Shown in pieces: positions 1 to 64,000 of a stretch of DNA of 64,000 bases. The DNA comes from Komagataeibacter sp. FNDCR2. Lineage in GTDB: Bacteria > Pseudomonadota > Alphaproteobacteria > Acetobacterales > Acetobacteraceae. The notes under the pieces were generated by a model. The model saw nothing but the letters and a program-made list of their open reading frames with translations. It was not told the origin of the DNA and searched no databases. The position numbers and the translations under genes are program-made. Position 1 is the first letter of the stretch; every line of letters starts with the position of its first letter. The DNA is taken from the NCBI RefSeq assembly GCF_021295395.1, contig NZ_JAIWOU010000001.1, positions 1,119,001 through 1,183,000 on the forward strand, written 5' to 3'.

Positions 1-345
1 CAGGAAGCCCGGATCCGTATTGAGAATTTCCTCCCGGCTGCGACCGGAATAAACCCGCAGCAGCAACGCCACCAGACCCGACACGATGGCCGCGTCCGAC
101 GCCCCGGCCAGATACAGGACGCCGTCCCCTGGCTGCGCTTCCATCCATACCTGGCTCTGGCAGCCCGGCACGCGGTGCGCGTCATCCTGCCACTGTGGCG
201 GGAAGGGCGGCAGCTTGCGGCCCAGTTCTATGATGTACTGGTACCGCTGCATCCAGTCATCGAACAGGGCCAGTTCATCACCAATCTCGGCAATGGCGTC
301 GGCGGCGGTATCGTCCTCGGGCTTTACGAAGGGGTCGGTCATCAT
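1..345 (-). CDS. sufE: SufE-family cysteine desulfuration protein (C-terminus beyond window)
   Basis: Reading the minus strand from the ATG at 345 (a second ATG is at 342) gives 115 codons that stay open to the window edge. SufE proteins are about 140 residues, so only the C-terminal tail is missing. The key motif is GCQSQVW, near residue 75, whose cysteine accepts persulfide sulfur from the SufS cysteine desulfurase and delivers it to the SufBCD iron-sulfur scaffold in the cytoplasm. The preceding YIIELGRKLPP stretch is also typical of the family. The gene lies downstream of hslVU on the same strand, with a hairpin between them, so it may have its own promoter. Family assignment is secure. 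Whether it belongs to the main suf operon cannot be seen here. Confidence 0.9.
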   Translation of the reverse strand, partial: MMTDPFVKPEDDTAADAIAEIGDELALFDDWMQRYQYIIELGRKLPPFPPQWQDDAHRVPGCQSQVWMEAQPGDGVLYLAGASDAAIVSGLVALLLRVYSGRSREEILNTDPGFL

Positions 346-366
346 CTTTCCTGTTACGCGTGAAAT

Positions 367-402
367 CGGTCGGGTCCTGCCCACCGGCATCCGGCCCGAC
401 CG
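367..402 (-). terminator. Hairpin between hslU and sufE, possible terminator
   Basis: A perfect 8-bp inverted repeat (CGGTCGGG at 367-374 with CCCGACCG at 395-402) encloses a 20-base loop, 21 bases past the hslU stop. On the minus strand it is followed by only a short T-rich stretch, so it is a weak candidate for ending hslVU transcription. It could equally be a structured 5' leader of sufE. Confidence 0.4.
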
Positions 403-422
403 TGGCCTTCCATGTATCCGCC

Positions 423-1736
423 TTACAGGATAAAGCGGCTCAGATCACCCTTGCTGGCCAGCGGGGCAACCTTGTCGCGCACGTCGCCTGCATCGATGAC
501 AACGGCCTGCCCCGCGCGGTCGGCGGCGGTGAAGGAGACCTCTTCCAGCAGGCGTTCCAGCACGGTGGCAAGACGCCGCGCGCCGATATTCTCGACCCGT
601 TCATTGATGTCCGCCGCCAGTTCCGCCAGCGCGTCGATCGCATCGTCGCTGAAGGACAGCGTGACCTTTTCCGTGCCCATCAGCGCCACGTACTGCTGAA
701 GCAGCGAATGTTCCGGCTCGGTCAGGATGCGACGCAGGTCCTCACGCGTCAGCGACGCCAGTTCCACCCGGATGGGCAGCCGCCCCTGCAATTCGGGCAG
801 CAGGTCGGAGGGCTTGGCGATATGGAACGCGCCGGAAGCGATGAACAGGATATGATCCGTGCGCACGGGGCCGTATTTGGTGGAAACGGTCGTGCCCTCG
901 ATCAACGGCAGCAGGTCGCGCTGCACCCCTTCACGCGAGACATCGCCACCGCGCGAGCCGCCTTCGGATGCGCGGGCGCAGACCTTGTCGATCTCGTCCA
1001 GGAAGACAATGCCGTGATCCTGCGCATGGATGACGGCCTCACGCGTCAGGGCGTCGGTATCGAGCATCTTGTCCGCTTCCTGCCGGATCAGGGCGGCGCG
1101 GGCGGCGGCGACCGTCATGCGGCGCTGCTGCGGCATGCGGTTCATGAAGCCCTTCATCATGTCGGAAAAATTGATGACGGCCCCCGGCGTCATGTTCGGC
1201 ATGTCCGCGGGCGACGGAGTGCCGCCCTCGGCTATCGAAATCTCGACTTCCTTGGCCTCCAGTTCCCCCGCGCGGAGCATGCGCCGGAACTTGTTCTTCG
1301 TCTCGGCGGAAGCCCCCTCCCCCACCAGCGCGTCCAGAAGCAGGTTTTCAGCCGCGAGTTCGGCCTTGGCCTCCACATCCTTGCGGCGCAGGTCGCGCAG
1401 CATGTTGATCGAGACCTCCACCAGGTCGCGCACGATGCTTTCCACATCGCGGCCCACGTACCCGACCTCGGTGAATTTGGTGGCCTCGACCTTCAGGAAC
1501 GGGGCCTGCGCCAGCCTGGCCAGACGGCGTGCGATCTCGGTCTTGCCGCAGCCGGTCGGCCCGATCATGAGGATGTTCTTGGGCACGACCTCCTCACGCA
1601 TCGCATCGGGCAGTTGCGCGCGCCGCCAGCGGTTGCGCAGCGCGATGGCCACCGCCCGCTTGGCGTCACCCTGGCCGATGATGTAGCGGTCGAGTTCGGA
1701 TACGATCTCGCGCGGGGAATGATTGGGAAGTTCCAT
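423..1736 (-). CDS. hslU: ATP-dependent protease ATPase subunit HslU (ClpY)
   Basis: This AAA+ unfoldase forms hexamers that cap the HslV peptidase and feed it unfolded proteins in the cytoplasm. The 437-residue length is normal for the family. Walker A GPTGCGKT lies at residues 59-66, the conserved [10 protein letters not shown] loop follows, and Walker [11 protein letters not shown] is near residue 260. The substrate-contacting I domain lies between the Walker motifs. Its ATG shares one base with the hslV stop (TAATG), so the two genes are translationally coupled, as expected for subunits of one complex. Nothing is unusual in the sequence. Confidence 0.97.
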
Positions 1737-2329
1737 TACGCCGCTCCGTCCTGCGTATCCGTGCCCAGTGTCTCCACAATGACGGAATGGTTGGTATAGA
1801 CACAGATGTCACCGGCGATTTTCATGGACCGCCGTGCGATATCCACCGCCCCGAGCCCCTCGATCCCCAGCAGCGCGCGCGCGGCGGACAGCGCGTAATT
1901 GCCGCCCGACCCGATGGCGATGATGCCGTCTTCAGGCTCCAGCACATCGCCATTGCCGGTCAGGGTAAAGGAGCGTTCGGCATCGGCCACGGCCATCATG
2001 GCTTCCAGCCTGCGCAGGTAGCGGTCGGTTCGCCAGTCCTTGGCCAGTTCGACACAGGCGCGTTCAAGCTGGTTGGGGTAGCGTTCGAGCTTGTTTTCAA
2101 GCCGTTCCAGCAGGGTGAAGGCATCCGCCGTGGCCCCGGCGAACCCGGCAAGGATCTGCCCCGTGGGGCCGATACGGCGCACCTTGCGCGCATTGCCCTT
2201 GATGATGGTGGCGCCCAGCGTCACCTGTCCATCGCCGGCCATGGCCACCTGGCCTGCGCGCCGGACACACAGAATGGTCGTACCATGCCACCCGACCGGG
2301 TCATGGGAAGATGAATGATGATCTTGCAT
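1736..2329 (-). CDS. hslV: ATP-dependent protease catalytic subunit HslV (ClpQ)
   Basis: This is the threonine peptidase of the HslUV complex, a bacterial relative of proteasome beta subunits. The ATG at 2329 gives 197 residues. The mature N-terminus should be the threonine after glycine in [11 protein letters not shown], which means a propeptide of about 16 residues is removed, whereas many HslV proteins lose only the initiator methionine. AGDGQVTLG and GNARKVRRI are family hallmarks. In-frame codons continue upstream to about 2380, but that extension has no family resemblance. The stop overlaps the hslU start by one base. Confidence 0.95.
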
Positions 2330-2392
2330 GGTGATAGAGATAAAACCTTCTCCTGCCAGCGCAAGGGGCATCCACCCCATGCAGGCATGCCC

Positions 2393-4360
2393 TCATGCCT
2401 CCTGCGCCGCGCGGCTCATGATCCGGTCGATATGGGCGGCAAGGTCGGCGCGGGTGAAGGGCTTGTGCATGACATCGGCGCTGCCCGCGGGCAATGCGCC
2501 CGCATTGGCGTAGCCGGTCAGGTACAGCACGCGCAGGCCGGGACGCAGCGCCTGAAGGCGGTGCGCCGTCTCCAGCCCGCCCATGCCCGGCATCATGACA
2601 TCCATGATCACGAGATCGATCGGTCCCGGCCCCTGCTCCATGGCGCGCACGGCGTCCGGGCCGCTGGCGTATTCGCGCACGTCATGCCCGCGCGCGCGCA
2701 GGAACCCGGCCGTGACCGCCCGCACCCCCGGCTCGTCATCCACCACCATGACATGCAGCGCCCGGTCCGCCCCGCCCCGGGCCGCGACCAGCGCGCCACC
2801 CGCGGCCGGGGCGTCACCACGCGCCGCACCGGCCTGCACGGGCAGGCACAGGTCAACGCGCGTGCCCGCCCCCGGCTGGCTGCGCACCTGCACCTCCCCC
2901 CCCACATGGCGGATGAAGCCATAGATCATGGACAGGCCCAGCCCGGTGCCACGCCCCACGTCCTTGGTGGTGAAAAACGGTTCGAACACACGGGCCAGCG
3001 TTTCAGGGGACATGCCCACACCCTGATCGATGACGGAAACCATGATGTATTCACCGGGCACCAGATTCGTGCCCGCCACGATTTCCTTCACCCGTTTCAG
3101 CGCGGTGGAAACCCGGATCACGCCGCCGCCGGGCATGGCGTCCACCGCGTTGATGCACAGGTTGAGCACCGCGAGTTCGAGCTGGCCCGCATCCGTGCTG
3201 ACCGGCGGCAGGACACCTTCCGACGCGGCGGTATCCACCACGATGGTGCATGGCGCGCCACCATCCTTGCCCTGGCGGGAGACCACGGTCTGGGCCAGCA
3301 GATCCTTCATGCCGTGCAGCAGGGCGTTCACATCCACCGGCTCAAGGCTCAGGTCGCGCGGGCGGCTGAAATTGAGCAGCCGCCGCGTCAATGACGCCCC
3401 ACGCTGGGCGGCGGCGGAGGCATTGTCCAGAAGCCGCGCCATCGGCCCGCTTTCCGGCCCCATGTCGCGCACCAGTTCAAGCGAACCCAGCACGGCGGTC
3501 AGCAGGTTGTTGAAGTCATGGGCGATCCCGCCCGCAAGCGTGCCCAGCGCCTGCATCTTTTCCGCCTGCCGCAGCCGGGCCGCCATTTCCTGCTGGCGGG
3601 TGACATCGCGGTTGATCACGACGGAACAGGCCGTGCCATCCCCCAGCGCGCCCAGCACCACGCGCGTGATCTCGCGCCACCGCCCCTGCGCGCCGCCGCG
3701 TATATGGGCGGGCAGTTCAAGGGTTTCCTCGTCGCGGCCCTCGGTGCGCAGGCGTTCCTGCGCCGCACGGATGATGGGCAGGAGTTCGGCGTCGCACAGT
3801 TCCTCTTCCGTCTGGCCAAGGCAGGCGGCGATGTCGCGGCCATAAAAGTCGGCCGCCTGCTGGTTGATGCGGATGAAGCGGCCCTGCGCGTCCTTGAACC
3901 CCAGGCCAGAGCGCAGGTTGTCGAGCAACCCATGCAGCAGCATGCGCTCGGTACGCAGTTCACGTTCCAGCCTGTGGTAATCCGCCGCCTGCACGATCAT
4001 GGCGCGCAGGGCGTCGGGATCCCATGGCTTGTGGGAATAGAACGAAATACGCCCCTGATTGAGTGCCGCCGCCACCGCGCCGATATCGGCATAGCCCGTC
4101 AGCAGGATCGCCTGCGCGTCGCAGGTCTCCCTTGCGCGCGCCAGCATGACATCGCCGCCCATTTCAGGCATGCGCTGGTCGGACACGATCACATCCACAT
4201 CATGGCGCGTGGACAGGATTTCCAGCGCCGCGAGGGGGGATGTGGTGGACAGCACGGTAAAGGTGTCTTCCAGCAGGTCCGTCAGGGCGACGAGGATCTC
4301 CGCCTCGTCATCCACCAGCAGGACAACGGGGCGCGGCTGTGCGGCGTGGTCGGTCTTCAT
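2393..4360 (-). CDS. Hybrid histidine kinase, REC-PAS-HisKA-HATPase-REC
   Basis: This 655-residue soluble kinase has no membrane segment. In order: an N-terminal receiver (phospho-site in VIVSDQRMPEMGG, ending with the KPWD motif), a PAS sensor domain at about 150-270, a HisKA domain with phospho-histidine in GGIAHDFNNLL, a HATPase domain (N box LCINAVDAMPGGG, DQGVGMS, GRGTGLGLS), and a C-terminal receiver (VIMDVMMPGMGG, then HKPFT). The ATG at 4360 overlaps the preceding kinase stop (ATGA). As the last gene of the chemosensory operon it is a likely output or phosphorelay component, receiving phosphate on its N-terminal receiver and passing it on through the C-terminal one. Its final target is not visible. 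The longer in-frame extension upstream overlaps the previous gene and is not supported. Confidence 0.88.
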   Translation of the reverse strand: MKTDHAAQPRPVVLLVDDEAEILVALTDLLEDTFTVLSTTSPLAALEILSTRHDVDVIVSDQRMPEMGGDVMLARARETCDAQAILLTGYADIGAVAAALNQGRISFYSHKPWDPDALRAMIVQAADYHRLERELRTERMLLHGLLDNLRSGLGFKDAQGRFIRINQQAADFYGRDIAACLGQTEEELCDAELLPIIRAAQERLRTEGRDEETLELPAHIRGGAQGRWREITRVVLGALGDGTACSVVINRDVTRQQEMAARLRQAEKMQALGTLAGGIAHDFNNLLTAVLGSLELVRDMGPESGPMARLLDNASAAAQRGASLTRRLLNFSRPRDLSLEPVDVNALLHGMKDLLAQTVVSRQGKDGGAPCTIVVDTAASEGVLPPVSTDAGQLELAVLNLCINAVDAMPGGGVIRVSTALKRVKEIVAGTNLVPGEYIMVSVIDQGVGMSPETLARVFEPFFTTKDVGRGTGLGLSMIYGFIRHVGGEVQVRSQPGAGTRVDLCLPVQAGAARGDAPAAGGALVAARGGADRALHVMVVDDEPGVRAVTAGFLRARGHDVREYASGPDAVRAMEQGPGPIDLVIMDVMMPGMGGLETAHRLQALRPGLRVLYLTGYANAGALPAGSADVMHKPFTRADLAAHIDRIMSRAAQEA

Positions 4361-6279
4361 TGGTCTGCAACTCCCTGCCGCAAGGATTCGGGACGCGGGG
4401 GTTCGGGATGCGTCCGGTGGGCCGGATCTGGGGTGGCGGCCGGACCCGGTGGCAGGCTCTCGCCGCCCGGCCCCGCGTTCCACGGTACGGAAATGGTGAA
4501 GCGCGCGCCACCCTGCGGCGCCCTGCTGACGGAAAGGCTGCCATGATGCGCCTGCACCACGCTGTAGGCGATGGCCAGCCCCAGCCCGGTGCCCGCGCCC
4601 ACCGGCTTGGTGGTGAAAAACGGCTCGAAAATGCGTTCCTGCACATCGGGCACGATGCCGGGGCCGCTATCGGTAATGACGAAGACATAGCTGTCCTGCC
4701 CGCCTTCCCTGTGCGCAAGGAAGGTGTGAATCTCGATCTCCCCTTCCGCGATGCCGCTGCGGGCGGACATGTCATCGGGCTGGGCGGCGAGGATCGCGTC
4801 GGCGGCGTTGCTGATGATGTTCATGATGACCTGGTTGAGCAGGGCGGCCTGACAGTACAGCCGCTCCGGCGCCTCGTAACGCCGCCGGACCACGATGCCG
4901 CTACCCAGCTTCTGGGTCAGGAGCGCCATGACCGTTTCCAGCGCCTCGGGCACGTCGATCAACTGGAACAGCCCTTCATCCAGCCGGGAGAATTTACGCA
5001 GGTTCAGCACGAGGTTCTGGATGCGCCGCAACCCCATGTTCATCGACCCGATCCGGTCGCAGCATTTGTTCAGGATGGCCTCGCGGTCCGCAAGCCCGTC
5101 ATCGGTGCAGGCCGCTTCCAGCCCCTTCAGCCGTTCCAGCCCGCGCGCCACGGTATCCTTGTGCGCAAGAATGAAGGCGAGCGGATTGTTGATCTCATGC
5201 GCGATCCCGGCCACCAGTTCACCCAGCGAGGCCATCTTGGCCGTCTGCACCAGCTTGCCCTGTGTCTCGATCAGCTTGCGGTTGGCGTCGGCCAGTTCGC
5301 GGTTGGCCTGTTCCAGCGCCTCCGCCAGGGATGCCTTGGAGGCGATGGCCGCCGCCTGCGCGCGCGCGCTTTTGACCGCGACCTCACGCGCCTGGCGCTC
5401 CATCTCGATCCGGCGCACGTCATCTTGCAACAGCTTGCGCCGCACCAGCACGCGAATGCGCAGCGCAAGGGCCGCCGGCCCCACATCGCGTGAGACGAGA
5501 TCGTCTATCCCCGCCTCGAACACCCGCGCCGAGAACGCGCGCGCATCCGGGCGCGGGCCGCCATCCACCCCCAGGATGCGCGGCGGCACGTTGCCCGACA
5601 GCAGATCCTCCTGCCGCCACCCATCCAGCCTGCGGCACACTTCCAGCCCGTCGAATTCCTGACAGGCCAGGTCGATCACCACGCAGTCGGGCACATGGTC
5701 GGGGTCGTGCAGCAGGGATGGCTCAAGCCGCGCCGGGTCGTGACACAGCGTGACGATATGCCCGTCGCGCCGCAACTGCCCGATCAGTTCGGGCACCGCC
5801 TGCTGGCATGTGGGTTCGGGGGCGATGACCATGATGCGCGCGCGGCGGAAGACCCGCTCGGGCCGCAGGCTGGGCGCATGGGCCGCATGTTCGCGCAAAA
5901 GCGCGCGGATACGGAAGACGATCAGCGCCGGATCGGAGGATTTGGGAATATAGGCGTCCGCCCCGCTTTCCAGCCCCTCGCGCTCCAGCCCCGGCTCGAT
6001 CCCTTCCGTCAGGATCAGGACGGGAATGGTGCGTGTCACCGCGTTCATGCGCAACTGCCGGGCAAGCTGGCCGCCATTCATGCCCGGCAGGTGATAGTCC
6101 GCGATCACCAGCCCCGGCAGGCGCTCATCCAGCGTGTCGAGCGCGTCCTCCCCGCTGGCCACGCGGTGGACGTGAAAGCCGTGCCCTTCGAGCATGCGGC
6201 GGATGCGCAGCGCCTGTGTGTCCGAATCCTCGACCAGCAGCAGCGTATCCGGGTCATCCTTTCCATTGGTCAGGGGCAT
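4357..6279 (-). CDS. Histidine kinase with tandem N-terminal receivers (REC-REC-coiled coil-HisKA-HATPase)
   Basis: This is a 640-residue soluble kinase. The first receiver (about residues 14-130) looks complete: LLLVEDSD, phospho-aspartate in VIADYHLPGMNGG, and the conserved lysine in YIPKSSDP. The second (about 155-295) keeps an aspartate in CVVIDLACQEFDG but lacks the N-terminal acidic pair and the switch lysine, so it is probably a degenerate receiver. A coiled coil at about 310-370 leads to HisKA with GIAHEINNPLAF and a HATPase (NIISNAADAI, DSGPGI, GAGTGLGL). Position directly after cheB suggests that CheA phosphorylates or gates its receivers. The layout recalls CheS3 of the Rhodospirillum centenum Che3 pathway, from memory and not checked. 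The ATG at 6279 is chosen because longer frames run into cheB. Confidence 0.87.
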   Translation of the reverse strand: MPLTNGKDDPDTLLLVEDSDTQALRIRRMLEGHGFHVHRVASGEDALDTLDERLPGLVIADYHLPGMNGGQLARQLRMNAVTRTIPVLILTEGIEPGLEREGLESGADAYIPKSSDPALIVFRIRALLREHAAHAPSLRPERVFRRARIMVIAPEPTCQQAVPELIGQLRRDGHIVTLCHDPARLEPSLLHDPDHVPDCVVIDLACQEFDGLEVCRRLDGWRQEDLLSGNVPPRILGVDGGPRPDARAFSARVFEAGIDDLVSRDVGPAALALRIRVLVRRKLLQDDVRRIEMERQAREVAVKSARAQAAAIASKASLAEALEQANRELADANRKLIETQGKLVQTAKMASLGELVAGIAHEINNPLAFILAHKDTVARGLERLKGLEAACTDDGLADREAILNKCCDRIGSMNMGLRRIQNLVLNLRKFSRLDEGLFQLIDVPEALETVMALLTQKLGSGIVVRRRYEAPERLYCQAALLNQVIMNIISNAADAILAAQPDDMSARSGIAEGEIEIHTFLAHREGGQDSYVFVITDSGPGIVPDVQERIFEPFFTTKPVGAGTGLGLAIAYSVVQAHHGSLSVSRAPQGGARFTISVPWNAGPGGESLPPGPAATPDPAHRTHPEPPRPESLRQGVADQ

Positions 6280-6289
6280 GGGGGCGCGA

Positions 6290-7369
6290 TCATCCTTCCA
6301 GAAGTCTGTCGATGGGCGCCTGGCTGCCCGCCAGAAGCCTGAGAATATGCGGGCCGATCTCATGCACCGGCAGGCTTATGCACGCCGCATCCGCCTGTTC
6401 GGCGGCGCCGGGCATGCCATGGATGACCGAGGTGCTGCGGTCTTCGGCAATCGTGTAGCCCCCGCGTGCGCGGATGCGGCCAAGCCCTTCCACGCCGTCT
6501 TCTCCCATGCCTGTCAGCAGCACGCCAAGACCATCGGCCCCGAAGACCCGAGCGACGGAGGAAAACAGCACATCGGCCGAAGGGCGCTGCCCCTGCACCT
6601 GCGCGTCGTCATGCAGCACGGCCTCGCCATGCGTGCCCACCGTCATGTGCCGGTTGCCCGGCGCCACCAGAACCTGCCCGCGCGCCAGCGGCGTGCCATG
6701 CCGCGCCAGCATGACCGGCAGGGGAACCTGCTGGTCCAGCCACTGGGCGAAGCCTTCCATGAACGGTTCGCCCATATGCTGCACCAGAACCACCGGCAGC
6801 GCGAAATCGGCGGGCAGGTCCCCCAGCACGCGCGCAAACGCGGTCGGCCCCCCGGTGGAGGCGGCAAGGGCGAGGATACGGGGGTGAATATCCAGCGGGC
6901 GGGCCCGCGCGCCCTGCGGGGGGAACGGACCGGCCTGGGGCAGGCGGCGGCGGATGACCGGGACCTGGCTCATGATATAGAGCTGTGTCGCGATCCCCGC
7001 TGCCGTGGCCCCCCCGCCGGACAGGCCCTGCGGTTTCTCGACAACCGCCAGCGCACCCGAGCGCAGCGCGTTCATGGAGACATGTGTGCTCTCGCCCCCC
7101 ACCGTATCGCTCACGATCACGATGGGGGTGGGAAAATGCGCCATGATCTGGCGGGTGGCTTCCAGCCCGTCCATGCCGGGCAGGCAGATATCCATGGAGA
7201 TCACGTCGGGGCGCAGGTGCGGAACCAGGCGCAGGGCTTCTTCCGCCGTTTCCACGGCCTGAAGCAGTTCAAGGCGCGGATCGCTGGCGACCACGCGCAT
7301 GAGCAGGTGCCGCAGGACCGCCGAATCCTCCACGATCAGCACGCGGCGCGGGGGGATGGGCAGGCTCAC
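6290..7369 (-). CDS. cheB: Chemotaxis response regulator protein-glutamate methylesterase CheB
   Basis: CheB removes methyl groups from receptor glutamates and so resets the sensitivity of the signalling array. The 359-residue protein has an N-terminal receiver (VLIVEDSAVLR, VISMDICLPGMDGLEA) and a C-terminal methylesterase domain with catalytic serine in ALAASTGGP, histidine in VLVQHM and aspartate in LTGMGEDG. The start is GTG at 7369, overlapping the cheA stop as GTGA, which argues for coupled translation. Within the operon it corresponds to WspF in Wsp-type systems. Phosphorylation by the neighbouring CheA would activate it. Confidence 0.94.
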   Translation of the reverse strand: MSLPIPPRRVLIVEDSAVLRHLLMRVVASDPRLELLQAVETAEEALRLVPHLRPDVISMDICLPGMDGLEATRQIMAHFPTPIVIVSDTVGGESTHVSMNALRSGALAVVEKPQGLSGGGATAAGIATQLYIMSQVPVIRRRLPQAGPFPPQGARARPLDIHPRILALAASTGGPTAFARVLGDLPADFALPVVLVQHMGEPFMEGFAQWLDQQVPLPVMLARHGTPLARGQVLVAPGNRHMTVGTHGEAVLHDDAQVQGQRPSADVLFSSVARVFGADGLGVLLTGMGEDGVEGLGRIRARGGYTIAEDRSTSVIHGMPGAAEQADAACISLPVHEIGPHILRLLAGSQAPIDRLLEG

Positions 7370-9471
7370 AACAGGCCCCTTATGGTATCGATCAGTTCGC
7401 CCTGATCGAATCTCTGCTTGGTCAGGTAGGCGCGCGCGCCGCCTTCCATGCCCCGGCGCACGTCCTCGCCCTCATCGCGCGAGGTCATGAGCACGACCGG
7501 GATATCCGCCAGATGCGGGTCGGCCCGCATGGCGGCCAGCAGGTCGAAGCCATCCATGCGCGGCATTTCCACATCCGTCACCACCACATCGACATGCCGC
7601 GTGGACTGCTGGAGTTGCGCGAGGGCTTCCTCCCCATCCACCGCGAGACAGACATCATAACCATGGGACTGGAGGATCGTTTTCTGCAATGTCCGGGTCG
7701 TGATCGAGTCGTCCACCACCATGACCAGCGGCGCATGGCGCACCGGCGCCACGGCGGCCGCGTCATCCACATCGCTGAAGCGCACGGCCCCCCCGTTGCC
7801 GCGCAGGCGCCAGCGCGCGAACAGCCGGTCGGGGCTGAGCACGAAAACCGGCTGGTCCTCACGCGGCCAGGCGATGCCGGGGACCAGTTCACTGTCAAGC
7901 CCCACGGCGGTGGCGTCCGACACCAGCAGGGTGCGCACATCCACCATGCGCTCCACGGCAAAGCCGCAGCGCACGCCATCAACCTCCATCACCGCGACGC
8001 TGACCGCGCCATCACGCACCGGCAGGGGCGCGTCCTCATCCCCCACGAAAGCCAGCAGCGGGACCAGCGGAACCAGTTCTTCCGCCTGCCCCGCGGTCTC
8101 GCGCGCGGGCTGGACGCCATCGGGCGGGCGCGGCACCACGCCGAAGGGCAGGCCGTTGAGCATGCGGATATCCTCGCGCCGTATGCGCAGCAGGTGGCGG
8201 ATGACCCGCCCCGGCAGCCCCAGCGTCTGGCCCGCGTTTTCCACCAGCAGCACCGTGCGCTGGCGCTGCGAGACCGGCACGGTCAGGGTGACCGTGGTCC
8301 CGGCGGGCTGGCGCTGTTCCATGCGCACGGTGCCGTGCAGGGCACGCGCCGCTTCCGCCACGACCGACAGGCCCACCCCGCGCCCGGCCAGGCTGTCGGC
8401 CTGACCGCGCGTGGAAAAGCCCGGTTCGAACACGCGCGCCAGCAACTGGCGCGCATCCAGCGGCGCATCGGCATGGACCAGCCCCTGCCCCGCCGCGCGC
8501 GCGGCAATGGCGTGCAGGTCCGGGCCACGCCCGTCATCACTGACCGCGACCTGAAGCCGCACCCCGGTCAGGGTGACGGAAATGGTGATGTTGAGCCGTT
8601 CGGACTTGCCCGCCTTCAGCCGCTGGGCGCGCGTTTCGTACCCATGGACGATGGCGTTGCGCACCAGGTGGATGACCGGGTCGCGCAGCGCCTGCATCAC
8701 GCGCCGCTCGGTCTGGACCCCCATGCCGTGCATATGCACATCCACCCCGGCCTCCGGCCCGCCATGTTCACGCGCGATGCGCCGCGCCATGGGGGCAAGC
8801 GAGCCGAACACGCTTTCCGCCGGGACGAGGGTGACGGCATGCACTTCCTCCCCCAGCCGCAAGAGCGCGCGGTCGATCTGGCCGGCCATGAGTTCACGCT
8901 CCCGCCCCACCGCCATGAGCCTGCGCGTCATGCGGCCGAATTCGGCCACCGGGTCGGCGCGCATGCGTTCGGGCGCATGCATGACGGCGCGTGAATCCGC
9001 CAGCAGGTCCATGACCCGCGCCCACAGCCGCTCATGCCGGTCCGCGACCGACATGAGATCATGCACGGCGGAGGCCAGCGCATCGAGCCGCGCCACGGGC
9101 ACCTGCACATAGGCCGCGTTTTCCGCGGGCAGGGGCGCGTCAGGCGGGACGTCGGCTGCCGGTGGCGCGGATGTCATGATCAGGTCGATCTCGTCAAGCG
9201 TATCGGCAATGGCCTTCAGATCGGCCGCGTCGGGCAGGGTGCTGGCGGCCAGCAGGCCGGACAGGCGGTTTTCCAGCGTGTGGGCCACGCCTTCCACCCC
9301 CGGCAGTTCCACCGCGCGGGCCGCTCCCTTCAGGGAATGGATGCGGCGGAATATTTCCGCCACATCGCGCCGGCTGGTACAGCCCGACGCCATGACGGCC
9401 CGGATGGCGCGCAGGTGGTCGCGATATTCGGCGTCGAATACCGCCAGCAATTCGTCCCGAAGGCTCTCCAC
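7366..9471 (-). CDS. cheA: Hybrid chemotaxis histidine kinase CheA with fused CheY-like receiver
   Basis: This 701-residue kinase runs in order: an HPt domain (phospho-histidine 45 in RIHSLKGAARAV), dimerisation helices, HATPase (HLVRNAIVHGYE, DDGRGPD, GRGVGLSVV), a CheW-like coupling domain, and a C-terminal receiver (VMVVDDSITTRT, VVVTDVEMPRMDGFD, LTKQRFD). There is no recognisable P2 domain for docking CheY or CheB, which is common in CheA-receiver fusions such as WspE. The start is GTG at 9471, ten bases past the receptor gene's stop. The fused receiver may act as a phosphate sink or as an intermediate toward the downstream kinases. No flagellar genes are nearby, so a non-motility output is likely. 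Confidence 0.93.
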   Translation of the reverse strand: MESLRDELLAVFDAEYRDHLRAIRAVMASGCTSRRDVAEIFRRIHSLKGAARAVELPGVEGVAHTLENRLSGLLAASTLPDAADLKAIADTLDEIDLIMTSAPPAADVPPDAPLPAENAAYVQVPVARLDALASAVHDLMSVADRHERLWARVMDLLADSRAVMHAPERMRADPVAEFGRMTRRLMAVGRERELMAGQIDRALLRLGEEVHAVTLVPAESVFGSLAPMARRIAREHGGPEAGVDVHMHGMGVQTERRVMQALRDPVIHLVRNAIVHGYETRAQRLKAGKSERLNITISVTLTGVRLQVAVSDDGRGPDLHAIAARAAGQGLVHADAPLDARQLLARVFEPGFSTRGQADSLAGRGVGLSVVAEAARALHGTVRMEQRQPAGTTVTLTVPVSQRQRTVLLVENAGQTLGLPGRVIRHLLRIRREDIRMLNGLPFGVVPRPPDGVQPARETAGQAEELVPLVPLLAFVGDEDAPLPVRDGAVSVAVMEVDGVRCGFAVERMVDVRTLLVSDATAVGLDSELVPGIAWPREDQPVFVLSPDRLFARWRLRGNGGAVRFSDVDDAAAVAPVRHAPLVMVVDDSITTRTLQKTILQSHGYDVCLAVDGEEALAQLQQSTRHVDVVVTDVEMPRMDGFDLLAAMRADPHLADIPVVLMTSRDEGEDVRRGMEGGARAYLTKQRFDQGELIDTIRGLL

Positions 9472-9481
9472 GGCCTTGCCG

Positions 9482-11164
9482 TCAGGTCCGGTAGCGCGCG
9501 GAGATGGTCAGCAACTGCTTGGACAGCTTGCCCAGGTTGCTGGCGGATACTTCCAGGTTGCGGGTTCCGGCCGATGTCTGCTGGCTGGCCTGGCGGATGC
9601 TCTGGAGCGCCGTCATGACCTGTTCGATCCCGATCTGCTGCTGGTTGGTCGAGGCCACGATCTGCTGGAAGGCATGCACCCCTTCCTCGATCCCGCCGGT
9701 CATGCGCTCGATGGTGCGATACGCGATGTCGGTCCGTTCCCGACCGGCGGAAACGCGCTTGACCGCCTCCTCCGTCAGCATGACGGAGGTGTTGATGCCG
9801 CGCTGGATGTCACCCAGTATGGCGCGCACGTTCTGCGTCGCGTCACGCGACTGGTCGGCCAGGATTTTCATCTCGGCGGCCACCACGGCGAAGGACCGCC
9901 CGTGCTCGCCCGCCGCCGCCGCCTCGATCGCGGCATTGAGCGCGAGCAGGTGCGAACGCTCCGACAGGTCATTGACGGTGGCGATGATCTCGCTGATCGC
10001 CTCGGTCCGTTCGGACAGGGCCACGATGTTCGAGGCCACGGCCTCGGCCCCGTCATGGGTATGGGCCATGGCGCGGGCGGTTTCCTCCACCGCCTCGAGG
10101 CCGCTGGCCGAACTGTGGACGATCACCTCCGCCGAGGAAATCACCTCCCGCGCGCGCTTGCTGATCTGCGCGCCGGAATGGGTGATCTCGTCCACCGTGG
10201 CCGCCGTTTCCTGCACGGCGGCGAACTGTTCCTCCACGCTGGCGGCCTGCTGCTGGGTGGAGGCGCGGATCTCGGCCACCGCCGTATCCAGGTTCTGCGT
10301 CACCTCGCCACTCTGGCGGGCGATTTCGCGCAGGCCGTCGATCATGCGGTTCAGACCCGCGGCAAGGCGGGCGACCTCATCGCGTTCCTCGCCCATGCCA
10401 CCTACCTTGGCGCGCGTGGCCAGATCGCCCTGCCCCACGCGCTCCATCACATGCATGATGGAGGAGATCGGCTCCATGATGGAGCGCCGCGTCCAGAACG
10501 TGACGATCAGCGCCACGACAACGGCCAGCCCCATGCCAATGGCCAGTGAGCGGCGGCTGTAGTCATAGGAGGCGGCGCCCTGCGTTTCCGCCACCTGCAC
10601 GCCGTGGTCCAGCAGGGAGGCGGCCCGGCTGACCAGCAGGTCGATGGACTGTTCGCGACTGTCGATACGCGACGCCTGTTCACGCACGCTCGTGTCGTTC
10701 GCCGCCCGCATGGCCTGGAACAGCATGCCCGCCGCGCGCGTATCCATCTGGAACTGGCCGGAAATATCACGCAACTGCGCGGCGACGGTATTGAACATCT
10801 CGCGCTGGTCGTCGCTGCGCGCAAGGCGTCCGGCCTCTTCCGAGCGGGAAAGCACGCCCGCCAGCAGGCCCTCGGCCTCACGCGATTTTTCGTCCCAGCT
10901 TGCAATGGCGTCTTCCAGCACAGCGGGCGCGTTCTCGAAATCATGCGCGTAGTAATGGGCGAGGATGGCAAGACGGCGCGCCACCAGATCGTTCTCGTTG
11001 GCGCGGATATGCGTCAGTTCGCGATAGACCGACAGATCCCGCGTGACGATGAGGGTCATTTCATCGCGCACCTCACGGATCTGCCCCAGCGCGTAAATAC
11101 CCAGCGAGACCAGGAGCAGGACACCGACCATGAAGCCGAACAGCAGGCGATTGGCGATTGTCAC
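9482..11164 (-). CDS. Methyl-accepting chemotaxis protein
   Basis: This 560-residue transmembrane receptor is the input of the array. TM1 lies at about residues 7-28 and TM2 at about 205-225. Between them is a helical periplasmic region of about 175 residues resembling a four-helix-bundle ligand domain. A HAMP domain follows, then the cytoplasmic signalling helices with the hairpin tip SERSHLLALNAAIEAAAAGE, where CheA and CheW dock. Glutamine and glutamate pairs around VEEQFAAVQETAATVDE are probable methylation sites for the neighbouring CheR and CheB. The start is GTG at 11164. It is equivalent in position and type to WspA. The ligand cannot be inferred. Confidence 0.94.
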   Translation of the reverse strand: MTIANRLLFGFMVGVLLLVSLGIYALGQIREVRDEMTLIVTRDLSVYRELTHIRANENDLVARRLAILAHYYAHDFENAPAVLEDAIASWDEKSREAEGLLAGVLSRSEEAGRLARSDDQREMFNTVAAQLRDISGQFQMDTRAAGMLFQAMRAANDTSVREQASRIDSREQSIDLLVSRAASLLDHGVQVAETQGAASYDYSRRSLAIGMGLAVVVALIVTFWTRRSIMEPISSIMHVMERVGQGDLATRAKVGGMGEERDEVARLAAGLNRMIDGLREIARQSGEVTQNLDTAVAEIRASTQQQAASVEEQFAAVQETAATVDEITHSGAQISKRAREVISSAEVIVHSSASGLEAVEETARAMAHTHDGAEAVASNIVALSERTEAISEIIATVNDLSERSHLLALNAAIEAAAAGEHGRSFAVVAAEMKILADQSRDATQNVRAILGDIQRGINTSVMLTEEAVKRVSAGRERTDIAYRTIERMTGGIEEGVHAFQQIVASTNQQQIGIEQVMTALQSIRQASQQTSAGTRNLEVSASNLGKLSKQLLTISARYRT

Positions 11165-11170
11165 GGGATT

Positions 11171-11707
11171 TCACACTCCGACATAACGGGAAGAAAACAG
11201 GCGCGCGGGGTCGATAACGGTCAGGCCGCGCCCATCGGGCAGGTGCGCCTGCGGAAAGCCAGATGGGGTGAGCGGGGTGGGTGTTCCGGCAATTTCCACC
11301 GTGCCGGTCGCCGCCGTGGCCAGCAGGGCGATACGCCCCAGCGGAATACTGGAAACCGAGCGCAGCAGCAGCATCACCCCCGGATTGTCCAGCCGCGCCC
11401 CCCCCAGCAGCACCGACAGGTCGAACACGGTGTACAGATCGCCCTGATAGCCATGCACGCCCCGCACGCCCGGCGGGCAGTCGGGCCTGCGCGGCATGTC
11501 GCTCCAGACCGGGTCGGTCACGCGCAGCACGGCGTGCAGGTCCACCCCGCAGGACTGTCCGGCAAGGTCAAGCATGACCAGCGGGCGGCGCGCCGTGGCG
11601 TCCGCATCATACCCACGCGCGGCCATGATGCGCGCGCGTTCGCGCAGCACGCGCCGGGCGAACGCGTCGCCCCCGGTGGGGGAATGGTCGGGGCCCTGGG
11701 CCTTCAT
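11171..11707 (-). CDS. CheW-like coupling protein with N-terminal extension (WspD-like)
   Basis: This 178-residue protein has a CheW fold from about residue 40. It would link the receptor to CheA at the membrane. The first 35 residues form an extra charged segment (RRVLRERARIMAARG) of the kind seen in the second CheW (WspD) of Wsp-type systems. The ATG at 11707 overlaps the cheR stop (ATGA), and the receptor follows after six bases. Sequence identity to canonical CheW is visibly low, so the call rests partly on position. Two CheW proteins in one operon suggest the array has distinct coupling roles. Confidence 0.82.
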   Translation of the reverse strand: MKAQGPDHSPTGGDAFARRVLRERARIMAARGYDADATARRPLVMLDLAGQSCGVDLHAVLRVTDPVWSDMPRRPDCPPGVRGVHGYQGDLYTVFDLSVLLGGARLDNPGVMLLLRSVSSIPLGRIALLATAATGTVEIAGTPTPLTPSGFPQAHLPDGRGLTVIDPARLFSSRYVGV

Positions 11708-13071
11708 GACGGAACCCGGGCCTGCTGGATGGCGGGCCTGTCACTGATCTGGCGCACCAGGCGCAGCAGGCCGCCCGCCGTCAGGCCATCCCCATCGGGC
11801 AGGACCATGTCGGGGGGGCAGCGGCGGACAAGATCGATCATCTGCTGGCGCAGCCTGCGCGCCTGCGCCCAGCCGCCACTGTCTTCAAGCATGCGGGCAA
11901 GGTAGCAGCGCGCCATGACATGGTCACGACACAGGTAGATGACACGGCGGAACGACTCCTCGGCCTGCAACAGCGATCCTTCACCCCACGCCAGCACGGC
12001 GAACAGGAAATGGATGCGGGCATCGACCGGGTGGCGGGCCAGATAGTCACGGCACATCTGCATGCCGCGCCGGACATGCCCGCTATCGGCCACACGCCGG
12101 ATCTCGGTGGCGATGGCGGTGCTGTCCGCCACGCGGGCGGGCAGCGCGACCGGCGGGGCGTCGCGCCGGGGCGCACGCGGCGCCACGGGTTCGGGCGGCT
12201 GGCCCGTGGCCGGGCGGGCGGCGCGGAAGGCCAGCGTGCCCGGCAGGCGCACGGTCTCGAGAAACGGGCTGAAATCGGACACCGGCTCCGAATGGCCCTG
12301 CAGCAGCCAGCCGCCGGGGGCCAGGCGGTCCGCCATGGCGCGTACCAGCCCCACCGCCTGCGCCTGCGCGAAATAGATCAGCACGTTGCGGCACAGGATC
12401 AGGTCGAACGGACCGGCGGGGCCGCCATCGGGCCGCAGCAGGTCAAGGATGTTGCTGTAGCTGAAACGGACCATGCGGCGGTAGCGGTCATGCAGCCGCC
12501 ACGTGCGCGCGCCGACCGGGGCGAACCAGGCCTGCCGCCGGGCGGGGGGGATGTCACGCAGGGTCCAGGCGCTGAATTCCGCCTGCCGGGCCTGTTCAAG
12601 CGCGCGGTCGCTGATATCGGTGCCCAGAATTTCGATGTGCCAGTCCGCCACCACCATGTCCGCCTCTTCCAGCAGGCGCGTGAGCAGGATGGCCAGTGAA
12701 TAGGGTTCGGCGCCGTTTGAGCAGCCGATACTCCATACCCGCAGGTGCCGCGTCGCCGCCGCGCGGCGGATCAACTGTGGCAGGATGGTGTGTTCAAGCG
12801 CCTGGAACTGCTCGGCATAGCGGAAGAAGAAGGTCTCCCCGATGGTAATGGCCGATTCCAGCTCGCGCCATTCGGCATCGCCCCGCGCCTCATCGGACAG
12901 CAGCGCCAGATAGTCGTGGCAGGTAAGACAGCCATGCAGCCGCATGCGCGCGCCGACCACCTGTTCCAGCAGGTCGGTCTTGTCCACATAATAATGCAGC
13001 CCGGTACGCAGGGTCACGGCATTGACCAGCCGCCGGAAACCGGCGGGCGGAAAGGCGGCCGGTCCGGTCAT
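11704..13071 (-). CDS. cheR: Chemotaxis protein methyltransferase CheR with C-terminal TPR-like region
   Basis: CheR transfers methyl groups from S-adenosylmethionine to receptor glutamates. The N-terminal helical domain is followed by GETFFFRYAEQF, the SAM-binding IGCSNGAEPYSLAI, LGTDISDRAL and ILCRNVLIYF. After about residue 275 comes a proline-rich linker, then a helical repeat region (about 320-455) resembling tetratricopeptide repeats, as in WspC. At 455 residues it is much longer than flagellar CheR (about 280). The TPR part could tether the enzyme to the array. Start and stop overlap both neighbours through ATGA junctions. Confidence 0.92.
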   Translation of the reverse strand: MTGPAAFPPAGFRRLVNAVTLRTGLHYYVDKTDLLEQVVGARMRLHGCLTCHDYLALLSDEARGDAEWRELESAITIGETFFFRYAEQFQALEHTILPQLIRRAAATRHLRVWSIGCSNGAEPYSLAILLTRLLEEADMVVADWHIEILGTDISDRALEQARQAEFSAWTLRDIPPARRQAWFAPVGARTWRLHDRYRRMVRFSYSNILDLLRPDGGPAGPFDLILCRNVLIYFAQAQAVGLVRAMADRLAPGGWLLQGHSEPVSDFSPFLETVRLPGTLAFRAARPATGQPPEPVAPRAPRRDAPPVALPARVADSTAIATEIRRVADSGHVRRGMQMCRDYLARHPVDARIHFLFAVLAWGEGSLLQAEESFRRVIYLCRDHVMARCYLARMLEDSGGWAQARRLRQQMIDLVRRCPPDMVLPDGDGLTAGGLLRLVRQISDRPAIQQARVPS

Positions 13072-13676
13072 GGATGGCCCTCCGCCTCATCCCCGGCGCC
13101 CGCCCACAGTGCGGCGCGGGCGTGCGTGCGCGCCATGAGGTCATCGAGCCGCATGCGCTCGCCCCGTGTCAGGATGTCGGCCATGCGCAACATGCAGGCA
13201 ATACTGCCATCCTTCAGTTCCAGTTCCTGCCCCGCACACTCCACCTCCGGCCCCGCGCCGTCAACAGGCCCCGCCGTCAACAGGCCCGCGCGCGTCACCT
13301 CACGCGCGCCGTCCACCAGCAGCGCCACATGGCCACCGCCCTCCAGCTTGCACAAAAGCAGCGGGCGGTAGAGCAGGTCCACCGGCTGGCTGACCGCGCG
13401 CGCGCGTTCGCCCAGCAGCACGCCCAGGTCGAGCACCACCACCCTGGCGGCCCCCAGCCTGAACCAGCCCGACACATGCGGCAGCGCCACCGCCAGCGGC
13501 AGCAGTTCGGGCACCGGCATGCATTCGCGCACGACCTGCCCTGCGGGCAGGCCATAAAGCCGTTCCCCCACGCGAAAGACCATGACCGGCGCGATTTCCG
13601 CGCGGTCCGGCCCGGGCCCGCCGCCCTGATGTGCCGTGGCGTGATCCATATGGTTACGCAACCTGCTGTTTCCCAT
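13068..13676 (-). CDS. cheW: CheW-type coupling protein, first gene of the chemosensory operon
   Basis: This is a CheW-like protein of about 200 residues: APVMVFRVGERLYGLPAGQV begins the fold and VVVLDLGVLLG is a typical CheW core strand. It scaffolds the receptor-CheA complex. Start choice is uncertain. ATG 13676 is used here, a GTG lies at 13682, and ATG 13649 has a slightly better upstream AGCAGG. The CheW fold itself begins only near residue 30, so the later start is plausible. The gene is divergent from the small membrane protein at 13783, so the 100-base gap must hold both promoters. An AT-rich TATTAA hexamer (reverse complement of 13700-13705) could be this operon's -10 element. Confidence 0.82.
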   Translation of the reverse strand: MGNSRLRNHMDHATAHQGGGPGPDRAEIAPVMVFRVGERLYGLPAGQVVRECMPVPELLPLAVALPHVSGWFRLGAARVVVLDLGVLLGERARAVSQPVDLLYRPLLLCKLEGGGHVALLVDGAREVTRAGLLTAGPVDGAGPEVECAGQELELKDGSIACMLRMADILTRGERMRLDDLMARTHARAALWAGAGDEAEGHP

Positions 13677-13782
13677 ATGCACAAGGCAGAAGTTTGCATT
13701 TAATACAAGCCATCGCTACCTCGGGCAGGAATGCGTTTCCTTCAATTCGGGGAAGCTGCCCCGTGGCCGGAGTCTTGTTTCG

Positions 13783-14181
13783 ATGGACAGTCCCATTTCC
13801 AATCCCTCACCGGAGCGCGCGCCCGCACGGGCGAGCCGTGGCATCAACATAGCGCGTATCCTGCGGGTGACGGTGTGGTCGGTTTTCTATTTCCTGTTCT
13901 ATCTGGTCCAGCAGGTCTCCGAACTCGTCGCCCCGCTTGTCCTGATCCTTGGCATCGGCTGGAGCCTGCTGCCGCATGTCATGGGCATCGCGACCAACGC
14001 CGCCGGCAGCGACCCGCAGACGCGCGACATGATCGCACGGGTGGCGCATTCCATTCCCGACCATCTGGAAGTGGGCACGCACCTGCTCACGCCGTCGGCG
14101 CTCGTGTTCGACGGGCTTGCGCTCATGGCCACGGCCGCCCTGTGCGCCACACTGTCCACCATCGCCGCGCGCACCATGTAA
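13783..14181 (+). CDS. Small membrane protein of unknown function upstream of ftsE
   Basis: I do not recognise this 132-residue protein. After a proline-rich, basic N-terminus, a long hydrophobic stretch at about residues 27-68 could hold one or two membrane segments. A second lies at about 108-128. A GGAG sequence sits ten bases before the ATG. It precedes ftsE by only 21 bases on the same strand, so it is probably co-transcribed with the ftsEX-DUF218-plsC group and may have an envelope or division role. That role is inferred from position only. Confidence 0.72.
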   Translation: MDSPISNPSPERAPARASRGINIARILRVTVWSVFYFLFYLVQQVSELVAPLVLILGIGWSLLPHVMGIATNAAGSDPQTRDMIARVAHSIPDHLEVGTHLLTPSALVFDGLALMATAALCATLSTIAARTM

Positions 14182-14202
14182 AGACGGGACGGACCCAGCC
14201 GC

Positions 14203-14874
14203 ATGTTCCGCCTGCATGATGTCAGTTACGCCTATGGCGACAGCCGCACGGGGCAGGCCGCGCTGTCGCATGTCAGCCTTGATGTGCCGCAGGGTGAATT
14301 CCGCTGGCTGCTGGGGCCATCGGGGGCGGGCAAGTCATCGCTTCTGTCCATCCTTTCACTTGAGGCGCAGGCCAGCGCGGGAATGGTCGAGATACTGGGC
14401 GTGCCGGTCATGCAGGCGCGCCGTGGCGCGCTTGCCCGCCTGCGCAGGCGCATCGGCAGTGTGCATCAGGACTTCCGGCTGCTGCCCGACCTGAACGTGT
14501 TTGACAACGTGGCCCTGCCGCTGCGGCTGCAACACCGCGCGGAAGCCGAGATCAGCCATGAGGTCCATGCCATCATGAAATGGGTGGGGCTGGAAAACCG
14601 GCTCGACGCGCTGCCCCCCCAGCTTTCGGGCGGGGAGCAGCAGCGTGTCGCGATCGCACGCGCCGTGATCTACCGCCCGGCGCTGCTGGTGGCCGATGAA
14701 CCGACCAACGCGCTTGATGAACGCCAGGCCGCGCGCCTGCTCATGATGTTCCACCGGCTGGCCGAACTGGGCACCACCATCGTCGTGGCCACCCATAACG
14801 ACGCGATAGTACGTAAATACCCCGCCCCCGCCATTGAACTGGCGCACGGCCATCTGGTGCAGGAGTACCGCTGA
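14203..14874 (+). CDS. ftsE: Cell division ATP-binding protein FtsE
   Basis: FtsE is the ABC-type ATPase of the FtsEX complex at the divisome, which controls periplasmic amidase activation. At 223 residues it has the normal length. Walker A GPSGAGKS is at residues 38-45, the Q-loop lies in [11 protein letters not shown], the signature is [14 protein letters not shown], and Walker B with D-loop is [12 protein letters not shown]. The stop shares one base with the ftsX ATG (TGATG), as is common for this pair. An EnvC-like protein, the usual target of FtsEX, is encoded about 44 kb away in the same window. Confidence 0.94.
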
Positions 14875-15827
14875 TGGCCCGCAGGCGCTACCATGACGGG
14901 CTGGCCCTGCATCAGGCCCTGCCGGGGCGCTTCCTGCCCTTTCTCGTGGCGGCCATGTCCTTTCTGGCCGCGCTGGCGCTGGCGGGCGGCATCGCGGCGC
15001 ATTCCCTGTCCCAGCGCTGGACCCATGGGGCGGGCGCGGTCACGACCGTACAGGTGCCCGCCCCCGACGAACCAGCCAGCCGCCCGGCCGCTACCGGCCC
15101 TTCCGGCCCGTCTTCCACACGCATAACCGTGGTGCTGGATCTGCTGGCCACCACGCCGGGCGTTGTCAGCGCCCACCGCCTGAGTGACGCAGAACTGCGC
15201 GCCCTGCTGGCCCCATGGATAGAACAGGCCGGCGGGCAGGCGCTCCCCCTGCCCGCCGTGATCGAACTGCGCACCCTGCCGGGCCACAATCCGGCGCCCG
15301 ACCTGCTGGACCGGCTGCAGGCCCGCGCGCCGGGGGTGATGATGGAGCATGACAGCGTGTGGAGCGACCGGCTCGCGGCCCTGGCCCGCAGCCTTCAGGG
15401 CTGCGCGCTTCTGGCGGTCCTGATCGTGATGACGGTGGCGGTGTGCGTGGTGATGGCCGCGACCCGCGCCGGGCTCCAGACCCGGCGGCAGGCCATTGCG
15501 CTGATCCACGCGCTGGGCGCGTCGGATGGCTATATTTCAGGCCGCTTCGCTTCGCGCGTGACGCTGCTGGCGCTGGGCGGCGGCCTGTGCGGCAGTGTGC
15601 TGGCGCTTCCCATGCTGCTGGTCATGTCGCAGCTTGCCGCCCCGTTCACCACCCTGACCGACCCGGCGGTCACGGCCCCGATGGACTGGCACGACCCATG
15701 GGACCGGATCGACGCGCTGCCGCATGCGCTGTTATGGATGCTGCTGGCCCTGCCGCCCGCGGCGGGGCTGACCGGGTGGATCACGACCCAGATGACCGTG
15801 CGGGCCTGGCTGCGCCGCCTGCCATGA
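14874..15827 (+). CDS. ftsX: Cell division protein FtsX (permease-like)
   Basis: FtsX is the membrane partner of FtsE and transmits ATPase cycles to periplasmic EnvC-type factors. The 317-residue protein shows the expected four membrane segments: residues about 20-43, then after a periplasmic domain of about 125 residues three more at about 178-200, 222-245 and 283-303. Its periplasmic domain is variable, as in the family. Translation is coupled on both sides: TGATG with ftsE and ATGA with the DUF218 gene. Primary sequence identity to FtsX is low, but operon context and topology make the call firm. Confidence 0.91.
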   Translation: MARRRYHDGLALHQALPGRFLPFLVAAMSFLAALALAGGIAAHSLSQRWTHGAGAVTTVQVPAPDEPASRPAATGPSGPSSTRITVVLDLLATTPGVVSAHRLSDAELRALLAPWIEQAGGQALPLPAVIELRTLPGHNPAPDLLDRLQARAPGVMMEHDSVWSDRLAALARSLQGCALLAVLIVMTVAVCVVMAATRAGLQTRRQAIALIHALGASDGYISGRFASRVTLLALGGGLCGSVLALPMLLVMSQLAAPFTTLTDPAVTAPMDWHDPWDRIDALPHALLWMLLALPPAAGLTGWITTQMTVRAWLRRLP

Positions 15828-16495
15828 AAAGATCCCGCCATTACAGGCGCGCACGCGCAAGCTGGCGCTGTTACGTGCTGCGCGCCTGCCTGCTGGCCAC
15901 GGCCATGGCATGGGGCGTGGGGCTGGCATGGTTCGTTCACGACGCCATGCGCCCGCCTTCTCCCCCGCCGCATGCGGACGGGATCGTGGCGCTGACGGGT
16001 GGGCAGGGCCGGATCGAGGAATCGCTGCGCCTGCTGGCGGATGGCGATGCGGACCGGCTGCTGATTTCGGGCGTGGACCTGCACGCGACGCTGGAGGATT
16101 TCCTGCACCGCCTGCCCCAGCCCGTTCCCCTGCCGCTATGGACCCGCACCACGCTGGGCCGGCGCGCCACTTCCACGCTGGGCAATGCGGACGAGACGGC
16201 GGGCTGGGTCCACGCCAACAACATCCACAGCCTGATTGTCGTAACGGCGGGGTATCACATCCGCCGCGCCCTGCTGGAAATATCGCGCACCATCCCCGAT
16301 GTCCGGCTGTATGGTTACCCCATACGCTCACCCGCGCTGCAACACCTGTTCCACCCCGCGACGCTGCGGCTCATGGTTGTGGAATATGACAAATGGCTGC
16401 TGGCCTGTCTGGACCTGCCACGCCTGACCCGTCCGCTGCACAGCCTGGTCCACCGTTCCGATACGCGCGCCGGAATTCCCGAGGGGCTGGGCTGA
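15824..16495 (+). CDS. DUF218 (YdcF/ElyC/SanA-like) envelope protein
   Basis: This 223-residue protein has one N-terminal membrane segment (about residues 18-40) and a DUF218 domain beginning at DGIVALTGGQGR. Later family hallmarks are STLGNADETAGW and VVTAGYHIRRALLE. Family members include ElyC and SanA, which influence peptidoglycan and lipid carrier use at the cell envelope; the exact reaction is not settled. Its ATG overlaps the ftsX stop (ATGA), so it is co-translated with ftsEX and probably serves the same envelope process. Confidence 0.84.
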   Translation: MKRSRHYRRARASWRCYVLRACLLATAMAWGVGLAWFVHDAMRPPSPPPHADGIVALTGGQGRIEESLRLLADGDADRLLISGVDLHATLEDFLHRLPQPVPLPLWTRTTLGRRATSTLGNADETAGWVHANNIHSLIVVTAGYHIRRALLEISRTIPDVRLYGYPIRSPALQHLFHPATLRLMVVEYDKWLLACLDLPRLTRPLHSLVHRSDTRAGIPEGLG

Positions 16496-16557
16496 TCTGG
16501 CGCCCGGCTTGTCGTGGCGGTCGTTTTCTGGTGTTAGGATAGCCGCATTCCACCCTG

Positions 16558-17310
16558 ATGGACCTGTTTGCAATGACCCTACTGCGCGCGCTTGTGTTCA
16601 ACCTGTATTTCGTGCTGCTGACCATCGTGATGGGCGTTGTCGCGTTTCCCATCCGGCTGTTCGCGCCGGGCCGCGCGCTGGCCTATGCCAAGCTGTGGAC
16701 GGGGCTGACCCTGCGGGGGCTGCAATGCATCTGCAAAATCCGCATACAGGTCAGCGGCAGGGAACATCTGCCCGGCGGTTCCTGCCTGCTGGCGTGCCAG
16801 CACCAGTCCGCCTTTGACACGCTGGTGTGGATGAACCTGGTGCCGCGCCCCACCTATGTCATGAAACGCGAACTGGAGCGGATCCCGCTGGTCGGCCCCA
16901 TGCTGCGGCTGAGCGGCATGATCCCGGTGGACCGTGATGGCGGGGCCAGGGCGCTGCGCGCGCTGCTTGCGGCAACCGACACGGCCGTGGAGGACCGGCG
17001 CCAGATCATCATCTTCCCCGAAGGCACGCGCACGCCCCCCGGCGCGCCCGTGCGCCTGCAACCCGGCATTGCGGCGCTTGCCGCCCATACCGGCGTGCCG
17101 GTCATTCCCGTGGCGACGGATGCGGGGCTGCACTGGGGGCCCAACGCGCTGGTCAAGCATCCGGGCACGATCCATATCGTCATCGGGGCGGCGCTGCCAT
17201 CGGGGCTGCGGCGCGCGCAACTGCTGCCCGCCATCGGCACGGCGTGGCGCGGGCTGTGCGCCAGTCACAACCTGCCCGTCCCGGCCCCCGAGGTCAGGCC
17301 CGCCGCGTAG
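16558..17310 (+). CDS. plsC: 1-acyl-sn-glycerol-3-phosphate acyltransferase
   Basis: PlsC acylates lysophosphatidic acid to phosphatidic acid at the inner membrane. The 250-residue protein has a hydrophobic N-terminus and the four acyltransferase motifs. Motif I is HQSAFD (H-x4-D, near residue 82), motif II lies in VMKRELERIPLVG, motif III is IIFPEGTRTPPG, and motif IV is the GVPVIPVA region. It follows the DUF218 gene by about 60 bases on the same strand. Phospholipid synthesis genes psd and pssA lie 2.5 kb further on. The gene is convergent with phaR, with 17 bases between them. Confidence 0.93.
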   Translation: MDLFAMTLLRALVFNLYFVLLTIVMGVVAFPIRLFAPGRALAYAKLWTGLTLRGLQCICKIRIQVSGREHLPGGSCLLACQHQSAFDTLVWMNLVPRPTYVMKRELERIPLVGPMLRLSGMIPVDRDGGARALRALLAATDTAVEDRRQIIIFPEGTRTPPGAPVRLQPGIAALAAHTGVPVIPVATDAGLHWGPNALVKHPGTIHIVIGAALPSGLRRAQLLPAIGTAWRGLCASHNLPVPAPEVRPAA

Positions 17311-17327
17311 TTACGGGGCGCGAGCGG

Positions 17328-17852
17328 TCAGGATTGCCCGTCGCGTTGCGCCTGAAGGGCCGCGACCTGCTGGCGCAGATCCATGATTTCCTGCAACAGG
17401 TTTTCCACCGTACGGTCGCCCGCATGCTCGCCCGCGTAAAGCGATGTGAACAGCGACATGACGTGGCGCGCCACGGCGTCGTTCTCCCGCCCAGGCGCCT
17501 CCAGCCCGCCCGGGGTGGCCGTTGGGGGCTGGCGGTCCATGAACCCGGCCATCATGCGTTCCAGATAGTCCGAGACCTCGCCCTGCCGGCTTTCGCCATA
17601 GCAGCGGATGAGCTGGCGCAGGAAGGCCACCGGCAGCATGGCGCGGCCACGGGTTTCCTCCTCCAGCATGACCTGGGCGAGAACTCCACGGGTTATGTCA
17701 TCGCCCGTGCGGGCGTCGAGAATGACAAAGGCACGATCCTGCTTGACCATGTCCATCAGGTTCTCAAGCGTGATGTATGCAGAAAGCTCGGTATCGTACA
17801 GCCGCCGATTTGCATATTTCTTGATGACAACCGGGGCAGAAGATACCGACAA
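17328..17852 (-). CDS. phaR: Polyhydroxyalkanoate synthesis regulator PhaR, probable TTG start
   Basis: PhaR-type regulators bind DNA and polyester granules and control phasin and carbon-storage genes. The DNA-binding domain is obvious at the N-terminus (VVIKKYANRRLYDTELSAYI). An accumulation-regulator domain follows, and a coiled coil ends the protein (about 174 residues). I prefer the TTG at 17852 because AAAGGTAGG lies about five bases upstream and family members begin only a few residues before VIKKYANRRLYD. An ATG at 17915 would add 21 residues without family match. It may govern granules or, in strains without them, general carbon flow. Confidence 0.88.
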   Translation of the reverse strand: MSVSSAPVVIKKYANRRLYDTELSAYITLENLMDMVKQDRAFVILDARTGDDITRGVLAQVMLEEETRGRAMLPVAFLRQLIRCYGESRQGEVSDYLERMMAGFMDRQPPTATPGGLEAPGRENDAVARHVMSLFTSLYAGEHAGDRTVENLLQEIMDLRQQVAALQAQRDGQS

Positions 17853-18152
17853 ATGCCTACCTTTCGCATGGATCGGGCGCGGCACGCGCCAATCCGCCAT
17901 GGCCCTAGCGCCCACGGACCGCGGGCAACAGGGCTACCTGTTCATACAGCATAACACACTGGCGGGCCATGCGGCGAAGGGTCGATCCGGCCTCCGGGCG
18001 CGAAACGGTACCCGCTTTCCCCCTTGTAACGCATCTTCCCGCCCGATGGTTACGGACCGCCCATCCCCTGTTTCTCCTTACCTGCCTGCCTGAATTCAGG
18101 GAAACACGCGGTCGGCTGTCGTTGCGGGCGCGCTGGATCGTGACGTATTATG
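17853..18152. other. Intergenic region between phaR and gloB
   Basis: These 300 bases hold the 5' region of phaR and the 3' end of gloB transcription. I see no convincing gene, tRNA or terminator. If phaR starts at the ATG at 17915 instead of the TTG, the first 63 bases are coding. A TATGCT hexamer on the minus strand near 17945-17950 is a weak -10 candidate for phaR, without a clear -35 element. Confidence 0.5.
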
Positions 18153-18884
18153 TCAGAACCTGTCCTTCTCTTTACGTAACCGCGCCAGCGCCGCGACATC
18201 GGGCGCGCGCAGGAAGGGATTGGTCGCCCGCTCCACCGCCAGCCGCACCGGCAGCGTGGGCAGGCCCCGCCGCCGCAGGTCGTCCACCCGCGCCGCGCGC
18301 TCCCGCAGCGCGGCATTCGCCGGATCGACATGCAGCGCGAAACGCGCGTTGGACTGCGTATATTCATGCCCGCAGCAAAGCAGCGTATCATCCGGCAGGG
18401 CGGAAATGCGCTGGAGGCTCGCGAACATGTCCGCCGCCGTGCCCTCGAACAGTCGCCCACACCCCATGCTGAACAGCGTATCCCCGCAGAACAGGGCGGG
18501 ACCGGCGGGAAAGTAATACGAAACCTCGCCCGATGTATGGCCCGGCGTTGCGATGACCTCCGCCGCCGCCTGCCCCAGATGAACCACATCACCATCGCGC
18601 ACCGCGATGTCGAGCGGGGGCAGGCGGTACGCATCCGCCGCCGCCCCCACGATCCGCGCGCCATAGCGGGCACGCAGGGCGGCGGCGGCGGCAATATGGT
18701 CGGTATGGTGATGGGTAAGGAAAATCAGGTCCAGCCTGCCTCCTGCCGCCTCTATGGCCGTGACCAGGGGTGTTTCCTCCGCCGGGTCGATCAGGCCCGC
18801 GGCCCCGGTCGCGCCGTCATGGACGAACCATGCGTAATTGTCCGACAGGATGGGAATCGCCCTGATGGAAAGCTGCTGTGTCAT
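18153..18884 (-). CDS. gloB: Hydroxyacylglutathione hydrolase (glyoxalase II)
   Basis: This enzyme hydrolyses S-D-lactoylglutathione to D-lactate and glutathione, the second step of methylglyoxal detoxification in the cytoplasm. The metallo-beta-lactamase metal motif THHHTDH is near residue 56. Further ligands are in TPGHTSGE, FCGDTLF and CCGHEYT, and the C-terminal substrate domain contains NPFLR. Length is 243 residues, as usual. The ATG at 18884 has GGAGGA upstream and is preferred over a 103-residue longer frame. The gene is divergent from a methyltransferase gene with 86 bases between, an arrangement I recall from other alphaproteobacteria. Confidence 0.94.
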   Translation of the reverse strand: MTQQLSIRAIPILSDNYAWFVHDGATGAAGLIDPAEETPLVTAIEAAGGRLDLIFLTHHHTDHIAAAAALRARYGARIVGAAADAYRLPPLDIAVRDGDVVHLGQAAAEVIATPGHTSGEVSYYFPAGPALFCGDTLFSMGCGRLFEGTAADMFASLQRISALPDDTLLCCGHEYTQSNARFALHVDPANAALRERAARVDDLRRRGLPTLPVRLAVERATNPFLRAPDVAALARLRKEKDRF

Positions 18885-18970
18885 GACTGTCCTCCATGCC
18901 CGTATCGTATTCGTCCCACCCCCGGCCATGGCATGATAGCGGCGGCCACAGGGTGTGCTAGTATGCGCCG

Positions 18971-19735
18971 ATGCCAGCCGAACTGCATATCGCCGCAAAT
19001 TTCTATGCCTCCCGCCGGGGGCGGATCGCCGCACGGCTGCTGGCCCAGCGCATGGCCGCCTTCTGGCCGGAAGGGGGGGCGGGGCGTATTCTGGGCCTTG
19101 GCTACGCGCTGCCGTTCCTGCCGCTGTGGGACCGGGCGGAGACACCCTGCCTGTCCGCCCGGCTTGATACGCATGTAACGCGCCAGGCCCCACCGTGGCA
19201 CGGGCGGGACTGCGTTGCCAATGGCCTGTCCCTGCCGTTCGAGGATCTGAAGTTCGACCGCATCGTACTCATCCATGCCCTTGAGGTCTGCGAGGACAAG
19301 AGCAGCCTGCTGCGGCAGGTCTGGAAAATACTCAAGGATGACGGCAGGCTGCTGCTCGTGGTGCCCAACCGGGCCGGTTTGTGGGCGCATGCGGACAACT
19401 CCCCCTTCGGGCAGGGCACGCCGTTTTCGCGCCGCCAGATCAGCCGCTGGCTGGGGGATGCCTGCTTTCATGCGGAGCGGCATGAAGACGCGCTGTACAT
19501 TCCCCCCGCCGGCCCGTGTCCCGCCGGGCCGGTCGGCATGGTGGAATGGACGGGGCGCACCCTGTTCCCCCGCCTTGGCGGTGTATGCATGATCGAGGCG
19601 GTGAAGGACATCTATGCCGGTATTCCCGCCCGGCCCGCCGCCATGGTGCCCGCCGGGCTGGGCCTGCGGCGGGCGCGGGTTTTCCCGCGCCTGTTCACGC
19701 CCCGGCCACCGCCGGGGGATGCGCAGAATACTTGA
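18971..19735 (+). CDS. Class I SAM-dependent methyltransferase
   Basis: This is a 254-residue cytoplasmic protein. The middle matches the methyltransferase_11 type: a degenerate glycine-rich strand at ILGLGYALPF, the acidic strand end near ARLDTH, NGLSLPFEDLKFDRIVLIHAL as motif II, and DDGRLLLVVPNRAGLWAH as motif III. FGQGTPFSRRQI follows, as in the family. The substrate is unknown. It is divergent from gloB and 34 bases before psd, so it could be co-transcribed with the phospholipid genes. A role in small-molecule or lipid methylation is possible but not shown. Confidence 0.8.
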   Translation: MPAELHIAANFYASRRGRIAARLLAQRMAAFWPEGGAGRILGLGYALPFLPLWDRAETPCLSARLDTHVTRQAPPWHGRDCVANGLSLPFEDLKFDRIVLIHALEVCEDKSSLLRQVWKILKDDGRLLLVVPNRAGLWAHADNSPFGQGTPFSRRQISRWLGDACFHAERHEDALYIPPAGPCPAGPVGMVEWTGRTLFPRLGGVCMIEAVKDIYAGIPARPAAMVPAGLGLRRARVFPRLFTPRPPPGDAQNT

Positions 19736-19769
19736 CCAATTTTACTGAAATCTTCATGAACATGGTCCC

Positions 19770-20447
19770 ATGTCGCTGATTCAATCCCTCAAGCTCGTCA
19801 TTGCCCCGCCGCACCCGGCCGCGCGCCCCTTTCTCCTGGCCTCCGGCGTGGGGGCCGTGGTCGGGCGGCTGCTGCCATTCAGGCTGACAAAATGGCTCGG
19901 CACGGCCAGTGGCCTGTTCTTCGGGTTCTGCCTGTATTTTTTCCGTGACCCCGAACGTGTCACGCCCGCAGCGCCCGATGTGGCCGTCGCCCCGGCGGAC
20001 GGGCATGTCGTCTCGATCCAGAAGATCGCGCCGCCACCGGAACTGGACATGGGCGATACCCCGGTGTGGCGTATCGCGACCTTCCTGTCCGTGCTGGACG
20101 TGCATGTGAACCGCATGCCGGTTGCCGGGACCGTCACACGGGTCGCCTACCATCCGGGGCAGTTCCTGAACGCCAGCCTCGACAAGGCATCGGAACTCAA
20201 TGAACGCAACGCCCTGCGCCTGAGCCTGAAGGACGGGCGGCAGGTGGCGGTCGTGCAGATCGCGGGGCTGATCGCACGGCGCATCCTGTGCGACGCGGAA
20301 GAAGGCATGCAGTATGAAACGGGCGAGCGTTTCGGCCTGATCCGTTTCGGCTCACGCACGGACCTGTATTTGCCCGCCGATGTCACCCCGCTGGTCGAGG
20401 TCGGGCAGACCATGATCGGTGGCGAAACCGTAATGGCGCGGCTCTGA
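19770..20447 (+). CDS. psd: Phosphatidylserine decarboxylase proenzyme (short type)
   Basis: This enzyme makes phosphatidylethanolamine from phosphatidylserine at the inner membrane. The 225-residue form belongs to the short class common in alphaproteobacteria. A hydrophobic hairpin at about residues 20-55 anchors it. Catalytic-region motifs are APADGHVVSI and FLSVLDVHVNRMPVAG. The self-cleavage site is the glycine-serine pair in IRFGSRTDL near the C-terminus; its serine becomes the pyruvoyl group. It lies six bases before pssA, which makes its substrate, so the pair forms a two-step operon. Confidence 0.95.
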   Translation: MSLIQSLKLVIAPPHPAARPFLLASGVGAVVGRLLPFRLTKWLGTASGLFFGFCLYFFRDPERVTPAAPDVAVAPADGHVVSIQKIAPPPELDMGDTPVWRIATFLSVLDVHVNRMPVAGTVTRVAYHPGQFLNASLDKASELNERNALRLSLKDGRQVAVVQIAGLIARRILCDAEEGMQYETGERFGLIRFGSRTDLYLPADVTPLVEVGQTMIGGETVMARL

Positions 20448-20453
20448 TCGGGC

Positions 20454-21317
20454 ATGGCCGTCCCTTCCCCCGGTTCCACGCGTCCCCCCCGCCGGTTGAA
20501 AAAGCGCCAGCGCCCCCGCGTGCGCGGCCTGTCCTTCAACCGCATGATCCCGAACCTCATGACCATGCTGGGCCTGTGCGCGGGCCTGACCGGCATGCGA
20601 TTCGGGCTGGAAGGGCGGTTTGGCAATGCTGCGGCCGCACTCCTGATCGCCGCGTGCATCGACGGGCTGGACGGCCGTATCGCGCGCCTGCTGCGCGGCA
20701 CCAGCCGGTTCGGGGCGGAGTTCGACAGCCTGTCGGACTTCCTGTGCTTCGGCGTTGCGCCCGCTTTCGTGCTGTACCTGTGGGCCCTGCATGAAGGGGG
20801 GCGGTTTGGCTACATTCCGTGCATCATGTTCACGGTGTGCATGGCGCTCCGCCTGGCGCGCTTCAACGCCAGCCTTGATGATGACGCGGACCAGCCCAAA
20901 TACGCCAGCAGCTTCTTTACCGGCGTTCCCGCCCCGGCCGGGGCCGGTCTCGCGCTGTTCCCGCTATTCCTGGGGCTGGAGGCGCAGCACCTGCACTGGG
21001 AGTGGCTGTACAACCTGACCCGCATGCCCATACTGCCCGCGCTGACACTGGGGGGCACGGCCTTCCTGCTCGTCTCCACGCTGCCGGTATGGTCGTTCAA
21101 GAACTTCAAGGTCCCCGCCCCCATGATCCTGCCCACCATGCTGGGCACGGGGGCCTATGCCGCCATTCTGGTGGCCGAACCCTGGGGCGCGCTGGCGGCG
21201 GCGGGCGTCATCTATATCCTGCTCCTGCCGATCAGCCGCATGAGCTTCCATCGCCTGCGCCGTGAGGCCGAGGCGCTGCAGGAAAGTGACGAGCCCACGC
21301 CCGCCACGCCAGGCTGA
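20454..21317 (+). CDS. pssA: CDP-diacylglycerol-serine O-phosphatidyltransferase
   Basis: PssA joins CDP-diacylglycerol and serine to form phosphatidylserine. The 287-residue membrane protein has a basic, proline-rich N-terminus and the CDP-alcohol phosphotransferase signature DGLDGRIAR followed by GAEFDSLSD (residues about 66-89), plus several membrane segments (about 96-115, 155-175, 195-215, 222-255). Together with psd directly upstream it makes phosphatidylethanolamine. It ends 14 bases from the convergent hydrogenase-like operon. Confidence 0.94.
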   Translation: MAVPSPGSTRPPRRLKKRQRPRVRGLSFNRMIPNLMTMLGLCAGLTGMRFGLEGRFGNAAAALLIAACIDGLDGRIARLLRGTSRFGAEFDSLSDFLCFGVAPAFVLYLWALHEGGRFGYIPCIMFTVCMALRLARFNASLDDDADQPKYASSFFTGVPAPAGAGLALFPLFLGLEAQHLHWEWLYNLTRMPILPALTLGGTAFLLVSTLPVWSFKNFKVPAPMILPTMLGTGAYAAILVAEPWGALAAAGVIYILLLPISRMSFHRLRREAEALQESDEPTPATPG

Positions 21318-21331
21318 ACGGGAACCACCCT

Positions 21332-21784
21332 CTAGGCGCTCTCATCGCCACCATCACGCGCCTGCCAGCCTGTCAGGGCCGCCAGTATGTCTTCCGGCGT
21401 GGGCGGGCAGCCCGGTAGCGAAAGGCTGGTGCGCGCATGGGCGCCCACCCCGCCCAGCGTGGCGTAATTGGGTGGGAACAGTCCGCCATCGACCGCGCAG
21501 TCCCCCACCACGGCAAGGACACGCGGCCCCGGCATGGCCTGCCACGCCATTTCCACCACGGGGGCCATCTCCACCGTCAGGCTGCCCGTCAGCAGCAGCA
21601 TTCCGGCCTGTCGGGGGGTAGCGACAAAGCGCACCGCACCGGAGGCCGCGACAAGTCCACGCCCGAGCGCACGCAGTTCAAGCGCGCAGCCCGTGCATCC
21701 ACCCGTTTCCACATGGAAAATGTCCAGCGGCGCCATACGGGGCAATGCCGCGCCGCGCCGCCGGAACAGATGCATATACGCCAT
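21332..21784 (-). CDS. NuoB/HyfI-like small subunit of a hydrogenase-related complex
   Basis: This 150-residue protein is a short NuoB/hydrogenase small subunit. All four cysteine ligands for the proximal [4Fe-4S] cluster are present in the hydrogenase-type spacing: C30 and C33 (GGCTGC), C96 (VVGDCAVDGG) and C126 (LPGCPPTPE). It would sit at the cytoplasmic face between an electron source and the large subunit. The ATG at 21784 is used; a GTG one codon earlier is possible. It is the last gene of the six-gene operon, ten bases after the large-subunit stop. The intact cluster site contrasts with the loss of the Ni-Fe site in its partner. Confidence 0.88.
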   Translation of the reverse strand: MAYMHLFRRRGAALPRMAPLDIFHVETGGCTGCALELRALGRGLVAASGAVRFVATPRQAGMLLLTGSLTVEMAPVVEMAWQAMPGPRVLAVVGDCAVDGGLFPPNYATLGGVGAHARTSLSLPGCPPTPEDILAALTGWQARDGGDESA

Positions 21785-21793
21785 CACCCGCCC

Positions 21794-23275
21794 CTACAGA
21801 TCCGCGCCCGCCGCCGATAGCCCGAGCGAGGTCAGGACCAGCGTGACATCGTCATACATCGCCCCGGACAGAATATCGGGCAACGCCTGTACGTGCGCAA
21901 GCGCGGGGTCGCCACACCACCATGCGGCAATACGCCCGCCATCCAGCCGCAGCCAGTGCCAGACCGGCCCATTCGGTCCTTCCGCACAGCCAAGACCTTC
22001 TCCCGCCCCGTAATCGGGCACGGGGGGAAACGGCGGCATCGGGGCACCACCTGACGCGGCCAGTATATGCGCGCTTTCCCCGATCTCATGCAGGCGAATG
22101 GCAAGGCGGCTGGCGACATCGCCGTCCGTCCGGACATGGTCCGCCAGACATTCCGGGCGGGCGGGGGGCATGCTCCGCCGCGCATCCGCCTCGATACCAC
22201 TGGCCCGCGCCACGCAGCCTGCGATGCCCCATCGGCGCGCGACGGGAGCGGCCAGAATTCCCCTGCCTGCCGCCCGCATGGCCAGTCCGCGCGGACGGTG
22301 GAAAAGGCGCGTCAGTTCCTCGCTCCCGTCATGCAGCGACTCCGCCAGTCCCGCCGCCAGCACCGGGTCATGCACCGCGCCCGGCGCAGGCGGCAGTACG
22401 TCGAACAGGAAGCGCCTGCCGCATAAATCACGACAGGCCTGCCGCACCTGCCCCAGCAGCGACGCGGCAAGGGTGGCAAAACGTGCATCGGCCCCTATAT
22501 CGGCAGCCTGCGTCAAAACCTCCAGATGGGAGGCGACGCGTTCCAGTTCGCTCAGGAACGTGGCCGTATTGCCTTGCCCCTCTGCCCTGTTTCCCACAGC
22601 CTGTGCCAGCGCCTGGGCGAAGGCGGACTGATGGGCGACACTTGCCGCCGCATCAATCCGGGCGACCAGTCGCGCGCCCTCCATCGGCGTGCGGCCCCGC
22701 ATACGTGCGCACAGGCCCCGATGGGCATAGCCCATACGGACCGAAACCGTTCCGATCCGCGCGCCCGGCAGGCCCAGCCGCAGATAAAGCGGGGCCTGAA
22801 ACCCGCCATCCGCCGGACCATGACCCAGCATGACGCCACCCGCCCCGCGCACAACCGCGCCATCCGCGAACTCCACCCCCTCCGGCGGGGTGGGAGCCGG
22901 GGGCGGGCGTTCGCGCAGCGGCCACGTAACCGGCCAGTGGCCCTGATCCAGCCAGGGCGCGCCACCCTGCGCGCCCATGGCTTCGATGCCCCACAAATCC
23001 CGGATAATGCGTTCATACGCGTCCGCCCCGGCCCGGACAGGCGACAGGGCCTGATAACGCCCCTCCGGCACGGTGACGCTGGCAATCAGCGGCCTGCCTC
23101 CCTCCATGAACAGGGCATGGACCTGCGCCCCGTCGGTCCACAGGCCAGACAGCGGCAGAGATGCATGGCGCAGCCCCTCCACCATGTCGCGCCATGAATC
23201 GGGTGTAAGCACGAACCGTTCAGCGCACGCGGTCCGTGCCCCTGCCCGGATAAGGGCGCATACCTCGCGCGTCAT
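21794..23275 (-). CDS. NuoCD/HyfG-like large subunit lacking Ni-Fe ligands (Ehr-type)
   Basis: This 493-residue protein is a NuoC-NuoD fusion, as in group 4 hydrogenases. The NuoC part is seen at YERIIRDLWGIEAMG (residues 87-101) and the NuoD part begins at GHGPADGGFQAP, with VRMGYAHRGL. In Ni-Fe enzymes the motifs RICGxCxxxH and DPCxxC carry the metal. Here they align as RIDAAASVAH (206-215) and SLGLSAAG (483-490), with all four cysteines replaced (D208, A211, S487, G490). It therefore cannot bind a Ni-Fe centre in the usual way. The ATG at 23275 forms an ATGA overlap with the preceding gene. A much longer upstream frame overlaps that gene and is rejected. Confidence 0.88.
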   Translation of the reverse strand: MTREVCALIRAGARTACAERFVLTPDSWRDMVEGLRHASLPLSGLWTDGAQVHALFMEGGRPLIASVTVPEGRYQALSPVRAGADAYERIIRDLWGIEAMGAQGGAPWLDQGHWPVTWPLRERPPPAPTPPEGVEFADGAVVRGAGGVMLGHGPADGGFQAPLYLRLGLPGARIGTVSVRMGYAHRGLCARMRGRTPMEGARLVARIDAAASVAHQSAFAQALAQAVGNRAEGQGNTATFLSELERVASHLEVLTQAADIGADARFATLAASLLGQVRQACRDLCGRRFLFDVLPPAPGAVHDPVLAAGLAESLHDGSEELTRLFHRPRGLAMRAAGRGILAAPVARRWGIAGCVARASGIEADARRSMPPARPECLADHVRTDGDVASRLAIRLHEIGESAHILAASGGAPMPPFPPVPDYGAGEGLGCAEGPNGPVWHWLRLDGGRIAAWWCGDPALAHVQALPDILSGAMYDDVTLVLTSLGLSAAGADL

Positions 23276-24336
23276 GGCTGGACCATGCCCCTGTACGCCA
23301 CGATGGCGAGCACCATGCAGCCAAGCGCCAGCAGCAGGCCCCCCTGCCCCCGCACCGTAACCTGAACCTGCCCGCCCCCGGCAAGGAACGGCCATAACGA
23401 AACGCCCGCCAGCAGCGCCACCGGAAGGGAAGCCCGCATTTCCGCCACCAGTACAAGCACCAGCGCCATACCGGGCAGGAAGGGGGGCCATGGCGTCACG
23501 CGCCCGCCATTTTGAGGGGCCTGCCCCACGGGGGGCGGACAGGCCAGCATGAGCAGGCAGGCGGCCAGGGGCAATGCGGCCTGACCCGCAGGCAGTCCCG
23601 CCGCCATAACAGCCCAGCCACTCCAGTTCAGGGAACGCGACGCCCCGCCGGGTCGTGGCGGCAGCGACCAGAGCAGGCAGACCCCGCCAAAAAATGTCAG
23701 CACCGGTGTAAGCTGGGGCCACGACCCGGCCGCGCGCGCAATAATCGGCAGCACCATGAGCCCGTTCATGTTCCCCTCCGGCTGACCCGCCGCCGGGGGG
23801 GACAGCAGCCCGCAGGCCATGAGCAGCCCCCCCACCAGCAGGACCGCCCCGGCCTGCCCCGGCATGGGACCCCACCCGGCCCGCAGCACGAACAGCCCGC
23901 CCTGTGCCAGGATCAGCCCGCCCAGTGTCGCGCGCAACAGCCGCCACCCGTCCCGACCCGGCCCACGCGGCCCCCATGCTCCCGCCAGCCGCACGACCAG
24001 ACTGATGCCGATAAACACTCCCAGCAGATCACAACGCCCCAGCGCCAGGGCAAGGGACGCATTGCCGGACAGGATGAAAGGCCGCAGCGCTTTCCACCCC
24101 GATCGGCCGCCACCCCCTCCACGGCATGTCTCCACGCACAGCGCCAGGGCGGGGCACAGCGCCATCAGCGCCTGCGCGGCATCCGCCACCGGAATATGCC
24201 CCGCCCCGCACAGCCCCAGCAGCACGAAGGCCAGCACACCGCGTGAGAGGGAAGATGCGCCGGTGGCCAGCAGGGCGGTAAGCGCCAGGACCATCCAGCC
24301 CGCCAGCAGGCTGACATAGAGCGGGAGCGACATCAT
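23272..24336 (-). CDS. Membrane subunit, HyfF/NuoN-like (reduced)
   Basis: This 354-residue protein is very hydrophobic, with about ten possible membrane segments rich in Leu, Ala, Gly and Met. Position between the HyfE-like and HyfG-like genes suggests the antiporter-like HyfF subunit. Members of that family usually exceed 480 residues, so this one is shortened. I cannot see the conserved lysine-bearing HALFK-type helix or other clear proton-channel motifs. Translation overlaps its neighbours at both ends (ATGA). The identity is therefore inferred mainly from gene order and topology. Confidence 0.66.
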   Translation of the reverse strand: MMSLPLYVSLLAGWMVLALTALLATGASSLSRGVLAFVLLGLCGAGHIPVADAAQALMALCPALALCVETCRGGGGGRSGWKALRPFILSGNASLALALGRCDLLGVFIGISLVVRLAGAWGPRGPGRDGWRLLRATLGGLILAQGGLFVLRAGWGPMPGQAGAVLLVGGLLMACGLLSPPAAGQPEGNMNGLMVLPIIARAAGSWPQLTPVLTFFGGVCLLWSLPPRPGGASRSLNWSGWAVMAAGLPAGQAALPLAACLLMLACPPPVGQAPQNGGRVTPWPPFLPGMALVLVLVAEMRASLPVALLAGVSLWPFLAGGGQVQVTVRGQGGLLLALGCMVLAIVAYRGMVQP

Positions 24337-24872
24337 ACGCGCCCGCTCCCGCCGCGCTGGACGGCGGCCATGAGCATGTTCAGCCCCACGACCGCCGCGA
24401 CCGCCTGCCCCATCACCAGCAGGCTACCTGCCCGCGCGCCCAGAAGCATCACACCATCCAGCCCATAGGCCAGCCCGGCGCAGAGCGCGACCGGGGCACG
24501 GGCAAGGCATGCCCCCCACACCCCGCACATGATGGCGGCAAGGCCAGCCAGCCCCGCAAGCCGGGCCGTCATGTCGGCCGGGCCATCCTGTACCATCACC
24601 TGCGCAAGCACCGCGACACACAGCAGCCCACCAGCGGGACGGACAGCCCCCCACGCGCGCCCATCCGCCGGAACCCGAGACATCTGCACCGCCAGCAGCC
24701 CGACCAGAACCGCCATGACCCCGGCCAGCACGCAGGGCACGACCCCCGGCCCCGCGTGGAAAAACCAGATGCACACGGCGGTCAGGACGGCATGCCAGAC
24801 CAGCCCCCCCATCGTTCCCCCCGACCCCGCGACCGACAGGATAACCAGAACGCCAAGCAGCAGTACAAGCAT
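24333..24872 (-). CDS. Membrane subunit, HyfE/NuoK-like
   Basis: This 179-residue hydrophobic protein has about six membrane segments. Its C-terminus (GLAYGLDGVMLLGARAGSLL) and position resemble HyfE of hydrogenase 4, whose C-terminal half is NuoK-like; E. coli HyfE is about 216 residues. The ATG at 24872 is two bases from the end of the HyfC-like gene. Longer in-frame extensions overlap that gene and read as non-hydrophobic sequence. The function, forming part of the ion-translocating arm, is inferred. Confidence 0.68.
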   Translation of the reverse strand: MLVLLLGVLVILSVAGSGGTMGGLVWHAVLTAVCIWFFHAGPGVVPCVLAGVMAVLVGLLAVQMSRVPADGRAWGAVRPAGGLLCVAVLAQVMVQDGPADMTARLAGLAGLAAIMCGVWGACLARAPVALCAGLAYGLDGVMLLGARAGSLLVMGQAVAAVVGLNMLMAAVQRGGSGRV

Positions 24873-24874
24873 GG

Positions 24875-25813
24875 TCAGCCCGCCCCCCGGCTTGCAAAAA
24901 GCAGCACCCCGGCCATGATGGCGCAGAGCAGCGCAAGCCCCGCCCGACCGGCTCCCCGCCACCGGCCGGGCAGGACAAGAACCCGCAGGCCGGCCACACA
25001 CCCGCAGGCCAACAGCATGTGGCCAAGCCATGAACCAACCGCCACCCCGACCGGCAGCAGCCCCCATGCCCGGGCCATGGACTCCGGTTCGACTATACTT
25101 TCCGGCCAGACCAGATCCCGCGCCAGCATCATCCACGCAACCGCCAGCAGATCGCGCGCGTACTGCGCCGCCGCGCGGTCGGGACCGGCCAGATCCTCCA
25201 CCATGGTTGAAAACAGGGGCGCGGATGTCGCCCCCTCATCCAGCCCGGCCAGAAGCAGCGCGCCCGCCACCAGCGCCAGCGGCACACGGATCATGTTCAT
25301 GTCCGCCACATGCGCCTGGCGCACCAGCCCCACCAGCGTACCCTCGGGCAGGCACATCCCCAGCACGGCGCAGGACAGCAGCAGCACTGGCTGGATCATG
25401 ACCCCGCCCACCATGGCACGCAGCCCCGCATGGCCCGGCCGGGCCAGACCCGCCGCAAGGGCCACGACCACCAGCGCCACGAACCCCGTTTCCAGCAGCC
25501 CGCCCACCGCCAGCAGGTCGGACAGATCCCCCCCCGGCATGCCAATGCAAAAGGAGGGCACAAGCAGCACCGCCCCCATTCCCGCCGCCAGCGCCAGCCA
25601 TGGGGCCACCGCCGTCACCCGCGCCCCGGCCGCCGAACGCACGCCAGCCTGCCGCCATGCATGCCGCAGGGCGCGCCACCGCGCCATAGGATCGGGAGGG
25701 CGTCGCGCGCCCTCCATGGTGGCGGCCATCCAGTCGAGCAGGGCCATCCATACCGGCGCCGTCGCCACGACCAGCGCCACATGGCAGATCGCCAGCACAA
25801 GCGATACCGTCAT
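24875..25813 (-). CDS. Membrane subunit, HyfC/NuoH-like
   Basis: This is a 312-residue protein with about eight membrane segments. It resembles NuoH/HyfC, the subunit that joins the peripheral arm to the ion channel. The segment RRPPDPMARWRALRHAW occupies the place of the conserved R-x-GP-x-x-QP-x-x-D loop, and GLDEGATSAPLFSTMVEDL with QYARDLLAVAW matches the acidic loop region that ends in EYSGRDLALIEWA in HyfC. The normal Glu-Tyr-Ser-Gly is changed to Gln-Tyr-Ala-Arg. It sits in the second position of the operon, six bases after the NuoL-like gene. Confidence 0.8.
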   Translation of the reverse strand: MTVSLVLAICHVALVVATAPVWMALLDWMAATMEGARRPPDPMARWRALRHAWRQAGVRSAAGARVTAVAPWLALAAGMGAVLLVPSFCIGMPGGDLSDLLAVGGLLETGFVALVVVALAAGLARPGHAGLRAMVGGVMIQPVLLLSCAVLGMCLPEGTLVGLVRQAHVADMNMIRVPLALVAGALLLAGLDEGATSAPLFSTMVEDLAGPDRAAAQYARDLLAVAWMMLARDLVWPESIVEPESMARAWGLLPVGVAVGSWLGHMLLACGCVAGLRVLVLPGRWRGAGRAGLALLCAIMAGVLLFASRGAG

Positions 25814-25819
25814 GCCCGC

Positions 25820-27544
25820 CTATCCATGCCACGCAATGAACATGAGCGCGCTCACACAGGCCACCATCACCGCCACCGGGGCGGAAACCGCATGCCCGCG
25901 CCATGCTTCCACCCCACACCGCACAAGGACGGACACGCCCCGCCGCCCGCGCCGCAACAGGCGCGCATAGCCCCGTACAAACCGCAGGCGAAGGGAAGCC
26001 GCCACCACCATATCAAGCACCATGCGTGGCGGATTTCCCGGCCCGACCTGTGTCAGCGGATCACCAAACACCATCCATGGCGGCACGGCAGGCGCGCCCT
26101 GCTGCCAACTGGTGACCTGGCGCGCGGGCCGGGGCCGCAGGACATGCCGCAACCCCGCCACCATTCCCCCCGCCCCAGCCACAAGCAGGCACAGCCGGGC
26201 GGGATGGAGGCTGGCCGCTCCATCGGGCGAAGCCAGCATGATGTTCCGGATCGCGGGCCAAAGCCCCCCCGCCATGCGCGGCCCGGTATTTTCCATAAGG
26301 CCCAGCCAGTATCCCGGCCAGATGGACACCAGCACGAAGGGCAGGCAGGCCAGCGCCACGCCCGCCATCTCACGCCCCTGCGGGTCACGCGCGCCCGCGC
26401 AGCGTGGCGTGCGTGGCCGCCCGCACAGCATGACGGCCACGACCCGCACAAGGGCCAGCATGCGGATCGCCCATCCCGCCCCCAGCGCCCCAAGGGCCAG
26501 CAGCAGCGGCAGGTCGCCCGCCAGTCCGCCCGCATGCGGCATGGCCGCCAGCAGGTGCGCCAGCATCCAGATAATGGAAAAACCCAGCAGCGGCGGCAGG
26601 CCGCTTTCCGCCAGCAGCCCGAGGGCGAAAACCCCGCACAGACGGGGCATGAGCATGCCAAGCCCCCCCAGGCGGCACAGCATGAGCGCGCCTGCCTCAC
26701 GCTCCATGACAGCCACGGCGCACGCCATGAACACCCAGACCAGCAACGACCCCGCGACCAGCATGAGCGTCCGGCTGGCGCATACGGCCATGGCGGGCAG
26801 GTCATCGGCCCGCGCCAGCACCATAAGCCCCGCAACCACCACCACCAGCGCCCCGGTACCTTCCATAAGCCCGCCCATGACCCTGCGGGCATCCATGGCG
26901 CACAGGGAACGCCACGAGGCCATTGCGTACAACACGCAGCCCGCCCCGATCAGGAGAGCACCCCAGCGGATGTCGATCCCCCGCCCATCCGCCAGCAGGT
27001 GCGTCCACAAGGCCATGCCCGCGATCAGCCCGGCAATATCACCCGTCCGGAACGGGCGCAGCCCGCGCGCGGCCACGCGCGGGGAAAGGGACAGCCCCAG
27101 CAGGCCGCGTGTCGCAACCCAGCACAGGCAGGGCAGCAGGTTCGCGCCCATGCCCGGGCTGGCGGGCGCGCCCGCCAGAAGCAGGAGGCCGATCATGTCG
27201 GATGCCTGCCGCGCGGGCCTGGCGTCCTCACGCGCCAGCAGCACCCACCCCGCCCCCATGCAGGACAGGACGCTCCCCCCCGTTACCGCAAGGGCCGCCC
27301 CGGCACAGGCCACGAGATCACGCCGGTCCGGAGCCGCAAGCCCCACCAGCCCCAGCGGCAGGAGCAGGGCCACACCCCCCGATGGTGCGAAAAAGTCCGG
27401 CCACCGCACCACGCCGCCCGGCAGGGTGCCCCCACACGACACGATCACCGCCAGAAGGCCGACAATCCCCCATCCCCCCCGGATACACACCACCTGCCGG
27501 GGCAGGCGGAGCGGAAGGGCGCAGGACAGCCCGACCAGCAGCAC
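25820..27544 (-). CDS. Membrane subunit, HyfB/NuoL-like antiporter-type protein
   Basis: This is the first gene of the hydrogenase-like operon, with about 574 residues and about 14 membrane segments. The family region is visible at REAGALMLCRLGGLGMLMPR, followed by LAESGLPPLLGF, matching the GGLGRRMP...ISGLPPLNGF stretch of HyfB/NuoL. Upstream, the usual lysine in the HALFK-type helix appears as arginine in ASRTLMLVAGS (my alignment by eye). The only standard start is GTG at 27544, without a Shine-Dalgarno sequence. The hydrophobic N-terminus continues in frame for eight more codons to an ATT that has AAGG at proper distance, so a rare ATT start is possible. Confidence 0.78.
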   Translation of the reverse strand: MLLVGLSCALPLRLPRQVVCIRGGWGIVGLLAVIVSCGGTLPGGVVRWPDFFAPSGGVALLLPLGLVGLAAPDRRDLVACAGAALAVTGGSVLSCMGAGWVLLAREDARPARQASDMIGLLLLAGAPASPGMGANLLPCLCWVATRGLLGLSLSPRVAARGLRPFRTGDIAGLIAGMALWTHLLADGRGIDIRWGALLIGAGCVLYAMASWRSLCAMDARRVMGGLMEGTGALVVVVAGLMVLARADDLPAMAVCASRTLMLVAGSLLVWVFMACAVAVMEREAGALMLCRLGGLGMLMPRLCGVFALGLLAESGLPPLLGFSIIWMLAHLLAAMPHAGGLAGDLPLLLALGALGAGWAIRMLALVRVVAVMLCGRPRTPRCAGARDPQGREMAGVALACLPFVLVSIWPGYWLGLMENTGPRMAGGLWPAIRNIMLASPDGAASLHPARLCLLVAGAGGMVAGLRHVLRPRPARQVTSWQQGAPAVPPWMVFGDPLTQVGPGNPPRMVLDMVVAASLRLRFVRGYARLLRRGRRGVSVLVRCGVEAWRGHAVSAPVAVMVACVSALMFIAWHG

Positions 27545-27606
27545 GGTAGCGACAAGGAGGACAGGAATGACGGTGGCCCTTCAATCGCCGGGGGAAACCG
27601 GACGGG

Positions 27607-28458
27607 TCAGATCATGGCCAGCGGCTCCTTGCGGCGCGGCGGCGCGATGGCTCCATCAATCTCCGCCAGATCATCACGCGTCAAGGTGATCTCCTGTGCC
27701 GCGAAGTTTTCGCGCTGATGTTTCGGGCTGCCCGCCTTGGGAATCGCCAGCACATCGGGTTGCCGCAGCACCCATGCAAGCGCCACCTGCGCCGGGGTGG
27801 CCGGGCCGAGCGATGTCGTATGCCGCTGCGCGACGCGCGCCAGAACCGGCGCGCGCAACAGCTCGCCCCCCTGCCCCAGCGGGGAATAGGCCATGCTCAC
27901 CACGCCCGCCGCGCGGTCATGGTCCAGCAGGTCGAACTCCACACCCCGGTAATCGAGACTGTACAGCACCTGGTTGGCGGCGCATGGCGTGGGCGAGCGG
28001 ATGCTTTCCACCGCGCGCATGCCGTCCGTATCGAAATTGGAAACGCCCCAGCTCCGGATCAGCCCGGCATCCACCAGATCCGCGAATCCGGCGATGGTTT
28101 CCTCCAGCGGGAAACTGCCTTCCCAATGCAGCAGGTACAGATCGAGCCAATCGGTGCCCAGCCGTTTCAGCGAGGCCTCGCATGCCCTGCGCACCCCGCT
28201 GTGAGACGCGTTGGAGGGCAGGACCTTGCTGACAAGGAACACGTCATCGCGCAGGTCCCTGATCGCCTCGCCCACCAGTTTCTCGGACCGGCCGGAGCCG
28301 TACATTTCCGCCGTGTCCACCACGCGGATACCGGCCTCGAGCCCCGCGCGGATGCTTGTGATCTCATCAGCGCGGCGGCTGTCGTCATCCCCCATGTTCC
28401 ATGTGCCCATGCCCAGGGCGGGCACCTGTGTACCATTGGGGAAAATAACCGTCTTCAT
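27607..28458 (-). CDS. Aldo/keto reductase
   Basis: This is a 283-residue NADPH-dependent oxidoreductase of the AKR superfamily (TIM barrel). The catalytic tetrad is visible: aspartate and tyrosine in VVDTAEMYGSG, lysine in FLVSKVLPS and histidine in YLLHWEG. Later motifs are WGVSNFDTDGM and IPKAGSPKH, the latter for cofactor binding. The ATG at 28458 has AAAGGCAGG at good spacing; a TTG six bases earlier is too close to it. The substrate is unknown. The hydrogenase-like operon begins 62 bases downstream on the same strand, so read-through transcription from here is possible. Confidence 0.92.
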   Translation of the reverse strand: MKTVIFPNGTQVPALGMGTWNMGDDDSRRADEITSIRAGLEAGIRVVDTAEMYGSGRSEKLVGEAIRDLRDDVFLVSKVLPSNASHSGVRRACEASLKRLGTDWLDLYLLHWEGSFPLEETIAGFADLVDAGLIRSWGVSNFDTDGMRAVESIRSPTPCAANQVLYSLDYRGVEFDLLDHDRAAGVVSMAYSPLGQGGELLRAPVLARVAQRHTTSLGPATPAQVALAWVLRQPDVLAIPKAGSPKHQRENFAAQEITLTRDDLAEIDGAIAPPRRKEPLAMI

Positions 28459-28516
28459 CAGCAAACCTGCCTTTCGTCCATGCCGCGCGGCCTGTGGCCG
28501 GCCCGCGCGGGGGTGA

Positions 28517-28963
28517 CTATTTCCGACGCGCCCACCCCTTGGGCTGCTGCTGCCAGTAGCTCAGCTCATGCCCGCCCTCACGCCCCGCCAGCCAGCGGCG
28601 GCGCGCGGCGGCGACGGCGGCCTCATCATGGCCATCGAACAGGTCGAACACCCGCGTGAACGCCGCAAGGTCCGCGGCCTCCACCCCATCGAGCAGGAAG
28701 AGGAACAGCGCCCCGTTGGGCACATCCGCGCCCGCGGTCAGCCAGATGGGCTGCCATGGCCCGTGCCCCATGGCCTGCGTGCCGTGGGGCAGCCATAGCG
28801 GGTCGGTGGCGCGCCATAGCCCGTCATCAAGTTCCTGAACCCGCTCGGCCGTCGCGCAGCGCACGACCGCGCGCTGGCCCGCCGCCAGGGTGCGGCCCAG
28901 CAGCGCGGGCAGGACTTCCAGCGCCGGGGAACGCGTCAGGTGATAGAAGCCGATCTGCGCCAT
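28517..28963 (-). CDS. holC: DNA polymerase III subunit chi
   Basis: HolC links the clamp loader to single-strand binding protein during replication. The 148-residue protein starts with the characteristic MAQIGFYHL. It contains LLGRTLAAGQRAVVR, WLPHGT and a C-terminal YWQQQPKGWARRK typical of alphaproteobacterial chi subunits. The ATG at 28963 is favoured over a GTG ten codons earlier because family proteins begin at this position. It lies 42 bases after pepA, a common pairing. Confidence 0.93.
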   Translation of the reverse strand: MAQIGFYHLTRSPALEVLPALLGRTLAAGQRAVVRCATAERVQELDDGLWRATDPLWLPHGTQAMGHGPWQPIWLTAGADVPNGALFLFLLDGVEAADLAAFTRVFDLFDGHDEAAVAAARRRWLAGREGGHELSYWQQQPKGWARRK

Positions 28964-29005
28964 GGAGTTCCCTGTTCTGTCCTGACCTGCCACGCGGGGC
29001 AGGTA

Positions 29006-30475
29006 TCACCCCTCGTAATACGTGCCGACCATGCGGTCGAGCAGCCGCACGCCAAAGCCCGTCGCCCCCTTGGGTGCGTGCGATGTCGCCTTGGTGGTGA
29101 ACGCCACCCCCGCGATGTCCAGATGCGCCCATGGCACCTCGTTCACGAAGCATTCAAGGAACTTCGCCGCCGTGATCGACCCGCCGGGACGCCCGCCGAT
29201 GTTCTTGAGATCTGCAATATCGGAGCGCAGGCGTTCAAGGTAGGCGGCGTCCAGCGGCATGCGCCACAGCTTCTCCCCCGTCGCCTCGCCCGTGCCGGAC
29301 AGGTTGGCGGCCAGTTCATCACTGTTCGAGAACAGGCCCGCGCGCTCATGGCCAAGGCCGACCACGATCGCCCCCGTCAGCGTGGCGAGATCGACCATGA
29401 GACGCGGGCTGAAACGGTCCTGCGTGTACCACAGCACATCCGCCAGCACGAGCCGGCCTTCCGCATCGGTATTGAGCACTTCCACCGTCTGGCCCGCGGC
29501 GGTGCGCACCACATCGCCCGGGCGCTGGGCATTGCCGGACAGCATGTTCTCCACCAGCCCCACCACGCCCACGGCGTTGACCTTCGCCTTGCGTCCGGCC
29601 AGCGCCGCCATGGTGCCGACCACGGCGGCCGCACCCGCCATGTCGGTCTTCATTTCCTCCATGCCGGCTGCGGGCTTAATCGAGATGCCGCCCGAATCAA
29701 ACGTCACGCCCTTGCCCACGAACGCGACCGGGGCGTCCCCTTCCGCGCCGCCATTCCAGCGCATGATGACCGTGCGCGGCGGGGCGTCGCTGCCCTGCGC
29801 CACGCCCAGCAGCGCGCCGAAACCCAGTTCCTCCATGGCGGCGCGGTCCAGCACCTCGACCGTCACACCCAGATCGCGCAGGGCGAGGATACGCTGCTCG
29901 AATTCGGGCGGGCGGAGTTTGTTGGCCGGTTCGGACACCAGATCGCGGCACAGGTAGATACCCCGCGCCACCGCGCCCAGCGGCGTCCATGCCGCCCGCG
30001 CCGCCGCCGGATCGGTGGTGGCGACGCCCAGCGCCGTGAGTCGCTCCGGCTCCCCCTTGCGCGGCTCGGTGCGATACGAATCGAAGCGGTACGCCCCCAG
30101 CACCGCCCCCAGCGCCACATGGGCGGCCAGTTCCGGCGCAAGGGCGTCGGCCACGATCACACCCGTGGTCCCCCCGGCGGCCAGCGCGCGCGCCGCCGCC
30201 ACGCCCGCCTTTTCAGCCACGGTGGCGTCAAGCGCCTGCGCATCGCCCAGCCCCACCAGGACCACGCGGTCATACCCCGCGCCCGGCGCCAGGACGACGC
30301 AGGTCTTCGACGCCTCGAAATCGAATCTGGCGGCCTTCGCCGCACGCTCCAGCGCCCCGTCCAGCGTGGTGTTCACGGTGGCGAACAGGCCGGCGGGGGA
30401 TGTGCCGGATGTGGCAAGAATGGCGATCGCGCCGCCGTGGGGCGCAGTGGCGTCGGAAAAGGCGATGTCGAGCAT
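29006..30475 (-). CDS. pepA: Leucyl aminopeptidase
   Basis: PepA is a hexameric cytoplasmic metallopeptidase (family M17) that removes N-terminal residues from peptides. In some bacteria it also binds DNA. The 489-residue protein contains the metal-site motifs GKGVTFDSGGISIKP and KTDMAGAAAV, and the signature NTDAEGRLVLADVL. The ATG at 30475 is used; a GTG three codons upstream is an alternative. It forms a unit with holC downstream. The gene is divergent from cysQ across 150 bases that must carry both promoters; no clear consensus elements stand out there. Confidence 0.95.
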   Translation of the reverse strand: MLDIAFSDATAPHGGAIAILATSGTSPAGLFATVNTTLDGALERAAKAARFDFEASKTCVVLAPGAGYDRVVLVGLGDAQALDATVAEKAGVAAARALAAGGTTGVIVADALAPELAAHVALGAVLGAYRFDSYRTEPRKGEPERLTALGVATTDPAAARAAWTPLGAVARGIYLCRDLVSEPANKLRPPEFEQRILALRDLGVTVEVLDRAAMEELGFGALLGVAQGSDAPPRTVIMRWNGGAEGDAPVAFVGKGVTFDSGGISIKPAAGMEEMKTDMAGAAAVVGTMAALAGRKAKVNAVGVVGLVENMLSGNAQRPGDVVRTAAGQTVEVLNTDAEGRLVLADVLWYTQDRFSPRLMVDLATLTGAIVVGLGHERAGLFSNSDELAANLSGTGEATGEKLWRMPLDAAYLERLRSDIADLKNIGGRPGGSITAAKFLECFVNEVPWAHLDIAGVAFTTKATSHAPKGATGFGVRLLDRMVGTYYEG

Positions 30476-30627
30476 ATGGATCACGGGGCTCCGCTACGAA
30501 GGTTTTGGACGGACAGGATAAATTCCCTTGCCAGCCAGGCATGGCCATGACCGGAATATCCGTATCCGGAGCCATCATGACCGATAAGGGCATGACGGCG
30601 CGGCATGAGTAAGCTAATGCGAACAGC

Positions 30628-31413
30628 ATGAATACACCATCCATACCCGTATATGAGGACGGATTCCTTCTGGATCTGGCCCTGCGCCTGGCCGATGAGG
30701 CCGCCGAGCTGATCCGCGCCATCCGCGCACGCGGGTTCGAGACCCGGATCAAGACCGACAGTTCCCCCGTGACGGAAGCCGACCACGCGGCGGAGGTTCA
30801 TATCCTCAAGGGCCTGCGCGCCCACGCCCCGGCCATACCCGTGGTGGCGGAGGAGGAAATGGCCGCCGGCATCCACATTGATACGGGTAGCGAGTTCTGG
30901 CTGGTGGACCCGCTGGATGGCACACGCGAATTCGCCGCCGGGCGCGATGATTTTACCGTCAATATCGGCCTGGTGCGCCATGGCCGCCCGGTTCTGGGCG
31001 CGGTGGCGCTGCCCGCCTACCACCAGCTTTACGGCGCGGGCGCGGGGCGCGGGGCGGTACGCATCGACGCCAGCGGCGAACAGGCCATCCATGTCCGCCG
31101 CCCCCCGGCGGAAGGGCTGACGGTACTGGCCTCGCGCCATCATGCCGATGACGCGCGCCTGCGGGACTTCCTGGGTGGGCACGCGATCGCGCATCTGGGC
31201 AATATCGGCTCGGCCGCCAAGTTCATTCGCGTGGCCGAGGGCGTGGCCGACCTCTACCCCCGCCTTGGCCCCACCATGGAATGGGACACCGCCGCCCCGC
31301 AGGCGATCGTGGAAGCCGCCGGTGGCAGCATTACCACCATGGATGGCGCGCCGCTGGGCTATGGCAAGCCGGGCTGGCGCAACCCGCATTTCCTGTGTCG
31401 CGGCGCGACATAA
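30628..31413 (+). CDS. cysQ: 3'(2'),5'-bisphosphate nucleotidase CysQ
   Basis: CysQ dephosphorylates 3'-phosphoadenosine 5'-phosphate to AMP, recycling a by-product of sulfate assimilation. The 261-residue protein belongs to the inositol monophosphatase superfamily: PVVAEEEMA, the metal-binding WLVDPLDGTREFAAG, and the C-terminal EWDTAAPQAIVEAAGG. It is followed after 12 bases by the tsaC/Sua5-type gene, and the two are probably co-transcribed. Confidence 0.93.
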   Translation: MNTPSIPVYEDGFLLDLALRLADEAAELIRAIRARGFETRIKTDSSPVTEADHAAEVHILKGLRAHAPAIPVVAEEEMAAGIHIDTGSEFWLVDPLDGTREFAAGRDDFTVNIGLVRHGRPVLGAVALPAYHQLYGAGAGRGAVRIDASGEQAIHVRRPPAEGLTVLASRHHADDARLRDFLGGHAIAHLGNIGSAAKFIRVAEGVADLYPRLGPTMEWDTAAPQAIVEAAGGSITTMDGAPLGYGKPGWRNPHFLCRGAT

Positions 31414-31425
31414 CCGCCCGGTCCC

Positions 31426-32400
31426 ATGAACACACAACTGCTGCACGACGACCCGCAGGGTATCGAGACCGCCGCCGCCATCCTGCGCGCGGGCGGCCTC
31501 GTCGCGTTCGGGACGGAAACGGTGTACGGGCTGGGGGCGGATGCAGGCAATGACCGGGCGGTCAGCGCGATCTACACCGCCAAGGGCCGGCCGGGCATCA
31601 ACCCGCTGATCAGCCATTTCGCCAGCGCGGATGCCGCCTTTACGCAGGTGGTGGCCACCCCGCTGGCCCACGCGCTGGCCGAACGGTTCTGGCCCGGCCC
31701 GCTCACACTTGTCCTGCCGCGCGCGCCTGCGTGCACCATTTCCCCCATCGCCACGGCGGGGCTGGCCACCGCGGCGGTGCGCGTGCCCGCAGGGCGCACC
31801 ATCCATGCCCTGCTCGCGGCCTGCGGCTTTCCGGTGGTTGCCCCTTCGGCCAATCCATCGGGGGGGGTCAGCCCGTCGGACGCGGGGCATGTGCTGGCGG
31901 GGCTGGACGGGCGCATTGACGCCGTGCTGGATTGCGGGCCGTGCACTGTCGGAGTGGAAAGCACCATACTGGATCTGGGCGGCGCGCGCCCGGTGCTGCT
32001 GCGCCCCGGCGGCATCACGCTTGAAATGCTTGAAGATGCCTGCGGCATGCCGATCACCGCCATGGCGGGCAGCGATGATGCCCGCCCCAGCGCGCCGGGG
32101 CAGCTTTCCTCGCACTACGCGCCGGGGCTGCCGGTCCGGCTGGATGCGCAGACGGTCGCCGCCGATGAGGCGCTGCTGGCCTTCGGCCCCGAACTGGCGG
32201 GCAGCGGGCTGGTGTGGAACCTGAGCCCGCGCGGCGATTTGCACGAAGCGGCGGCGCGCCTCTTCGCGGGGCTGCGGTTTCTTGATATGGAGGGACACCG
32301 CCGGGGGCTGGTCAGGATCGCAGTACAGCATGTGCCCGGGCACGGGCTGGGCCGCGCGATCCGTGACCGGCTGATCCGCGCCGCCAGTCCGCGTTCCTAA
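31426..32400 (+). CDS. tsaC: L-threonylcarbamoyladenylate synthase (Sua5 type)
   Basis: This enzyme makes threonylcarbamoyl-AMP from threonine, bicarbonate and ATP for the t6A37 modification of tRNAs that read ANN codons. The YrdC/TsaC domain occupies about residues 10-195 (FGTETVYGLGADA, YTAKGRP, FWPGPLTLVLPR, PSANPSGGVSPSDAGHV). A further Sua5-specific domain follows SSHYAPGLPV to the C-terminus. At 324 residues it is the long Sua5 form rather than the short TsaC form. It lies downstream of cysQ. Confidence 0.94.
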   Translation: MNTQLLHDDPQGIETAAAILRAGGLVAFGTETVYGLGADAGNDRAVSAIYTAKGRPGINPLISHFASADAAFTQVVATPLAHALAERFWPGPLTLVLPRAPACTISPIATAGLATAAVRVPAGRTIHALLAACGFPVVAPSANPSGGVSPSDAGHVLAGLDGRIDAVLDCGPCTVGVESTILDLGGARPVLLRPGGITLEMLEDACGMPITAMAGSDDARPSAPGQLSSHYAPGLPVRLDAQTVAADEALLAFGPELAGSGLVWNLSPRGDLHEAAARLFAGLRFLDMEGHRRGLVRIAVQHVPGHGLGRAIRDRLIRAASPRS

Positions 32401-32436
32401 TGGTTATAACCGCATGATCCGACCCCGGTGCCATAC

Positions 32437-33063
32437 ATGAGCAACACAATCGATCCCAAGGAACTGAAAATCCTGTCGGATATCCTTGCACTTGTGCTGG
32501 AGGACCATGCGGGCCAGTCGGAAAACGCGCTGGCGGCCATTCGCGCGCGGGCCAGGAAAAACCAGGTCACGGGCGGGGCGCTGAAAAACCTGTTCTCCGC
32601 CATAGCCCCCAACCCGCCGCCCAAGGCGGCACCCAAGCCACGCGCGCCGCGCACCACCCGGACCAGCACGGCGGCGGCCAAGGAAATACAGGACTCGCAC
32701 GCCCGCATTTCCATGCTGACGGACAGCATCCGCAAGCTCGACCTGGAACTGCGCGACAGCCGCGCCCATAACGCGGCCCTGCGTTCGGAACTGTACCAGA
32801 CGCAGCAGGCCCGCGCCGAAACGCAGGTCGCGCTGTCCATCGTGCAGAAACAGACCCGCCAGCCCACACGCCGTTCGGGCCTGCTGGTGGCGATCGCGCT
32901 GGGGCTGCTGACCGGCGTCGCCCTGACCGAAGCATGGCACACGCTTGTATCGAGCAGCCCGGCGCAGGCCAGCGCCGCCTACCCGCCAGTGCACCATGGC
33001 GGGCAGGCGTGGCTCCTGCCCCCGCCCCATTCCCCCCATCATTCCGGAAATATGCTGTCATGA
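32437..33063 (+). CDS. Uncharacterised coiled-coil protein with one C-terminal membrane segment
   Basis: I do not recognise this family. From the ATG at 32437 it has 208 residues (a GTG at 32428 would add three). An N-terminal helical segment (ELKILSDILALVLEDHAG) is followed by a Pro/Ala/Lys-rich linker at about 60-82, a coiled coil at about 84-140, one membrane segment at about 150-170, and a short His/Pro-rich tail. It overlaps the downstream oxidoreductase through ATGA, so they are co-translated. Topology suggests an anchored cytoplasmic coiled coil. No function can be assigned. Confidence 0.75.
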   Translation: MSNTIDPKELKILSDILALVLEDHAGQSENALAAIRARARKNQVTGGALKNLFSAIAPNPPPKAAPKPRAPRTTRTSTAAAKEIQDSHARISMLTDSIRKLDLELRDSRAHNAALRSELYQTQQARAETQVALSIVQKQTRQPTRRSGLLVAIALGLLTGVALTEAWHTLVSSSPAQASAAYPPVHHGGQAWLLPPPHSPHHSGNMLS

Positions 33064-34517
33064 CCGCATCCCCCTCACCCACACTGGCACGGCATGACCT
33101 GATCGCCCGCTTTACGGACATAGTGGGGCCGACCGGCATCCTGACCGAAGCAGTGGATACGGCCCCCTTCTGCACCGACTGGCGCGACCTGTACCATGGC
33201 CGCGTGCTGGCCGTGCTGCGCCCCGCCGATACCGAGGCGCTGGCCCGGATCGTGCGCCTGTGCGTGGAACACGACGTGCCCATGGTGCCGCAGGGCGGCA
33301 ATACCAGCATGGTGGGAGGGGCGACACCCGACGGCAGCGGGCGCGAGGTTGTCATCTGCCTGTCGCGCATGAACCGTATCCGCAACATCGACCCCCATGA
33401 CCTGACCATGGAGGTGGAAGCCGGCGTTACGCTGAAGGCGGCGCAGGAAGCCGCGTGGGAGGCAGGATTCATGCTGCCGCTGTCCATCTCGTCCGAAGGG
33501 TCGGCGCAGATCGGGGGCGTGCTGGCCACCAATGCGGGGGGCAACAACACGCTGCGCTACGGCAATGCGCGGGAACTGGTTCTCGGCCTTGAGGCGGTCA
33601 TGCCCGATGGCGGCGTGTTCCACGGGCTGCGCCGCCTGCGCAAGGACAATACCGGCTACGCGCTGCGGCAGTTGCTGGTGGGTTCGGAGGGGACGCTCGG
33701 CTTCATCACCACCGCGATCATGCAGCTCTACCCCCAGCCGCGCGAAATCGTGGCCACCCTGTGCGCGGTGGAGGACGCCAGCGCGGCGCTGAAGCTGCTG
33801 GGCCTGCTGCGCGGGCGCGACCCCGCGCTGGTGCAGGCGTTCGAGTTCATGTCCGGCACGGGCATGGATCTGGTGACCAGCCTCATTCCCGCAGCCCCCC
33901 TGCCGCTGGAGGAACGCGCCCCCGCCTACGTGCTGGTCGAGCTGGCCACGCCGCGCCCGGATGCGGAACTGCGCGAATACGCGGAGGACCTGCTGGGCAC
34001 CGCGCTGGAGGACGGACTCATCACCGACGCCGTCATCGCCGAAAGCGAGGGCCAGCGCGCGGGGCTGTGGAAACTGCGCGAGGAACATGCCGAAGCCCAG
34101 CGCCGCGCGGGCGCGAGCGTGAAGAACGACGTGTCCGTGCCCGTCAGCCACGTGCCCGAACTGATCACGCGCGCGACGGCCGCGTGCGAGGCGCTGATAC
34201 CGGGCATCCGCCCCGCGCCGTTCGGCCATATGGGCGATGGCAACATCCACTTCAACCTCGTACAGCCCGAAGGCATGGCGCCGGAGGCCTTTCTGGCCCG
34301 CAGCCATGACATCATGGACACCGTGGCCGCGATCGTGAAGGAACTGGATGGCTCCTTCTCCGCCGAGCACGGGGTGGGCCAGCTCAAGCCCTACATGATG
34401 CCCGCATGGCGCGGCGGCGCGGAACTGGCCGCCATGCGCCACATCAAGGCCGCGCTTGACCCGCGCAACCTCATGAACCCCGGCAAGGTCCTGCCCCCCG
34501 CCACACAGGACGCATGA
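33060..34517 (+). CDS. FAD-linked D-2-hydroxyacid dehydrogenase (GlcD/D-lactate/D-2-hydroxyglutarate type)
   Basis: This is a 485-residue flavoprotein of the GlcD superfamily. The FAD-binding domain covers about residues 38-215 (VPQGGNTSMVGGA, EVEAGVTLKAAQ, GGVLATNAGGNNTLRYGN, GSEGTLGFIT). The C-terminal oxidase domain contains FGHMGDGNIHFNL, FSAEHGVGQLK and the ending NPGKVLP. It would oxidise a D-2-hydroxyacid such as D-2-hydroxyglutarate or D-lactate and pass electrons to a carrier. D-lactate from glyoxalase II is one possible substrate in this cell, but sequence alone does not settle it. The ATG at 33060 overlaps the previous stop. Confidence 0.88.
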   Translation: MTASPSPTLARHDLIARFTDIVGPTGILTEAVDTAPFCTDWRDLYHGRVLAVLRPADTEALARIVRLCVEHDVPMVPQGGNTSMVGGATPDGSGREVVICLSRMNRIRNIDPHDLTMEVEAGVTLKAAQEAAWEAGFMLPLSISSEGSAQIGGVLATNAGGNNTLRYGNARELVLGLEAVMPDGGVFHGLRRLRKDNTGYALRQLLVGSEGTLGFITTAIMQLYPQPREIVATLCAVEDASAALKLLGLLRGRDPALVQAFEFMSGTGMDLVTSLIPAAPLPLEERAPAYVLVELATPRPDAELREYAEDLLGTALEDGLITDAVIAESEGQRAGLWKLREEHAEAQRRAGASVKNDVSVPVSHVPELITRATAACEALIPGIRPAPFGHMGDGNIHFNLVQPEGMAPEAFLARSHDIMDTVAAIVKELDGSFSAEHGVGQLKPYMMPAWRGGAELAAMRHIKAALDPRNLMNPGKVLPPATQDA

Positions 34518-34611
34518 CGCCACGGGCCGTGGCATGTAACGGACTGTTTGCACACCCATGCGCGGGGGGATCACCCCTTTTGCCCCGGCGGGAACGGGGC
34601 TAGACAGGGGC

Positions 34612-35778
34612 ATGCCTGTCGTCCGCCCCGTTCCTGACCGCCTTGCGCCACGCCTGTCGATTCTGGACCGCTATGTCCTGCGCCAGCTCCTGCTGGCGCT
34701 TGTGGCCAGCACCGGCGCGCTGGCGACCCTGATCTGGCTGACCCAGTCCCTGCATTTCGTGTCGCTGGTGGTGGGCCGGGGGCTTTCGCTGCGTGTGTTC
34801 CTGGAACTGACCAGCCTGCTGATTCCCTCCTTCGTCGCGGTCATCCTGCCGATCACGACCTTCGTGGTGGTGCAGTTCATCTACCAGCGCCTCGGCACGG
34901 ACCGGGAACTGACCGTGATGCAGGCGGCCGGGCTGTCCCCGCTCATGATGGCGCGGCCGGGGCTGTTATGCGCGACCATCGCCACGGGGCTGTGCCTGGT
35001 CCTGAATGTCTGGATCGTGCCGGTTTCCTACCATGCCTTCCGGCAGTACGAATTCCAGATCCGCAACCGCATGGCCGCCTTCCTGATACAGGACGGGGTC
35101 TTTACGCAGGTTTCGGACAACATGACCGTCTATATCCGCGACCGCGCCAAGGACGGCACGCTGCGCGGCATCATGGTGGAAGATGACTGCACCCCCGGCG
35201 CCGAAGCCACCATACTGGCGGAAGAAGGCAATCTGGTCATAAACGACGAACAGCCCCATGTGGTCCTGTTCAACGGTTCACGACAGGAGATCGACAGCCA
35301 TACCGGGCGGCTCAACGTGCTGACCTTCGCACGCAACACCATCGACCTGTCCAGCCCGCACGGGTCGCATACCCGCCTGCCCGACGCCAACGAACTGTCG
35401 ATCGCGCAGCTTCTGCACCCGGACATGCGCCAGTATTCCCGCCGCGATGAAAGCAAGATGTTCATCGAGGCCTGGCGCAGGCTCAGCACGCCGTTCTGCG
35501 CGTTTTCCTTCGCCATGATCGGACTGGTGGGGGCGATGGGCGGCAACTATTCCCGGCAGGCCAGCATCCTGCGCCCCGTGCTGGCCATACTGGCCATCGT
35601 GGCCGTGCAGGCGCTGACGCTGCTGGTGCAGAACCTGGCGTCGCGCAACCTGCACCTCATGCCGCTTATGTGGATCTGCACGCTGGGGCCGGGCATGATC
35701 TGCGCCTTTTTCCTGTTCGTGCCCGAATTCCGCGCGGACCGGGAGCCCCTGTCCCGCGTGGGCAGTCCGCGCGCATGA
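34612..35778 (+). CDS. lptF: Lipopolysaccharide export permease LptF
   Basis: LptF and LptG form the inner-membrane part of the LptB2FGC transporter that extracts lipopolysaccharide. The 388-residue protein has the YjgP/YjgQ pattern: membrane segments at about 24-45, 62-85 and 105-128, a periplasmic beta-jellyroll domain (about 135-275), then three more segments. ILDRYVLRQLLLAL at the start is typical. The ATG at 34612 is used; an in-frame start 18 codons earlier lacks family match. The stop overlaps lptG (ATGA). Confidence 0.93.
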   Translation: MPVVRPVPDRLAPRLSILDRYVLRQLLLALVASTGALATLIWLTQSLHFVSLVVGRGLSLRVFLELTSLLIPSFVAVILPITTFVVVQFIYQRLGTDRELTVMQAAGLSPLMMARPGLLCATIATGLCLVLNVWIVPVSYHAFRQYEFQIRNRMAAFLIQDGVFTQVSDNMTVYIRDRAKDGTLRGIMVEDDCTPGAEATILAEEGNLVINDEQPHVVLFNGSRQEIDSHTGRLNVLTFARNTIDLSSPHGSHTRLPDANELSIAQLLHPDMRQYSRRDESKMFIEAWRRLSTPFCAFSFAMIGLVGAMGGNYSRQASILRPVLAILAIVAVQALTLLVQNLASRNLHLMPLMWICTLGPGMICAFFLFVPEFRADREPLSRVGSPRA

Positions 35779-36890
35779 GGCCCGCCTTCACCCTGTCGGT
35801 CTATATCGCCCGGCAGTTCACCTTCGCCACGCTGGCCGTGATCTCCTTCCTGACCGGGCTGATCACGATGTTCGACTTCATCGACCTGCTGCGTCGTGTC
35901 TCGACCCGGCCCAACGTGCCCACGTCGCTGGTCAGCCAGATCGCGCTGCTGCACGTGCCCTTCGCCTGTCTTGAAATCCTGCCCTTTGGCGTGCTGCTGG
36001 GCGGTATCATCTGCTTCTGGCGGCTTGCGCGCTCATCCGAACTGGTGGTGGCGCGGGCGGCGGGCATCTCGGCATGGCAGTTCCTGGCGGGGCCGGTGAT
36101 CTGCGCGGTGCTGATCGGGGCGACGGCGACGACGTGCATCTCGCCCCTGTCCTCCGTCATGTACCGCCGGGCGGAGGCGCTGGACCGGCAGTACCTGCGC
36201 GATAACAACGGCAAGTCGCTCAACCTGAGTGGGGGCACCCTGTGGCTGCGGCAGGGCGATAACGGGCTGGTGGACCATGGGGTGGACATCATCCATGCCC
36301 GGCGGGTCAGGCTTAGCGGGGGCGTGCTGCGCCTTGGCGCCATCACCATCTTCCGCATGGGCCCCGATGACGGGCTGATTACCCGGCTGGAGGCCGAAAA
36401 CGGCTATCTGGGCAAGGGGCGGTGGATCCTGAACGCGACGCGCCAGCTCCGCCCCGACGAACTGCCCGAGGACATGGGACACGTCACCCTGCCCGCCGAC
36501 CTGACGCTGGCGGGGGTGGAGGAGAGTTTCGCTTCGCCTGATACGCTGTCGGTCTGGGCGCTGCCGGGGTTCATCCGCCAGCTCAACCGCTCCGGCTTTT
36601 CCACCATCCGCCACCGGCTGCATTTCCAGACCCTGCTGACCCTGCCGGTGCTGTCGGGCACCATGGCGCTGGTGGCGGCGGGATTTTCCATGCGGCCCGC
36701 CCGGCGGGGCGGGGTCATACGCATGATCAGCTTTGGCGTGGCGGCCGGTTTCGCGCTGTTCGCCATATCCAAGATCGCGGCGCAGTTTGGTGAAACCGGG
36801 GCCCTTCCCCCCCTTCTGGCCGCGTGGGCCCCGACGGGGGCCGGGCTTTGTCTTGCGGTCACGCTACTTCTTCATCTAGAGGACGGTTAA
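35775..36890 (+). CDS. lptG: Lipopolysaccharide export permease LptG
   Basis: This is the second permease of the Lpt inner-membrane complex, at 371 residues. It begins with TLSVYIARQFTFATL and shows three N-terminal membrane segments, a periplasmic jellyroll, and three C-terminal segments. The loop near EILPFGVLLGGI is typical of the family. Both ends are translationally coupled: ATGA with lptF and TAATG with lptD. The operon therefore groups the inner- and outer-membrane ends of the lipopolysaccharide bridge. Confidence 0.93.
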   Translation: MRPAFTLSVYIARQFTFATLAVISFLTGLITMFDFIDLLRRVSTRPNVPTSLVSQIALLHVPFACLEILPFGVLLGGIICFWRLARSSELVVARAAGISAWQFLAGPVICAVLIGATATTCISPLSSVMYRRAEALDRQYLRDNNGKSLNLSGGTLWLRQGDNGLVDHGVDIIHARRVRLSGGVLRLGAITIFRMGPDDGLITRLEAENGYLGKGRWILNATRQLRPDELPEDMGHVTLPADLTLAGVEESFASPDTLSVWALPGFIRQLNRSGFSTIRHRLHFQTLLTLPVLSGTMALVAAGFSMRPARRGGVIRMISFGVAAGFALFAISKIAAQFGETGALPPLLAAWAPTGAGLCLAVTLLLHLEDG

Positions 36891-39283
36891 TGTCCCGTCC
36901 CCGTCCCCTCCCGCGCGCGCCGTCACCGCTACGGCCCAGCGCCGCCACGCGGCGGCTTCCGCGCGGGATGCTGCTTTGCGCGACCATGTGGGGCGGGATC
37001 GTGCTGGGGCTGGGGGCGCAGCTCCAGTCGGCCCGCGCGGACGCGCCAAAACGCAGCATGCCCATCCATGCCCCCAAAAGCCAGCCACAGGCGCCAGTAC
37101 TGTTTTCGGGCACGGTGTCCAATACCGACCCGATGACCTTTCAGGCCGATCATGTTTCCTATGACAGCAGGAACGGCATCGCGACATGGACCGGCAATGT
37201 CCAGATCTGGCAGAATGACCAGATCATGCGGGCGGACAAGGTCATATACGACCGCAACACCGGCATTGCTTCCGCCCGTGGCAACGTGGCGATGGTGGAG
37301 CCGGACGGGACCGTGCTGTTCACGGATTATGCCGAACTGAGCAACGGCATGCGCGACGGCATCATGACGCGCATGTACGCCCAGATGTACGATAACGCCC
37401 GGCTGGCGGCGAACGGCGTGCGCCGCACGGGCGGCAAGGTGAGCGACCTGACCCGCGTGGTCTATACCGCGTGCGAGATCTGCGCCCGCCACCCCGAGCG
37501 CGCGCCCTTCTGGCAGATACGCGCCTATGACGCCACGCATGACATGCAGCACAAGCGTCTGGAATTCCGGGATGCGTTCGTGGATTTCTTCGGGGTGCCG
37601 ATCTTCTACCTGCCCACCTTCTCCATGACCGACCCGTCCGTACGGCGGCAGAGCGGCTTTCTCACTCCCGGCTTCACGCCCCATAACCGTTACCTGGGCA
37701 CGTATGTCACCATTCCCTATTACTGGGTGCTGGACAAACAGTCGGACATTACGCTGGAGGGATTGTTCTCCACCCGCACCGGCCCGCAGCTAAGCGCGAA
37801 CTACCGCCGCTATTTCCGCAATGCGCGCCTCAACATCAACGCCGGCATCGCGTATGACACGCATCATGACATAAGCTACACCAACACCTTCGGCCAGCAG
37901 GTCGAAAGTGCGGACAACCATGGCGTGCAGGGCTATTTCTTCGGGAACGGCCAGGTCTCGCTCAACAAGACATGGCGCGCGGGCGCGAACATACGCTGGG
38001 CCAGTTCGCCCAACTACATGCGCGACTACCGCGTGACCGGCTACGGGCAGGACACGCTCAATTCCAACATCTACCTGGAAGGCTTCGGCACGGGCTCGTA
38101 TTCGCGCATCGATGGCGAGGCGTATCAGGGCCTCAATCAGGGCGTCATCCACAACCATGACCTGCCATGGGTCCTGCCACGCTATACCTACAGCTATTTC
38201 GGCAGGCCCGACGCCTGGGGCGGGCGGTTCAGTCTGGATACGACGGACTTTTATGTCTACCGCAACAATGGCACGTCTGACCAGCGCGGGCAGCTCTCGC
38301 TCAACTGGGACCGGCCGTTCCATAACAAGCTGGGCCAGATCTGGGATCTGACGCTGCATGTCGAATCCGCCATTCACCGCGCCACCGAACTCAACCAGCA
38401 GCCCAATTACGCCGGCACCACGCGCACGCAGGTGGAAGGCCAGGTCCTGCCCACCATCGGGATGAAAATGAACTGGCCGTTCCTGCGCAGCTTCAACCAC
38501 AATACCGGCACCCAGATCCTTGAACCGATCGTGCAGTTCCTGGCGGCCCCCAACACGGGCAACAGTTCATCCAGCAACATCCCCAACGAAGACAGCCTGA
38601 CCTACGAATTCACGGACTCGACGCTGTTCGCCATCAACCGCTATCCGGGCACCGACCGGCTTGACGGGGGGCTGCGCGCCAATGTCGGCCTGCACAACAA
38701 CTGGACATGGAACGGCCACCAGATCGACATGCTGATTGGCGAGAGCTTTCAGGAGCATGTCGATCATAACCGCATCCCCTATTCCGGCCTGAGCCATCAC
38801 CTGTCGGATGTGGTGATGGGCACGCACATGGTGCCCAACCAGTTCTTCGACTTCGACGGCAAGATGCGGCTCGACCCCTATGCGGGCAAGGTTGACTTCG
38901 GCGATGCGCTGGGCAGCGCGGGGTTCCGGCATTTCCGCGTGACGGGTGGCTACCTGTTCGAGCCGGTGACGCCATATTACTATTATGCCGAAAGGTCATA
39001 TTCCAACACGCCGCCCGCCATCTATTACAAGCCTGTCAGCGAACTGACGGTGGGCGCCGCCTCCAACTGGGACCACTGGCATCTGGCGGCCTATCTGCGC
39101 CGGAGCCTGTCGCGTAATGAAAGCGTATCGGTTGGTGGCGACGCCGGATTCCAGAATGACTGCTTCGGGCTGGATGTCATGTACCTCAAACAGTACACCA
39201 CGATTGGTGGCCAACAGAGCAATTCGACCGTAATGTTCTCCCTTACGTTCAAAACCATCGGTACATTTGGTATGAATGGCTGA
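36890..39283 (+). CDS. lptD: LPS-assembly protein LptD
   Basis: LptD is the outer-membrane barrel that inserts lipopolysaccharide into the outer leaflet. The 797-residue protein has a basic N-terminus and signal sequence ending near residue 50 (LQSARADA). An OstA/LptA-like periplasmic domain follows at about 75-200 (FQADHVSYDSRNGIATWTGN), then the barrel domain. Cysteines lie in TACEICARH and, near the C-terminus, in FQNDCFGLD. LptD proteins use such cysteines for disulfides linking the two domains. AGAGGA precedes the ATG. It overlaps surA, the chaperone that helps fold it, by eight bases. Confidence 0.95.
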   Translation: MSRPRPLPRAPSPLRPSAATRRLPRGMLLCATMWGGIVLGLGAQLQSARADAPKRSMPIHAPKSQPQAPVLFSGTVSNTDPMTFQADHVSYDSRNGIATWTGNVQIWQNDQIMRADKVIYDRNTGIASARGNVAMVEPDGTVLFTDYAELSNGMRDGIMTRMYAQMYDNARLAANGVRRTGGKVSDLTRVVYTACEICARHPERAPFWQIRAYDATHDMQHKRLEFRDAFVDFFGVPIFYLPTFSMTDPSVRRQSGFLTPGFTPHNRYLGTYVTIPYYWVLDKQSDITLEGLFSTRTGPQLSANYRRYFRNARLNINAGIAYDTHHDISYTNTFGQQVESADNHGVQGYFFGNGQVSLNKTWRAGANIRWASSPNYMRDYRVTGYGQDTLNSNIYLEGFGTGSYSRIDGEAYQGLNQGVIHNHDLPWVLPRYTYSYFGRPDAWGGRFSLDTTDFYVYRNNGTSDQRGQLSLNWDRPFHNKLGQIWDLTLHVESAIHRATELNQQPNYAGTTRTQVEGQVLPTIGMKMNWPFLRSFNHNTGTQILEPIVQFLAAPNTGNSSSSNIPNEDSLTYEFTDSTLFAINRYPGTDRLDGGLRANVGLHNNWTWNGHQIDMLIGESFQEHVDHNRIPYSGLSHHLSDVVMGTHMVPNQFFDFDGKMRLDPYAGKVDFGDALGSAGFRHFRVTGGYLFEPVTPYYYYAERSYSNTPPAIYYKPVSELTVGAASNWDHWHLAAYLRRSLSRNESVSVGGDAGFQNDCFGLDVMYLKQYTTIGGQQSNSTVMFSLTFKTIGTFGMNG

Positions 39284-40676
39284 CCTGATGCGTGAAAGAC
39301 CGAGCCGGATGTCCTTCTTCCCCGCCACCCGTGGCGTCACCCCCCTTCCCGCACCGCGCCGTGGCCGCGCGCTGGCGCTCGCCCTGCTGGCAGGGATGGC
39401 GCTGGCGGGGCATGGAACGGATGCCGCCGCCCGCACGCCCCGCTCCATTGCCGAGCAGGCGCAGGCGGCGGAAGATCAGGACGCCATCATCGCCACCGTC
39501 AACGGTTCGGTGCTGACCAAGCGCGATGTCGATACGCGCGGGCGCCTGTTCGCCCTGTCGTCGGGCCTTGATGTCAGCGATGACATCATGCAGCGCCTGC
39601 GCCCGCAGATCGTGCGCCAGTTGATCGACGAACGGCTGCGCATGCAGGAAATGCTCGACCGCCACATCAACGTGCCGATCAAGCAGATCGCGGATGCCAT
39701 ATCCGGCATCGAACAGCGCAACGGCATGCCGGAAAACACGCTGCGCAACAAGCTGGCGGAAGATGGCGTGTCCCTGACCACGCTGATCGACCAGATCCGC
39801 GTGCAGCTTGGCTGGACGCAGGTACTCCGGCAGGAAACGGGCGAGCGCGGCCGCATTACCGCAGCCGAGATCGAACAGCGCGCGGCGGCGCTGAAGCGCG
39901 AGGACGGCAAGCCGGAATACATGATCAGCGAAATATTCGTGCCCGTTGAAGACCCGCGCCATACGGAAAACGAACTGAAATTCACCGAAACCATCATTCA
40001 GGAACTGCGTGAGGGCGCGCCGTTCCCCATCGTGGCCGCGCAGTTCTCACAGGGGCAGAGCGCGCTGGATGGCGGCATGATGGGCTGGATGCAGGAAGAC
40101 GGGCTGGACCCGCAGGTTGTCGAAGTGGCGCGGCAGATGCCTGATGGCGCCATTTCCAACCCCATCCGCGTGGCGGGTGGCTACGTGATCGCCACCATCG
40201 CCGAACGGCGCACGGTGGGCCACCAGATGGCCACCATCATCTCCATGCGGCAGGCTTTCTTCCCCTTCGACGTTCCGCTCGATCCCGAAAACCCGACGGA
40301 CCAGCAGAAGGCGGCGCTCGATCAGGCCACAAGCTTTTCCACCACCGTCAAGACCTGCGACCAGATGGAAGAGCAGAACAAGAAGCTGGGGGAAAAACAC
40401 CCGAGCGACCCGGGCGAGCTGATGCTGAACCGGCTCAACCCCCGCATGCGTGAGGTCATCGAACCCCTCGCCCCCGGCCAGGCCAGCCACCCGCTGGTGT
40501 CACAGGACGGGATCGTGCTGCTGATGGTCTGCACGCGGGAAGAACGCAACATCGCCATCCAGACCCCCAGCGAAATTGCCGATCACCTGCTGAACGAACG
40601 TGTGGAACAGACATCGCGGCAGCTCAACCGTGACCTCAAGCGCCGCGCGATCATCGACATGCGTTCAAAGTCCTGA
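39276..40676 (+). CDS. surA: Periplasmic chaperone and peptidyl-prolyl isomerase SurA
   Basis: SurA escorts outer-membrane proteins such as LptD across the periplasm. From the ATG at 39276 it has 466 residues: a signal sequence at about 25-50, the SurA N-terminal chaperone domain (DAIIATVNGSVLTKRDVD onward, about 67-190), and one parvulin domain at about 210-310 (YMISEIFVPVED, FSQGQSALDGGMMGWM). The C-terminal region resembles a second, degenerate parvulin with two cysteines. The next in-frame ATG (39288) would avoid most of the lptD overlap. In many bacteria pdxA follows surA; here rsmA follows directly. Confidence 0.92.
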   Translation: MADLMRERPSRMSFFPATRGVTPLPAPRRGRALALALLAGMALAGHGTDAAARTPRSIAEQAQAAEDQDAIIATVNGSVLTKRDVDTRGRLFALSSGLDVSDDIMQRLRPQIVRQLIDERLRMQEMLDRHINVPIKQIADAISGIEQRNGMPENTLRNKLAEDGVSLTTLIDQIRVQLGWTQVLRQETGERGRITAAEIEQRAAALKREDGKPEYMISEIFVPVEDPRHTENELKFTETIIQELREGAPFPIVAAQFSQGQSALDGGMMGWMQEDGLDPQVVEVARQMPDGAISNPIRVAGGYVIATIAERRTVGHQMATIISMRQAFFPFDVPLDPENPTDQQKAALDQATSFSTTVKTCDQMEEQNKKLGEKHPSDPGELMLNRLNPRMREVIEPLAPGQASHPLVSQDGIVLLMVCTREERNIAIQTPSEIADHLLNERVEQTSRQLNRDLKRRAIIDMRSKS

Positions 40677-40683
40677 TCCGGGC

Positions 40684-41532
40684 ATGACCATACCGGAACG
40701 GCCGCAGGGCCTTGAACCACTGCGCGAGACCATTGCGCGGCACGGGCTGGACGCGCGCAAGGCGCTGGGCCAGCATTTCCTTCTCGATCCGGGCATTACC
40801 GCACGCATCGCCTCCCTTGCGGGTGACCTGTCCGGGCAGCATGTGGTGGAAGTCGGCCCCGGACCGGGGGGGCTGACCCGCGCGCTGCTGGATACGGACG
40901 CCACCAGCATCATCGCGGTGGAGGTGGACACAAGGGCCGTCGCCGTCATTTCGGAACTGGCGGCGCAGGCTCCCAACCGGCTGCGCGTGATCGAGGCCGA
41001 CGCCATGCGCCGTGACCTGAGCACGCTATGCCCCCCGCCACGGCAGATCATCGCGAACCTGCCCTACAATGTCGGCACGCCGCTGCTTGTGGGCTGGCTG
41101 CGGCAGGCCAGCGCGTGGACGCGGCTGACACTCATGTTCCAGCAGGAAGTGGCCGAACGCATATGCGCGGCCCCCGGTTCCAGCCATTACGGGCGGCTGG
41201 GCGTGCTGGCGCAGTGGACCTGCCGCTGTGGCATGCTCATGCATATTCCGCCGGGGGCGTTTTCCCCCCCGCCCAAGGTCCATTCGGCCGTGGTGGGGCT
41301 GATCCCCCATGCCGAACAGCCCGATGCGGCCCTGTTCCGCGCGATGGAGCGGATTACGGCGGCGGCCTTTGGCCAACGGCGCAAGATGCTGCGCGGCGCG
41401 CTGAAATCCGTGGGGGGCGAGGCCCTGCTGTCCGAAGCCGGGATCGAGGGCAGCCGCCGGGCGGAAACACTGGAAATTGCGGAATTCGATCGTCTGGCCC
41501 GCATTCATGCCCATAATGCGGCCGCCCCGTAA
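40684..41532 (+). CDS. rsmA: 16S rRNA (adenine1518-N6/adenine1519-N6)-dimethyltransferase
   Basis: RsmA (KsgA) dimethylates two adjacent adenines near the 3' end of 16S rRNA late in small-subunit assembly. The 282-residue protein shows ALGQHFLLDP, the SAM-binding VVEVGPGPGGLTRALL, and the catalytic IIANLPYNVGTPLL, followed by the C-terminal domain with FGQRRKMLRGALK. It starts seven bases after surA. Its last 28 bases overlap the 3' end of the convergent cyclopropane fatty acid synthase gene. Confidence 0.95.
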   Translation: MTIPERPQGLEPLRETIARHGLDARKALGQHFLLDPGITARIASLAGDLSGQHVVEVGPGPGGLTRALLDTDATSIIAVEVDTRAVAVISELAAQAPNRLRVIEADAMRRDLSTLCPPPRQIIANLPYNVGTPLLVGWLRQASAWTRLTLMFQQEVAERICAAPGSSHYGRLGVLAQWTCRCGMLMHIPPGAFSPPPKVHSAVVGLIPHAEQPDAALFRAMERITAAAFGQRRKMLRGALKSVGGEALLSEAGIEGSRRAETLEIAEFDRLARIHAHNAAAP

Positions 41533-42773
41533 AACGCGCTGGCTGCGCTGTCGCGGCGTGGGGTGGGCATGGGCTGCTGGCCCATCATGTAGTCGCGCGT
41601 CAGCGGCACGGCATCGATCTCACGCGTAAGCTGCAACTGGAAGTTCAGGTGCCCCTGCACGCGAAAGGCCAGTTCGGACACCACCAGATAGAACTCGAAC
41701 ATACGGCAGAAACGCGCATCATAAAGCCGGGCGATCAGATCCCGCCGCGCCGCGAACCGGCTGCGCCAGTGGGCGATGGTCCGGGCGTAATGCAGCCGCC
41801 AGATCTCGCAATCCGTCATCCATAATCCGGCGCGTTCCACAGCACCTACCGCCTCGCTCACCGCCGGGGAATAGCCACCGGGAAAGATGTAGCGGTCAAT
41901 CCATGGATTGGTCACGCCCGGCCCCTCCACCCGCCCGATGGAATGCAGCACCATGACGCCCCCGGGCTTCAGGGCCTGGCGCATGGCGTCAAAGAACAGT
42001 CCGTAATGGGCTACGCCCACATGCTCGAACATGCCGATGGAAATGATCCGGTCGTACTGCCCCGCCACCGCGCGGTAATCCAGCAGGTCGAAGTTGACCC
42101 GTCCCTCCAGCCCGGCTTCCCGCGCGCGCTGGCGTGCGATGTGCAACTGCTCCACCGACAGGGTGATGCCGGTCACCCGCGCCCCGTAATCGCGCGCCAG
42201 TGTCAGGGCCATGCCCCCCCACCCGCACCCGATATCCAGAACGCTCATGCCGGGATGTATCAGGTGCAGCTTGGCGGCAAGATGATGTTTCTTGGCGGAT
42301 TGCGCCTGTTCCAGCGTTTCATTACCCGTGGGAAAGTAACCGCAGGAATACTGCATGTCCTCATCAAGAAAAAGCCGGTAAAGTCCGCTGTCCAGATCGT
42401 AATGATGCGCGACGTTGCGTTGCGCGCGCCGCAGGGTGTTATTCTGCAGCCATGCCCGCGCCATATAGCGCAGGGAGGAGAAAAAACGCTCCCCCGCCGG
42501 GCTGCGCTCCATCACATTGAGCATGAGTACATGCAGCAGGTCATAAAGCGTGCAGTCCACCGGCTGGAGGTCGCCCGCCATATAGGCTTCCCCCACCTTT
42601 AGCGCCGGGTCGAGCAGCAGGGCGCGGGCGGTGGCGGGGCTGGCGATCCACATGGCGGCGCGGGGACCGGCCCGGCCGGTATAGACCCGCCTGTCACCAC
42701 CTGGATAATAGACCTCCAGCCGCCCCATGGTAATGAAATGCATGAAGGCCCGGTCCAGCAGTACAGATGCCAT
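41505..42773 (-). CDS. cfa: Cyclopropane-fatty-acyl-phospholipid synthase family protein
   Basis: This enzyme adds a methylene group from S-adenosylmethionine to double bonds of membrane lipid acyl chains, usually raising acid and stress tolerance. The 422-residue protein has an N-terminal lipid-binding region, then VAHHYDLDSGLYRLFLD, QYSCGYF, the SAM motif VLDIGCGWGGMALTLA, ISIGMFEHVG and HSIGRVEGPG. The ATG at 42773 is preceded by GGAGAAGG, which favours it over an upstream GTG. Its 3' end overlaps rsmA by 28 bases on the opposite strand. Related methyltransferases exist, so the exact product is not certain. Confidence 0.9.
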   Translation of the reverse strand: MASVLLDRAFMHFITMGRLEVYYPGGDRRVYTGRAGPRAAMWIASPATARALLLDPALKVGEAYMAGDLQPVDCTLYDLLHVLMLNVMERSPAGERFFSSLRYMARAWLQNNTLRRAQRNVAHHYDLDSGLYRLFLDEDMQYSCGYFPTGNETLEQAQSAKKHHLAAKLHLIHPGMSVLDIGCGWGGMALTLARDYGARVTGITLSVEQLHIARQRAREAGLEGRVNFDLLDYRAVAGQYDRIISIGMFEHVGVAHYGLFFDAMRQALKPGGVMVLHSIGRVEGPGVTNPWIDRYIFPGGYSPAVSEAVGAVERAGLWMTDCEIWRLHYARTIAHWRSRFAARRDLIARLYDARFCRMFEFYLVVSELAFRVQGHLNFQLQLTREIDAVPLTRDYMMGQQPMPTPRRDSAASAFYGAAALWA

Positions 42774-42834
42774 TGACCTTCTCCCCTTGCCCGACCCCTC
42801 CACAGGCGCAACGCACCAGCCCCGAAAACGGCGA

Positions 42835-42864
42835 AAGCCCGGAAGAGTTTCCTCTTCCGGGCTT
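42835..42864 (-). terminator. Intrinsic terminator of rpsF-rpsR-rplI operon
   Basis: A perfect 13-bp stem (AAGCCCGGAAGAG at 42835-42847 pairing with CTCTTCCGGGCTT at 42852-42864) has a 4-base loop. It lies 41 bases past the rplI stop and is followed on the minus strand by a T-rich stretch (TTTCGCCGTTTTC). This is a good Rho-independent terminator for the ribosomal protein operon. Confidence 0.85.
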
Positions 42865-42905
42865 CCGTACCCCCGTCCGCCCCTGCGGGCGGCGTATCTG
42901 ATCGC

Positions 42906-43496
42906 TCAGACGGCGGGCGCTTCCTCAATGGCGGTTTCTTCCGAAACCTCACCTTCGGTCACGACACCTTCATCGGCCACGGTCGGTTCATCGTCACGCT
43001 CGGCGCCGATTTCCTCACCGCGGGCCTGACGCTCCGCTTCTTCCTCGGAACGGGCGACATTCACGGTCACCTGCATCGCCACTTCCGGGTGCAGGGCGAC
43101 GCGCACGTCATACAGGCCAAGCTGCTTGATCGGCTCGGGCAGGATGACCTGGTTGCGGGTAATGGTCAGACCCGCCTTGGTCGCCGCCTCGGCAATGTCA
43201 CGGGTGGTGACGGAGCCATACAGGCTGCCGCTGTCGCCGGCCTGACGGATCAGGATGACGGACAGGCCGTGCATCCGCTCGGACAGGCGCTCGGCCTCCT
43301 CGCGGTTCTTGAGGTTCTGGGCCTCAAGCTGCACGCGCTCACGCTCGAAACGCTCGCGGTTATGTGCGTTGGCGCGGATCGCCTTGCCCTGGGGCAGCAG
43401 GAAGTTACGGGCATAACCCGGCTTCACCGTGACGATCTCGCCCATCTGGCCCAGCTTCTCGACGCGCTGGAGCAGAATGAGTTCTACTGCGGACAT
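42906..43496 (-). CDS. rplI: 50S ribosomal protein bL9 with acidic C-terminal extension
   Basis: bL9 binds 23S rRNA and spans ribosomes in polysomes. The N-terminal domain ([30 protein letters not shown]) and the long connecting helix are normal, and the C-terminal domain ends near residue 150. About 45 further residues are strongly acidic (many Glu and Asp), giving 196 residues against about 149 in E. coli. Such tails occur in other alphaproteobacteria. It is the last gene of the rpsF-rpsR-rplI operon, with a terminator downstream. Confidence 0.96.
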
Positions 43497-43509
43497 ATTC
43501 CTGCCTCCC

Positions 43510-43785
43510 TCAGCTTACAATGTAGGGCAGCAAGGCCAGGAAACGGGCGCGCTTGATGGCCTGGGCCAGTTCGCGCTGCTTCTTGGCGGAGACTGCCGTG
43601 ATGCGGCTGGGAACGATCTTGCCACGCTCGGACAGGAAGCGGCTCAGCAGGCGCACGTCCTTGTAGTCGATCTTCGGCGCGTTGGGGCCGGAGAACGGGC
43701 AGGACTTGCGACGACGGTAGAAGGGACGACGCGCGCCAACCGCAACGCGGCGGGCGGCGGGATTGATCTCGGTAGATTCGGACAT
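43510..43785 (-). CDS. rpsR: 30S ribosomal protein bS18
   Basis: This 91-residue basic protein is the partner of bS6 on the 30S platform. [31 protein letters not shown] and [20 protein letters not shown] are diagnostic. It is encoded between rpsF and rplI with very short spacers, the standard order. The bS6-bS18 pair is known in many bacteria to bind the operon leader and limit its own synthesis. Confidence 0.97.
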
Positions 43786-43791
43786 CAGCTC

Positions 43792-44262
43792 TTACTCCGC
43801 TTCGGCGCTGACGCGCTGCTGTTCTTCACGCTCGTTACGGGCGCGGAACTCCTCGCGGTCATCGAAACTGCGGCGGGGACGGCCGCTTTCGAACCGGCCC
43901 GTGGGCTTGGGCCCACGGAAGCCACGCTCACGCTCATCGCCCTTGCGCGACAGGATGACGGACGGCGCCTCGTCAATCTCGTCCACACGCAGGGTCAGCA
44001 CGCGCAGCACGTCTTCGTTCAGGCCGAGCTGGCGCTCGATTTCCTTGATGGCGGCGGGAGACGCGTCAAGACCCAGAAGCATGTAATGCCCCTTGCGGTT
44101 CTTCTTGATACGGTAGGCCAGCGTGCGCAGGCCCCAGTATTCGCGCTTCTTTACGGAGCCGGACTCCGCCTCAAGCTGGGTCGCGATGCCATCGGCAACG
44201 GCTTCGACCTGCTGCTGCGACACGTCATTACGTGCGATCAGCACGATTTCATACAACGGCAT
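43792..44262 (-). CDS. rpsF: 30S ribosomal protein bS6
   Basis: bS6 (156 residues) begins MPLYEIVLIARNDVS and contains WGLRTLAYRIKKNRKGHY and VLRVLTLRVDE. After about residue 100 there is a charged Arg/Glu-rich tail longer than in E. coli, whose tail also varies by post-translational glutamylation. It is the first gene of the operon. The 182-base upstream region should hold the promoter and any bS6-bS18 binding leader. Confidence 0.96.
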   Translation of the reverse strand: MPLYEIVLIARNDVSQQQVEAVADGIATQLEAESGSVKKREYWGLRTLAYRIKKNRKGHYMLLGLDASPAAIKEIERQLGLNEDVLRVLTLRVDEIDEAPSVILSRKGDERERGFRGPKPTGRFESGRPRRSFDDREEFRARNEREEQQRVSAEAE

Positions 44263-44444
44263 TGGTACTCCCTTCGGATCACTTCAACCCCGCATGCACG
44301 GACACGGTCCGCCATGTTGCCCCAAGGGCGCGGGTATAGCCGGGTATGATGCCACACACCCGGCAGGGAAGGAGCGGGTTGAACCACAAACCCGGCCATT
44401 AGACAAGGAAAAAGTACACACCCCACCCATCGGCCCGCGCGGGT
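44263..44444. other. Leader and promoter region of rpsF, and 3' region of the GNAT gene
   Basis: No gene is visible. Two short inverted repeats (GCCGGGT at 44339-44345 with ACCCGGC at 44358-44364, and CGGGTT at 44375-44380 with AACCCG at 44389-44394) could fold as RNA. I could not identify a certain promoter or the conserved bS6-bS18 leader motif by eye. Confidence 0.4.
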
Positions 44445-45036
44445 TCAGGCCACCCGCAGCCGGGCGGGCAGCGGCAGGCCCAGCGTATCGGGGATGGCCC
44501 AGATCTCATTGATGGTCCGGACCTTGCGAAAGCCCGCGCGCAGATAGGTCGGCAGCGCGCGCGGATGGTCGGCCGAACAGGTATTGACCCGTACCGCCGC
44601 GGGCCGGGCCTGCCAGGCGCGCGCGACCATCTGGTGCAGGAAGACACGCCCGATCCCGCGCCCGATCCATGCGGGCAGCAGGCCGAAATAGGCGATGTTC
44701 ACATCCGGCCCGTGCCGGCTGTCCAGTTCGCAGAACCCGGCGGGCACGCTGCCATCATAGAGTACATGCACGCCAATGCCGGGGCTGGACAGCAGGCCGG
44801 CAAGCTGCGTGTCCGGCATGACCCGGCGCAGCCACCAGCAGTAATCCCGACCGACCGCATCATACAGCCCACGATACCAGCCCACATCGGGCCGCGTGAC
44901 CTGCCGGATCCCATAACCCACTGGCAGGGCGGGTGGCTGCGCGGGCGGCGGGCGGTCCATGCACAGGAACGTAATCTCCACCCCGATCCGTGTTCCACCG
45001 CCGTCCGGTTCATCCCGTACGGCGGCACATGGAACC

Positions 45037-45047
<11 letters not shown>
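44445..45047 (-). CDS. GNAT family N-acetyltransferase
   Basis: This is a 200-residue acetyltransferase. The GNAT fold starts near [12 protein letters not shown], with the strand [18 protein letters not shown] and the acetyl-CoA loop [14 protein letters not shown] (Q/R-x-x-G-x-G/A type). The C-terminal part is [21 protein letters not shown]. The start is uncertain. ATG 45047 overlaps the end of rpoD by 11 bases; ATG 44960 would still include the domain but would cut the [12 protein letters not shown] segment that seems conserved in related proteins. The substrate is unknown. It lies directly downstream of rpoD and could be read from the same transcript. Confidence 0.82.
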
Positions 45048-47019
<1,972 letters not shown>

Positions 47020-47131
47020 GCCCGATCAATCCCCACCAGCAAATCCGTTTACGCGCGCGTGCCCAACCTGCCCGCACACAGTTGGCGCCACCTTTTCACC
47101 TGTTGGTAAACAGGAGAACAGGATGCTGCCA

Positions 47132-47160
47132 ATTATACCGTTTTCATCTGCATTTGTCTG
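47132..47160 (-). promoter_or_regulatory. Sigma-70 promoter candidate for rpoD
   Basis: On the minus strand a perfect TATAAT (reverse complement of 47132-47137) lies exactly 17 bases after CAGACA (47155-47160), which matches TTGACA at four positions. It is in the dnaG-rpoD gap, about 110 bases upstream of the rpoD ATG, so rpoD can be transcribed independently of dnaG with a leader of about 105 bases. Confidence 0.7.
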
Positions 47161-47237
47161 GTGCAGGTGGTCGATAACATGGCCGAAGTCAAGGGCAGGC
47201 GCGGCGCATTTCGTGCAATCCACCTAAATTTTCCGCG

Positions 47238-49037
47238 CTATCCATCCTCTTCATTTCCACCCCGGCGCAGGGTATCGAGCGCCAGAAGGCGGGTACGCAG
47301 GCTCTGCCACGCCGCCTCGTTCACCTGCCCCGCGCACAGGCGTTCGGTATCGGCGCGGACTTCGGCGGCGAAGCGTTCGACATTGAGCAGCGCGTAGAAA
47401 TGCCACCATTCATGGCGGGAATCGGTGCCGAAAACATCATCATCCGCCTGCCCCCGCGTGCGCCGCCCGCGCGTGGTGCGCACGCGCTGGCACACATCAT
47501 CCAGCCCGGCGGCGGACAGGCTGGCCGCCAGTTCATCGGGGGCGGGCAGGCCGCCGCGCGCGTCGTACATCTCCAGCAGTTCCTCACGCAGGGCGGCAAG
47601 GTCGGCGGGCAGTTCAAGGCGGCAATAGGCGTCCTGCACCTCGGCCAGCACGGCGGGCTGTTCGAGTATGATGGCGCTGAGAATGCACTGGCGCTGCAGG
47701 TCGGCGTCCATCGCCGCCACCGGCGTGGTCGCGACCGGTCGGGCCGCATTCCCCCCGCGCGGGCCCGAGCGGCGGAATGTCTGGAAAAAACTGTCCAGCA
47801 GGGTGGAGCGGTATTCGGATGCCAGCGCCTTGTCCGGGATCAGGGCCGCGACCTCCACCAGCCTGCGGCGCAGGGCGGCGCGCTGTTCGGGGCCGGGATT
47901 ACGCACGCCCTCGCTCAGCAGGCCGAACAGTACCTGCCCCATCGGGCACGCGCCCGCCACAAGCGCCGCCATGGACTCCGGGCCGTTGCGGCGCACGAGG
48001 CTGTCCGGATCCTCCCCTTCGGGCAGGACGCAAAAACGCAGCGTCCGGTCCACGGCCAGCAGGGGCAGCGCGGTTTCCGCCGCCTTCACCGCCGCGCGCT
48101 GGCCCGCGGCATCGCCATCGAAACACAGCACCGGGGCGGGGGCGAGATGCCACAGCGCCTCCATCTGCTCGGCCGTCAGGGCCGTGCCAAGGGGGGCCAC
48201 CGCGCCGCCGAACCCGGCCTGGTGCAGGGCGATCACGTCCATGTACCCCTCGACCACCAGCAGTTCGGCGGCGGGGCCCCTGCCCCGCACGCCTTCGCGC
48301 GCGCGGTCGAGGCCGAACAGCACCCGGCGCTTGGAAAACAGGGCGGTCTCGGGGCCATTGAGGTATTTGGGCTGGCCATCCCCCAGAATACGCCCGCCAA
48401 AGGAAACCAGCCTGCCGCGCCGGTCGCGGATGGGAAAGGTCACACGGTTGAAGAACAGTTCACGCTGCGGGGCGCCGTTTTCATCCGCACGCATCACGCC
48501 CGCGTCGCGCAGCATGGCGGGCGTGATGTCCTGCGCCGCCATTTCCGCCACCAGCGCGCCGCGCCCCTCCCCCGACCAGCCAAGGCCGAAGGCCGCTATG
48601 GTCTCGTCCGTCAGGCCGCGGTTGCGCAGGTAGGCCAGCCCTTCGCGCCCCTCGGGCTGGTAGAGCCTGCGCTGCCATGACTGCTGCACCGCCTCCAGCA
48701 CGTCCCCCAGCGTGCGCGCGCGTTCGGCCTGCTCGCGTCGCACGGGGTCGGGTTTTGGCATTTCCATGCCGGCGGCGGTGGCCAGTTCCTCCACCGCTTC
48801 GGGGAAGGAGCGGCCCTCGCTCTGCATGACGAAGGTGATGACATCCCCATGCGCCTGGCAGCCGAAGCAGTGATAATGGTCGTCATAGACATAGAACGAG
48901 GGCGTCTTTTCCCCATGGAAGGGGCAGCATCCCTTCCAGTTCCGTCCCGAACGCACCAGCTTCGTCCGCCGCCCGATAACCGGGGCGATGGGCGTGCGGG
49001 CACGCAGTTCGTCAAGGAACGCGGGGTCAAGCGCCAT
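47238..49037 (-). CDS. dnaG: DNA primase DnaG
   Basis: Primase makes RNA primers for replication. At 599 residues the protein has the expected three parts. The zinc-binding domain has C38, H41, C57 and C60 (CCPFHGEKTPSFY, HCFGCQAHGD). The catalytic domain has the Toprim motifs LLVVEGYMDVIAL and LCFDGDAAGQRAA. The C-terminal region contacts DnaB helicase. It lies 22 bases after yqeY and upstream of rpoD. Confidence 0.96.
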   Translation of the reverse strand: MALDPAFLDELRARTPIAPVIGRRTKLVRSGRNWKGCCPFHGEKTPSFYVYDDHYHCFGCQAHGDVITFVMQSEGRSFPEAVEELATAAGMEMPKPDPVRREQAERARTLGDVLEAVQQSWQRRLYQPEGREGLAYLRNRGLTDETIAAFGLGWSGEGRGALVAEMAAQDITPAMLRDAGVMRADENGAPQRELFFNRVTFPIRDRRGRLVSFGGRILGDGQPKYLNGPETALFSKRRVLFGLDRAREGVRGRGPAAELLVVEGYMDVIALHQAGFGGAVAPLGTALTAEQMEALWHLAPAPVLCFDGDAAGQRAAVKAAETALPLLAVDRTLRFCVLPEGEDPDSLVRRNGPESMAALVAGACPMGQVLFGLLSEGVRNPGPEQRAALRRRLVEVAALIPDKALASEYRSTLLDSFFQTFRRSGPRGGNAARPVATTPVAAMDADLQRQCILSAIILEQPAVLAEVQDAYCRLELPADLAALREELLEMYDARGGLPAPDELAASLSAAGLDDVCQRVRTTRGRRTRGQADDDVFGTDSRHEWWHFYALLNVERFAAEVRADTERLCAGQVNEAAWQSLRTRLLALDTLRRGGNEEDG

Positions 49038-49059
49038 CGGCCAGTCTCTCCGGTGTCAG

Positions 49060-49518
49060 TTATACCGAAAGCTGCGCACGCACGACAGCACTTGCGCGCG
49101 ACGGGTCGAGTGCCGCGCCAAACTGTTCCTTCAGCGCGGCCATGACCTTGCCCATATCCTTCATGGAGGTGGCGTCCGTACGGGTGATCGCCTCACGCAC
49201 CGCGGCCTCGATGGTGGCGTCATCCAGGTCGGGGGGAAGATAGTCACGGATGATGGCGATTTCGGCCTCTTCCTTCTGCGCCAGTTCGGGGCGGCCGCCC
49301 TTGAGGTACAGCGCCGCCGATTCCGCACGCGACTTGACCATGCCGCGCAGCATGGAAATCACGGCTTCGTCGCTGACCTGATCGTCACCCCTGGCCCGCC
49401 CGGCGATATCGACATCCTTCAGTTTCGCGGTGATCATGCGGATGGTGCCGACCTTTTCGCTCTGGCCTGCCTTCATGGCGGTTTTCAGGTCATCCGTGAA
49501 ACGTGCGCGCAGGGACAT
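49060..49518 (-). CDS. GatB/YqeY domain-containing protein
   Basis: This 152-residue YqeY-family protein, related to the tail domain of GatB, begins MSLRARFTDDLKTAMKAG. It continues with AEIAIIRDYLPPDL and ends with a short helical domain. In many genomes yqeY lies beside rpsU, dnaG and rpoD, as here. The molecular role is not established; a tRNA-related function has been proposed from the GatB resemblance. The ATG at 49518 fits the family start; a longer frame upstream overlaps the palindromic region and is rejected. Confidence 0.9.
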   Translation of the reverse strand: MSLRARFTDDLKTAMKAGQSEKVGTIRMITAKLKDVDIAGRARGDDQVSDEAVISMLRGMVKSRAESAALYLKGGRPELAQKEEAEIAIIRDYLPPDLDDATIEAAVREAITRTDATSMKDMGKVMAALKEQFGAALDPSRASAVVRAQLSV

Positions 49519-49565
49519 GACTGTCAACTCCTCTGCCCGGCGGGGGCACAACGCCCCTTCATGCC

Positions 49566-49618
49566 GGGAATAATTTTCCCATGGTCCTGATGTGCCGATG
49601 TGTGGGAATTTTCTTCCC
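49566..49618. promoter_or_regulatory. Two identical inverted repeats GGGAA-N5-TTCCC upstream of carA (candidate operators)
   Basis: Two copies of GGGAA-N5-TTCCC lie at 49566-49580 (spacer TAATT) and 49604-49618 (spacer TTTTC). The second extends to TGGGAA...TTCCCA. Their centres are 38 bases apart, in the 149-base gap between divergent yqeY and carA. Identical half-sites and spacing suggest binding sites for a dimeric regulator rather than chance hairpins. The carA frame itself begins with a helix-turn-helix domain, a possible binder. Confidence 0.55.
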
Positions 49619-49667
49619 AATCGGGCAGGACGCTGTTAGGCAATACTCCCGGAAGGGACATCATCCA

Positions 49668-51065
49668 ATGCCGATGACGATAGAAAGTATTATCGAACGC
49701 CTCGGCGGCGCCGAACAGGCCGCGCGCCTGACCGGCGTCAGCACCGAGGCCATTCGCAAATGGCGGCAGGCGCGCGCCATACCGCCCAAGCACTGGACAA
49801 CCGTGCTGCGCGCGACCGGCCTGTCACTGTCCGACCTGCAACCCGCCACAGAATCCGACCGACCGGAGCCCCCGATGAGCACGCCAAACCCGCCCGCACC
49901 GGCCGACAGGCCCAAAGCCGCGACAGCCGCCCTGATCCTGGCCGATGGCACCGTCCTGTGGGGGCGCGGATTCGGCGCGTATGGCACGGATGCGGCCATT
50001 GGCGAAATCTGTTTTTCCACCGGCATGACCGGCTATCAGGAAACCCTGACCGATCCGTCATTCGCGGGGCAGATCATCACCTTCACCTTCCCCCATGTCG
50101 GCAATACCGGCACCACGCCGGAAGATGATGAAGCCGCCCGCGTGCAGGCCCGCGCACTGGTGGTGAAGGAAGACCTGACCGCGCCCGCCAACTGGCGCGC
50201 TACCGAGTCGCTCGATACGTGGCTCAAGGCGCGCGGCATTCCAGGCATATGCGGCATCGACACCCGCGCCATCACCCGCCGCATCCGTGAGGGCGGACCG
50301 CAGACGGCGGTCATCGCCTACCCCGAGGACGGCAGCTTCGACCTGCCCGCCCTCCAGGCCCGCGCCCGCCAGTGGCCGGGGCTGGAAGGCATGGACCTTG
50401 CCCGCGAAGTCACCTGCCCCGCCCCCTATGCGTGGAACGAGGGCATATGGAAGTGGCCGCACGGCACCGAACCCCTGCCCGCGAAGCGGCGCAGGGTGGT
50501 GGCGGTCGATTACGGGGCCAAGCGCAACATCCTGCGCTGCCTTGCCAACGCCGGCTGCGACGTGACCGTCGTGCCCGCCACCGCCACGGCGGAGGAGATC
50601 CTCGCCCTCGACCCCGCGGGCGTGTTCCTGTCCAACGGGCCGGGCGACCCGGCGGCGACGGCCGAATACGCGGTGCCCGCCATCCGTGGCGTGCTGGAGG
50701 CGGGCAAGCCGCTGTTCGGCATCTGCCTGGGCCACCAGCTTCTGGCGCTGGCGCTGGGGGCGAGCACCTACAAGCTGGCGCGCGGCCACCGGGGGGCCAA
50801 CCAGCCGGTCAAGGATCTGGTCACGGGCAAGGTGGAGATCACCAGTCAGAACCACGGCTTCGCGGTGGATGAAAAATCCCTGCCCGCCGATGTGCGCGCC
50901 ACCCATGTCAGCCTGTTCGACGGGTCGAATGAAGGGATCACCACCAGCCGCTACCCGGCATTTTCGGTGCAGTACCACCCCGAGGCCAGCCCCGGCCCGT
51001 CCGACAGCCATTACCTGTTCCGCCGCTTTGTCGATCTGATCGACACCACAACCAAAGCCGCCTGA
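49668..51065 (+). CDS. carA: Carbamoyl-phosphate synthase small subunit with N-terminal helix-turn-helix extension
   Basis: CarA is the glutaminase subunit that hands ammonia to CarB for carbamoyl phosphate, the precursor of arginine and pyrimidines. From the ATG at 49668 the frame runs unbroken for 465 residues. Residues 1-69 look like a small YdaS/Cro-type helix-turn-helix ([20 protein letters not shown]), then a Pro-rich joint. From about residue 80 comes normal Car[33 protein letters not shown]-type [12 protein letters not shown], and the glutaminase with GICLGHQLL (nucleophile Cys) and VQYHPEAS. Both ATG 49668 (GGAAGGGA upstream) and internal ATG 49875 (GGAG six bases upstream) have ribosome sites, so a fused and a standard 396-residue form may both be made. 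Confidence 0.9.
49863..49877 (+). promoter_or_regulatory. Internal ribosome binding site and ATG for standard-length CarA
   Basis: GGAG at 49865-49868 lies six bases before the in-frame ATG at 49875. Initiation here would give a CarA of ordinary length (396 residues) without the helix-turn-helix. This decides whether the extension is a real fusion or an overlapping reading of two starts. Confidence 0.55.
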
Positions 51066-51078
51066 AAGCCGACCCGAC

Positions 51079-54000
51079 ATGCCAAAACGGACAGACATCA
51101 GCTCCATCCTGATTATCGGCGCCGGCCCGATCGTGATCGGCCAGGCGTGCGAATTCGACTATTCCGGCGCGCAGGCCTGCAAGGCCCTGAAGGAAGAGGG
51201 CTACCGCGTCATTCTGGTCAACTCCAACCCCGCCACGATCATGACCGATCCGGGGCTGGCGGATGCGACCTATATCGAGCCGATCACCCCGGAATTCGTC
51301 GAGCGCATCATCGAACGTGAAAAGCCCGACGCCGTGCTGCCCACCATGGGCGGCCAGACCGCGCTGAACACGGCCATGGCGCTGGACAAGTCGGGATTCC
51401 TGAAAAAGCACGGCGTCGAACTGATCGGCGCCAACGCCGAGGTGATCGACCGGGCCGAGGACAGGCAGAAATTCCGCGAGGCCATGGACGCCATCGGCAT
51501 CGAAAGCCCGCGCAGCCTGATCGCCCACACGCTGGAGGAAGCCCGCGCCGCGCTGGAAAACGTGGGCCTGCCCGCGGTCATCCGCCCGTCCTTCACCATG
51601 GGCGGCTCGGGTGGCGGCATCGCCTATAACCGCGAGGAATTCGACCGTATCGTCACCTCCGGCCTCGACGCCTCCCCCACCACGGAAGTCCTGATCGAGG
51701 AATCCGTGCTGGGCTGGAAGGAGTACGAGATGGAGGTCGTGCGCGACACCGCGGACAACTGCATCATCATCTGCTCCATCGAGAATATCGACCCGATGGG
51801 CGTGCATACCGGTGATTCCATCACCGTGGCCCCGGCCCTGACCCTGACGGACAAGGAATACCAGCGCCTGCGCGACATGTCGCTGGCCTGCCTGCGCAAG
51901 ATCGGGGTGGAAACGGGGGGCTCGAACGTGCAGTTCGGCATCAACCCCGTCGATGGCCGCGTGGTGGTGATCGAGATGAACCCGCGCGTGTCACGCTCCT
52001 CGGCCCTTGCATCGAAGGCGACGGGTTTTCCTATCGCCAAGGTCGCGGCCAAGCTGGCGGTGGGCTACACGCTCGATGAACTGACCAATGACATTACCGG
52101 CAGCACGCCGGCATCGTTCGAGCCGACGATCGATTATGTCGTGGTCAAGATCCCGCGCTTCACGTTCGAGAAATTCCCCGGCACGCCCGCCCTGCTGTCC
52201 ACCAGCATGAAATCGGTGGGCGAGGCGATGGCCATTGGCCGCTCCTTCCCCGAGGCATTGCAGAAGGGCCTGCGCTCGATGGAAATCGGGCTGGCGGGCC
52301 TGGACCCGGTCGAAGTGCCTGGCGATGGCGGCCCCGACGCCTTCCGCGCCGCACTTTCGCAGCCCCGGCCCGAGCGTATCCTCATGGCCGCGCAGGCCCT
52401 GCGCGCCGGGCTGAGCGTGGAGGACATCCACGACACCTGCCGCTTCGAGCCATGGTTCCTGCGCGAACTGGCCAGGATTGTCGCGGCCGAACACACGATC
52501 ATGCGCGACGGCCTGCCCGAGGACGCCGACAGCCTGCGCGCGCTCAAGGCCATGGGCTTTTCGGACATCCAGCTTGCCCGCCTGTCCGGCACCAGCACGG
52601 ACGAGATCGCCCGCCTGCGCGAAAGCCGGGGCGTGCTGCCGGTCTACAAGCGCATCGACACCTGCGCGGGTGAGTTCGCATCCCCCACGCCGTACATGTA
52701 TTCCACCTTTGAGGGCGGATACGGCGTGCCGGAGTGCGAAAGCAGGCCGACCGACCGCAGGAAGATCGTCATCCTGGGTGGCGGGCCGAACCGCATCGGC
52801 CAGGGGATCGAGTTCGATTACTGCTGCGTCCATGCCGCCTACGCCCTGCGTGAGGCCGGTTTCGAGACGATCATGGTCAACTGCAACCCCGAGACCGTCT
52901 CCACCGATTACGACACCTCGGACCGGCTGTATTTCGAGCCGCTGACGGCCGAGGACGTGATCGCCCTGATCCGGCGCGAGCAGGAAAACGGCACGGTGCT
53001 GGGCTGCATCGTGCAGTATGGCGGCCAGACGCCGCTCAAGCTGTCGCACGCGCTGGAGGCGGCGGACATCGCGCTGCTCGGCACGCCCGCCGATGCGATC
53101 GACCGGGCCGAGGACCGCGAACGCTTCCAGGCCATGCTGCACAGGCTGGGCCTGCGCCAGCCCGCCAACGGCATCGCCCGCAGCCCGACCGAAGCCGAGG
53201 ACGTGGCCGAACGGATCGGCTACCCCGTGGTTGTCCGCCCGTCCTACGTGCTGGGTGGCCGCGCCATGGAAATCGTGCATGACCGCGCGAGCCTGCAGCG
53301 GTACATGCGCGTGGCCCTTCAGCTTGCCGGGCATGACATCGCCTCCGGCCCGGTGCTGATCGACCATTACCTCAACGACGCGATCGAGGCGGATGTGGAC
53401 TGCATCGCCGATGGTGACGAGGTGTACGTGGCCGGCGTGATGGAACATATCGAGGAAGCGGGCATCCACTCCGGCGACAGCGCGTGTTCGCTCCCGCCCT
53501 ACACGCTTTCCCCCGCCATCGTGACCGAACTCAAGGCCCAGACCGAAGCCATGGCGCGCGAGCTGGGCATTGTCGGCCTCATGAACGTGCAGTACGCGAT
53601 CAAGGGGCAGGAAATCTTCGTGCTGGAGGTCAATCCGCGCGCCTCGCGCACCGTGCCGTTCGTGGCCAAGGCGACGGGCGTGCCGGTCGCGAAGATCGGG
53701 GCACGGGTCATGGCGGGGGCCAAGCTGGGCGAATTCCGGCTCGATGACCGCGCCGTCGCCCCGCATGTGGCGGTGAAGGAAGCGGTCTTCCCGTTCAACC
53801 GCTTCCCCAACGTGGACACCATCCTCGGCCCCGAAATGCGCTCCACGGGCGAAGTGATGGGCCTTGACGCCTCGTTCGAGCGCGCCTTCGCCAAGTCACA
53901 GCTTGCCGCGGGCGTGAAGCTGCCGCTGTCGGGCACGATCTTCCTGTCCGTGCGCGACAGCGACAAGGCGGCGGTGAAGTCGCTGGGCCGCCGCCTGTCG

Positions 54001-54333
54001 GACATGGGCTTCACCATCATGGCCACGCGCGGCACCGCCGCCTGCCTGCGCGAGGCCGGGGTGAACGTGCGCGTGGTCAACAAGGTGCTGGAAGGGCGGC
54101 CGAACTGCGTGGACGCCATCCGCTCGGGCGAAATCCAGATGGTCATCAACACGGCCCAGGGCGCGCAGGCGGTGACCGACAGCTTCGACATCCGCCGTTC
54201 GGCGCTGACGCATGGCGTTCCCCACTACACCACCATCGCCGGCGCGCGGGCGGCGACGCACGCCATTTCGGCCATGCGTGAGGGGGTTCTTGAAGTCGCG
54301 CCACTTCAATCCTATTTTAAAGGATCATTCTGA
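51079..54333 (+). CDS. carB: Carbamoyl-phosphate synthase large subunit
   Basis: CarB makes carbamoyl phosphate from bicarbonate, ammonia and two ATP. At 1084 residues it has the full layout: two homologous ATP-grasp halves (first at about 10-400 with [18 protein letters not shown], second at about 555-935 with [18 protein letters not shown]), an oligomerisation domain between them, and a C-terminal MGS-like regulatory domain ([19 protein letters not shown]). It starts 13 bases after carA. No insertions or losses are visible. Confidence 0.97.
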
Positions 54334-54346
54334 GCGTATCGCACTT

Positions 54347-54390
54347 GCGCGGGTACCCTGCCGGTCTGCACGCCGGTGGGGTGCCCGTGC
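54347..54390 (+). other. Long stem-loop between carB and greA
   Basis: A 12-bp stem (54347-54358 with 54379-54390, two G-U pairs in RNA) encloses a 20-base loop that itself can form a CCGG-CCGG stem. It begins 13 bases after the carB stop and ends 76 bases before greA. No T tract follows, so it is not a typical intrinsic terminator. It may be a greA leader structure or a transcript-stabilising hairpin. Confidence 0.45.
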
Positions 54391-54466
54391 GGGACCGCAT
54401 GCGATATGCCGGGTACGGCAACCAACAGTCAGTTATGGAAACTGACCTTCACCTCGGGGACAAATC

Positions 54467-54940
54467 TTGCAGAAATTTCCGATGACAGGCCCCGGCCTGC
54501 AACGGCTTGAAGACGAACTGCGCAAGCTCAAGAGTGAAGAACGCCCCGCGATCATACGCGCGATTGCCGAGGCACGCAGCCACGGCGACCTGTCGGAAAA
54601 CGCGGAATATCACGCAGCCCGCGAACGCCAGTCCTTTACCGAAGGCCGCATTCAGGAACTGGAGGAAATCGTCTCCTCCGCCGAGGTGATCGACCCGGCC
54701 AGCCTGTCGGGCGACCAGGTGAAATTCGGCGCCCGCGTCAAGCTGGTGGATGAAGAGACCGACAAGGAAGCCACCTACCAGATCGTGGGCGTGTACGAAG
54801 CCGACATCAAGCAGGGACTGCTGTCCATTTCCTCGCCATTGGCCAAGTCGCTGATCGGCAAGAGCATTGGTGACAGCGTGTCCGTGCCCGCCCCCGGCGG
54901 CGACCGGACTTACGAAATCCTGGAAGTCACCTACGGCTAG
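54467..54940 (+). CDS. greA: Transcription elongation factor GreA, TTG start
   Basis: GreA rescues backtracked RNA polymerase by stimulating transcript cleavage. The 157-residue protein has the N-terminal coiled coil (ARSHGDLSENAEYHAARERQ with the tip acidic residues) and the C-terminal FKBP-like domain (SPLAKSLIGKSIGDSV). The start is TTG: MQKFPMT matches the usual GreA N-terminus, and GGGGA lies upstream. The next ATG would remove five conserved residues. ilvA begins nine bases downstream. Confidence 0.95.
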   Translation: MQKFPMTGPGLQRLEDELRKLKSEERPAIIRAIAEARSHGDLSENAEYHAARERQSFTEGRIQELEEIVSSAEVIDPASLSGDQVKFGARVKLVDEETDKEATYQIVGVYEADIKQGLLSISSPLAKSLIGKSIGDSVSVPAPGGDRTYEILEVTYG

Positions 54941-54949
54941 GCATACACC

Positions 54950-56146
54950 GTGATCACGTTTGATGATATCACCGCCGCCGCACGGCGGATAAAGGGGCGC
55001 GTACTCCATACGCCCACCGTCCCGTGCCAGACCCTTTCGCGCGCGACCGGCGCGGATATCGTGCTCAAGCTCGATAACCTCCAGGCCGTGGGCTCGTTCA
55101 AGGAGCGTGGGGCGGCCAACAAGCTGGCCCTCCTCACCCCGCGCGAGCGTGAACGCGGGGTCATTACCGTCTCGGCGGGCAACCACGCGCAGGGTGTCGC
55201 GCGCCATGCCTCGCTGCTGGGTATTGACGCGGTGATCGTCATGCCGCGCTTCACCCCCGTCGCCAAGGTCACGCGCACCGCCGCGTGGGGCGCGCGCGTG
55301 GTGCTGGAGGGCGACAGCTTCGCCGAGGCCACGGCCCATGCCAACGCCCTGTGCCAGCGCGAAGGCCGCGTGTTCGTCCACCCCTATGACGACCCCGAGG
55401 TCATGGCCGGACAGGGCACGTTCGCGCTTGAACTGTTCGAGGACGCGGGCCCGCTGGATACGTTCGTATGCCCCATCGGCGGGGGCGGCCTGCTGTCCGG
55501 CTGCGCCGTGGCCGCGCGCGCGCTGCGCCCGGAGATGGACATCATCGGGGTGCAGGTGGAAAATTTCTCGTCCCTGTCCGGCTTTCCGGGCGATGAGGTG
55601 ATGCCGCCGGGTGGCGCTACCATCGCGGAAGGGATTGCGGTGCTCCAGATCGGCCGCCAGCCGCTGGAGGTCATTCGCGGCCATGTGTCCAACGTGCTGG
55701 TAGTGCCCGAAAGCGCGATCGAGACCGCGATCACCATGCTGGCCGAAGGGGCGAAACAGGTCAGTGAAGGGGCCGGGGCCACGGCGCTGGCGGCGGTGCT
55801 GACCTATCCCGAACTGTTCCGGGGCAAGCGCGTGGCGCTGCCGGTCACGGGCGGGAATATCGACAGCCGCATCCTGGCCAATACCCTGCTGCGCTCGCTT
55901 CTGCGCGACGGGCGGCTTTTGTGCCTGAAAATGGAAATACCCGACCGCCCCGGCGTGCTGGCCGATATTTCACGCAAGATCGGTGATGAAGGCGGCAATA
56001 TCATCGAGGTCTCGCACCAGCGCCTGTTCACCACCCCCAGCGTGCAGGCCGCCGAACTGGAAGTGATGATCGAGGCGCGCGACCCCGAACACGCCCGCAC
56101 GCTGGAAGCGGAACTGGCCAAGACCTACATCGTGCGCCGCGCCTGA
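54950..56146 (+). CDS. ilvA: Threonine ammonia-lyase with C-terminal ACT domain
   Basis: This PLP enzyme converts threonine to 2-oxobutanoate and ammonia, the entry to isoleucine synthesis. The 398-residue protein has GSFKERGAANKL with the PLP lysine, SAGNHAQGVA, the glycine-rich phosphate loop GGGGLLSG, and one C-terminal ACT domain (MEIPDRPGVLADISRKIGD) for allosteric control. One ACT domain and 400 residues match the shorter class, called either catabolic or biosynthetic in different species. The start is GTG at 54950, probably coupled to greA. Confidence 0.93.
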   Translation: MITFDDITAAARRIKGRVLHTPTVPCQTLSRATGADIVLKLDNLQAVGSFKERGAANKLALLTPRERERGVITVSAGNHAQGVARHASLLGIDAVIVMPRFTPVAKVTRTAAWGARVVLEGDSFAEATAHANALCQREGRVFVHPYDDPEVMAGQGTFALELFEDAGPLDTFVCPIGGGGLLSGCAVAARALRPEMDIIGVQVENFSSLSGFPGDEVMPPGGATIAEGIAVLQIGRQPLEVIRGHVSNVLVVPESAIETAITMLAEGAKQVSEGAGATALAAVLTYPELFRGKRVALPVTGGNIDSRILANTLLRSLLRDGRLLCLKMEIPDRPGVLADISRKIGDEGGNIIEVSHQRLFTTPSVQAAELEVMIEARDPEHARTLEAELAKTYIVRRA

Positions 56147-56176
56147 ACGGCGCGGACGCGGCGACCGCTTGCCCGC

Positions 56177-56830
56177 CTATCTGGTGCCGAACAGGCGGTC
56201 GCCCGCATCGCCCAGGCCGGGGCGGATATAGCCATGTTCATCCAGCCCGCGATCGATGGCGCAGGTCACGATCCGCACATCGGGGTGCGCCTTGCGCAGG
56301 CAGGCCACGCCCTCGGGCGCGGCAAGCAGGCAGACGAAGACCAGATGACCGCAGCCCGCCTGCTTGAGCCGGTCAATGGCCGCGACCGCGCTGTGCCCCG
56401 TCGCCAGCATGGGATCGACCACAAGGCAGACACGGTTATCCAGCTCATCGGGCAGCTTGAGGTAATATTCAACCGGCTCCAGCGTTTCGGGGTCGCGGTA
56501 CAGCCCGACATACCCCACGCGCGCCGAGGGTACCAGATCCAGCAACCCGTCCAGAATCCCGTTCCCCGCCCGCAGGATGGAAATCAGGCACAGTTTCTTG
56601 CCCGCGAGACGGCGGGCCTGCATGTGTTCCAGCGGCGTGTCGATCTCCACCGTTTCCAGCGGCAGGTCACGCATGGCCTCATAACCGATCAGCAGGCTCA
56701 GCTCCCGCGCAAGATGGCGGAACACGCCTGTCGGGGTCTCACGCTCGCGCATGAGGGTCAGCTTGTGCTGGACCAGCGGGTGGGTGACGACAACAACACC
56801 ATCGTCATGCACGCTTGCGGGTTCGGTCAT
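56177..56830 (-). CDS. upp: Uracil phosphoribosyltransferase
   Basis: Upp salvages uracil to UMP with PRPP. The 217-residue protein contains [13 protein letters not shown] at the N-terminus, [11 protein letters not shown], the PRPP-binding [17 protein letters not shown] and a C-terminal [20 protein letters not shown]. It is convergent with ilvA across 30 bases, and 33 bases downstream of msrB on the same strand. Confidence 0.95.
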
Positions 56831-56863
56831 ATCGGTTCCTTGTCCTGGTAGGGAATACGGCGT

Positions 56864-57280
56864 TCAGCTTCCGCCATCGCGGGGGACGAAGCGCAGGGCC
56901 AGCCCGTTCATGCAGTAGCGCAGGCCGGTGGGGGGCGGCCCGTCGGGAAAGACATGGCCCAGATGGCCGTTGCACTGCGCGCAATGGACCTCCGTGCGGG
57001 TCATGCCATGGCTTGTGTCGGTCGTGGTGCCCAGCGCGCCGGGTATGGCATCGAAAAACGAAGGCCAGCCGCTGCCGCTCTCATATTTCGTGCCGGAGCG
57101 GAATAACGACGCGCCGCACCCGGCGCAACGATATTCACCGGCACGCTTTTCATCATTCAGCGGGCTTGAGCCGGGGCGCTCGGTGCCATGTTCGCGCAGG
57201 ATGCGCACCTGTTCCGGGGTCAGGCTGCCGCACTGGGTGGCGCCTGACCGGGTGGCGCCTGTATCGACTGGATCGGACAT
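56864..57280 (-). CDS. msrB: Peptide-methionine (R)-S-oxide reductase
   Basis: MsrB repairs the R-epimer of methionine sulfoxide in proteins. The 138-residue protein has the zinc cysteine pairs in [11 protein letters not shown] and [23 protein letters not shown] near the substrate pocket, and catalytic cysteine in [12 protein letters not shown] close to the end. It is probably cytoplasmic, since no signal sequence is visible. It is divergent from gpmI with 89 bases between. Confidence 0.95.
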
Positions 57281-57340
57281 GGATATTTTTCCTCCGTCAC
57301 ACGTGCATTTTACGCTGACCGCTTTTAGGGCATCATGCCA

Positions 57341-57348
57341 TATAAAAT
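57341..57348 (+). promoter_or_regulatory. AT-rich -10 candidate for gpmI
   Basis: TATAAAAT-like sequence (57341-57348) stands out in the GC-rich msrB-gpmI gap, 22 bases before the gpmI ATG and just ahead of a GGGAGA ribosome site. A CTGACC at 57315-57320 is a possible -35 element but the spacing (20 bases) is long. Confidence 0.35.
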
Positions 57349-57369
57349 AAAACAGGGAGATCCTACCCC

Positions 57370-58923
57370 ATGAGCGACCATGAAACAGTGAACAAGGCGC
57401 GCCGCCCCGTGATGCTGGCGGTGCTGGATGGCTTTGGCTGGCGGGAAGACCCGTCCGACAATGCCGTGCGCGACGCCGATACGCCAGCCTTCGACCGGCT
57501 GTGGCGTTCGGGGCCGCACGCCTTTCTCAAAACCTGTGGGGAGGATGTCGGCCTGCCGCAAGGGCAGATGGGCAATTCGGAGGTCGGTCATCTCAATATC
57601 GGCGCGGGCCGGGTGGTCATGCAGGAACTGCCGCGCATTTCCACCGCGCTGCGGGATGGCTCGGTCGCGCGCAGCACGGTGATGGCGGACTTCATCGCCG
57701 CGCTGAAGGCCAGCGGGGGCACCTGTCACCTCATGGGTCTCGTCTCCCCCGGCGGGGTGCATGCCCATCAGGATCATGCCGTGGCCCTGGCCCATATCCT
57801 GCGCACGGCCGGCATTCCCGTCACCTTCCATATCTTTACCGATGGGCGCGACACCGCCCCGCAATCCGGGCACGGCTATGTCAGCCAGCTTCTTTCCGCC
57901 CTGCCCGAGGGGGTGAGGATCGGCACGGTTTCGGGTCGCTATTACGCCATGGACCGCGACCGCCGGTGGGACCGGGTGGAGAAGACCTATAACGCCATCG
58001 TCGCCGGTCAGGGCGAACAGGCGGGCGATGCGCTGCATGTGCTGGACAAGGCTTATGCCGCCGGGATCACGGACGAATTCATCGTGCCCACCGTGATTGG
58101 TGAATATGGCGGCATGCATGATGGTGATGGCGTGTTGAGCTTCAACTTCCGCGCCGACCGGATCCGCCAGTTGCTCGATGCGCTACTTGAGCCGGAATTC
58201 GATGGCTTCACCCGCATCCGGCTCGTCAGGTTCGCCGCCGTCATGGGCATGACACGCTATAGCGACCGGCTGGCCGAACGGATCACGGTGCTGTTCCCGC
58301 CCGAGGAACTGCATGACCTACTGGGCGATGTGGTCAGCGCCGCCGGGCTGAAGCAGATCCGCATGGCGGAGACCGAGAAATATCCGCACGTCACCTATTT
58401 CCTCAATGGCGGGCGCGAACGCCAGCTCCCCGGCGAGGACCGGGCCATGATCCCGTCCCCCAAGGTCGCGACCTACGACCTGCAACCCGAAATGTCGGCC
58501 CCCGAACTGACCCAGCGCGCGGTGGAAGCCATTGACAGTGGCAAATACGACCTGATCGTACTGAACTTCGCCAATGCGGACATGGTGGGCCATACCGGCG
58601 TGCTGCCTGCCGCGATCAAGGCTGTCGAGGCGGTGGATCGCGGCCTGGGCCGGATCGCGGACGCCATTGAGCGCGCGGGCGGCGTGCTGCTGGTCACCGC
58701 CGACCACGGCAACGCGGAAACCATGTTCGACCCGCAGACCAACGGCCCGCATACCGCCCACACGCTCAACGTGGTGCCCGTGGTGCTGAGCGGGGTCGGG
58801 AATGTCAGCCTGCATGACGGCCGGCTGGCCGACATCGCGCCGACCCTGCTGCAGATCATGGGCCTGCCCCAGCCCGCGGCCATGACCGGACATTCCCTTA
58901 TCGACGGGTCCACGCCATCCTGA
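57370..58923 (+). CDS. gpmI: 2,3-bisphosphoglycerate-independent phosphoglycerate mutase
   Basis: This Mn-dependent glycolytic enzyme interconverts 3- and 2-phosphoglycerate. The 517-residue protein of the alkaline phosphatase superfamily starts with the metal motif [10 protein letters not shown]. The phospho-serine lies in [14 protein letters not shown]. The phosphotransferase insert includes [12 protein letters not shown], and the C-terminal metal residues are in [12 protein letters not shown] and [15 protein letters not shown] precedes the ATG. The EnvC-like and ctpA genes follow on the same strand. Confidence 0.96.
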
Positions 58924-58941
58924 CAGCACGCCCGAACCACC

Positions 58942-58964
58942 GGGCGGGCGCGCGGGCGGGCGGG
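58942..58964 (+). other. G-quadruplex motif at the envC-like translation start
   Basis: Five GGG tracts occur in 23 bases (58942-58944, 58946-58948, 58954-58956, 58958-58960, 58962-58964) with spacers of 1, 5, 1 and 1 bases, on the coding strand and ending three bases before the GTG start. This fits the usual G-quadruplex pattern and could affect translation. It may simply reflect high GC content. Confidence 0.5.
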
Positions 58965-58967
58965 CCT

Positions 58968-60254
58968 GTGCTCCCATGGTGCCTGGCATTTCTGGCATGG
59001 GGGCCGGTGGCCCATGCCCAGGCCCCGGATCCCGCGCCTGTCCACCATCACGCCATGACGGATGAGAGGCACATCCGCCAGCAGCTCGAGGCCGCCCGCA
59101 CCGCGCATGAAAACCTGCTGGCGCGCGAGCAGCAGCAGGCCCGTGATCTGGCCGAGCGTCGCAAGGTGGAACAGGCCGCGCGCGAGCAGGCCCGCCTTGA
59201 CGCGGAAAAGGCCGCCGCCCTGTCCGCCGCCACGGTGGACGCCACGGCCCGCCTGCAACGCACCGAGCAGCAGGCCGCCGACCTGGACAGCCGAATTGCC
59301 GACCTGCATACCGAACAGGCCGCCCTGCGCCCCCAACTGGCGCGCGAGGTCGCCCGCCTGTCCCCCCTGCTGCCGCTGGCCGAACGCCTGTCGCTTTACC
59401 CGGCGGATACGTTGCTGGCCGTTCCCCTGCCCGCCGACCGCGCGGTGACGGGGCTGCTGGTCGTGCATGGCATGATGGCCGACATCGCCAGCCAGACCCG
59501 CATCATCCATGACCGCCGCGCGCGCCTGCTCCAGCTTGATGACGAACTGGCCCAGCAGCAGCAGCAGATGCGCCATGTGGTGAACGAACGCGAAAGCCAG
59601 CGCGATACGGTCAACCGCGCCGCCCATGCGGCACTTGAGGCCCAGCAGCGCTCCAACGCCGCCGCCGCCAGCGCCACGCAGGCCGTGGAGGACGCGGCCC
59701 GCCGCGCGTCGAGCGTGCAGGACGCCATCACCCGCATCGAGGAAACCGAACAGCAGGCGGAAAAAAACCTGGAGGAAGCGGCCCGTGCCGCCGAACGCGC
59801 GCATAACATGCGCGAAGCCACCGCCGCCCGCCGCCAGGCGCAGGAAATGGCGACAGGCGCCGGCCCCGGCATTACACCCGCCAACAGCAGCGCGGGCGCT
59901 CCGGTGGCGGGCACGGTGCTGACCACATGGGGCCAGCAGACCGAAAGCGGGGCCGCGACGGGGCTGACCTACGCCCCGCCCTCACGCGCCAGCGTGCGCG
60001 CGCCATGCACGGGACGTATTGATTTTGCCGGCCCGTTTCGCACATACGGACAGATGATGATCCTTGATTGCGGCAAACATTACCGCTTCGTGCTGGCGGG
60101 CCTGGGTGAAATCGCGGTCGCGGCGGGCCAGCAGGTCAGCCACGGCGCGGCGGTGGGCCAGATGCCGCAATGGACAGGCGGGGGCAGCAGGCCGACGCTG
60201 TTCGTGCAGTTGCGCCACGGCGGCAGCGCCGTCAATCCGACCCCCTATCTCTAG
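58968..60254 (+). CDS. EnvC-like murein hydrolase activator (coiled coil plus degenerate LytM domain)
   Basis: The 428-residue protein has a signal sequence (WCLAFLAWGPVAHAQA), a long Ala/Gln/Glu-rich coiled coil at about residues 30-285 and a C-terminal peptidase M23/LytM-like domain at about 325-428. The histidine and aspartate residues of active M23 enzymes are not in place (ILDCGKHYRFVLAGL, RPTLFVQLRHGG), as in EnvC, which activates amidases instead of cutting peptidoglycan itself. FtsEX, encoded earlier in this window, is the known controller of EnvC. The start is GTG 58968; an upstream CTG at 58920 is also in frame. ctpA follows 148 bases later. Confidence 0.86.
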   Translation: MLPWCLAFLAWGPVAHAQAPDPAPVHHHAMTDERHIRQQLEAARTAHENLLAREQQQARDLAERRKVEQAAREQARLDAEKAAALSAATVDATARLQRTEQQAADLDSRIADLHTEQAALRPQLAREVARLSPLLPLAERLSLYPADTLLAVPLPADRAVTGLLVVHGMMADIASQTRIIHDRRARLLQLDDELAQQQQQMRHVVNERESQRDTVNRAAHAALEAQQRSNAAAASATQAVEDAARRASSVQDAITRIEETEQQAEKNLEEAARAAERAHNMREATAARRQAQEMATGAGPGITPANSSAGAPVAGTVLTTWGQQTESGAATGLTYAPPSRASVRAPCTGRIDFAGPFRTYGQMMILDCGKHYRFVLAGLGEIAVAAGQQVSHGAAVGQMPQWTGGGSRPTLFVQLRHGGSAVNPTPYL

Positions 60255-60402
60255 ATGTGGCGCGAGACGGTTTTATCCCCATGCAAGTTCGGTATATGCT
60301 GCCAGCCCGTGACGGATGGGGCGGACCACGCTACAACGCAACGCGAAGAATACATGCAGGCCAGCCGGACCAGGTCGGCGGGCATCCAGGAGACAACGAC
60401 GC

Positions 60403-62019
60403 ATGAAGTTCCGTAATGGCTTGCTGATCGGTTGCGCCTTTCTTGCAGGGCTCGCGGCGGCCCCGCAGATCGCTCACTACTCGGCAGGCAGGGGGGGAGC
60501 ATTCGCCCCCATGGCCCATGCGGCGGATATTGTCCCCAAGGATGACAACACCCCGCGCGAGATCGAACAGCTCATGTTCCTGTTCGGCTATGTGCTGGAA
60601 AAGGTGAAGGCCAATTATGTCGAGCCCGTATCGACCCGTGACCTGATCACCAATTCCCTCAATGGCATGCTGAGCGGTCTGGACCCGCACAGTTCGTACA
60701 TGACGGAAAAGCAGTTCTCCGACCTGCAGGTCCAGACCAAGGGCTCGTTCGGCGGGCTGGGGCTGGAAGTACAGGGCGAGGACGGGCATGTCCGCGTGGT
60801 CTCGCCCATCGACGACACCCCGGCCGCGCGCGCGGGAATCAAGCCCGGTGACTTCATTGTCGCGATCGACGGCAAGAACATCGACGGCCAGCCGCTGGAC
60901 CAGGTGGTCACGCGCATGCGCGGCAAGCCCGATACCCGCATCACGCTGACGCTGATCCGTGAAAAAACGCCCAAGCCCGTTATCGTAACGCTGACGCGCG
61001 CGATCATTCCGCTCCAGGTGATCAAATCTTCGCTGTACGACACCATCGGCTATATCCGAATCGCGCAGTTCAACGAAGAAACGCAGTCCGGCCTGCTCTC
61101 CGCCTACAAGAAGCTGCAGGCCCAGACCCATAACAGGATGGCGGGCCTGATCATCGACCTGCGCTCCGATCCGGGCGGGCTGCTGACACAGGCCATCGAT
61201 GTCGGTTCGGACTTCATCCGCAGTGGTGAAATCGTCTCCACCCGCGCGCGCCACCCGCAGGACAGCCAGCGATGGGACGCCCATAATACCGACATCACCG
61301 GCGGCTTACCCGTTGTGGTACTGATCAATGGCGGCTCCGCCTCCGCCAGCGAGATCGTGGCCGGTGCGCTCCAGGACCACCAGCGCGCCGTACTGCTGGG
61401 GGAAAAGACCTTTGGCAAGGGGTCGGTGCAGACCATCCTGCCCATCCCGGGCGAAGGCGCGATCCGCCTGACCACGGCGCGCTACTATACGCCGTCGGGC
61501 CGCTCCATCCAGGGGCTGGGCATCGTGCCAGACATTACCGTGCGCGAAGCGCGTGATGACCCCGCCTACAGCATTCATGAAGCCGACCTGGCCCATATCA
61601 TCAAGAACCGGGGCGGCAACACGGCACAGCCGCCGTCGCGCACCGATCTGCCCGCCATAGCGAAGTCCATTCCCGCCCAGCCGCCCGCGAACTGGCCGGA
61701 ATTCGACCCGCAGAAGCCCACAACCGATTTCCAGTTGCAAGAAGGGCTGAAGGTCGTGCGCGCGATGGCGGGCCTGCCCGTTGCGGCCGAGCCGCCCGCA
61801 CCAACAGAGAAGACGCCTCCGGCCCCCGTCACCGCCGCCACGACGCCCACGCCGCCCAAGGCGGCCGAGCCCCCCACCCCGTCCATCCCGGCGGAAAAGC
61901 AGGCCGCGCCCGAAAGCCCACCGGCCGCGCCCGCACCGGCCACTCCCGCACCGGCCACATCCGCGCCCCCTGCCCCCGCGGCGCCTGCGGTACCCGCCAC
62001 CCCACCGGCCCAGCCCTGA
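60403..62019 (+). CDS. ctpA: Carboxyl-terminal processing protease (S41 family)
   Basis: This periplasmic serine protease is of the CtpA/Prc type. The 538-residue protein has an N-terminal signal or anchor (residues about 5-25), a helical region, a PDZ domain at about 105-185 (GSFGGLGLEVQGEDGHV), and the S41 domain with NGGSASASEIVAGAL (serine at 312-316) and GEKTFGKGSVQT (lysine). The last 75 residues are a Pro/Ala-rich low-complexity tail. AGGAGA precedes the ATG at 60403, which is preferred over a start 29 codons upstream. Placement after the EnvC-like gene is common in proteobacteria and fits envelope remodelling. Confidence 0.93.
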   Translation: MKFRNGLLIGCAFLAGLAAAPQIAHYSAGRGGAFAPMAHAADIVPKDDNTPREIEQLMFLFGYVLEKVKANYVEPVSTRDLITNSLNGMLSGLDPHSSYMTEKQFSDLQVQTKGSFGGLGLEVQGEDGHVRVVSPIDDTPAARAGIKPGDFIVAIDGKNIDGQPLDQVVTRMRGKPDTRITLTLIREKTPKPVIVTLTRAIIPLQVIKSSLYDTIGYIRIAQFNEETQSGLLSAYKKLQAQTHNRMAGLIIDLRSDPGGLLTQAIDVGSDFIRSGEIVSTRARHPQDSQRWDAHNTDITGGLPVVVLINGGSASASEIVAGALQDHQRAVLLGEKTFGKGSVQTILPIPGEGAIRLTTARYYTPSGRSIQGLGIVPDITVREARDDPAYSIHEADLAHIIKNRGGNTAQPPSRTDLPAIAKSIPAQPPANWPEFDPQKPTTDFQLQEGLKVVRAMAGLPVAAEPPAPTEKTPPAPVTAATTPTPPKAAEPPTPSIPAEKQAAPESPPAAPAPATPAPATSAPPAPAAPAVPATPPAQP

Positions 62020-62039
62020 CCCCACGGAACCCCGCGCGC

Positions 62040-62543
62040 ATGACCGACCAGCCCGCCCTTCCCTATCGCCCCAATGTCGGGGCGCTCCTGTTCAACCGGC
62101 AGGGCATGGTGCTGGTCGCGCGCCGCACGGACATGCCCGGCGCGGGCGGCCCGCCGGACCAGGGCGTGTGGCAATGCCCACAGGGCGGCATTGATGAAGG
62201 GGAAACGCCCGAAACCGCTGTTCTACGCGAACTGGGTGAAGAAATCGGGACCGATGCCGCGCAGATCATCGCCGCCTACCCGCAATGGCTCAGCTACGAC
62301 CTGCCTGCCCACCTGATTGGCAGGGCGCTGGGCGGGCGCTATCGCGGGCAGCGGCAGCAGTGGTTCGCCCTGCGCTTTACCGGGCAGGATACGGATATCC
62401 GGCTGGATACGCACCAGCCAGCCGAATTCGACCTGTGGAAATGGGTCGGCCTGGCGCAGCTTCCGCTGCTCAATGTCGGGATAAAGAAAGAAATCTACAC
62501 CACGCTGGCCACTTACTTCGCCCCTTACGCCACGGCGGCCTGA
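62040..62543 (+). CDS. rppH: RNA pyrophosphohydrolase
   Basis: RppH removes pyrophosphate from the 5' end of triphosphorylated RNA and so triggers decay. In alphaproteobacteria this family also covers dinucleoside polyphosphate hydrolases. The 167-residue protein begins YRPNVGALLFNRQG. It has the Nudix box starting GGIDEGETPETAVLRELGEE and the typical WLSYDLP and RGQRQQWFALRF. It lies 20 bases after ctpA. Its last 19 bases overlap the convergent Nudix gene. Confidence 0.93.
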   Translation: MTDQPALPYRPNVGALLFNRQGMVLVARRTDMPGAGGPPDQGVWQCPQGGIDEGETPETAVLRELGEEIGTDAAQIIAAYPQWLSYDLPAHLIGRALGGRYRGQRQQWFALRFTGQDTDIRLDTHQPAEFDLWKWVGLAQLPLLNVGIKKEIYTTLATYFAPYATAA

Positions 62544-62947
62544 GGCGGCATAAGCCCCGCCGCCACAAGGGCGGTGAGCGTGCGGCCCCGCAGCAGGGGG
62601 GCCAGCGTCAGCACGGGCAGGTCAGCCACCGTAAGCCAGCGCAGTTCGGCAATTTCGGCCGCCGCGACGGGCGTGCCGGTCAACCGGGCCACCCAGATGC
62701 GGGCCTGGACGGTATGGCCCGGCTCATTGGCGGCGGGCGCCGTGAAATCCCCCGCCAGTTCCGCATCCAGTGTCAGGCCGCAGCCCAGTTCCTCACGTAT
62801 TTCGCGGTGCAGGGCCTGCTGCGGGGTTTCACCCGGCTCGGGCTTGCCGCCGGGCAGCATGAAGGCCGCCGTATTGCGCTTGCGCACGACCAGTACCTGC
62901 TCACGCACGATCACCGCCGCGCAGACAACCGTGATAAGACCCGCCAT
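62525..62947 (-). CDS. Nudix hydrolase (MutT-like)
   Basis: This 140-residue Nudix protein has the box GGKPEPGETPQQALHREIRE (continuing E-E-L-G). It starts MAGLITVVCAAVIVREQ and has ELRWLTVADLPVL near the end. It probably hydrolyses a nucleoside diphosphate derivative; the substrate is unknown. The 3' end overlaps rppH by 19 bases on the other strand, so two Nudix genes of different families lie tail to tail. Confidence 0.9.
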   Translation of the reverse strand: MAGLITVVCAAVIVREQVLVVRKRNTAAFMLPGGKPEPGETPQQALHREIREELGCGLTLDAELAGDFTAPAANEPGHTVQARIWVARLTGTPVAAAEIAELRWLTVADLPVLTLAPLLRGRTLTALVAAGLMPPQAAVA

Positions 62948-62961
62948 ACCCTGTACCTTTG

Positions 62962-64000
62962 CTATTTATGGCCACCCTTGAGGGGTGACATGAGAAAACA
63001 GAAAGGTACGACAAGCAGCGAACCAACACCAAGGATCATGAAGACCTCGTTATAGGCCAGAATGGCGATCTGCCTCTGGAATTCCCTGTACAGCCGCCCC
63101 ACCGCCACGTTGTTGACCGCCGTTTCGGCATATCCCCGCGCAATCGCCACCGCGCGGCTCTGGGCCAGATATTCCCTGAACGGCTGGTGGTAGGGCGTCA
63201 TCCAGTGGACCATCTGGTTCTGGTGCGCCTGGCGTATTTCGGTCACCATCGCCGTCGCACCCGAAATGCTGAGCGAGCCGAGCACGTTACGCGCCATGCT
63301 GAACAGGGCCGAACCATCGGGGTTCAGTTCACGCGGTAATGTGGCATAGGTAATGGTCGAGATCGGCACGAACAGGAAGGCCAGCGTGGCCGTCTGGCTC
63401 ATGCGGAACATTACCAGATGCCGGAAATCAAGCTGCGGCACCAGTTGCGCCGACCAGAACATGCTTGTTCCCATCAGGAAGAAACCGCATGCGATGATAT
63501 AGCGTAGCTGCACGAACTTCATGGAGATGCCGACCAGCGGGATCAGCACGATCACCGCCAGCCCGCCGGGCGAAAGGATCAGCCCCGACAGCGTGGCCGT
63601 ATAGCCCATGACCTGCTGGGAAAACTGCGGCACGATAATGGCGGAGGAATAGAGCAGCGCCCCCACGGCCCCCATGAGCCCGGTGCCCACGGCAAAGTTC
63701 CGGTCCCTGAACACCCGCAGGTCCACCGCCGGATGCTTGCACCGCAGCAGCCAGATGACCGCCCCCCCGATGCCCAGAACCGCGAGGATGGCCATGATCA
63801 CGATAATGCGTGAACCGAACCAGTCCTCGTCCTCGCCCCGGTCGACCGCCACTTCAAGGCAGCCGAAACCGATGGTGATGAGGCCGATGCCGATAAAGTC
63901 GAGCGGCGCGCTCTGCTTGCGGGCCCATGGCGGGTCATCCACCACCATCGAGACCGCGATGGTGGCCAGGATGCCAACCGGCACGTTGATGAAGAATACC
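62962..64000 (-). CDS. DHA2-family MFS drug efflux transporter (N-terminus beyond window)
   Basis: The frame stays open to the right edge, giving the last 345 or so residues of a protein usually about 510 long. VFFINVPVGIL at the edge is the typical end of the first half in EmrB/QacA-type 14-segment exporters. About eight further membrane segments follow. The loop DPPWARKQSAPLDFIGIGL and the late DGSALFSMARNVLGSLSISG are family hallmarks. It would export toxic compounds using the proton gradient. The stop lies 14 bases from the Nudix gene start, which is on the same strand and downstream. Confidence 0.9.
   Translation of the reverse strand, partial: VFFINVPVGILATIAVSMVVDDPPWARKQSAPLDFIGIGLITIGFGCLEVAVDRGEDEDWFGSRIIVIMAILAVLGIGGAVIWLLRCKHPAVDLRVFRDRNFAVGTGLMGAVGALLYSSAIIVPQFSQQVMGYTATLSGLILSPGGLAVIVLIPLVGISMKFVQLRYIIACGFFLMGTSMFWSAQLVPQLDFRHLVMFRMSQTATLAFLFVPISTITYATLPRELNPDGSALFSMARNVLGSLSISGATAMVTEIRQAHQNQMVHWMTPYHQPFREYLAQSRAVAIARGYAETAVNNVAVGRLYREFQRQIAILAYNEVFMILGVGSLLVVPFCFLMSPLKGGHK

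Follow-up and report, generated by a model that had tools for sequence, protein, structure and literature searches.

What remains of a hydrogenase-like complex when both its catalytic metal site and its known proton-path residues are missing? This question is raised by six genes on the minus strand of a 64,000-nucleotide stretch of DNA (hereafter the window; contig NZ_JAIWOU010000001.1, positions 1,119,001 to 1,183,000) from Komagataeibacter sp. FNDCR2, an acetic acid bacterium of the family Acetobacteraceae. A sequence-only reading had described these genes as a six-gene complex I/hydrogenase 4-like operon of the Ehr (energy-converting hydrogenase-related) type, with the gene order hyfBCEFGI, no Ni-Fe site and a subunit set that seemed smaller than usual, with no NuoI-type subunit. 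Our examination of the open reading frames confirmed the observation: six intact, nearly touching genes occupy exactly positions 21332-27544 in this order. The subunits and the adjacent gene are as follows.

25820..27544 (minus strand), B subunit, HyfB/antiporter-like, 574 aa (GTG start); at the sites of NuoM E144/K234/K265/E407 it has gap, L or G, I or G, and I, depending on the alignment.
24875..25813 (minus strand), C subunit, HyfC/NuoH-like, 312 aa; the NuoH E157 position is Q, and the NuoH D213 position is gap or S, its loop being largely missing.
24333..24872 (minus strand), E subunit, HyfE-like, 179 aa; the ENG motif reads LDG.
23272..24336 (minus strand), F subunit, HyfF/antiporter-like, shortened to 354 aa; the sites NuoM E144/K234/E407 are G/A/L.
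21794..23275 (minus strand), G subunit, HyfG/NuoCD-like, 493 aa; DAAA and SAAG stand in place of the two Ni-Fe CxxC motifs, and H185, R186, R206, H215, E243, R246, R288, D292, R390, E426 and E432 are conserved.
21332..21787 (minus strand), I subunit, NuoB/HyfI-like, 151 aa; the four [4Fe-4S] ligands C31, C34, C97 and C127 are kept (30, 33, 96 and 126 when counted from the ATG one codon later).
27607..28464 (minus strand), aldo/keto reductase-like gene, named by sequence resemblance alone, 62 nt upstream of the operon; a possible seventh gene of the transcription unit, not needed elsewhere.

With the start codons chosen, the spacings B-C-E-F-G-I are 6, 2, -1, -4 and 9 nt, and none of the genes is interrupted. 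A Pfam search recognised I (PF01058, 73 bits, 2.1e-20) and G (PF00346, 62 bits) above cut-off, while B fell below it (PF00361, 19.2 against 21.5 bits), C gave only a chance-level hit and E and F gave none. The naming of B, C, E and F therefore rests on gene order and on profile-profile comparisons (hhalign), which matched the subunits one to one with pump-bearing counterparts: B 3.6e-35, C 1.4e-27, E 2e-9, F 5.4e-10, G 3e-101 and I 1e-46. Of 30 off-diagonal pairs, only B against the F profile of the pump-bearing set (N_B against P_F, 2e-4) rose above noise, as expected of two antiporter-like subunits. An AF2 model of B (pLDDT 76) had E. coli HycC as its best PDB hit (7z0s_C, E 1.6e-10), and the best PDB hit of G was HycE (7z0s_E, 1.1e-17), whereas the model of F was of low confidence, too poor to show its fold, and had no significant PDB hit. 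All six genes, each checked against the subunit profiles, were found in 85 of 121 family clusters (some of which helped to build the profiles), so the order is not due to chance. A first extraction had counted six genes in 88 of the 121, the other clusters being cut by contig ends, by relocated genes or by the length windows applied.

Is this still a hydrogenase? The two CxxC motifs of the group 4 [NiFe] large subunit are absent from the window's G, which keeps zero of the four cysteines, and no Ni-Fe CxxC pair was found in any of the 121 clusters. The sequence-only reading had named hyp genes and a canonical Ni-Fe large subunit that pairs with these membrane subunits elsewhere in the genome, or frameshifts in the operon, as grounds for its rejection; we found no HypA, HypD or [NiFe] large-subunit family in the window's genome and no frameshift. 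In contrast, the proximal [4Fe-4S] ligands CxxC...C...C of the small subunit are present. A search for a formate dehydrogenase alpha subunit found none over the TIGR01591 cut-off (666 bits) in 18 of 18 genomes and no match at all in 4 of them; the best match in the window's genome was 220 bits, while five other genomes have unidentified matches of 533-537 bits.

The interpretation of the sequence-only reading is only partly supported. The operon is an Ehr-type six-gene set by ancestry, with group 4/complex I-type large and small subunits and antiporter-like membrane subunits in one operon. The suggestion that a six-gene set without NuoI is unusually small is not supported. The EHR of Mycobacterium tuberculosis (Rv0082-Rv0087, hyc operon) has six genes of the same kinds (gene list in PMC6901956), is called EHR and not a functional hydrogenase, and its function is undetermined (PMC6728331); Rv0082 is the NuoB-like gene of that operon, in which a NuoI is not known to be present. 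In addition, 18 of 20 alphaproteobacterial clusters from outside the family show the same six genes on one strand. Of the other two (clusters are designated here by L numbers), L177 has its I gene apart on the other strand, and in L176 the contig ends before B. What had been missed is that the membrane arm has lost its proton-path residues, so that "energy-converting" probably no longer describes it.

How far does this loss extend? At the sequence level, all nine residues aligned to pump sites in the window's B, C and F subunits are lost, as is the ENG motif of E. Across 97 family clusters with subunit B found, the pump sites of B are nearly bimodal: all four are kept in 59, none in 36, and two clusters lie in between. 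We divided the clusters into a pump class and a pump-less class by B, or by F where B was not found, so that the point of the comparison is the near absence of intermediates. Counting only subunits confirmed by profile, B keeps 4 of 4 sites in 59 of 59 pump-class clusters, and 0 of 4 in 36 and 1 of 4 in 1 of 37 pump-less ones. In the pump class F keeps 3 of 3 in 63 of 66, C 2 of 2 in 60 of 60 and E 2 of 2 in 63 of 63, whereas in the pump-less class F keeps 0 of 3 in 31 of 40, C 0 of 2 in 34 of 39 and E 0 of 2 in 23 of 36. The four cysteines of I are kept in 63 of 63 pump-class and 39 of 41 pump-less clusters. These counts replace those from extraction by position and hydropathy, which had misassigned 6 of 653 proteins (among them C taken for F in L091 and L131, and E or C entries of L129, L140 and L148) and left 11 unconfirmed. 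Nine further B genes were all 0 of 4. L126 and L137, in which G and I lie apart from the membrane genes, have B, C, E and F elsewhere in their genomes, also pump-less. Six clusters were unclassed and one (L046) was intermediate; L042, placed in the pump-less class by script, is uncertain, as no B or C was found on its contig and its F keeps two of three residues. Of 101 further places selected from the family-wide listing, 13 plus-strand ones with under 5 kb upstream and the last 8 of the other 88 are not included in these counts. The twenty clusters from outside the family keep the pump sites, but they were 20 of 25 places at E < 1e-120 chosen by similarity to a pump-bearing G, so divergent pump-less clusters outside the family would have been missed.

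Was the pump lost once or several times? A tree of 124 G sequences requires 3 changes over the classed rows, but forcing all 15 pump-less rows of a 40-row subset into one clade was not rejected (p-AU 0.261). When the long-branched main pump-less clade was removed and G and I were joined, forcing the second and third pump-less groups together was rejected (p-AU 0.0075), although the groups were named after seeing the tree and group three was itself not one clade there. At least two losses are thus supported, whether or not the main clade represents a further one.

Pump-less operons are under purifying selection. The dN/dS ratio is 0.04-0.18 in two small-genome genera and 0.12-0.33 for the pair L035/L036 of the window's genus, compared with 0.05-0.20 for neighbouring genes. 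In the second and third pump-less groups, however, E and F evolve at dN/dS 0.5-0.7, close to relaxation. The operons persist in small genomes without a detected complex I, and 11 of 33 genomes, from 5 genera, have this G as their only 49-kDa homologue. In the main pump-less clade, conserved residues concentrate in G and I; at 80% conservation the membrane subunits keep no charged residue in B, two Asp in C (D99 and D233) and one Arg each in E (R173) and F (R134). Counted without alignment, charged residues per 100 hydrophobic-segment positions fall clearly in E (5.7 to 3.3) and F (5.4 to 3.5) but little in B (4.5 to 4.1) and C (5.8 to 4.9). In the window, the operon lies between the aldo/keto reductase-like gene and pssA. 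Analysis of the flanks, with antisense shadows of the operon's own genes set aside, showed that pssA/psd and pepA are shared by the main pump-less clade; these look like inherited synteny rather than a functional link, and the link with the aldo/keto reductase is suggestive but absent from several small genomes.

Taken system by system, the pump-bearing Ehr complexes of Alphaproteobacteria (for example L058 and L160-L175) have the same six genes in the same order, lack the same Ni-Fe ligands and keep the I cysteines, with one exception (L171), but they keep all tested pump residues in B, C, E and F. The Ehr complexes of Margulisbacteria and Saganbacteria (PMC6349859) and of comammox Nitrospira (PMC10284858) are likewise group 4-like and lack the Ni-Fe ligands. 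For the former, charge translocation through antiporter-like subunits is suspected and formate dehydrogenase partners are proposed, while the function of the latter is described as unknown; we found no report of pump-residue loss in either study. E. coli hydrogenase 4 and formate hydrogenlyase share subunit homology with the present complex, but have Ni-Fe CxxC pairs, ferredoxin-like subunits, maturation genes and a formate dehydrogenase. Respiratory complex I has homologous NuoB, NuoCD, NuoH and antiporter-like subunits, but the operon encodes no NADH module or NuoI and keeps neither the key Lys/Glu of the antiporter-like subunits, nor the Glu/Asp of NuoH, nor the quinone-site stretch. Literature searches of limited extent revealed no study of Ehr in acetic acid bacteria or of pump-less Ehr.

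The reading that we favour, although we hold it about as likely as not, is that the operon encodes a membrane-bound Ehr complex of the complex I/group 4 hydrogenase superfamily that has stopped being an ion pump; we therefore regard it as a pump-less derivative by descent and not as a functional energy-converting member. The analysis itself establishes the six intact subunits, the absence of Ni-Fe ligands, the loss of all tested proton-path residues in orthologues of pump-bearing subunits, the antiporter fold with which B is still modelled, the retention of the four [4Fe-4S] ligands of I and of a set of charged residues in G, and purifying selection. It is by inference only that electrons would pass between an unidentified cytoplasmic donor or acceptor and the single [4Fe-4S] cluster of I, with chemistry (or hand-over to a quinone) in the former Ni-Fe/quinone cavity of G and without coupled proton translocation, in either direction, the soluble G-I iron-sulfur module doing the work and the antiporter-like subunits acting as an anchor or scaffold; activity, cofactors and subunit assembly are likewise putative. 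Several observations do not fit easily. One genus (L056, L118) has lost three of the four cluster cysteines with open frames while its C keeps both tested acids, and L128 keeps three of four cysteines. The EPGHFRF stretch of pump-bearing G, in the place of the quinone-site histidine loop of complex I, is not kept, and one of two genomes with a reduced operon (L131) lacks an I gene nearby.

The main rival, possible but less likely, is a non-redox role, in which the cluster of I would be structural or redox-sensing and the complex would regulate or organise something at the membrane without turnover. The absence of both the Ni-Fe ligands and the quinone-site stretch is consistent with this view, as is the genus that keeps open frames of all subunits after losing three of four cluster cysteines (dN/dS 0.13-0.39). 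Against it, the cluster ligands are kept in nearly all pump-less clusters, and the many conserved charged residues of G look like a binding or catalytic pocket.

It is unlikely that the complex still converts energy by pumping through residues outside the aligned positions. The predicted antiporter fold of B, the conserved charged residues of C, E and F in the main clade and the barely reduced charge of the hydrophobic segments of B would allow it. However, B and F of the main clade have no conserved Lys or Glu, the letters at the pump sites vary between genera, and F is shortened from a median of 482 to 405 aa (a few misassigned rows included) and to 354 aa here.

A relic drifting to loss is also unlikely, and we reject decay for the main clade, while relaxed selection remains possible in the two other groups. 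In the window's genus the operon evolves faster than neighbouring genes (57-73% identity against 82-94% for the window against L034 and L035), and 34 of 200 family genomes, draft genomes included, lack a G match at E 1e-20 by hand count. On the other hand, open frames and shared neighbours are found in distant genera, including genomes of about 2 Mb, two of these genera showing the low dN/dS given above. Finally, a cryptic formate hydrogenlyase or [NiFe] hydrogenase, suggested by the overall homology to HycE and HyfG, is very unlikely given the missing ligands and the absence of HypA, HypD and a [NiFe] large subunit from the genome; the formate dehydrogenase search weakens it further but is not clean.

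Members of this superfamily are thought of as ion pumps driven by redox chemistry. If our reading, which we put no higher than even, is correct, Acetobacteraceae hold a pump-less branch of the complex I superfamily, that is, complexes which at least twice gave up proton pumping after an ancestor had given up Ni-Fe chemistry, and which were kept as membrane-anchored single-cluster redox devices, even in organisms without complex I. Such complexes would be natural pump-off variants for asking what the antiporter-like subunits do besides pump. They also offer a tractable way to find out what Ehr complexes do, since acetic acid bacteria include genetically usable strains and several genera here show no complex I that would complicate assays. 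A lineage that keeps the six-subunit assembly under selection after losing both the catalytic metal site and the proton path would separate redox function, assembly and pumping in nature.

Examination of the six minus-strand ORFs at 21332-27544 confirmed that the operon recognised in the sequence-only reading is real, the frames being open and nearly touching. Searches against Pfam and NCBIfam recognised the soluble pair, I as NuoB-like and G as NuoD-like, whereas B gave only a sub-threshold antiporter-like match and C, E and F had no credible match in either library. The operon and its surroundings can be described as follows:

19770-21317, psd/pssA, convergent.
21332-27544, minus strand, the six-gene operon.
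25310-27718, plus strand, an 802-aa antisense ORF over B and C, most likely a high-GC shadow frame.
27607-28464, minus strand, an aldo/keto reductase-like gene 62 nt upstream of B.
29006-30484, pepA.

The psd/pssA genes and pepA flank the operon and are syntenic in the main pump-less clade; pssA was seen beside 25 pump-less clusters and beside cluster L128, and beside no pump-bearing cluster, although many of the latter have short flanks. A homologue of the aldo/keto reductase-like gene lies 17-171 nt upstream of B in 16 of 121 family clusters, 13 of them pump-less and 3 pump-bearing (L048, L100 and L114). The genome of the window (G000, 3.29 Mb in 5 contigs) also carries two further full-length 49-kDa homologues, apparently belonging to two complex I loci. 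In a scan that detects close relatives only, the closest named relatives of G were those of Komagataeibacter melaceti (71%), K. rhaeticus (60%) and K. saccharivorans (59%), so that the host is that genus or a close sibling.

A G homologue at E <= 1e-20 occurs in 166 of 200 genomes of the family, as counted by hand, and in 195 of 200 at E <= 0.001, a threshold that also includes complex I. Among 289 genomes of the class, at least four of which belong to the family, 23 genomes from outside the family have a match at E < 1e-120 to a pump-bearing G (also counted by hand), weaker matches being mostly complex I. The operon is thus common in this family and patchy elsewhere in the class.

No CxxC pair of the Ni-Fe site is kept in G in any of the 121 family clusters, and two clusters keep a single cysteine of the four. 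HypA, HypD and the [NiFe] large-subunit family were not found in the genome of the window, while the same searches gave matches in 7, 4 and 5 of 14 control genomes, respectively.

Each membrane subunit was aligned with the E. coli MG1655 Hyf, Hyc and Nuo proteins, and the columns of the pump residues NuoM E144, K234, K265 and E407, of NuoH E157 and D213, and of the ENG motif of HyfE were read. Two kinds of clusters can be distinguished. Counting only subunits confirmed by profile, in the pump class B keeps four of four residues in 59 of 59 clusters, F three of three in 63 of 66, C two of two in 60 of 60 and E two of two in 63 of 63. In the pump-less class, B keeps none in 36 and one in 1 of 37, F none in 31 of 40 (one in 8, two in 1), C none in 34 of 39 (one in 3, two in 2) and E none in 23 of 36 (one in 9, two in 4). 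As the classes were set by B, or by F where B was not found, the B figures show bimodality and are no independent test, whereas C and E are independent of the definition. Nine further B genes, read subsequently, keep none. Cluster L046 is intermediate (B EKKQ, F EKL, E motif lost) and lies beside the second pump-less group, and may represent a snapshot of pump loss. Cluster L042 carries E-F-G-I without any B or C match on 5.6 kb of upstream contig, and its F has T at the key Lys site. In the window the sites read gap-L-I-I (B), G-A-L (F), Q-gap (C) and L-D (E); a smaller alignment gave gap-G-G-I for B, so that the exact partner residues are uncertain, but neither reading has a Lys or Glu.

The four cluster cysteines of I are kept in 63 of 63 pump-class and in 39 of 41 pump-less clusters. 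The two exceptions, L056 and L118, belong to one genus (g100); both are pump-less by B and keep one of the four cysteines, while their frames are open and both tested acids of C are kept. Of three unclassed clusters that later proved to be pump-less, L126 and L137 keep all four cysteines and L128 keeps three. Outside the family, the pump-bearing Ehr cluster L171 has an I subunit that reads CCCA at the cluster ligands.

The soundness of the alignments was examined in several ways. Profile-profile comparison of up to 29 pump-less rows against 30 pump-bearing rows matched each subunit to its own counterpart, with E-values from 2e-9 to 3e-101, and the alignments show that SKAGL and SEW in B, TKAGL in F, and EPALLL and the VDNPATHLEL loop in C are replaced or missing in the pump-less consensus. 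A structural model of the window B (pLDDT 76.3) has E. coli HycC as its best solved match, and a profile of pump-less B finds the antiporter subunit 6cfw_H of an archaeal membrane-bound hydrogenase (6e-11). The model of F (pLDDT 68.5) gave no significant match. An alignment-free count of K, E, D and H in hydrophobic segments falls from the pump to the pump-less class clearly in E and F, but little in B and C.

Of 20 clusters fetched from outside the family, 20 keep the F, C and E sites, and 19 of the 19 with B on the contig keep all four B sites; these clusters were, however, chosen by similarity to a pump-bearing G. A tree of G places the pump-less rows in a large clade with the window (34 pump-less rows and L128) and in two smaller groups nested among pump-bearing rows, and 3 changes are needed over the classed rows. 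Topology tests were mixed: a single clade for all pump-less rows was not rejected in a 40-row subset (p-AU 0.261), whereas a single clade for groups two and three was rejected (p-AU 0.0075), these groups having been named after the tree was seen. At least two losses are therefore supported.

Selection was estimated as dN/dS by a simple counting method. In the genus of the window, the pair L035/L036 gave 0.12-0.33 for the six genes and 0.05-0.20 for neighbouring control genes, and the window against L034 gave 0.18-0.38, with controls at 0.06-0.20. In two genera with genomes of 1.9-2.6 Mb, values were 0.04-0.18 (L135/L142, L054/L142 without I, and L066/L133). In L054, a 958-aa ORF resembling a TonB-dependent receptor, as judged by eye, and an opposite-strand gene sit between G and I. 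Pump-bearing pairs (L058/L059, L127/L136, L098/L101, L087/L092 and L103/L119) gave 0.01-0.29. In groups two and three, E and F reached 0.5-0.7; I (0.16) and G (0.31) were lower in L124/L130, but I was 0.53 and G 0.40 in L129/L148. The main clade is thus constrained and the others are partly relaxed.

Ehr complexes have been described as lacking the Ni-Fe ligands and are suspected of charge translocation because of their antiporter-like subunits (PMC6349859). In comammox Nitrospira their function is called unknown (PMC10284858), and the hyc operon of M. tuberculosis is called EHR with function undetermined (PMC6728331; gene list in PMC6901956). No paper listed in our literature searches dealt with a pump-less Ehr.

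Of 33 genomes searched with PF00346, 11 genomes from five genera have the Ehr G as their only match, and hence no detected complex I. In genus g33 the I gene lies about 4 kb from G in three of three genomes, and in genome G037 a second PF01058 gene lies on another contig. In genus g4 the operon is split between two distant places, the G-I pair (L126/L137) and the B-C-E-F set (L192/L193), the latter being pump-less; the F match in genome G102 was reported with one stop codon inside. In two genomes of genus g62 the pump-less operon has B, C and G with no room for E and F; I follows in L091 but was not found beside G in L131. Genome G062 also holds a complete pump-bearing operon (L060), and genome G137 has C and F of one on another contig. 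These losses and moves point to G as the constant part and to the membrane arm as the variable one. Conservation agrees, as G has 29 invariant positions among 15 rows, several of them next to the former CxxC motifs, while at 80% conservation B keeps no charged residue, C keeps two Asp, and E and F keep one Arg each.

The mechanism that follows is that of a soluble Fe-S module on a membrane anchor. Whereas the kept and lost residues are observed in the sequences, the transfer of electrons, to or from partners yet to be identified, is inferred from the kept cluster ligands, and the absence of pumping is inferred from the lost residues.
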